Origin: a virus
DNA: 22,770 bases
Strand: one strand, 5' to 3'
IMG/VR virus record: IMGVR_UViG_3300020189_000073
Location: 1-22,770 of that record
The notes beneath the pieces are model-generated. The model saw only the letters and a list, made by a program, of their open reading frames with translations, made no database searches and had not been told where the DNA came from. The translations under genes and the position numbers were made by a program. This document shows, piece by piece, positions 1 through 22,770 of the stretch. Within the stretch, counting starts at the first letter, position 1. Every line of letters starts with the position of its first letter.

Positions 1-1730
1 CCCGTCAAACCAGCGAGCAGCCGCTGCATAGGCGGTGGCGCTGGAAGAACTTCGTTTTGTACCGGCCCCTGCTCGGTGGCCGCTTCGGCTGCAGCATTCG
101 GTGCGCCCATGTTGGGCAACTCGTCCGCCTCGGGCTGCTGCTGCTCAGGGGGCTTCGGAGGCTCAAACGCTTTCTGCACCGCATCCTCAAGAGCAGTGCC
201 CTTCTTCCGCTCATCGATGACGGTCGCCAACTGCTTCACGATGTCTGTCGGGTTCTGCCCGTTGGCTGCCATCTGCGGGATCGCCGCAGCCAGAGAAGCG
301 ACACCAGCCTTCAGGCTGTCGCGCATCTCCTCCATGTCAATCGCTTGCTCCTCTTCGGAGGCGTTCAACTGGATCGGCAGGTTGCGTCGCGTGAACGAGC
401 GGGAAATCAACTTGTCGCCTCGCGCCTGCAGCGCGAAGATCAAAGAACGGTTGGGGTCAAGCCCAGCCATCAGCCCGTGGTTTATGGAGATCCCATAGTT
501 ACCTTTAATGTCGGCTGATGGCCGGTACTTCAACTTGTACTGAACGCCGTTAGCGGTGGCAGATACCTCGCGCTGTACCTCGCTGAAGTACGCTTCGTCG
601 ACGGCCAACGCGAGAGACACCGCCTCTCCAAGCGTCGCGCCCATGATCGACTGAGCGGTCTTGACCTGTGAATCGAAAGCAGCCTGCAGAGCCTTCACGC
701 CCTGACCAGTGACAATCGACCCGTCCGCTTGGCCTGCTCTTGACTCTGGGAAGCGAGTGCCGAACTTTAATTCTTCGGATAGCAGGTTGTTCTCAGCGAA
801 CGACATGCTCGGCACATCCAACGGGATACGCCGAATCTTCTCTGGTGTGTTCGACCGGATCACAGAGTCCGGCCCGATGCTCAACTGCGTCACGTCCTGC
901 GGCAAAGCCAGCGGAGCCTCAACGCTCTTCTGTGTCGCCTCCATCATCAGCAACGCCAGACGCGCCTTCGCCGCGTACACCGGCAGCACGTCATCGAACT
1001 GACCCCGCGCCTCACCATCAAGTGACGGGCGCAACGCGACAACGACAGGAACCTGACCAATGCGGTTTGGCGTCTGCGCCAGCAGTAAGCCCTCACGCTC
1101 CGGCAGGAACATCACGCTCGTGTCCTTGTCGTAATACCGGACAACCTCAAGCATGCTGTTCTCGTCCGTCTTACCGAACATGCCCCGCTTCAGGATCTTG
1201 TCCGCCTGCTCAGGGAACATCGCCGCGAGGTCACCAGCCTTGCGGCGGAACAAGTGCGCGTACACCTGCATGTCGCCGAAACGATCCATGTCGAAGTACG
1301 CGCCCTCGCACGACTCCACATGAATGTGAGGCCGCTGATCAGCAAAGTGCGGTTCTACGCGCAGCGGCACAAACCCGTAAGTAATGAACTGGTCAGCGGC
1401 ACGAATCAAGTTCGTACTCATCTTCGACGCAGCGACGTAATAGTTAGCGATCTTCGTGCGCTTATCGGCCTTCGTCCGGGCGTTCTCATCCAACGTCGAG
1501 TCACCCGAAGCGGTGATCGACGGCAAGACGCCAACCTGCTCGCTCAAGTCCTTAGCGACGACATCGATCATGTTCGCGATGATCGGCTTCGACCACATGC
1601 CCTCAGGGAACAAGCCGGGGAAAACCTGCTCCGCGTGCCCCGCACGCACAGCCGCAACCTCATGCATGCGCTTGTCACGCTCACTGTTGCGTTTGCGGAT
1701 CGCGTCAAACTTCGCCGCGTAATCGGTCAT
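1..1730 (-). CDS. Phage portal protein (3' end beyond the window)
   Basis: This frame starts with ATG directly after the terminase stop codon (TAG then ATG, no gap) and stays open for 576 codons to the window edge. Portal proteins form the dodecameric ring at the capsid vertex through which DNA enters and leaves. The N-terminus (MTDYAAKFDAIRKRNSERDK) is followed by alpha/beta sequence typical of portals, including YYVAASKMSTNLIRAADQFI and, later, SLILA-like helical segments. Near residues 480-570 there is a Glu/Gln- and Pro-rich stretch (EPPKPPEQQQPEADELPN), as often seen at portal C-termini, so little of the protein is probably missing. The call rests on sequence character, size and position immediately after the large terminase. 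No catalytic motif exists to confirm it. Confidence 0.8.
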   Translation of the reverse strand, partial: MTDYAAKFDAIRKRNSERDKRMHEVAAVRAGHAEQVFPGLFPEGMWSKPIIANMIDVVAKDLSEQVGVLPSITASGDSTLDENARTKADKRTKIANYYVAASKMSTNLIRAADQFITYGFVPLRVEPHFADQRPHIHVESCEGAYFDMDRFGDMQVYAHLFRRKAGDLAAMFPEQADKILKRGMFGKTDENSMLEVVRYYDKDTSVMFLPEREGLLLAQTPNRIGQVPVVVALRPSLDGEARGQFDDVLPVYAAKARLALLMMEATQKSVEAPLALPQDVTQLSIGPDSVIRSNTPEKIRRIPLDVPSMSFAENNLLSEELKFGTRFPESRAGQADGSIVTGQGVKALQAAFDSQVKTAQSIMGATLGEAVSLALAVDEAYFSEVQREVSATANGVQYKLKYRPSADIKGNYGISINHGLMAGLDPNRSLIFALQARGDKLISRSFTRRNLPIQLNASEEEQAIDMEEMRDSLKAGVASLAAAIPQMAANGQNPTDIVKQLATVIDERKKGTALEDAVQKAFEPPKPPEQQQPEADELPNMGAPNAAAEAATEQGPVQNEVLPAPPPMQRLLAGLT

Positions 1731-3650
1731 CTACAGCCTTCCAACTGTTTGAGCCGTTGCCAGCTCGTCAAGGGAAACCACATAACGGGAGTCCACGTCA
1801 TTCCTCGACGCGAACTGGTTAGGCAAGAATTGAGAAACCCCACCCGCCTGAGTAAGTACTTCCCGCGCCACGATCTCGCAGAACCACAACGCCATGACGG
1901 CGTCCATCTTCAACTTGCTGCCCTTCACACCGGGCTGCCAAGTGATCAACTGCTCGATCAGTTTCTTAATGTTCTCAAAGTTGCTCGTGTCAGGTAACTC
2001 GATCAAGTTGTCATCAGCGTGCTTGAACGTCTCCTGACCTTCACGCTTCGTCTTCGACCCAAACAACGGCGCAAGAGAAGCAACACCAAAGTCCGGGTCC
2101 GACTTGTTCGTGGACGTGTGATGAGGTCGATACGCGATCCCCCGAGTCGCCAAGAATGACCTGATCTCCTCATCCTGCGTCAGGAACAACTGGAACGCGT
2201 TCGACTCCACAATCACCGTGTGCGGCTTAAACCTGTCCGCCCACGAGTAAATCAACTCGCGGATAGCAGCCGGGGTCGGCGAAGCCATCACGCTCACGTC
2301 AAGGACGTACCGTTTCTGCGTGCGCCGATCCACCGCGTAAGCGACAGCAGCAGTCTCACCCGCCATCGCCGGGTCAATCCCGATCACCCGGTAGAAGTTC
2401 GACGACTCCGACGGGTGACCAGCCGCACCGGATACCAATGGCCCCGGCTTCCTCATTCCATTAACCGCGCCTCTGACGCATACCGGGTCAAAAATGGCAT
2501 CCTCTGCGACATCGAGGTTCTGATACACCAGCGACCATTTGCCGGGACCAACCTCATTGCGGACCACGTTCAACCGTGGGCCGCTCCACCTCTCAAAGAA
2601 ACCATCCTCATCCGGTTGGTCACCCTCAGAAAGGGGAAGATCACACTTCGGCCACAACGTCTCCCAATCACTCGGGTCATCGCCGTAGCCAAGAACAGCA
2701 GGCATCGCGAGATACGTCCAAGGGATCTTCGCGTCCGTGTAATGCTCAGGGTTACGCAGCTCCCGATACAGATCAACCGGAGCAACCCGCGTACCCACAA
2801 CCAGCAACTGACCACCATTCGGAGGAAGGCGGGATGCCACTTCCTGCCGGATCCAGTCCTGATGCTTCTCCCACTCCCCCGCGTTCGACAGGGTCACGAC
2901 GTCGTCCAGCACAATCAGATTCGCACGCGAGCCGTATATGGCCCCGCCTGCTCCTAGTGCTTCGACGGTCGGGTCTTTCTCCCCGGAATCGCGTGCATCC
3001 CCGCCCAAGTAAATCTTGTTCGCCGCCCACTGGTCAGCGGTGGCCTTATAGCCATCCGCTGGCCCGAAAGCGAACTGCATGTCCGCGTAACGAGGATGCG
3101 TCAACCGCTGCTTAATCGCATACAGGAACTTCTTCGCCTGCTCCTGCGTCTTCGACACAATCAACACGTTGATGTTCGGATCCTTAGCGATCCGATACGT
3201 CACATAATTGATCGTGATCGTCATGCTCTTCGCATGATTCGGAGGGACATTAACCAGCAGGCGAGAAAGCCCAGCCGTGCCCTTCTCATAAACCATCGAG
3301 TCGTGAACCCAACCGGGTTCACGGCCCTCCAACAGGTCAGCCACATTCTGCATGTGCGGCCAAACCTTCGTGAACAAGTACTTCTCGCTGAACTCAGCGA
3401 AACCAATATCCGAGTCGCGAGCCTCCCGGCTCGCGTCCACCCGACCCAGCCGGACAGAATCCATCCGGTCAGCGAAATCCTTCGACTCCCGACGGCGAGT
3501 CTCGTACCACGAGCGAGACCGCCGGATCACCTTCAAACCCTGCTCAATCGTCCGGCCCTGCCGGACCAGATCCAACAGCTCCGCCTCCGCAACCGCAGGA
3601 GCCACCCGGCGACGAGGTTGCTCCTCCGCCTTCCTCGGTTTCCTATCCAC
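1731..3650 (-). CDS. terL: Terminase large subunit (DNA-packaging ATPase/nuclease)
   Basis: TerL pumps DNA into the prohead and cuts the concatemer. An N-terminal helical region (about residues 20-60) is followed by a packaging-type P-loop, VPPNHAKSM, near residue 135, which is a Lys-Ser variant of the usual PPRHGKS. A Walker B strand LIVLDDV lies near 245. The RNase H-like nuclease domain shows GIDPA with Asp about 426, VIVES with Glu about 482 and LKMDAVMAL with Asp about 583, the expected acidic triad. The open frame extends upstream to 3701. However, GTG at 3648-3650 is preceded four bases away by GGAGG, whereas the far upstream GTG has no ribosome-binding site. I therefore start here, giving 639 aa. 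The gene leads the leftward structural operon. No small terminase is visible in the window. Confidence 0.93.
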   Translation of the reverse strand: MDRKPRKAEEQPRRRVAPAVAEAELLDLVRQGRTIEQGLKVIRRSRSWYETRRRESKDFADRMDSVRLGRVDASREARDSDIGFAEFSEKYLFTKVWPHMQNVADLLEGREPGWVHDSMVYEKGTAGLSRLLVNVPPNHAKSMTITINYVTYRIAKDPNINVLIVSKTQEQAKKFLYAIKQRLTHPRYADMQFAFGPADGYKATADQWAANKIYLGGDARDSGEKDPTVEALGAGGAIYGSRANLIVLDDVVTLSNAGEWEKHQDWIRQEVASRLPPNGGQLLVVGTRVAPVDLYRELRNPEHYTDAKIPWTYLAMPAVLGYGDDPSDWETLWPKCDLPLSEGDQPDEDGFFERWSGPRLNVVRNEVGPGKWSLVYQNLDVAEDAIFDPVCVRGAVNGMRKPGPLVSGAAGHPSESSNFYRVIGIDPAMAGETAAVAYAVDRRTQKRYVLDVSVMASPTPAAIRELIYSWADRFKPHTVIVESNAFQLFLTQDEEIRSFLATRGIAYRPHHTSTNKSDPDFGVASLAPLFGSKTKREGQETFKHADDNLIELPDTSNFENIKKLIEQLITWQPGVKGSKLKMDAVMALWFCEIVAREVLTQAGGVSQFLPNQFASRNDVDSRYVVSLDELATAQTVGRL

Positions 3651-3727
3651 CCGGCCTCCAAAGGGGCAAAAAGGGGGGACCGACCGCCAAAGACACTCCA
3701 CCCGATTAAGAACTATTTGAGTGAGCA

Positions 3728-3756
3728 GCGCAGGCGGCCTTAAGGGCCGCCAGCGC
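3728..3756. other. Strong GC-rich hairpin upstream of terL
   Basis: GCGC, A, GGCGGCC, loop TTAAG, GGCCGCC, A, GCGC forms an 11-bp stem with one A-A mismatch. No T-run follows on either strand, so it is unlikely to be a simple intrinsic terminator. It lies about 80 bases before the terminase start, where a pac/cos recognition site, an operator or a structured 5' leader are all possible. Confidence 0.6.
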
Positions 3757-4045
3757 AGCGAACGAAAAACACTCTCTATATAAGAAGAGGGCTAGAGAAA
3801 GGGTGTTTATCAATACCCGCGACAAAAAAAGTATTTACGCGCCCCATAAAACCGCGAAATTAGTCCCGCCCCCCGACTTGGTCGAAATTTTTCTTGGGAC
3901 TACACACGCGCGGGGGGGCGGGGCGGTTAAGCATCCGGGGGTCAGGGCGGCGGGGGTACTTCCGTACAAGTCCGACGCGTGCGACAGAGGCAAAAAACGG
4001 TCCCGCGCGGGTCTCGCGGGGCACAGTGCGGTCGGGAAGGGGGGG

Positions 4046-4107
4046 AGTGCATGAGGGATGTTGCAGAATTGAAATAGGTCGGCGGATGGTCCGCCGGTCG
4101 GAAGGGA
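4046..4107 (+). promoter_or_regulatory. Structured leader A (one hairpin) before gene 4115
   Basis: The left part, AGTGCATGAGGGATGTTGCA at 4046-4065, matches the conserved leader of elements B, C and F. Then GGTCGGCGGA (4077-4086), loop TGG and TCCGCCGGTC (4090-4099) form a 10-bp stem with two wobbles. The ribosome-binding motif GGAAGGGA (4100-4107) follows at once and ATG is seven bases on. Only the second hairpin of the full element is present. Confidence 0.7.
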
Positions 4108-4114
4108 AGAAACG

Positions 4115-4348
4115 ATGAAGGTCACACCAGAAATGACGGTGGACGCGATTGCTCGCGTGCTTGCACAGACGGTGGCTCGCAATGAGGCGCTTGGGCAGGG
4201 GCGTCCGGCAGAGTACGCGCAGTTCGAAGACGGCTTCCGCTTCGCGGTGGAGGCGGTGGGGCGTGCGGTGTCGGTTCTGCTGCCTCCGGGTGAGACGACG
4301 CTGACGTGGACGCAGCGGATCGTGTCCACGCCATCGCAGGATGCATGA
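4115..4348 (+). CDS. Hypothetical protein, 77 aa
   Basis: I do not recognise this protein. It is a compact, probably mostly helical polypeptide (TVDAIARVLAQTVARNEALG, then FAVEAVGRAVSVLL) without cysteine motifs, signal peptide or membrane segment. The start is supported by GGAAGGGA seven bases upstream, the motif shared by other genes of this operon. It is the first gene of the rightward operon. Its last codons (TCG CAG GAT GCA TGA) are formed by the conserved leader of structured element B, so the element supplies both its C-terminus (QDA) and its stop. That suggests the native end may have been altered by insertion or spread of the element. Confidence 0.7.
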   Translation: MKVTPEMTVDAIARVLAQTVARNEALGQGRPAEYAQFEDGFRFAVEAVGRAVSVLLPPGETTLTWTQRIVSTPSQDA

Positions 4349-4426
4349 GGGTTGTCGCAGCATAGTGGTAGACCGGGGGCGTGCCCCGGTCTTCCGCTAT
4401 GTCGTGATGGTCACGACAGGAAGGGA
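4336..4426 (+). promoter_or_regulatory. Structured leader B (two hairpins) before gene 4432
   Basis: The conserved leader GCAGGATGCATGAGGG is at 4336-4351. Hairpin 1 pairs 4361-4378 with 4384-4401 (CATAGTGGTAGACCGGGG against CCCCGGTCTTCCGCTATG, one T-T mismatch and one wobble). Hairpin 2 is GTCGTGA, loop TGG, TCACGAC at 4401-4417. GGAAGGGA at 4419-4426 and ATG at 4432 follow. This is the best-formed copy of the family. Confidence 0.8.
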
Positions 4427-4431
4427 GCAAC

Positions 4432-5151
4432 ATGAGCAAGGCAACAGGCGCGGTCATCTGGCGCGGACCGTCGCGGTGGGACGGCGCACCACTGGTGGTG
4501 GTGGTGACGTGGCACAGCGGCAACCGTAAGACGGGTGACATGGCGCAGACGTGGATCCTGCGGGAGGATCTCGCGCCGCTCGACGCTATCGCGTCGGGCG
4601 ACGATGCATCCATCTGCGGGGATTGTCCGCATCGCCGTCGGCAGCACGCGGACGGCTCGATGCGGCGGACGTGTTACGTCAACGTGGGGCAGGCTCCGGC
4701 GGCTGTGTGGAAGACGCTGCGGCGTGGCGGCTACCCGGACATGACTCCGGCGGAGGCGTCGGAATTCCTCGACGGTCGAGGGGTGAGGCTCGGCGCTTAC
4801 GGCGATCCGGGGATGGTCCCGGTCGACGTGTGGGAGGCGCTCACGGCGAAGGCCGCGATGCACACGGGCTATACGCATCAGTGGCGGGATCTCGATGACG
4901 TGTGGGCGTCGTTCATCATGGCGAGCGCGGACACGGTCGAGGATCGTCGGGAGGCTCGGCAGCGGGGCTGGCGATCCTTCTACGTCGCCCCGGTGGGCGA
5001 GGCGGTGGCGGATGGTTCGGTGTTGTGCTTGAGCGAGGCTCGCGGGACGTCGTGCCTTGACTGCGGGGCGTGCGGCGGGACGAAGGGTCGCGACACGGTC
5101 GCGGTCGATATCTTCATCAACGCTCACGGCGGGGCCAAGGCTTACGTCTGA
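4432..5151 (+). CDS. Conserved phage protein, Cys-rich, 239 aa
   Basis: I cannot assign a function. The protein has two candidate metal-binding clusters: CGDCPHRRR near residue 62 followed by RTCYVN near residue 80, and CLDCGACGG near residues 212-220 close to the C-terminus. The middle (VWKTLRRGGYPDMTP, RLGAYGDPGMVP, HTGYTHQWR, GWRSFYVAPVGE) looks like a conserved globular family that I have an impression of seeing in unrelated phages and plasmids, but I cannot name it. It has no signal peptide or membrane segment. The start is fixed by GGAAGGGA five bases upstream. It is the largest of the first seven small genes and sits between structured leaders B and C. Confidence 0.8.
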   Translation: MSKATGAVIWRGPSRWDGAPLVVVVTWHSGNRKTGDMAQTWILREDLAPLDAIASGDDASICGDCPHRRRQHADGSMRRTCYVNVGQAPAAVWKTLRRGGYPDMTPAEASEFLDGRGVRLGAYGDPGMVPVDVWEALTAKAAMHTGYTHQWRDLDDVWASFIMASADTVEDRREARQRGWRSFYVAPVGEAVADGSVLCLSEARGTSCLDCGACGGTKGRDTVAVDIFINAHGGAKAYV

Positions 5152-5153
5152 AT

Positions 5154-5243
5154 GCAGGATGCTTGAGGGCCGTGGTTGCATGGTGGTAGATCGGCGCTGG
5201 TCGATCTACTGCCATGTCGTGGATGGCCCACGACAGGAAGGGA
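5154..5243 (+). promoter_or_regulatory. Structured leader C (two hairpins) before gene 5249
   Basis: The leader GCAGGATGCTTGAGGG is at 5154-5169, one base different from B. Hairpin 1 pairs 5179-5194 with 5201-5216 continuously, with three G-T wobbles. Hairpin 2 is GTCGTGG, loop ATGGC, CCACGAC at 5216-5234. GGAAGGGA is at 5236-5243. Several stem positions differ from B on both sides while pairing is kept, for example A-T to G-C near the base of hairpin 1. Confidence 0.8.
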
Positions 5244-5248
5244 GAGTG

Positions 5249-5383
5249 ATGGGTTACCTATCGCAGATTCGGGACGTGCTGTACCCCGGCGGTGACATGG
5301 ACCACGAGTGGTCGCCGTCGACGCTGGAGCAGATCGCTGCAGTGATCGCTGAGTGGGAGCAGGCGTGCTGCGGGGATGAGTGA
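5249..5383 (+). CDS. Small hypothetical protein, 44 aa
   Basis: This short ORF (MGYLSQIRDVLYPGGD to QACCGDE) has no recognisable family. It looks acidic and helical, with SPSTLEQIAAVIAEWEQA as a probable amphipathic helix and a vicinal Cys pair at the end. The start is set by GGAAGGGA five bases upstream after structured leader C. A longer in-frame extension upstream would run through the hairpins and is rejected. Having its own well-formed leader is the main reason to believe it is expressed. Confidence 0.65.
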   Translation: MGYLSQIRDVLYPGGDMDHEWSPSTLEQIAAVIAEWEQACCGDE

Positions 5384-5392
5384 CCGTGACCG

Positions 5393-5459
5393 CTTGGTGG
5401 TTGCCGAGCCTGCTGGCTCGGCGGCTGCCATGTCGTCGACGGTCGACGACAGGAAGGGA
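5393..5459 (+). promoter_or_regulatory. Structured leader D (two hairpins) before gene 5465
   Basis: The conserved GCAGGATGCATGAGGG box is absent. Hairpin 1 has the core GCCGAGCC (5403-5410), loop TGCT, GGCTCGGC (5415-5422), extended outward by wobble and Watson-Crick pairs to T5395-A5430. Hairpin 2 is GTCGTCGA, loop CGG, TCGACGAC at 5432-5450. GGAAGGGA is at 5452-5459, five bases before ATG. Confidence 0.75.
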
Positions 5460-5464
5460 TAAGC

Positions 5465-5740
5465 ATGAGCAGGGAAATTGAACACGAGATCCGTGACGCT
5501 GTGCTGCGCGGACTGAAGATGAACGACGCGGTGCGGGTCCACCCGAACTACGGCGTCGAGGATCAGGTCGTCCGAGGCAACATCGTGGGCTGGTCGACGG
5601 GCTGGGGGCCGGACATGGTCGAGGTGCGGATCAGCCACGACACGGTCTGGAGTGTGCCTCGCTTCGCCGTGATATCAGCCGAGATGTACGACGACTTCAA
5701 GCAGTGGGAGAAGCACTGCGAGGCCGAGGTGACGGCATGA
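5465..5740 (+). CDS. Hypothetical protein, 91 aa
   Basis: I do not recognise a named family. After a short N-terminal helix (REIEHEIRDAVLRGLKMNDA) comes a beta-rich segment, VRVHPNYGVEDQVVRGNIVG and MVEVRISHDTVWSVPRFAVI, that resembles a small SH3-like barrel. A C-terminal helix ends in FKQWEKHCEAEVTA. It has no membrane or secretion signal. GGAAGGGA five bases upstream, after leader D, fixes the start. Its stop overlaps the next ATG (ATGA), so the next gene is probably translationally coupled. Confidence 0.7.
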   Translation: MSREIEHEIRDAVLRGLKMNDAVRVHPNYGVEDQVVRGNIVGWSTGWGPDMVEVRISHDTVWSVPRFAVISAEMYDDFKQWEKHCEAEVTA

Positions 5741-5997
5741 GCGCGGCGACGGAGTACATCGACATCACATGGACGTGGGAGTCGGCAGTGAATCTGTATG
5801 TGGCGCTGCTGATGGATCCCGGATGCGAACACGAGGTGAAGATGCAGTGCAAGCAAGACCTGCTGCGCCTCGCTAAGGCAGTCGACGCTGAGCAGCAGCC
5901 GGAGCAAGTCTGCGATTGCGGTGCTGATCTCAGCGAGTACAGCGACACGGCCTACGACCACCTCTGTATCGACTGCGCCGAGGCGGTGACTTCCTGA
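5737..5997 (+). CDS. Small protein with a C-terminal Cys-pair (zinc-ribbon-like) motif, 86 aa
   Basis: The ATGA overlap with the preceding gene sets the start, and a longer upstream extension of this frame is rejected. Residues 1-60 look helical (SAVNLYVALLMDPGCEHEVK, then QDLLRLAKAVDAEQQ). The C-terminal 25 residues carry VCDCGADL and then LCIDC, a CxC ... CxxC pattern suggesting a zinc knuckle. No function can be assigned. It is one of several small Cys-pair proteins in this operon. Confidence 0.7.
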   Translation: MSAATEYIDITWTWESAVNLYVALLMDPGCEHEVKMQCKQDLLRLAKAVDAEQQPEQVCDCGADLSEYSDTAYDHLCIDCAEAVTS

Positions 5998-6003
5998 GTA
6001 GGT

Positions 6004-6066
6004 GCGAGTCGGGCAGGGACGTTGCGCCCTGCCCTTCTCGGGCAACTCAGCCCACGAATGAAGGGA
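6004..6066 (+). promoter_or_regulatory. Structured leader E (divergent two-hairpin type) before gene 6074
   Basis: CGAG, TC, GGGCAGGG (6011-6018) pairs with CCCTGCCC (6027-6034), TT, CTCG, giving an 8-bp plus 4-bp stem with a symmetric 2x2 internal loop. A small second stem, GGGC (6040-6043) with GCCC (6050-6053), follows. Then TGAAGGGA (6059-6066) and ATG at 6074. The architecture matches B-D but the sequence is largely unrelated. No T-run follows, so it is not a standard terminator. Confidence 0.55.
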
Positions 6067-6073
6067 GCAAGAC

Positions 6074-6424
6074 ATGACACCGGAACAAATCTGGGAAGAG
6101 GCCGAAGCGCACGCGCTGGCATCGGCGAGGGCGTGCGTGCCCGAGCCGATGGTCGTCACGTCACGCACGGCCACGGAGCAGAAGATCTACTACGTCCCGC
6201 AGGGCGTGTGTGGTTTCGCTTCGATCCGATTCGCAGGCAACACCGCCTTCGGGCGGTGGGCCAAGCGCGTCGGTCATGCCACGCCTGCGTATGGCGGTGG
6301 CTTGGCCGTGCATGTGCGTGAGGGCGGTCAGTCCTACGAGATCAAGGATGCGTATGCGCGGTCGTTCGCCGCAGTGTTGAAGATCCACGGCATCAAGGCT
6401 CGGGTCGAGAGTTATCTCGACTAA
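6074..6424 (+). CDS. Conserved hypothetical phage protein, 116 aa
   Basis: The sequence begins MTPEQIWEEAEAHAL, a probable helix, followed by a beta-rich middle (KIYYVPQGVCGFASIRFAG) and a C-terminal helix (YARSFAAVLKIHGIKARVES). The pattern of a tyrosine-rich beta sheet and the ending AFAxVLxxxGIKA seems familiar from small phage proteins, but I know no function for it. It has no Cys cluster, signal or membrane segment. TGAAGGGA with seven-base spacing supports the start. It lies between structured leaders E and F. Confidence 0.75.
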   Translation: MTPEQIWEEAEAHALASARACVPEPMVVTSRTATEQKIYYVPQGVCGFASIRFAGNTAFGRWAKRVGHATPAYGGGLAVHVREGGQSYEIKDAYARSFAAVLKIHGIKARVESYLD

Positions 6425-6425
6425 C

Positions 6426-6525
6426 GCAGGATGCATGAGGGCTGTGTCACTGTTGATGGTGAGAGCCGGGGTAACCCGGCTCGATCCATGAGCCGTGAAG
6501 TACACGACTCAACCAGATGAAGGGA
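6426..6525 (+). promoter_or_regulatory. Structured leader F (two hairpins) before gene 6532
   Basis: GCAGGATGCATGAGGG at 6426-6441 is identical to B. Hairpin 1 has ATGG (6456-6459), a 3x3 internal loop (TGA/GAT, allowing tandem G-A pairs), GAGCCGGG, loop GTAA (GNRA type), CCCGGCTC and CCAT (6486-6489). Hairpin 2 is GAG, C, CGTG, AAGTA, CACG, A, CTC at 6490-6510. TGAAGGGA at 6518-6525 precedes ATG 6532 by six bases. Confidence 0.75.
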
Positions 6526-6531
6526 ATCATC

Positions 6532-6858
6532 ATGTTCGGAGAGATCACAAGCACGAACCCAATCGTGCGGACGGGATGGCTGCAGGGGTACGTCAAGACG
6601 TACCGCAGCGAGTTGGAGCGGGTGTTCGGTGAGCCGAGGCTCGACGCATCCTTTGACGGCAAGGTGACGTGCGAGTGGGCGGTCGCTTTCGCTGACGGCA
6701 CGGTCGCCACGATCTACGACTGGAAGTCGCACACGCCGACACAGCACGAGGTCTACCAGTGGCACATCGGTGGCACGAATGACCGGGCGCTCGCCAACGT
6801 GGCGGCTGCACTCAAGATCGCGAACGCATCGTTCGCCCTACCCGTACCGAGCGCGTGA
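6532..6858 (+). CDS. Conserved hypothetical phage protein, 108 aa
   Basis: The protein contains GYVKTYRSELERVFGEPRLD, VTCEWAVAFADGTVATIYDW and YQWHIGG, a helix followed by a beta meander. The combination of a FGEP motif with DGTVATIYDWK and WHIGG seems to recur in small phage proteins of unknown role. An in-frame ATG at 6517 lies inside the TGAAGGGA ribosome-binding motif itself, so ATG 6532, six bases downstream of that motif, is taken as the start. The 3' end overlaps the methyltransferase GTG start (GTGA), suggesting translational coupling. Confidence 0.75.
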   Translation: MFGEITSTNPIVRTGWLQGYVKTYRSELERVFGEPRLDASFDGKVTCEWAVAFADGTVATIYDWKSHTPTQHEVYQWHIGGTNDRALANVAAALKIANASFALPVPSA

Positions 6859-7817
6859 AGTACGCGTCGGTCTTCGCTGGTGTCGGCGGCTTCGACCTCG
6901 GGTTCGATGCCGCTGGCATGCAGCCGACCGCTCAAGTGGAGATCAACAAGCACAGTCGAGCGATCCTCGCTCGGCATTGGCCCAACGTAGAAAGGACAGA
7001 CGATGTCATCAGCACCACTGGAAGCGACCTCGGATCTCCCGACCTCATCGTCGGCGGGTTCCCTTGCCAAGACACAAGCCAAGCAGCGCCGCATCGCACT
7101 GGCCTCGCCGGGGAGCGAGGCCGTCTCTACTACGAGTTCGTCCGCCTCGTCGACGAGGTCGCACGGCTCGTCGACGAAAGCAAACCGCGATGGGTCTGCA
7201 TCGAGAACCCAGTCGGACTCCTCAAGTCAAAAGGGGGGAGGGACATGGAGGCCGTGGTCCGGGGGCTGGAAGACCTCGGGTATGGGTGGGCCTACCGGGT
7301 GGTGGACGGGCGACATCTCGGATCGGCCCAGCGACGCCGTCGAGTCGTCATTGTTGGACATCGTGGAGGTGACGGTGGACCCGCATGGCAAGTGCTGGCT
7401 GACGACGACCTCGGCAGCGAGTCACCTCAAGTACTTGACGAATCCCGGCGGGACTCCCGATCCAAGGTTGGAAGCGTCGTTGAGGACGATGGTCGAGGAC
7501 TGATCTTCCGTAAGTCACGTCGGCCTCGGTCGAAGGATGACTACGCAACGTGGGTGATGGACGGGCAAGCGAACACGCTCACGGGATTCGACAGCGGCAA
7601 CGCTCGGCAGACACACATCGTGGTGCAGGGCGGTCGCGCTCGCACGCTGACGCTCACTGAGTGGGAGCGGCTGACGTGCTTACCGGATGGCTGGACTGAG
7701 GGCGTGCCCGACAGCCACCGCTTCAAGGCTCTCGGTGATGCCATGCACGCAGGCATGGCCGAGTGGTTAGGGCGCAGGTTGATGCACACGCATGAGTCTG
7801 TGCCGTTCATCGGATGA
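6855..7817 (+). CDS. DNA (cytosine-5) methyltransferase, orphan
   Basis: This enzyme transfers a methyl group from S-adenosylmethionine to carbon 5 of cytosine. The conserved C5-MTase motifs occur in order: motif I FAGVGGFDLGF (about 7-17), motif IV GGFPCQDTS with the catalytic Cys71, motif VI IENPVG (about 116-121), motif VIII QRRRRVVIVG (about 159-168), a target-recognition region about 190-265, motif IX RTLTLTEWERLTCLPDGW, and motif X with KALGDAM in place of the usual GNAV. At 320 aa it is normal for the family and looks intact. It starts with GTG overlapping the previous stop (GTGA). No restriction endonuclease is adjacent, so it is probably an anti-restriction or regulatory modification enzyme (inference). 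Its target cannot be read from sequence. Confidence 0.95.
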   Translation: MKYASVFAGVGGFDLGFDAAGMQPTAQVEINKHSRAILARHWPNVERTDDVISTTGSDLGSPDLIVGGFPCQDTSQAAPHRTGLAGERGRLYYEFVRLVDEVARLVDESKPRWVCIENPVGLLKSKGGRDMEAVVRGLEDLGYGWAYRVVDGRHLGSAQRRRRVVIVGHRGGDGGPAWQVLADDDLGSESPQVLDESRRDSRSKVGSVVEDDGRGLIFRKSRRPRSKDDYATWVMDGQANTLTGFDSGNARQTHIVVQGGRARTLTLTEWERLTCLPDGWTEGVPDSHRFKALGDAMHAGMAEWLGRRLMHTHESVPFIG

Positions 7818-7828
7818 AGGGAACACAG

Positions 7829-8053
7829 ATGGTCAACATCGATACGGACACCGAGTACGACGGGTGGCAGCCGACGTGCAAGAACGGGCACGACAAGCGC
7901 ACCTCGGGCTGGACGCAACTGAATGGCTGCCGTGAGTGCAAGCGAGAGGCAGCACGTCGATACCGGGAGGCACGCAAGGCCGGTGTCGAGAAGCAAGCGA
8001 GCAAGCAGCAGCCGAGAAGGGATCTCGGCTTCGACAAAGTGAAGGGGCAGTGA
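7829..8053 (+). CDS. Small zinc-finger protein, 74 aa
   Basis: The N-terminal half contains PTCKNGHDKRTSGW and then NGCRECKREAARRYR, a C-x3-H ... C-x2-C pattern like the treble-clef zinc fingers seen in small phage HNH-related proteins, but no HNH catalytic histidines follow. The C-terminal half is strongly basic (REARKAGVEKQASKQQPRR), suggesting nucleic-acid binding. TGAAGGGA overlaps the methyltransferase stop and ends six bases before ATG 7829. An upstream in-frame ATG at 7814 lies within that motif and is not preferred. The stop overlaps the next start (TGATG). Confidence 0.7.
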   Translation: MVNIDTDTEYDGWQPTCKNGHDKRTSGWTQLNGCRECKREAARRYREARKAGVEKQASKQQPRRDLGFDKVKGQ

Positions 8054-8181
8054 TGGATCACATCTGCTGGATCGACGACACGGTGTGCGAGGACTGCGCC
8101 GTGGCATACATCCCACTCGATGGGTTGGACATGACCGAGCTTCAAGACGGCTCGGTCTTCGTAGTTAGGGAGGAAGTATGA
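8053..8181 (+). CDS. Small hypothetical protein, 42 aa
   Basis: This ORF (MDHICWIDDTVCEDCAVAYI to VFVVREEV) begins in a TGATG overlap with the previous stop and ends in an ATGA overlap with the next ATG. Both ends fit the tight operon spacing. It carries three cysteines early (C5, C12, C15) and is acidic. Function unknown. It is credible mainly because it fills the space exactly between two other coupled small genes and has AAGGGG upstream of its start. Confidence 0.6.
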   Translation: MDHICWIDDTVCEDCAVAYIPLDGLDMTELQDGSVFVVREEV

Positions 8182-8312
8182 GCGACACGAGGTATGTCGA
8201 GTGCTGTGACCGGATGGTCCCGGCATGGGCAGCGATGCCCTTCTTCTTCAGCGACAGGCTGCCTGTCTTCCTGTGCAAGGTGGGCGAGGGCTGCACACGG
8301 GAGGAAGCATGA
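8178..8312 (+). CDS. Small hypothetical protein, 44 aa
   Basis: The product is MSDTRYVECCDRMVPAWAAM continuing to GEGCTREEA. It has a vicinal Cys pair (C9, C10) and two later cysteines, and a central hydrophobic stretch (AWAAMPFFF) too short to be called a membrane segment. The start codon sits in the repeated sequence GGAGGAAG(T/C)ATGAG, which also starts the next two genes. The overlap is ATGA on both sides. No function can be proposed. Confidence 0.55.
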   Translation: MSDTRYVECCDRMVPAWAAMPFFFSDRLPVFLCKVGEGCTREEA

Positions 8313-8410
8313 GTGAGTGCGATGCGTGTGGTCGGACACAGGTAGGCCACGTCGTGGAGGGATTGAACTTCTGCCACGAGTGCTACTACATCTATCGAAC
8401 CAACAGTTAA
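8309..8410 (+). CDS. Zinc-ribbon microprotein, 33 aa
   Basis: The product contains CDACGRTQVGHVVEGLNFCHEC, that is CxxC, 14 residues, CxxC, the minimal pattern of a single zinc ribbon. It starts inside GGAGGAAGCATGAG (8300-8313), which also encodes the last residues (EEA) and stop of the preceding gene, and it ends with TAA. Such single-ribbon microproteins may bind nucleic acid or a host protein, but no role is known here. Confidence 0.65.
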   Translation: MSECDACGRTQVGHVVEGLNFCHECYYIYRTNS

Positions 8411-8419
8411 GGAGGAAGC

Positions 8420-8596
8420 ATGAGCGGCTACATCATTCTCCTGCTGCTCCTCATCGTGGGCACGGTCATCCTCGCCCACGAGATGGGACGGCAGGTCGGG
8501 TACGAACACGGTCTCAATGACGCTGAACGCAGGATGTCAGAGGGATATGAGAAGATAAGAATCAGTAACACCAACAAGGAAGGGGTTCAGGGATGA
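8420..8596 (+). CDS. Small single-pass membrane protein, 58 aa
   Basis: Residues 4-19 (YIILLLLLIVGTVILA) form an uninterrupted hydrophobic segment able to span the membrane. They are followed by a charged tail (HEMGRQVGYEHGLNDAERRM) that would lie on one side of the membrane. The start ATG is placed by GGAGGAAGC immediately after the previous TAA. The stop overlaps the next ATG (ATGA). Holin-like or superinfection-exclusion roles are conceivable, but nothing in the sequence distinguishes them and the gene is far from the lysis-related genes at the right edge. Confidence 0.7.
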   Translation: MSGYIILLLLLIVGTVILAHEMGRQVGYEHGLNDAERRMSEGYEKIRISNTNKEGVQG

Positions 8597-9549
8597 ACCG
8601 TTTGGAACTAGTACGACGCGAACAGAATGCACTGAGCAAGACCTTGCTCGACGTGCATGAAGAAACCAGTGTCGAGGGCGTCCTCGACCGAGCCAACCTC
8701 AACTTTGAGGTGGAATTGCAGGAGTTGAGTTCTCAGGTGGTAACACCAATGCCTAACTCCGATGCCGGGTTCAACGTAACTCGGGTCAACTACACACAGT
8801 CAGGGGTTGTCCGCATGGACAACCTGAAGCCCATCGGCGTGGTCGGTGAGCGGTACACACCGATCCAGAATCGGGATGCGTTCTCCACCCTGCAGTACCT
8901 GCAGGATGAGGGCTTCATCACCGGGTACGAGCAGGCCGGGATGCTCGGTGACGGGCAGCGGTGCTTCATCATCGCTCGGCTCAACGACAGCATGACGCTG
9001 ACCGACACGCACCACGGTCGGATCATGTTCGCCACCAGTCACGATGGCTCGGGCGCATTCCACGTCCGTGCCCTCGCCGAGCGGCTGTTCTGCAGCAACC
9101 AGATCCCCAACCTCGCTCGTCGAGGCAAGGGCGTGATCAGCATCCGGCACACGACCAGTGCGAACGCTCGCTTGCAGCAAGTCAAGCAAGCCGTGCTGTC
9201 GGAGATGCGCTGGTTCGATGAGTACCAGAACTGGTACGACAAGATGTGCAGCACCGATGTCGACTGGCGAGTCACCAGTGCGTACCTCAATCAGGTCGCA
9301 CCGAAGCGTGACCCGAAGATGTTGTCTGAGGTCGAGCGCCGGAACGATGAGCGCAGGCAAGCCAAGATCCTTGATCGGATCACCGGCCAGTTCAACGCCA
9401 ACATCAAGGACACCGTGGCTGCCCTGTTCCAAGGCGCAGTCGAGTACTCCGACTACGACAGTCGGGGTCGCAACGCCGACCGCATCCTGATGGGTCGGGA
9501 CATCGAGTTCAAGTCTCGTGCATGGGACGCCGCCAAGGCGCTCGTGTAG
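8593..9549 (+). CDS. DUF932-family phage/plasmid protein, 318 aa
   Basis: The sequence fits the DUF932 family (phage/plasmid-like protein, TIGR03299): GVVGERYTPIQNRDAFSTLQ near residues 82-101, a glycine-rich FITGYEQAGMLGDGQRCFII strand pair, then ATSHDGSGAFHVRALAERLFCSNQ with conserved R and C residues, and a helical C-terminal half. Members are common on phages and plasmids, often near replication or accessory genes. Their biochemical role is not established. The ATG overlaps the membrane-protein stop, and GGAAGGGG lies upstream. The length is normal for the family. A hairpin follows the gene. Confidence 0.85.
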   Translation: MNRLELVRREQNALSKTLLDVHEETSVEGVLDRANLNFEVELQELSSQVVTPMPNSDAGFNVTRVNYTQSGVVRMDNLKPIGVVGERYTPIQNRDAFSTLQYLQDEGFITGYEQAGMLGDGQRCFIIARLNDSMTLTDTHHGRIMFATSHDGSGAFHVRALAERLFCSNQIPNLARRGKGVISIRHTTSANARLQQVKQAVLSEMRWFDEYQNWYDKMCSTDVDWRVTSAYLNQVAPKRDPKMLSEVERRNDERRQAKILDRITGQFNANIKDTVAALFQGAVEYSDYDSRGRNADRILMGRDIEFKSRAWDAAKALV

Positions 9550-9558
9550 CACCAAGCC

Positions 9559-9606
9559 GCCGGACAGGCGGGGCGTCATCCCTTCCGCCCTGTCTGTCCG
9601 GCTTTC
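9559..9606 (+). terminator. Weak terminator-like hairpin after the DUF932 gene
   Basis: GCCGGACAG (9559-9567) pairs perfectly with CTGTCCGGC (9594-9602). The 26-base interior can form further pairs (GGCGG with CCGCC). Only TTTCTC follows, so termination would be partial at best. It may instead lower expression of the two downstream genes or protect the 3' end of the upstream message. Confidence 0.45.
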
Positions 9607-9620
9607 TCATTGGAGGGTCA

Positions 9621-9788
9621 ATGGCTAAGACAGAGAAGCATCCGCATCGATCAGGCTTCTGCATGACAGGCCACTGCGACAACTGCCCTCACGCCTTCAG
9701 CGTGACCCGTAGAGACGGGCAGGGTGAGTACAGCAAAGAGTGGACGTGCGAGTGCATGTGCCACAGCGAGCGGGGCTTGCCGTGGTGA
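9621..9788 (+). CDS. Cys-rich small protein, 55 aa
   Basis: The product contains FCMTGHCDNCPHAF (C-x4-C-x2-C-x-H) and near the end TCECMCHSERG (C-x-C-x-C-H), enough ligands for one or two zinc sites. GGAGGG lies five bases upstream of ATG 9621, just downstream of the partial terminator. An in-frame upstream extension would overlap the DUF932 gene and the hairpin and is rejected. Function unknown. Confidence 0.65.
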   Translation: MAKTEKHPHRSGFCMTGHCDNCPHAFSVTRRDGQGEYSKEWTCECMCHSERGLPW

Positions 9789-10099
9789 ACAAGAACAGCA
9801 AGGAAGTGACCGAGATCAAGAAGGCACTCGACCACGAGTACGAGGAACTGATCGACGCCGCTGTCGCAGCAGCGGAGGCATACGAGAAAGTCCACGCCAC
9901 TCGTGAGCAGTGGATCGTGGTCGCTCGACCACTGCGAGACGGGCCGGTCGTGACGGTCGGCTCGTGGACGACACGGCATCAGGCAGAGGTGGCCGAGAAG
10001 CAATTCGTGTCAGCACACCGTGACAGCAACGAGGGCACGTTCAGTTTCGTGACCCGCATGTACCAAACGAGCTGGATGCAGAAACTAGAAGGCAAGTAA
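9785..10099 (+). CDS. Hypothetical protein with N-terminal helix, 104 aa
   Basis: GTG at 9785 overlaps the preceding stop (GTGA), and a second GTG directly before it could also serve. Residues 3-40 (NSKEVTEIKKALDHEYEELI and onward) form a long charged helix, possibly a coiled coil. Residues 45-100 are beta-rich (QWIVVARPLRDGPVVTVGSW, TFSFVTRMYQ). I do not recognise the family. It is the last gene of the rightward operon and ends just before a strong terminator. Confidence 0.65.
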   Translation: MNKNSKEVTEIKKALDHEYEELIDAAVAAAEAYEKVHATREQWIVVARPLRDGPVVTVGSWTTRHQAEVAEKQFVSAHRDSNEGTFSFVTRMYQTSWMQKLEGK

Positions 10100-10103
10100 G
10101 ACA

Positions 10104-10144
10104 GGGCGGGGCCAGTCCACATCTGGCCCCGCCCCTATTTTTTT
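10104..10144 (+). terminator. Strong intrinsic terminator of the plus-strand operon
   Basis: GGGCGGGGCCAG (10104-10115), loop TCCACAT and CTGGCCCCGCCC (10123-10134) form a perfect 12-bp stem followed by TATTTTTTT. It lies five bases after the last plus-strand stop and just downstream of the converging minus operon, so it separates the two transcription units. Confidence 0.92.
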
Positions 10145-10156
10145 GTCTCGGCAACG

Positions 10157-10792
10157 TCAGTACGGACTCTTCCCACCAAGAGCCTCGATCAGTTGCCTCA
10201 TCCCACGGCGAGAGATCTGCTCAACTCGCTGCGGGGAGATCCCCCACTGGTGACCGATGTCAACCAGCGTTAACCCATCACCCCACCGGCTCACGACGAT
10301 GCCGTAGGTGCGGGTGTCCAGTTCTTTCAAAGCCATCTCAACGTCATAGACGAGGGCGAGGATGTCTCCGCCCTCGCTCGCTGGCTTCCGCTTCCGCTTC
10401 TGCCCCATGTCTGCCGGGTCGAGGATCTGACCAGCCGAGTCAGGGCCACCGTTGTGGATCACCTCGATGATCTTCTCGATGGTGGCTGGCCGGTAGAAGT
10501 ACTCATCCTCCGGGCGGTAGCCGGACCGCTCGGCCTTCTCACGTCGAGCGAACTTCTCACACTCCCGACGCATCGACAGGATCAGTGCAGCCTCGCCCTG
10601 CTTACGCTCGCTCGGCTCATCTCGCACCAGATACTCCTCGACCTTCCGCTTACGACGTGACGCGTACTCACACGCCACCTGTCGTAGGTCATCAGCGTCG
10701 ACGTAGCCCTTGTAGCGGTCGGCTATGGGCCGAGCCGCTATGGCTGCCAGTTCAATCACCTCGATCCAGATCGGATCATCTGCCGCAATCAT
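10157..10792 (-). CDS. Sigma-factor-like protein with region-4 helix-turn-helix, 211 aa
   Basis: The C-terminal 40 residues contain LTLVDIGHQWGISPQRVEQI and RRGMRQLIEAL, an excellent match to the sigma-70 region 4 helix-turn-helix that reads the -35 element. The first 60 residues (YKGYVDADDLRQVACEYASR) resemble the start of sigma region 2 but are degenerate. The centre is rich in charged residues (KRKRKPASEGG). It could be a phage sigma factor or a sigma-like DNA-binding regulator that redirects host RNA polymerase (inference). It is the last gene of the long leftward operon. The ATG follows the exonuclease stop by seven bases. Confidence 0.75.
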   Translation of the reverse strand: MIAADDPIWIEVIELAAIAARPIADRYKGYVDADDLRQVACEYASRRKRKVEEYLVRDEPSERKQGEAALILSMRRECEKFARREKAERSGYRPEDEYFYRPATIEKIIEVIHNGGPDSAGQILDPADMGQKRKRKPASEGGDILALVYDVEMALKELDTRTYGIVVSRWGDGLTLVDIGHQWGISPQRVEQISRRGMRQLIEALGGKSPY

Positions 10793-10799
10793 CCTGCGA

Positions 10800-11342
10800 T
10801 CACCTGTGCAAGTTCTTCATGTACGGGAGGACGTGCGGGATCAGTTCTCGCAGGACTTTCACGTCCTGCTCGCAGTGATACACGACCTCATCCATCGCAT
10901 CCTTGTCGAGCGTGGCCGCTAGTTGCCACTGCTCCCAACTGATCGCTGTCTTCGACTCGCCCAGTTCAAAGAACTTCTGAGCGTTCTCCAGTTTCGCACT
11001 GCCGATCCGCATCGACGATGAGTTCAGGAACCATCGAGTGTCCATGTGCCACTCGACGTTCACGGGTCGCTCGCCATGCTTGGCTAGCCGAGCGTTGATG
11101 AAGGGGATGTCGAACAGTTTGCTGTTGTGTCCGGCTATCAGTTTGTATTTCTCCAGATGCTCACGGATAGCGAGGACTAGTTTGCTGTCGTCGATCTTGC
11201 TGCGTCCTCGCCACGGCTTCTCATCCGCACGGAACGTCGTCACCTCACCCGTGTTGCCGTCGAGGAATGAGCAACAAAGCACTCTTCCCATCAGACCGGA
11301 CAAGTCAGTTGTCTCGATGTCGAACACCACGCTGGGAATCAT
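10800..11342 (-). CDS. RNase H-like 3'-5' exonuclease (DEDD family), 180 aa
   Basis: The protein starts MIPSVVFDIETT with the ExoI motif (Asp8, Glu10), has the ExoII motif GHNSKLFDIPFI with Asp78, and ends with YHCEQDVKVL carrying Asp160 for ExoIII. These are the metal-binding acids of DnaQ-like exonucleases. There is no polymerase domain attached and no DNA polymerase gene in the window. It may proofread, trim recombination intermediates or degrade host nucleic acid. ATG 11342 is chosen over the ATG ten codons upstream because it overlaps the previous stop (ATGA) and has GAGGAG eight bases before it. Confidence 0.87.
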   Translation of the reverse strand: MIPSVVFDIETTDLSGLMGRVLCCSFLDGNTGEVTTFRADEKPWRGRSKIDDSKLVLAIREHLEKYKLIAGHNSKLFDIPFINARLAKHGERPVNVEWHMDTRWFLNSSSMRIGSAKLENAQKFFELGESKTAISWEQWQLAATLDKDAMDEVVYHCEQDVKVLRELIPHVLPYMKNLHR

Positions 11343-11614
11343 GTTGGGATCTCCTCGATTCGTCGTTGCCATCGACCGAGCTGGAGGTCGAGGCCGACCA
11401 GATAGTTGATCGCGTCAGCGATCTCCTGCCTGATCTCTAACAGCATCCGAGGTGGGTCGAACTCTTCAATGCGCTGATGATCTTCTTCGTCGTACTCACG
11501 GCTCCCACCATCAGCGATGCGGAAGCGTGCGTAGTTCGTTGCTCGACGGTGGTGTTCGATCAACTGTTCAGTGGTCAGCCCGAAGGGCGGAGTGATTGGC
11601 GGGGGTGTGATCAC
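11339..11614 (-). CDS. Hypothetical helical protein, 91 aa
   Basis: GTG at 11614 overlaps the primase stop (GTGA) and has GAGGAGG four bases upstream. After a proline-rich start (ITPPPITPPFG) the protein is helical: LTTEQLIEHHRRATNYARFR and MLLEIRQEIADAINYLVGLD. The EIxDAxNYL segment recalls helices of all-alpha NTP pyrophosphatases of the MazG type, but the metal-binding EExxD pattern is incomplete, so I make no functional call. It sits between two DNA-metabolism genes. Confidence 0.65.
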   Translation of the reverse strand: MITPPPITPPFGLTTEQLIEHHRRATNYARFRIADGGSREYDEEDHQRIEEFDPPRMLLEIRQEIADAINYLVGLDLQLGRWQRRIEEIPT

Positions 11615-12276
11615 GGAGCCTCCTCTACAGCGCCGATGAGTTCGGCGAAATGCTCTGCTCCGTACTTCAAGATTGTACTATTCACGTCCTCACCTGCAGG
11701 GAGTGACACGCGTACAGCCTGCGGCACATCCTTCATTATGCGAGCCGCCAGTTCAGCGCCGGGATTGCTGCCGTCGTCCCTGTCGGAGTCGTTGTCCATC
11801 ACCAGTAGGACACGCTCGATGCCGTCGAAGCATCGAGCGAAGTGTTTCTTGAAGCCGTTGGATCCGGGGATCGCTACGGCTGGGAAGCCAGCAGCCGTGG
11901 CAGCCGCAGCATCCAGTTCACCCTCAACCACGAGGATCGTGTCGACAGCGTTGACGAGGGCACGCACGTTGAACATGCGATGGGCCTGCCCGGTCGGTGC
12001 TTGATACCGGGAACGCTTGTCTTGCGACTTGATCGAACGGAACTTGAAGCCGACGCAGCCACCGAGTGGCGTCAAGTATGGGATCGACAGGCAACCGATG
12101 AATCGTTCCTCGTGCCCCGGCGCTGGCTCGGACACATAACCGAATAGGAACTCACCGCTGACGTCCAGCAGTCCACGCTGGTCGAGGTACTCCTCGGCTG
12201 GCGACCCGCTGAGTTCGATGTGGTACTCCTCGGCTGCCCGATCCCACATCATCCGCAGCTTCTTACTCGTCGTCAT
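11611..12276 (-). CDS. DNA primase TOPRIM (catalytic) domain protein, 221 aa
   Basis: This ORF carries the DnaG/gp4-type primase catalytic part without its zinc finger. Residues 20-45 (AEEYLDQRGL) and 58-80 (RFIGCLSIPYLTPLGGCVGF) match the RNAP-basal region that precedes TOPRIM. TOPRIM motifs are LVVEGELDA with Glu118, IPGSNGFK, and LLVMDNDSD with Asp161/Asp163. No helicase domain follows. The CHC2 zinc domain is encoded separately at 14323-14652, about 2 kb upstream in the same operon. ATG 12276 is chosen from the GGGAAG upstream. The frame is open further upstream but overlaps the previous gene. Confidence 0.88.
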   Translation of the reverse strand: MTTSKKLRMMWDRAAEEYHIELSGSPAEEYLDQRGLLDVSGEFLFGYVSEPAPGHEERFIGCLSIPYLTPLGGCVGFKFRSIKSQDKRSRYQAPTGQAHRMFNVRALVNAVDTILVVEGELDAAAATAAGFPAVAIPGSNGFKKHFARCFDGIERVLLVMDNDSDRDDGSNPGAELAARIMKDVPQAVRVSLPAGEDVNSTILKYGAEHFAELIGAVEEAP

Positions 12277-12520
12277 CCTCTTCTTCCCATTCCTCTTCGT
12301 CTTCCCACTCTTTCCAAACTCTGATCGCAAACATGCATGGGTCATGCACGAAGATGATGTCTTCGCGATCTCCCTCTTCAACCAGAAGAAGTTCGACGTC
12401 CTCTTCCGGCATGGTCGGCAAGGGGTTGTGTGTCGCGCACACCGGCAGGCTGATCCAGCCTTTCGTCACGCCGTAGACAAGCCACGAGTGAAACGCCTTG
12501 TCGTCCTGTGACTCACTCAC
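12263..12520 (-). CDS. Small protein with a highly acidic C-terminal tail, 85 aa
   Basis: GTG at 12520 overlaps the previous stop (GTGA). The first two thirds (WLVYGVTKGWISLPVCATH, DPCMFAIRVWKEW) look like a beta-rich domain with two cysteines. The last 15 residues are almost only Glu and Asp around two Trp (EDEEEWEEEDDDE). Acidic tails of this kind are seen on SSB and on DNA-mimic proteins, where they contact proteins or compete for DNA-binding surfaces. Either role here is inference. Its end overlaps the primase start by 14 bases. Confidence 0.7.
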   Translation of the reverse strand: MSESQDDKAFHSWLVYGVTKGWISLPVCATHNPLPTMPEEDVELLLVEEGDREDIIFVHDPCMFAIRVWKEWEDEEEWEEEDDDE

Positions 12521-12843
12521 CCCGGCATGCTCGGATCGTTGTACTTGTTCCGATCTTTTGCAGGCCAGTCGAACATCGCAACGGTGCTGTCTCGCTCGTG
12601 GTAGTGCGTGTTCAAGATGACATCGAAATGGAAGTCGGGCGGGGTGTGTTCGCCGCACTCAATGAACATTGCTGGAGCCTGATCAGCAGCCACCACATAC
12701 AGGTGACCCGTCGACTTGTCCCAGTCAATCTGAGCGGTATTCGCCACCTTGTTGTCGTCGAGGAACCGCATCAGTGTGCGGAGATCCTCTACTGTCTGCG
12801 CGTTGGCTCGCACCGCTGCGTAGCCATTCATCTCAATCAACAT
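12517..12843 (-). CDS. Hypothetical protein, 108 aa
   Basis: I do not recognise it. The sequence starts MLIEMNGYAAVRANAQTVED and runs through helix and strand segments (LRTLMRFLDDNKVANTAQID, HLYVVAADQAPAMF) to a His/Asp-rich part, FHFDVILNTHYHERDSTVAM. A much longer open frame upstream overlaps two other genes in another frame and is rejected. ATG 12843 overlaps the 33-aa ORF stop by seven bases (ATGTTGA). GGAAGG lies 11 bases upstream. Another ATG four codons in could also be used. Confidence 0.65.
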   Translation of the reverse strand: MLIEMNGYAAVRANAQTVEDLRTLMRFLDDNKVANTAQIDWDKSTGHLYVVAADQAPAMFIECGEHTPPDFHFDVILNTHYHERDSTVAMFDWPAKDRNKYNDPSMPG

Positions 12844-12938
12844 TGCTGCACATACCTTCCACAGAATTTGTTGTCGCATCGAGCGACGTACTTGTTTGTG
12901 TTGGTGGTGCTTGCACCACAGTGAGGACAGGTCAACAT
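12837..12938 (-). CDS. Zinc-ribbon microprotein, 33 aa
   Basis: The short frame encodes MLTCPHCGASTTN, then RCDNKFCGRYVQQC. CPHC and the later C-x4-C pair form a canonical small zinc ribbon. It fits exactly between its neighbours. Its ATG overlaps the upstream stop and its stop overlaps the downstream ATG, each time as the seven-base string ATGTTGA. GGGGCAAGGA precedes the start. The ligand pattern plus the double overlap make it a real gene despite its size. Confidence 0.7.
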   Translation of the reverse strand: MLTCPHCGASTTNTNKYVARCDNKFCGRYVQQC

Positions 12939-13321
12939 TCCTTGCCCCGCTTACCAAGCAGGTTGAATGTGTGGTCGGTTGACCAGTGGTGCTTGCCCTC
13001 CAGTCCCGGCTTCTTCGGGTACGGGTTGACCATGACGAAGGCGATCTCCCACTGCACATACTTGGGAGCCTTGGCCGGACGGACACCTACCCACTCGGGG
13101 TAACCGGCACGCTTCGCGTAGTGATCCCAAGTTACGCCGATGGTCTGCACGATGCCGCTGCCGTATGGCCCATCCGCTCGCCAACGGAAGTTGGATTCTC
13201 TCTCCGCTACGCAGGTGAGAAACTGCTCGGCCTTCTTCGTGTAGTGCGCTCCCCTGTACTCGGGCGGGTCGAAGTCCGCCTTGCCCGAGAGGGCGACGGT
13301 CATTAGCAGTGCTTCAATCAT
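12932..13321 (-). CDS. Lysozyme-like / Rpf-type transglycosylase domain protein, 129 aa
   Basis: Residues 35-70 (FLTCVAERESNFRWRADGPY, GSGIVQTIGVTWDHYA) match the active-site region of the lysozyme-like superfamily, as in resuscitation-promoting factors and phage transglycosylases. Glu42 in CVAERESN is the expected general acid and GSGIVQ...TW the usual glycine-rich loop. Such domains cleave the glycan backbone of peptidoglycan. No convincing signal peptide is present. It lies in a replication operon between a proteasome-like peptidase and a zinc microprotein rather than with the late genes. The start ATG overlaps the previous stop, with GGAGAAG upstream. Confidence 0.75.
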   Translation of the reverse strand: MIEALLMTVALSGKADFDPPEYRGAHYTKKAEQFLTCVAERESNFRWRADGPYGSGIVQTIGVTWDHYAKRAGYPEWVGVRPAKAPKYVQWEIAFVMVNPYPKKPGLEGKHHWSTDHTFNLLGKRGKEC

Positions 13322-13844
13322 CTCGCTTCTCCTGTTTGATCGACTGTGTTGGCAAACCCGTCATCACGTCATTGCGTGACGCGATCTCGACCGCCTCAGT
13401 GGGCGTGGCTCCTGCTTCCAAAGCGCCGATGGCATACGCAGCTCCGCTGCCGATGGCGTACAAACCGTCGGCTCGATGCAGCACGCTGTAGTCCTCGTTG
13501 ACCTGCACGAGCGCACCAGCAACAGCGATGAGCAGCACGAGGATGTCGTCCTTCTCGGCGTCGGGCTGCCAGTCAGCAGCCGACAGGAACTGCTTCAGGC
13601 TCGGCACGATCATCGAGCGAGTGAACGATGGGATGTCGGTGACGCCATCCCAGTACGGAGGCAGCCACAAGTACTGGACGAGGTCGCATGCGTGTGCGCT
13701 GCCAGCGGCAGCGATAAGCGTTTGTTCCCGCTGCACGATCTTCGCCATGCGGAACGATGAGTACGGCCTGTTATCAGATGTGGTAATCGCATCGGCGACG
13801 ATGACCGACCCGTTGAAGTCTTCGACTCCGACGATGGTTGTCAT
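13314..13844 (-). CDS. Proteasome beta / HslV-like Ntn-hydrolase, 176 aa
   Basis: The protein begins MTTIVGVEDFNGSVIVADAI. After removal of Met the first residue is Thr1, and Asp17 falls exactly where the proteasome/HslV family has it. A lysine in MAKIV is at 34 (family Lys33). AAAGSAHACDLVQYL matches the glycine-rich AGGxADA region. LYAIGSGAAYAIGALEAG supplies the GSG serine (about 132). ASRNDVMTG supplies the Asp-x-x-Ser/Thr-Gly pattern (family Asp166/Ser169/Gly170). All catalytic positions are thus present and no propeptide is visible, as in HslV. It would be a threonine peptidase assembled in rings. No partner ATPase is encoded nearby. Start and stop overlap both neighbours. Confidence 0.85.
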   Translation of the reverse strand: MTTIVGVEDFNGSVIVADAITTSDNRPYSSFRMAKIVQREQTLIAAAGSAHACDLVQYLWLPPYWDGVTDIPSFTRSMIVPSLKQFLSAADWQPDAEKDDILVLLIAVAGALVQVNEDYSVLHRADGLYAIGSGAAYAIGALEAGATPTEAVEIASRNDVMTGLPTQSIKQEKRDD

Positions 13845-14326
13845 TCCGCACCATCCAGCGGGTCAAGCAAGGGGATCAGGTCGTAGTCCCAGTTCAGGAG
13901 GACGACGGGCTCAAGGTCAGTTGCGAGGTTGCGGTCTCGACGACCAAGGTCGTGATCGATCTCGTGACGGCCTCTTTGGTGGAACTCCCACGGACGGAAG
14001 GACGTGATGTGCCCCGTGCCGTTGCTGAACCCGAAGTAAACGTAGGTCGGCACGTTCAGCAGTTGCTCGATGTGTACCAGTTCGTCGTACTTCCTGCGTT
14101 TGAGTATCAAGCCGCCGGGGTACTGCATGACTGCGGCCTTCGACTGCTTGCGCGTCTTGACCTCGGCGACCTTGACGACCTTGCCGTCACGCACGCCGAT
14201 GTAATCGACGGCGGAGAACTCGGCGCACGGGAACCACTGCACCTCGGGGTTGTCGTTGAAGATACGCCGGATAACCAGTTGTTCCTTGTGCTTGTCTTGC
14301 TCGGTCTCCAACTTGATCGTGTTCAC
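13841..14326 (-). CDS. PD-(D/E)XK nuclease-like protein, 161 aa
   Basis: Residues 36-58 (EFSAVDYIGVRDGKVVKVAE, then VKTRK) show Asp41 and, one strand later, Glu55-Val-Lys57, the PD-(D/E)XK core. An N-terminal helix (KLETEQDKHKEQLVIRRIF) carries a Glu that may complete the site. The C-terminal part (TYVYFGFSNGTGHITSF) is beta-rich. The fold would suit a structure-specific or single-strand nuclease in recombination. The substrate is unknown. GTG 14326 has GGAGGT four bases upstream and overlaps the primase zinc-domain stop. The frame is open further upstream without a better start. Confidence 0.75.
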   Translation of the reverse strand: MNTIKLETEQDKHKEQLVIRRIFNDNPEVQWFPCAEFSAVDYIGVRDGKVVKVAEVKTRKQSKAAVMQYPGGLILKRRKYDELVHIEQLLNVPTYVYFGFSNGTGHITSFRPWEFHQRGRHEIDHDLGRRDRNLATDLEPVVLLNWDYDLIPLLDPLDGAE

Positions 14327-14652
14327 ACGGACCTCCGCATCTTCGGTGGGATCCACCGCTTCGACTTGGCTGGCTTCTTGCGACGCACATCGCTGGCCGG
14401 TTCATCGCCGGTCAGCGTCTTCAGGAACTCCTTGGCTTGCCCGTATGACCAGCCCTCGTTCGCTTGCAGCAGGGCGATGCCATCTCCACCAGCACCGCAG
14501 GCGTGGCAATGCCACAAGCCCTTCTCCCTGTTCACGGACGCGCTCGGTCGACGGTCGTCATGCACCGGACACTTCATCGATGCCTCGCCGTAGCGAGGCT
14601 CCGGTAGGTCGTAGTGCTGCAACACGGCGAGCAGCTCGTCCTCTTTGGTCAC
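14323..14652 (-). CDS. DNA primase CHC2 zinc-binding domain protein, 109 aa
   Basis: The protein contains MKCPVHDDRRPSASVN and LWHCHACGAGGDGIALLQAN, the C-x2-H ... C-x2-C zinc finger of DnaG/gp4 primases that recognises the priming site on single-stranded DNA. It ends in a basic tail (DVRRKKPAKSKRWIPPKMRR). No TOPRIM domain follows; that is encoded by 11611-12276. GTG 14652 overlaps the previous stop (GTGA) and has GGGGGAG six bases upstream. The two proteins would have to act together, or with the adjacent helicase, to form a primosome (inference). Confidence 0.87.
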   Translation of the reverse strand: MTKEDELLAVLQHYDLPEPRYGEASMKCPVHDDRRPSASVNREKGLWHCHACGAGGDGIALLQANEGWSYGQAKEFLKTLTGDEPASDVRRKKPAKSKRWIPPKMRRSV

Positions 14653-15014
14653 GCGATGCTCCCCCAACGGAGCAGCGAAACGAACTGATCAACGGTCATG
14701 GTGATGCGACCCTCGCCCGTGCCGGACTGGCGCGTCTTCGTCGCCACTACGCCGAGGCTGGGCCGGTCGTACTTCAACTCGTAGTTGCATGCCTCGATGT
14801 CGGCCTGCCGGATGAACTCCTTCATCTGGCCCCACGCGTTACGCACGTTCTTGCACTCGATGACGATGTCGAAGTCAGCGCCTTCGATGACCACGTCACC
14901 CATGTCCTTTGCGCCTGCCCGTGGCATACGGCGAGCCTTCAAGCCGGACTGGTTCAGATGCTCTTCGCAGTCCCGTTCCCACTGGCTGCCCTTGCGCTTA
15001 CCGGCTGCGCTCAC
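14649..15014 (-). CDS. Holliday-junction-resolvase-like PD-(D/E)XK nuclease, 121 aa
   Basis: The sequence KRKGSQWERDCEEHLNQSG, a conserved Glu helix, then KDMGDVVI with Asp40 and FDIVIECKN with Glu53-Cys-Lys55, followed by a helix and LGVVATKTRQSG, matches the compact Hjc/VRR-NUC-type fold used to cut branched DNA. The basic segment KARRMPRAGAK fits DNA binding. GTG 15014 overlaps the WhiB stop (GTGA). An in-frame start five codons upstream is possible but less consistent with the operon pattern. Resolving replication or recombination junctions before packaging is the likely role. Confidence 0.82.
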   Translation of the reverse strand: MSAAGKRKGSQWERDCEEHLNQSGLKARRMPRAGAKDMGDVVIEGADFDIVIECKNVRNAWGQMKEFIRQADIEACNYELKYDRPSLGVVATKTRQSGTGEGRITMTVDQFVSLLRWGSIA

Positions 15015-15277
15015 GACGCGTTCACCCATCGCTCTTCGACGAGGATGTTTCGCTTCGCACGGATGCGACGCCGATCAGTCGGCGTCGTGCCACCCCAAAT
15101 GCCGTGCCTCTCGTGATGCAGCGCCCACTCAAGACACTCATCGATCACGGGACAGGTTCTGCAAATCTTGATGGCTTGGTTGTTCTGTTCGCTCATGCCG
15201 CCGAGTTCGGGGAACCATGCATCAACGTCACTGCCGTGGCACGCAGCACGCGCACCCAATTCATGCGGGTATGTCAT
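15011..15277 (-). CDS. WhiB-family Fe-S transcription regulator, 88 aa
   Basis: Four cysteines, C13, C39, C42 and C48 (CHGSD, then ICRTCPVIDEC), have the C-x(n)-C-x2-C-x5-C spacing of the WhiB [4Fe-4S] cluster. They are followed by the family signature GIWGGTT (59-65) and a basic C-terminal segment (PTDRRRIRAKR). WhiB proteins are almost confined to Actinobacteria and their phages and bind the principal sigma factor at region 4. The known mycobacteriophage example, TM4 WhiB, affects host cell division and superinfection. ATG 15277 has AGGAGG eight bases upstream and overlaps the helicase stop. ATG 15283 would be too close to that site. Confidence 0.95.
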   Translation of the reverse strand: MTYPHELGARAACHGSDVDAWFPELGGMSEQNNQAIKICRTCPVIDECLEWALHHERHGIWGGTTPTDRRRIRAKRNILVEERWVNAS

Positions 15278-16098
15278 ACCCATTGCCTCCTAGATCGGTG
15301 GGTTTCTAGTTCCTGCAAGGTGGAATGGAGACTCATCGACTCAGCGTCGACGTACACACACAGCGGGTTCTCTGCTCTCGGGTCGGCGACACCGTCACGG
15401 TTCTTGACCGGAGCGACGTAGTAGTGATCGCCATCCATGCAGATCGTCAGGATCAACTCGGGAAATTGATTCACTTTTCCCATCGTGGACGACATCGACT
15501 GCGGTCGAAGCGCAGTCGTCTCCTCACGCGTGTGATGCAGCACCAGCACGCACGCCTCGGTCTCACGAGCGAGCGTGTGGAATGACTGGACGGCATCGAG
15601 CAAGCCAGCCCAACCATCAAGTTCGGTGTGGACGTTCAACAGAACGTCGACAACGATCAGGCTCGGCGGGACACCCAGCAGTTCCTCAAACGCTTGGGTC
15701 TCTTCCCAAACGTCATCGAGTGTCGGGTTCGGATCCCGATCAATCCTGAGACGGGTAGTCAGGGGGGCCAACTCGTTGGCGACATCGTCGACCCCCTCCG
15801 ACTCCCGCATTTCCTTCACGTCATTGACCGTCCGGTTCATCACGATGGCGGCGACGCGGTTGGCAAGCGTGCCCTGATCGGAGTCGGCGCTGATGTACAG
15901 CACCGGCTCGCCTTGTCGTGCAATCTGGACGGCGTACCAAAGAGCGAACAGCGTCTTGCCGCGACCGGGGGCGGACGCGCACAAGGCCAACTGACCTCGG
16001 CGGAATCGAATCCCTGCGGAGGTCAGCGGAGGCAGGATCTCAGGGAGATCCTGTCCCGCTGCGCTGCTGCCTTTGATGACATGAAGGAGGCTTCTCAC
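15274..16098 (-). CDS. RecA-fold ATPase, DnaB-like helicase domain, 274 aa
   Basis: Walker A is SAPGRGKT (42-49), followed by VLYISADSDQ (the DnaB-type strand after Walker A), Walker B SLIVVDVL with Asp151, and the sensor region VLVLHHTRE (185-192). This is the single C-terminal RecA domain of replicative helicases, lacking the DnaB N-terminal domain. Many small phages use such an ATPase as their helicase or as a loader. It lies in the same operon as both primase halves, supporting a replisome role. It starts with GTG directly after the previous TAA, with a weak ribosome-binding site. Confidence 0.87.
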   Translation of the reverse strand: MRSLLHVIKGSSAAGQDLPEILPPLTSAGIRFRRGQLALCASAPGRGKTLFALWYAVQIARQGEPVLYISADSDQGTLANRVAAIVMNRTVNDVKEMRESEGVDDVANELAPLTTRLRIDRDPNPTLDDVWEETQAFEELLGVPPSLIVVDVLLNVHTELDGWAGLLDAVQSFHTLARETEACVLVLHHTREETTALRPQSMSSTMGKVNQFPELILTICMDGDHYYVAPVKNRDGVADPRAENPLCVYVDAESMSLHSTLQELETHRSRRQWV

Positions 16099-16545
16099 TT
16101 AGTTCGGCCACGCAATCTTGCAGACAGCACTGGCGTCGTACTTGCCTTGCCGGAACGGCGACTCGTTGACGCACACGAAAGCCTTGTACGCCTTGCCCGA
16201 CTTGTTGATGCCGTTCTTCACGATGCGAGGCCCGTGATCACAACTACCGGCGTCCGGTACGCCACGCGTGTAGTTGTTGTTGAACCGATCCTGCATCTGC
16301 TCGATGCCGCCTGTCGGCGGCGCAACCACACCGGCATCCTGCAGGTTCTGGACAGCCTGCTCGACCGTCGGTTCAGCAGCCGGTGTACTAGTGGCGCTAC
16401 CGCCCTGCAATACAACCTGCTCGATGTCACGCAACTCGCTCACGCGAGCCGTCATTTCCTGTGCCGTCTCTGCACGGCACGTCAGCAATTCGCCCTTCGG
16501 CCCGACCTTGATAGTCAGGCTGAATGGTGCTTCGGTCATTGCCAT
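16099..16545 (-). CDS. Zinc-ribbon protein, possibly ssDNA-binding, 148 aa
   Basis: The first 45 residues (APFSLTIKVGPKGELLTCRA, then helical) form a small domain. Residues 46-85 are a Pro/Ala/Gly-rich linker. The last 50 carry Cys102-x-His104, Cys125 and Cys142 (SCDHGPRIVKN, AFVCVN, AVCKIAWPN), a zinc ribbon. I have the impression that proteins of this layout occur beside helicase and RecB-like genes in other actinophages. An ssDNA-binding role is possible but unproved. ATG 16545 has AGGAAAG upstream and starts five bases after the nuclease stop. The open frame further upstream overlaps that gene and is rejected. Confidence 0.72.
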   Translation of the reverse strand: MAMTEAPFSLTIKVGPKGELLTCRAETAQEMTARVSELRDIEQVVLQGGSATSTPAAEPTVEQAVQNLQDAGVVAPPTGGIEQMQDRFNNNYTRGVPDAGSCDHGPRIVKNGINKSGKAYKAFVCVNESPFRQGKYDASAVCKIAWPN

Positions 16546-16550
16546 TCCGA

Positions 16551-17207
16551 TCACTTTCCTTTCTGGTGTAAGGGATATTCGGAACTCTTTCGGCCCGACT
16601 GCGCGACGCAGTAGTCGCGCACACCGCACCAACTGCAGTGGTCGGACACGTTCGGGACGAACGAACCCGCATCAAGCGAGTCGTTCATTGCCCGGAAGCT
16701 GTAGTCGTAGAAGTCCATCGACCACGGTGCGAGGTCGAACAGGTCGTCGACCTTCGCCTCACGGCTCATGTAGTAGCCGCCCCACTTCGGTCGGATGCCT
16801 TGCGTTTTCTCGATGATCGATGCGTACAGACCCAACTGCGGTGGCTGCTGGCGCTTACGGCCTGTCTTGTAATCGACGACGATGAGGTCGACGCCGTTCG
16901 TGAAGACGGCGTCAATGATCGCCTTCACTGGTCGCCCACCGAACCAAGCGATGGCATCCCACTCGATACCGGGCCTGCCATCCGGCAGGGTTGCGATCTC
17001 CCAGCCGCAACTGGATAGCCACTCGACGTATGCCTCGGCCTGACGCAAGCCTTCGCCCTGCCACCAAGCAGCGTCCTCACCGTTCGGCTTCTCGCGGCTC
17101 TTACGTCCACCGACCGACCAGTCATCAACCGGGACGCCTGAGCGGCGTTCCAGTCGGACCAGTTCTTGGGTCCAGATCTCTTGCCACTCGCTGGCTAGGT
17201 CATCCAT
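16551..17207 (-). CDS. RecB/Cas4-like nuclease, C-terminal part with catalytic core, 218 aa
   Basis: The core motifs of the RecB/AddB/Cas4 PD-(D/E)XK family are here: AIIDAVF with Asp99, VVDYKTG with Asp112 and Lys114, QLGLYA with Gln124 and Tyr128, and C-terminal CSWCGVRDYC (Cys191, Cys194, Cys200). The family's N-terminal segment, with a first Fe-S cysteine and the GxxVH helix, is missing from this ORF but is encoded at 17378-17593. The protein begins MDDLASEWQEIW, in the region that normally follows the GxxVH helix directly. ATG 17207 is chosen; the frame is open upstream to 17291 but without the missing domain. It is therefore half of a split enzyme or a broken gene. Confidence 0.85.
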   Translation of the reverse strand: MDDLASEWQEIWTQELVRLERRSGVPVDDWSVGGRKSREKPNGEDAAWWQGEGLRQAEAYVEWLSSCGWEIATLPDGRPGIEWDAIAWFGGRPVKAIIDAVFTNGVDLIVVDYKTGRKRQQPPQLGLYASIIEKTQGIRPKWGGYYMSREAKVDDLFDLAPWSMDFYDYSFRAMNDSLDAGSFVPNVSDHCSWCGVRDYCVAQSGRKSSEYPLHQKGK

Positions 17208-17391
17208 GATCGATCTCCGTCGGAAGGGTGACGTGCGTGCCACAGGCCACGCACTTGGTGATCTCTTTGTGACGCGTGACGTACCAAGCAATCGCGCCGT
17301 TGTCGTCGAACTTCACATGCGTGGCGAACACGTCACCGAGGCAGTCGATGTTCGGGCAGATGCTCGACGGGAGCGGCTCAAGAATCTTCAC
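17200..17391 (-). CDS. Zinc-ribbon protein lying between the two nuclease parts, 63 aa
   Basis: The product has CPNIDC (Cys12, Cys17) and KCVACG (Cys47, Cys50), with a beta hairpin between (AIAWYVTRHKEI), the layout of a small zinc ribbon. GTG 17391 overlaps the end of the N-terminal nuclease fragment by 14 bases. Its stop overlaps the start of the C-terminal part by eight bases. It is in a different frame from both flanking parts, so it is not a linker of one protein. Whether it bridges the two nuclease parts or is an unrelated inserted gene is unknown. Confidence 0.7.
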   Translation of the reverse strand: MKILEPLPSSICPNIDCLGDVFATHVKFDDNGAIAWYVTRHKEITKCVACGTHVTLPTEIDHG

Positions 17392-17593
17392 GCCGTGTCC
17401 CGCCCACGTCCTGCAATCGCTGGTAAGCAGCGTGGTTGATCTTCTCCAGCAGCGAATGGACAGCGTTACCCGCAGCCATCGGCAACGATGGCTGCTCGGG
17501 AACCTGCTCCACCCGGCTCAAGTAATACTGGTGCTGGCAACGAAGCCACGTCTGCAACTGGGAGTGCGAGCGATGCTCGGGGATCTGACCCAT
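17378..17593 (-). CDS. RecB/Cas4-like nuclease, N-terminal part, 71 aa
   Basis: The sequence SHSQLQTWLRCQHQYYLSRV has the family's SxSQLxxxxxCPxxYYLxRV opening with Cys19, expected to be the first ligand of a [4Fe-4S] cluster. PMAAGNAVHSLLEKI follows, with the conserved GxxVH (Gly42 to His46) and Glu50. The ORF then stops (TGA at 17378-17380) before any catalytic aspartate. The rest of the enzyme is encoded at 16551-17207. ATG 17593 has AAGGTGG upstream and overlaps the previous stop as TAATG, so the start is well supported. Confidence 0.8.
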   Translation of the reverse strand: MGQIPEHRSHSQLQTWLRCQHQYYLSRVEQVPEQPSLPMAAGNAVHSLLEKINHAAYQRLQDVGGTRREDS

Positions 17594-17847
17594 TACGTTT
17601 CCACCTTCACATAGTCGAAGTCGTTGGTGTCCACGCCCGGAATCTCGTAGGCCAGTTGTCCTGTTTCGACAACGTCGTTGAAGCCCATCGCTTTGACAAG
17701 CTCCAATGCGGGTCGGCGATCCTTCACGTCGGCGTACCACGGGAAGATAACCAAGCAGCATTCACCTGTTGGGTGAATGCAGATGTCCGTGTCTCCCTGT
17801 CGAAGGCTGACGACTGCGCCGTCAAGTACATCGTCACTGCATTTCAC
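17593..17847 (-). CDS. Hypothetical protein, first gene of the leftward early operon, 84 aa
   Basis: The product (MKCSDDVLDGAVVSLRQGDT, HPTGECCLVIFPWYADVKDR, LELVKAMGFNDVVETG) looks like a compact alpha/beta domain of unknown family. The frame has an earlier TTG at 17877, but GTG 17845-17847 lies seven bases downstream of TATATT (minus strand, 17860-17855), the spacing of a leaderless actinobacterial transcript, and the TTG has no nearby ribosome-binding site. I therefore start at the GTG. Its first codons overlap an 11-base repeat (17833-17843) shared with the integrase control region, so this may be a repressible early gene. Confidence 0.6.
   Translation of the reverse strand: MKCSDDVLDGAVVSLRQGDTDICIHPTGECCLVIFPWYADVKDRRPALELVKAMGFNDVVETGQLAYEIPGVDTNDFDYVKVET
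17833..17843. repeat. Copy 1 of the GTCACTGCATT repeat (operator candidate)
   Basis: GTCACTGCATT here, at the first codons of the early operon, is identical to 18742-18752 in the integrase control region. Its core CTGCATT recurs at 18774 and 18801. A shared repressor or integrase-arm site is the natural reading. Confidence 0.5.
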
Positions 17848-17860
17848 AGGGGTGAATATA
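17845..17860 (-). promoter_or_regulatory. Candidate -10 element and leaderless start of the early operon
   Basis: On the minus strand TATATT (17860-17855) is followed by seven bases and the GTG start. TAnnnT about seven bases upstream of +1 is the usual actinobacterial -10. No good TTGACA-like -35 is seen. TTGCAC at 17889-17884 would pair, with a 19-base gap, only with the overlapping GATATA. Confidence 0.45.
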
Positions 17861-18075
17861 TATCCTTGGTGTGACAATGACTAGTGCAACGCCTCCGCGT
17901 GTCGCCATCTCCTGCAATCAGTCAAGTCGTTTAGCATTCCGGTGCGCTTCAGCGTGGGGGCTATACCGAATGACGGTGACGGGGATACCCGGACTGCCTC
18001 CCCTGACCTCCCCGATTGGGGGGGTAGGGGGGGCTGCCCAAAATCAGGCTCTGGGGATGAACCCCGAGCAAGCCG
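17848..18075. other. Non-coding region with hairpins between early operon and regulator
   Basis: I see no convincing gene. The left part holds the early promoter candidate. The right part is a run of stems: CCTCCCC (18007-18013), GATT, GGGGGGG (18018-18024, one wobble); GCTC, a bulged T, GGGG (18048-18056), ATGAA, CCCCGAGC (18062-18069); and GCAAGCC (18068-18074), GCTAA, GGCTTGC (18080-18086), which overlaps the regulator's stop. On the minus strand the middle stem is followed by CTGATTTT, so it may act as a terminator for the regulator gene. Confidence 0.55.
18048..18069 (-). terminator. Possible terminator for the regulator gene
   Basis: On the minus strand GCTCGGGG, loop TTCAT, CCCC, a bulged A, GAGC is followed by CTGATTTT. 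The stem is strong but the T-run is short. It lies just after the regulator stop at 18076 and competes for bases with the GCAAGCC stem. Confidence 0.4.
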
Positions 18076-18492
18076 CTAAGGCTTGCGAGGGTTACGGATA
18101 TACATGCCGTCGACCCTTGGTCGACGCTTGACGTAGAAGAACCCTTCCATCGTGTCGTAGTCGTAGTGGACTACCAACTTCTTCTCGTGCAGCTCCTTCG
18201 ACCAACGGTCGAACCGGCGCTTGTCGATGTCGCGGACATCAAGTCCGCGATCCAATCGCGCACCGATGCGAAGCATGTTCAAGGTGTAGTTGTGATTGTG
18301 GTCGAGGCTGATCCTCGGCCACGGGATCCAGTCGGAATACTTGATCCGGTTGGTCGCGCCGATGCGCGACATGTGACCGCTCACCGATGAGAGCGCCACA
18401 TCCTCATTAAACTCTTCCTTGATCCGCTGCCGGATCTGCTCGTGATCCAAGCCTTCGTCGATCCACTTCTCAAGGATCGAGTCACTTGGCAT
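18076..18492 (-). CDS. Helix-turn-helix DNA-binding protein, regulator/immunity candidate, 138 aa
   Basis: The N-terminal 45 residues (ILEKWIDEGLDHEQIRQRIK, VALSSVSGHMSRIG) look like a helix-turn-helix of the kind that begins many actinophage DNA-binding proteins. The remainder (WIPWPRISLDHNHNYTLNML, RFDRWSKELHEKKLVVHYDY, GFFYVKRRP) recalls a family I have seen in Streptomyces and its phages. It lies alone between the integrase control region and the early operon, where an immunity repressor is expected, but it could be another regulator. ATG 18492 has GAGG six bases upstream; the GTG at 18510 has a poorer site. A CCGACGC/GCGTCGG hairpin lies in its leader. Confidence 0.7.
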   Translation of the reverse strand: MPSDSILEKWIDEGLDHEQIRQRIKEEFNEDVALSSVSGHMSRIGATNRIKYSDWIPWPRISLDHNHNYTLNMLRIGARLDRGLDVRDIDKRRFDRWSKELHEKKLVVHYDYDTMEGFFYVKRRPRVDGMYIRNPRKP

Positions 18493-18594
18493 CTTCCGCC
18501 TCGCTGGCACTGCTGCCGCCCTTCCGCGTTACCAAGCGCCGCCGCCGCTGTGAAGGAGCCGACGCCCATGCGTCGGGTATTCCTTCCTTCAATC

Positions 18595-18622
18595 GTTATG
18601 CACAAGGTAGACAAGTTGTCCA
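18595..18622 (-). promoter_or_regulatory. Candidate promoter for the regulator gene
   Basis: On the minus strand TGGACA (18622-18617) and CATAAC (18600-18595) are separated by 16 bases. The -35 matches TTGACA at five of six positions and the -10 matches at four. The -35 lies inside one of the GTGGACAA repeats, so whatever binds those repeats would compete with RNA polymerase. Confidence 0.4.
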
Positions 18623-18634
18623 CGATTGTCCACA
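18616..18634 (+). repeat. Two DnaA-box-like sequences in 10-base phase
   Basis: TTGTCCACG (18616-18624) and TTGTCCACA (18626-18634) start exactly ten bases apart. The second equals the preferred DnaA box described for Streptomyces and mycobacteria, and the first differs by one base. GTGTCCACA on the opposite strand at 18770-18762 is a third near match. An AT-rich stretch follows. GACAAGTTGTC at 18610-18620, a perfect palindrome, overlaps the first box. Confidence 0.55.
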
Positions 18635-18741
18635 GCACATGCTGCAATGAGACAAGATCATTGATTTTGTTCCATAAATACGGCCAAACCGGACAAAAAA
18701 ATAGGACAATCTAGGCGTCGTACTTATAGCCAACAAAACCT

Positions 18742-18807
18742 GTCACTGCATTCATGCTCCCTGTGGACACACCCTGCATTCGTGGTTGACAGTTTGGTTC
18801 CTGCATT
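18742..18807 (+). repeat. Three CTGCATT repeats around the integrase promoter
   Basis: CTGCATT occurs at 18746-18752, 18774-18780 and 18801-18807, with starts 28 and 27 bases apart. The first two extend to CTGCATTC(A/G)TG. The third lies between the -35 and -10 of the integrase promoter. A fourth copy is at 17837-17843. They could be operators or integrase arm sites. Confidence 0.6.
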
Positions 18808-18814
18808 GGAGAAT
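18786..18814 (+). promoter_or_regulatory. Integrase promoter
   Basis: TTGACA (18786-18791), a 17-base spacer and GAGAAT (18809-18814) precede ATG 18821 by six bases. The -35 is a perfect consensus and the -10 matches TATAAT at four positions. The predicted +1 would fall at or next to the start codon, so the message may be leaderless. Confidence 0.65.
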
Positions 18815-18820
18815 CCTCCT

Positions 18821-19813
18821 ATGAGAGAACTACCTGAAGGATCGATCTCCTTCGCCGAAGCCGCCAAGCGATACCTCGCTTGGCGTGAACAACTGTTCAG
18901 CGCCAACACCGTGAAGAACGACCGGGTTGCGATTCGCCGCTTTGAGAAGGCCGTCGGCGAGGGCTGGTATCTGGACGAGATCACGCCAGACATCGGGTCA
19001 GCGTCCCTCCAATACGTTAGAGGGACGGTGGCTCCGACGACGGCGAACCAGTACTACTCACAGATGCAGGGATTCTGGAAGTGGTGCATCGACGAGGAAC
19101 TCGTCCCGCTCAACTTCAACCCGTTCCGCAACCAGCGGTGTCTCAAGGTTCAGAAGAAGGAGTACGAGCGCCTCCACCGGCACGAGTTCAGGCCCTTCAT
19201 AGAAGCCATCAGGAGGCCCGAGGACAGGATTTTGTGCAGCGTAGGTCTCTACCTATGCGTCCGGGCCAATGAGGTCTGCAGGATGCGTTTGAAGGACGTT
19301 AAACTAGAGGCTGGCTGGGCCGACGTGATCATCTCCAAGTCCTACGACGCGGACACCATGCCCATCCCCAACGAGCTGGACTCCGACCTCCGTCAGTGGC
19401 TCACCCACTACACCTCGATGGTCGGGCCACTCGACCCCGAAATGAAGTTGATCCCCTCGCCCGAGAGCAACGGCCACTACATGAAGTACCACCCGTACCG
19501 CTCACCAGCGAAGCCCGAACGCACGGTTCACCGTGCCGCCGAGGACTACGGCATCGAACTACCCAAGGGTCAAGGCGCACACTTCCTCCGCCGATCCGGC
19601 GCACGAGCATGGTTCGACGACCTCTGCGAGCAGGGCGTCGACAGTGCGCTCCGCACCGTCTCAGCCCACCTTCACCACGCCGACACCACCACGACGGAGG
19701 GCTACCTCGGCGTGTCCGGTGACCGGGCGAAGCGCAATCAACTCCTGCACCGTCGTACCATGTTCCCGTCAACAGAGACGGGCAACGTCGTGTACCTGCA
19801 GGAGGCAAAGTGA
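18821..19813 (+). CDS. int: Tyrosine-recombinase integrase, 330 aa
   Basis: This enzyme joins attP to a host attB site through a covalent 3'-phosphotyrosine. Residues 8-95 form the core-binding (SAM-like) domain (FAEAAKRYLAWREQ, ANQYYSQMQGFWKWC). The catalytic domain shows Arg148 in CVRANEVCRMRLKDV, Lys173 in IISKSYDADT, His254 and Arg257 in GAHFLRRSGARAWF, His285/286 in SAHLHHADTT, and the nucleophile Tyr295 in TEGYLG. All catalytic positions are present, so it looks active. The N-terminal arm-binding domain seems short or absent. The frame is open back to 18782, but that would place the start within the promoter, so ATG 18821 is used. It makes the phage temperate. Confidence 0.94.
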   Translation: MRELPEGSISFAEAAKRYLAWREQLFSANTVKNDRVAIRRFEKAVGEGWYLDEITPDIGSASLQYVRGTVAPTTANQYYSQMQGFWKWCIDEELVPLNFNPFRNQRCLKVQKKEYERLHRHEFRPFIEAIRRPEDRILCSVGLYLCVRANEVCRMRLKDVKLEAGWADVIISKSYDADTMPIPNELDSDLRQWLTHYTSMVGPLDPEMKLIPSPESNGHYMKYHPYRSPAKPERTVHRAAEDYGIELPKGQGAHFLRRSGARAWFDDLCEQGVDSALRTVSAHLHHADTTTTEGYLGVSGDRAKRNQLLHRRTMFPSTETGNVVYLQEAK

Positions 19814-20025
19814 GAGTCACCTCTATCGCGTGCGATAAGTGCGGGATCGCAGAGACCAAGCGCCCAGTGACCCAGTACTCCATGCGCCGGGGGACTCGCC
19901 GATGGACCGGCGAGTTGTGCGACAAGTGCTTCGACGCACTCCTCAAGGAATGGGATCCATCCGACCTGCCCCGAGGGCAGCACCGGATCGTCGAGACCAA
20001 GATGGAAGACATAGTCAAGGCATAA
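19810..20025 (+). CDS. Small zinc-binding protein downstream of integrase, 71 aa
   Basis: GTG 19810 overlaps the integrase stop (GTGA) and is preceded by GGAGG. The product contains IACDKCG and LCDKCFDALLKEW, two CxxC knuckles 24 residues apart around a Thr/Arg-rich stretch (TQYSMRRGTRRWTGE), followed by a charged C-terminus. Co-transcription with integrase suggests a role in excision control or regulation, but that is inference only: it does not look like a known recombination directionality factor. Confidence 0.75.
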   Translation: MRVTSIACDKCGIAETKRPVTQYSMRRGTRRWTGELCDKCFDALLKEWDPSDLPRGQHRIVETKMEDIVKA

Positions 20026-20070
20026 AAAAAAGCGGGGCGGAGACCGAAGTCTCCGCCCCAATTCTTTCTC
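20024..20070. terminator. Bidirectional intrinsic terminator
   Basis: GGGGCGGAGAC (20034-20044), loop CGAA and GTCTCCGCCCC (20049-20059) form a perfect 11-bp stem. On the minus strand it is followed by GC and eight T residues (complement of 20024-20031), ending the late structural operon. On the plus strand AATTCTTTCT follows, ending the integrase operon less strongly. Confidence 0.92.
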
Positions 20071-20278
20071 ACCAAGCAGTGAGATCCAGCAACCTCAACG
20101 TCGCCTCATCGAGTTGCCCGTGCGACTGCAATCCGTTGCTCGACTGGAAGCCCCTCAGGATCTCCACCAGCCCACGGTCCAGTTCATTCCCACCGGGAAT
20201 GTTCAGTCGCTGCCGAACCCTTCCCACTACCGGATCCGATCCGCCCTCCATCACGAACGGCACAAGCGACATACTCAC
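20069..20278 (-). CDS. Peptidoglycan-binding-domain-like protein, 69 aa
   Basis: The sequence DPVVGRVRQRLNIPGGNELD, then ILRGFQSSNGLQSHGQLDEA and TLRLLDL, follows the PG_binding_1 pattern (xVxxLQxxL ... FQxxxGLxxDGxxxxxTxxxL). Such domains anchor cell-wall enzymes or virion proteins to peptidoglycan. It consists of this one domain only. GTG 20278 overlaps the tail-protein stop (TAGTG) and has GGAG eight bases upstream. ATG 20272 is an alternative. It is the last late gene, ending directly at the terminator, and could be a detached cell-wall-targeting subunit of the lysin or tail. Confidence 0.72.
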   Translation of the reverse strand: MSMSLVPFVMEGGSDPVVGRVRQRLNIPGGNELDRGLVEILRGFQSSNGLQSHGQLDEATLRLLDLTAW

Positions 20279-22188
20279 TAACTCAACTCCACATCCACTG
20301 TCTGCAATTGAATGGTCACGATGCCGCCAAACCCATTAGTGAAAGACGGCGGGGAAGTCTGCTCAAATTGAACAGCGCGAACCACGCATATTCTCTCCTC
20401 ACCAGTCGAGAAGTCCTGAAGTAGACACGCGCCACCAGACTGCTCCAACTTCTCCAACGCCTGCAATCGCAGCCACGGATCCGTAGTGCGAACCACACCG
20501 TTGCTGTCCTCTTCCTCCTTGAAACACAGCAGCGGGAGAACAATCGTCCTCGACCGCAGCGGTGCTGGCAGCGCACGCAACTGCCACTCATCAAGAGTCG
20601 GACCCTTCGTGTCATCCACGTCATCCCGAGACAACGTCACCTTGATCTCAAACTCAGTGTCCGGCAGCAGGTTCGCCGACAAGGGCACGTTCAATACTTG
20701 ACCCAACGGAACGGAACCGAAGTCAGCGAACTCACCCTCCGGGTTCGACGCTCGCACACCAAGAACACCGCCAGTGTTCTGCGAGCGGATCGCGAACGAC
20801 ACCGGCTGCTTGTACTCAGTAGTACCGAAGCGGATCCACCCTGAGTAAAGCTCGCCCGTCGGGGCGAGCCGTGTCGCGTTCTCCGCAAACACCTTGCTGC
20901 TCGTCGTGATCAAGGCACGACCAGTAGTGCCGATGAAGGCGACAGAGACAGGCGTTCCCTCTGCGATAGATAAGTCAGACGCAAACGCGTAGAAGTCACC
21001 CACCGACTCGCCGAGGTCGATACGCCACAAGCCCTTCTGGCCCAGCCGCAACTCGGATCGAGTTGCGTACACATACTCACCATCGAACGTGACATCAGCG
21101 ATGTCATCCTCGATGCTCAACGGGCCGTAAATGAAACCAGTGCCGCTCGTGTTCTCCACTGCCACGCGGATGCCACGGTTCGTGGCAGCAATGACGTAAG
21201 TGTTCAGGTACGACTTCAACGCCCGGAGCGTCTCCCCGATGGGGAACTCCGCCGTCGTGATCGGCGTCAACATCGCACCGTTACCCGTGGTCGATGTGTC
21301 AATCGTGAACGACAGCACCTTCGACTGCACGCCAATCGTGATACCAACGAGGATCGCAGACGTGGCCTCGGCCACGGCAACGAAAGTCATGTCAGTGGAT
21401 GCGTACTCAAAACGCGAGTCACCTGTCGTCGTCGACAGGTCGACTGTCGCTGGCGGTGAGGATGGGTTACGAGCCAACTCAAACACGCGAGCAGGCAGCG
21501 GGTCCGTGATGTGGCAACCGACGATCAACCGATCCTTCACATAGCCGAGCGTCTGCACCGTCCACGCTCCACCCGGAGCGTCGTACAACTTCGTCACAGC
21601 AAGTGACGTGTCCACCTCGTAGATGCCGTCGGCTGCGCCGACGATTGCAGCGGAGCCATCAGTAGCCAACACCTGAGCCGTAGCAGTGAACGCGGTCACC
21701 TGCACGACCGTGTCAGTCGAAACCTGATACAAGTACAGGTTGCCTGAGTCGATGAACCAAGCGCCCAAGGAACACGTCTGCGCGTGCGAGCCACCATGCG
21801 ATGCCGCCTCATCGGTGTCCTTCAGCAGGGTCACCTGACCCTGCGTCCAGATGTCAATGTTCGCCGACTCCCTGTAACGGAACACGTCCGCATCGTCAGC
21901 GTCGTAAAACTCTGAGCCGCCACCTCGATGCCACGAGGTGGCCGACCGCAGCCACCAGTTCGACAGCGAGTTCTCACCAGCGGAAGCCTCTTGATCGACG
22001 CGCTCCTTCTGGTACTGCGTCGTCACGCGGGAGATGGCAGCAGAGTCAGACGCTGCACTCAACCACGGCTGGTTACCAATCGCGTAGTCCGCAGCGAACG
22101 AGCTGCGGTCGTAGCGAGCCAGCCGGTCGATGATGTCCTGACCGATAGCGAAAGGAATGTCATTGACAACTGCCTTATTCTCAGCCAC
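20278..22188 (-). CDS. Large virion protein, probable tail component with beta-propeller-like repeats, 636 aa
   Basis: The protein is long, acidic and beta-rich, with many short strands ending in aromatic/Gly turns (GNLYLYQVSTDTVVQVT, DGIYEVDTSLAVTKLYD, LGYVKDRLIVGCHI, GEYVYATRSELRLGQKGLWR). That pattern suggests a beta-propeller or stacked beta-sandwich. The C-terminal quarter (GWIRFGTTEYKQPVSFAIRS, PDTEFEIKVTLSRDDVDDTK) resembles a carbohydrate-binding or fibre-attached domain. No enzymatic motif is seen. Position in the late operon and size point to a minor tail or host-recognition protein (inference). It starts with GTG directly after the preceding TAG, with GGAAG upstream. Confidence 0.78.
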   Translation of the reverse strand: MAENKAVVNDIPFAIGQDIIDRLARYDRSSFAADYAIGNQPWLSAASDSAAISRVTTQYQKERVDQEASAGENSLSNWWLRSATSWHRGGGSEFYDADDADVFRYRESANIDIWTQGQVTLLKDTDEAASHGGSHAQTCSLGAWFIDSGNLYLYQVSTDTVVQVTAFTATAQVLATDGSAAIVGAADGIYEVDTSLAVTKLYDAPGGAWTVQTLGYVKDRLIVGCHITDPLPARVFELARNPSSPPATVDLSTTTGDSRFEYASTDMTFVAVAEATSAILVGITIGVQSKVLSFTIDTSTTGNGAMLTPITTAEFPIGETLRALKSYLNTYVIAATNRGIRVAVENTSGTGFIYGPLSIEDDIADVTFDGEYVYATRSELRLGQKGLWRIDLGESVGDFYAFASDLSIAEGTPVSVAFIGTTGRALITTSSKVFAENATRLAPTGELYSGWIRFGTTEYKQPVSFAIRSQNTGGVLGVRASNPEGEFADFGSVPLGQVLNVPLSANLLPDTEFEIKVTLSRDDVDDTKGPTLDEWQLRALPAPLRSRTIVLPLLCFKEEEDSNGVVRTTDPWLRLQALEKLEQSGGACLLQDFSTGEERICVVRAVQFEQTSPPSFTNGFGGIVTIQLQTVDVELS

Positions 22189-22473
22189 CTAGCACTTCCA
22201 CTTCCGTCGAGCCTTACGCAAACGAGAGTTCGGATCCTTCGCAGCATTCGGGAACTTCTTCATCTGACCGAGACTGCGAGCGCAGTAAGAACGCTTACGA
22301 GGGCCACCGCCCGGTTGCGGTGGCTTCAGGTTGCTCCCCTCGGCTTTCGCCGAGGCACGTCCCTTCGCGTTCAAGCCACCCTCGGGGTCTTGTCCCTCCG
22401 AGCGAGTCCACGCAGCAGTCTTGTACTTCTTCTTTTTCTTTGAGCCGGGGCGACGGTCAGGCAATCTAGCCAT
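22189..22473 (-). CDS. Basic DUF6321-like protein, 94 aa
   Basis: The sequence combines EGGLNAKGRASAKAEGSNLK, RKRSYCARSLGQMKKFPNAA and DPNSRLRKARRKWKC. This order (GGLNxKGRxS, SFCARxxGM, DPxSRxxxALRxWxC) is the signature I associate with DUF6321, found mainly in marine and podovirus-like phages. The function is unknown. The strongly basic N-terminus (PGSKKKKKYK) suggests nucleic-acid contact, possibly as a virion or ejected protein. The start overlaps the upstream gene by eight bases. Confidence 0.75.
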   Translation of the reverse strand: MARLPDRRPGSKKKKKYKTAAWTRSEGQDPEGGLNAKGRASAKAEGSNLKPPQPGGGPRKRSYCARSLGQMKKFPNAAKDPNSRLRKARRKWKC

Positions 22474-22770
22474 ACAGTTTCTTCCGCCAAGCCTTCTTCA
22501 ACCGCCGATCCTTCGTCAGGATCGGCAACGGCCACAGGCGCTCATCCCGCTGCGCCCTCTCCGTGAACGAGATGTGAATGTGTTGGTAGTGACCCCAATT
22601 ACCCGGACGCCACTTCCACCACTTACTGCGGTAAGTGCCAGACGCGAGCCGACCCTCGTACACGACGTACTTGACGCGCTTGCTACCCGGCAGGCCGGAT
22701 GCTGCATACGCACGCAACTGGTCGGCGAGTTTCCTCGCCGCCCTACCGTTGCGCCACTTGCCCTTGCCCA
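22466..22770 (-). CDS. Cell-wall peptidase-like protein (5' part beyond the window)
   Basis: The frame is open to the right edge, so the gene starts outside. The visible 100 residues include KYVVYEGRLASGTYRSKWW and WRPGNWGHYQHIHISF. A tryptophan-rich strand followed by an HxH near HIHISF matches the C-terminal active-site region of M15/VanY-like D-Ala peptidase domains in phage endolysins (typically HxDHVHVSF). The end is basic (RRLKKAWRKKLYG). It probably encodes an endolysin or tail-associated peptidase. Without the N-terminal Zn-binding half this is provisional. Confidence 0.65.
   Translation of the reverse strand, partial: GKGKWRNGRAARKLADQLRAYAASGLPGSKRVKYVVYEGRLASGTYRSKWWKWRPGNWGHYQHIHISFTERAQRDERLWPLPILTKDRRLKKAWRKKLYG

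What the first reader, a model, noticed from the sequence alone, without database searches (positions are those of the whole stretch)
4046..6525. A family of structured leaders with two covarying hairpins placed before the plus-strand small genes
Six gene starts (4115, 4432, 5249, 5465, 6074, 6532) are preceded by the same architecture: an optional conserved box GCAGGATGCATGAGGG, a long variable hairpin, a short hairpin ending one or a few bases before the ribosome-binding site, then (GG/TG)AAGGGA and the start codon. In B, C and D the short hairpin is GTCGTGA/TCACGAC, GTCGTGG/CCACGAC and GTCGTCGA/TCGACGAC, with paired substitutions at two positions. The long hairpins also change on both sides while keeping pairing. 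A has only one hairpin and E is divergent. Cluster K mycobacteriophages have start-associated and extended start-associated sequences (SAS/ESAS) with inverted repeats. This set is analogous in position but different in sequence and has two stems. It could control translation or RNA processing, or mark exchangeable gene cassettes.
Basis: partly seen in the sequence, partly recalled or inferred. Interest (0 to 1): 0.82.

Follow-up and report, generated by a model that had tools for sequence, protein, structure and literature searches.

The report
Phage promoters with built-in RNA hairpins
A group of uncultivated phages puts in front of many of its small genes a ready-made unit, usually a gene-specific promoter followed at once by an RNA hairpin whose letters change freely while the pairing is kept, so each gene appears to carry its own switch and message cap and can be swapped as a cassette.

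Summary
The "optional box" is best read as a promoter. A position model built only from related phages finds exactly five sites in the window: leaders A, B, C and F, plus a fifth site before the DUF932 gene at 8593. In 39 copies the layout is fixed: (t)tGCAGGa (-35 region), TGnnTGAGGG (-28 to -19), extended -10 (TGn + yAnnnT), then a preferred A at the predicted +1. In most non-DUF932 leaders the first hairpin begins at +1 to +4. Five DUF932 copies have the promoter without a hairpin, so the two parts separate. Stems differ between copies yet pair almost perfectly (6.93 of 7, against 3.65 for swapped arms; 0 of 20,000 permutations). D and E lack the box and would be made by read-through. The hairpin nearest the ribosome site usually keeps an RYGG loop. 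Leaders E and F are conserved between phages whose neighbouring genes differ. Closest known: Cluster K ESAS, also promoters with inverted repeats, but there the repeat contains the -35 and -10; here the hairpin lies downstream and would be transcribed. Hairpin function (5'-end protection, keeping the ribosome site open) is inferred. New variant of a known kind.

The parts
4048..4057 (+). Leader A box TGCATGAGGG (spacer of predicted promoter; the GCAGG part is replaced by G-rich sequence)
   Evidence: position model from other phages, score 30.6
4064..4069 (+). Leader A predicted -10 CAGAAT; predicted +1 A at 4076
   Evidence: 39-element alignment; inferred
4077..4099 (+). Leader A hairpin ggtcggcggaTGGtccgccggtc, starts at predicted +2; loop of RYGG type
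4336..4351 (+). Leader B box GCAGGATGCATGAGGG (-34 to -19 of predicted promoter)
   Evidence: score 38.3
4358..4363 (+). Leader B predicted -10 CAGCAT; predicted +1 A at 4370
   Evidence: inferred
4361..4401 (+). Leader B long hairpin (inner stem 4370-4392 at predicted +1; outer arm overlaps the -10)
   Evidence: the repeat finder I2, covariation, fold
4400..4418 (+). Leader B short hairpin tgtcgtgATGGTcacgaca directly before GGAAGGGA
5154..5169 (+). Leader C box GCAGGATGCTTGAGGG
   Evidence: score 37.1
5176..5181 (+). Leader C predicted -10 TTGCAT (weak) with extended TGG; predicted +1 A at 5188
   Evidence: inferred
5179..5216 (+). Leader C long hairpin
5215..5235 (+). Leader C short hairpin before GGAAGGGA
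5395..5430 (+). Leader D long hairpin; no box, so probably present only in read-through RNA
   Evidence: no promoter score
5431..5451 (+). Leader D short hairpin tgtcgtcgACGGTcgacgaca before GGAAGGGA
5996..6073 (+). Leader E: boxless; inner stem 6011-6034, stem replaced on both arms relative to L082 inside otherwise near-identical flanks
6426..6441 (+). Leader F box GCAGGATGCATGAGGG
   Evidence: score 36.4
6448..6453 (+). Leader F predicted -10 CACTGT; predicted +1 near 6460
   Evidence: inferred
6463..6482 (+). Leader F first hairpin GAGCCGGGgtaaCCCGGCTC
6490..6510 (+). Leader F second hairpin GAGCCGTGaagtaCACGACTC (one mismatch); a re-lettered version stands in L200 (leader with box at 4028)
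   Evidence: sequence
8535..8563 (+). Fifth promoter copy (TGTCAGAGGG, -10 GAAGAT) before the DUF932 gene, without hairpin: natural control
   Evidence: score 21.4, fold -1.1 kcal/mol
10157..10792 (-). Phage sigma-70 region 4 protein, possible reader of these promoters (speculative)
   Evidence: PF04545 E=1.2e-9, phrog_354 sigma-K, homologues in relatives

Best explanation
Each unit is an expression cassette head for one phage gene. Steps supported by sequence: (1) usually a sigma-A/sigma-70-like promoter of the extended -10 type, with a conserved TGnnTGAGGG site inside its spacer; (2) a hairpin whose pairing, not sequence, is kept by selection and which in most copies begins within four bases of the predicted start; (3) in some leaders a second hairpin abutting or near the ribosome-binding site, usually with an RYGG loop; (4) then a GAAGGGA-like ribosome site and the start codon, outside the stems. 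Inferred: transcripts start at the conserved A 7 bases after the -10, so the messenger begins with a hairpin that denies decay enzymes a single-stranded 5' end, and the hairpins keep upstream RNA from pairing with the ribosome site, making expression independent of context. That would let cassettes be exchanged between phages with the leader as the region of homology. The spacer site is probably contacted by a phage or host regulator that switches the promoters together. Boxless D and E would be served by read-through from upstream promoters.
For: Position model from other phages: window scores 38.3, 37.1, 36.4, 30.6, 21.4, next best 4.6, shuffled maxima 3.6 or less; in the G001 genome its five sites score 25 or more, next 12.4. 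Extended -10 T-15 38/39, G-14 32/39; T-7 39/39, A-11 30/39; A at +1 30/39; the -10 score peaks only at the predicted offset, 2.38 of 3 against 1.49 or less. M. smegmatis sigma-A promoters show the same ANNNT between -13 and -6 and purine +1 (PMC6448022). Hairpin in all 34 non-DUF932 leaders, mean -17.9 kcal/mol, mean z -2.25, first paired base at +4 or earlier in 88%; five DUF932 copies mean -2.2 kcal/mol, z about 0. Covariation. Ribosome site mostly unpaired, 0.56-0.97 in native leaders. E and F leaders are shared with L082 while the small genes around them give no match.
Against: No transcript data. In the window copies the -10 hexamers are weak (CAGAAT, CAGCAT, TTGCAT, CACTGT). The outer arm of the long hairpin in B and C overlaps the -10, so it could be transcribed only from further upstream, yet it is kept paired. 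Shuffled leaders often also fold at the 5' end (51% against 88%), and single leaders rarely beat shuffles for ribosome-site access. The conserved RYGG loop is not explained by stability alone. The 39 copies are related, so permutation figures overstate independence; the set was collected by searching for the box, so conservation of the box columns is partly by construction (the -10, the +1 and the hairpin were not used in most of the search).
Confidence: 0.66

Rival explanations
1. The hairpin, above all its RYGG loop, is an RNA operator: a phage or host protein binds it and controls translation or decay of all these genes together.
For: 24 of 35 ribosome-proximal hairpins keep an RYGG loop on 21 different outer stem sequences, while upstream hairpins have it in 5 of 19.
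Against: No binding protein identified; several members have other loops (ATCGT, AAATG, ACCGT) in the same place; loops may be partly inherited.
Confidence: 0.2
2. The palindromes act as DNA: operators for a dimeric repressor or activator overlapping the promoter, as proposed for Cluster K ESAS.
For: In B and C the outer arms overlap the -10; ESAS repeats are thought to be protein sites (PMC3203893); the phage has a recombinase-like gene and may be temperate.
Against: Stem sequences within one genome share no common half-site, only pairing (swapped arms 3.65 of 7). A sequence-specific dimer would not bind them all. The spacer site TGnnTGAGGG is the better operator candidate.
Confidence: 0.08
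3. The hairpins are intrinsic terminators or attenuators that separate neighbouring genes.
For: Very GC-rich stems; one relative (76B) has TTTTAGTTT after the stem.
Against: Window leaders and most others have no T run after the stem; the next bases are or lead to the ribosome site.
Confidence: 0.05
4. The long stems are RNase III processing sites in polycistronic RNA, as between T7 early genes.
For: Long stems of 15-18 bp in B, C and D including arms upstream of the predicted start; D and E are boxless and so only in read-through RNA.
Against: A and most relatives have only 7-11 bp stems starting near the predicted +1, short for RNase III by general knowledge.
Confidence: 0.12

Closest known systems
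Cluster K mycobacteriophage SAS/ESAS (PMC3203893; promoter reading in PMC11373665)
   Same: Repeated units before a subset of non-structural genes; sigma-A-like promoter; inverted repeat; conserved ribosome-site region; spread over many small genes.
   Different: ESAS repeats have a fixed 17-bp sequence and contain the -35 and -10; pairing in RNA is reported as unsupported. Here stems have no fixed sequence, covary, and lie mostly downstream of the -10. SAS is a near-exact 13-mer; here only GAAGGGA-like.
Microbacterium phage Cluster EF/EC/EG/EI start-associated motifs (PMC7302621)
   Same: Short repeated motifs just upstream of start codons in small intergenic gaps.
   Different: Fixed sequences (for EG one 18-bp palindrome GATCAACCNNGGTTGATC); no re-lettered stems described in the passages read.
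5'-terminal stem-loops that stabilise mRNA (ompA type; Emory et al. 1992, cited in PMC7509114)
   Same: Hairpin at or near the 5' end of the transcript, ribosome site left free.
   Different: A host single-gene feature; here repeated before many genes of a phage with varied stems and joined to a common promoter.
Early promoters of the related phage G006 (L204)
   Same: Per-gene extended -10 promoters in the same genome region; core CCCTC(A/G)T at -25 to -19, the reverse complement of the box core at the same place.
   Different: Box in opposite orientation; at least two of four leaders lack an obvious hairpin.

Membership tests
Sigma-A/sigma-70 extended -10 promoter | TGn + TAnnnT (or ANNNT) 6-8 bases before a purine start | tested here: met
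   T-15 38/39, G-14 32/39, A-11 30/39, T-7 39/39, A at +1 30/39; offset peak. Weak first base in window copies.
Sigma-A/sigma-70 extended -10 promoter | Transcription actually starts there | not testable with these tools
   no RNA data for these uncultivated phages
Cluster K ESAS | Conserved 17-bp inverted repeat sequence shared by all copies of a genome | tested here: not met
   29 distinct arm pairs; swapped arms pair 3.65 of 7
Cluster K ESAS | Repeat arms contain -35 and -10 | tested here: not met
   In Anaya and Pixie TGTTGACA...TAnnnT lies within the repeats; here stems mostly begin after the -10; only the outer arm in B and C reaches it
Cluster K SAS | 13-mer GGGATAGGAGCCC near the start codon | tested here: not met
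   leaders carry GAAGGGA variants instead
Structured RNA family with covariation | Compensatory changes beyond chance across homologues | tested here: met
   orthologous stem replacement in E and CCCCACGAG/CTCGTGGGG to CCCCCCGAG/CTCGGGGGG between L064 and L076
Known Rfam families | Match at gathering threshold | tested here: not met
   no match in the window
Intrinsic terminator | GC stem followed by T run | tested here: not met
   no T run after the stems of window leaders
N4-type virion RNA polymerase hairpin promoters | DNA hairpin upstream of the start, with virion RNA polymerase gene | not tested
   hairpins lie downstream of a sigma-like -10; no search for such a polymerase was made; considered from general knowledge only

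The most novel reading that the evidence does not exclude
The re-lettered hairpins with a constant RYGG loop form an RNA regulon: one trans-acting factor reads the loop at the 5' end of many phage messengers, while stems diverge freely, perhaps to limit recombination or antisense between copies.
Probability: 0.2. Interest if true: 0.75.

Novelty: new variant of a known kind. Interest (0 to 1): 0.56.

Why it matters
Start-associated repeats in actinophages have been noted since 2011 without a settled function. This set separates the promoter part from the RNA part in a natural series (promoter alone, promoter plus one hairpin, promoter plus two, hairpins alone), with base pairing supported by covariation. 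That makes the question of what such leaders do directly testable with reporter fusions. It also offers a concrete mechanism for mosaic exchange of small phage genes: a portable leader that brings promoter, insulation and homology.

Tried and rejected
Megablast of the window against cultured phages: no match. Rfam: nothing. tRNA: none. Terminase relatives in 84,980 bacterial and archaeal genomes: none, so no host by prophage; nearest cultured terminases are an unnamed Caudovirales record (47%) and Streptomyces phages (about 45-47%). Box scan of viral contigs: most hits outside the terminase-linked group look like chance. TGAGGG-17-TAGAYC as an alternative promoter register fits only the window-type copies and was dropped for the register that also fits L064, L076, L083, L179, L198. 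Leader peptide starting in the box: no start codon common to the copies (sequence). Extended pairing of the loop with 16S rRNA: considered by eye, fits only a subset, dropped. First regex for genome-wide box distribution had a wrong spacing and found nothing; replaced by the position model. Paper searches for hairpin leaders or boundary sequences in phages gave nothing closer than ESAS.
Full report
WHAT WAS CHECKED. The window is a 22,770-base IMG/VR virus record. Its + strand small genes lie between the terminase gene (1731-3701, minus strand) and a DUF932 gene (8593-9549). Their stems are better than chance: all six score 8 or more, against 12% of random window stretches.

RELATIVES. Pattern and protein scans of viral contigs brought in close and distant relatives: L074 (99.4% DNA identity), L080 (99.98% over 7.9 kb), L068 (89%), L082 and L088 (84%), L064 and L076 (70%), and further ones found through the box, the terminase, or both (L083/L203, L125, L179, L093, L198, and the 40.9-kb record G001 = L200-L202). 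All carry the same kind of leader before small genes; where a terminase gene is on the same contig, they lie beside it and run the other way.

THE BOX IS BEST READ AS A PROMOTER. Thirty-nine boxed leaders align without gaps from the box to the predicted start (they were anchored on the box, and most were found by searching for it, so the box columns are conserved partly by construction). Column counts give G-34 38/39, G-31 38/39, TG at -28/-27 39/39, G-23 39/39, GG at -21/-20 39/39, then an extended -10 (T-15 38/39, G-14 32/39), A-11 30/39, T-7 39/39, and an A in 30/39 seven bases after the -10. The -10 match score peaks at that register only (2.38 of 3; other offsets 1.49 or less). This is the form described for M. 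smegmatis sigma-A promoters: ANNNT between -13 and -6, purine at +1 (PMC6448022). A position model built without the window's own copies finds five window sites (scores 38.3 to 21.4), the next best scoring 4.6; in G001 it finds that genome's five sites at 25 or more, the next 12.4. In five phages one of these sites stands before the DUF932 gene, where no comparable hairpin follows.

THE HAIRPIN. In all 34 other boxed leaders the RNA from the predicted +1 folds into a hairpin (mean -17.9 kcal/mol, mean z -2.25); in 88% the first paired base is at +4 or earlier, against 51% of shuffles that fold that early with -8 kcal/mol or better. Among 29 distinct arm pairs, own arms pair in 6.93 of 7 positions and swapped arms in 3.65; none of 20,000 reassignments reaches the observed sum. 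In the eight two-hairpin leaders of B type, both hairpins covary. In leader E the stem is replaced on both arms between the window and L082 while the flanks are unchanged. L064 and L076 differ by a paired A-T to C-G change. The ribosome-proximal hairpin keeps an RYGG loop in 24 of 35 leaders on 21 different outer stems.

LEADER TYPES. A: promoter, one hairpin. B, C, F: promoter, hairpin at or near the start, second hairpin near the ribosome site. D, E: no box. DUF932: promoter only. That the first hairpin follows the predicted start, and the second the ribosome site, suggests two jobs: protection or insulation of the 5' end, and an open ribosome site. Calculated ribosome-site openness is 0.56 to 0.97 in native leaders and lower on average in shuffled ones in five of six, but seldom significant one by one.

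CASSETTES. Window and L082 share leader E (84%) and leader F (96%), and the methylase region beyond, while BLASTN gives no match for the small genes between them. This fits exchange of genes at leaders; it was not tested on a larger scale.

AGAINST KNOWN SYSTEMS. Cluster K ESAS were said not to support RNA pairing (PMC3203893) and were later read as sigma-A-like promoters with an inverted repeat (PMC11373665). In Anaya and Pixie sequence the -35 and -10 lie in the repeat arms. In the present leaders the stems mostly begin downstream of the -10, have no common sequence, and covary. They therefore stand in a similar place but are not ESAS.

OPEN POINTS. The outer arm of the long hairpins in B and C overlaps the -10. 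The spacer site is conserved better than the -10; in phage G006 early promoters carry its reverse complement core at the same position, which suggests a DNA-binding regulator, unidentified. A sigma region 4 protein is encoded at 10157-10792 and its homologues occur in relatives with and without this box, so it is only a candidate. The host is unknown; an actinobacterium is inferred from the nearest terminases.

Noticed in passing
L204 (G006) minus strand, 14270, 13900, 12982, 12119: Four early promoters with GTTTCCCTC(A/G)TnnATGn + -10, the reverse complement of the box core at the same -25 to -19 position; only these four in 40 kb.
   Followed up: partly
L099 reverse complement, 7151 and 7769: Diverged version TTGCAACA..TTGACAC...CATAAT/GATAGT, again with a hairpin exactly 7 bases after the -10.
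   Followed up: partly
L135 + 5681, L140 + 3626: TTGACA-18-GATAAT, 7 bases, then the same 25-base hairpin, in two more distant relatives.
   Followed up: no
window 10157-10792 minus: Sigma-70 region 4 protein with homologues in related phages; only two weak matches (about 21%) among cultured phages.
   Followed up: partly
window 8010-8030: Stem AGCCGAGAAGGGATCTCGGCT inside a coding sequence is kept in L082 and, with changes, in G001.
   Followed up: no
window 18782-19813: Protein that looks like a tyrosine recombinase (by eye), 43% identical to one in G001; the phage may be temperate.
   Followed up: no
window 3700-4040: GC-rich non-coding stretch between terminase and leader A, partly conserved in relatives (GGGGCGGGGC...TTAAGCATCCGGGGGTC); perhaps a packaging or end site.
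   Followed up: no
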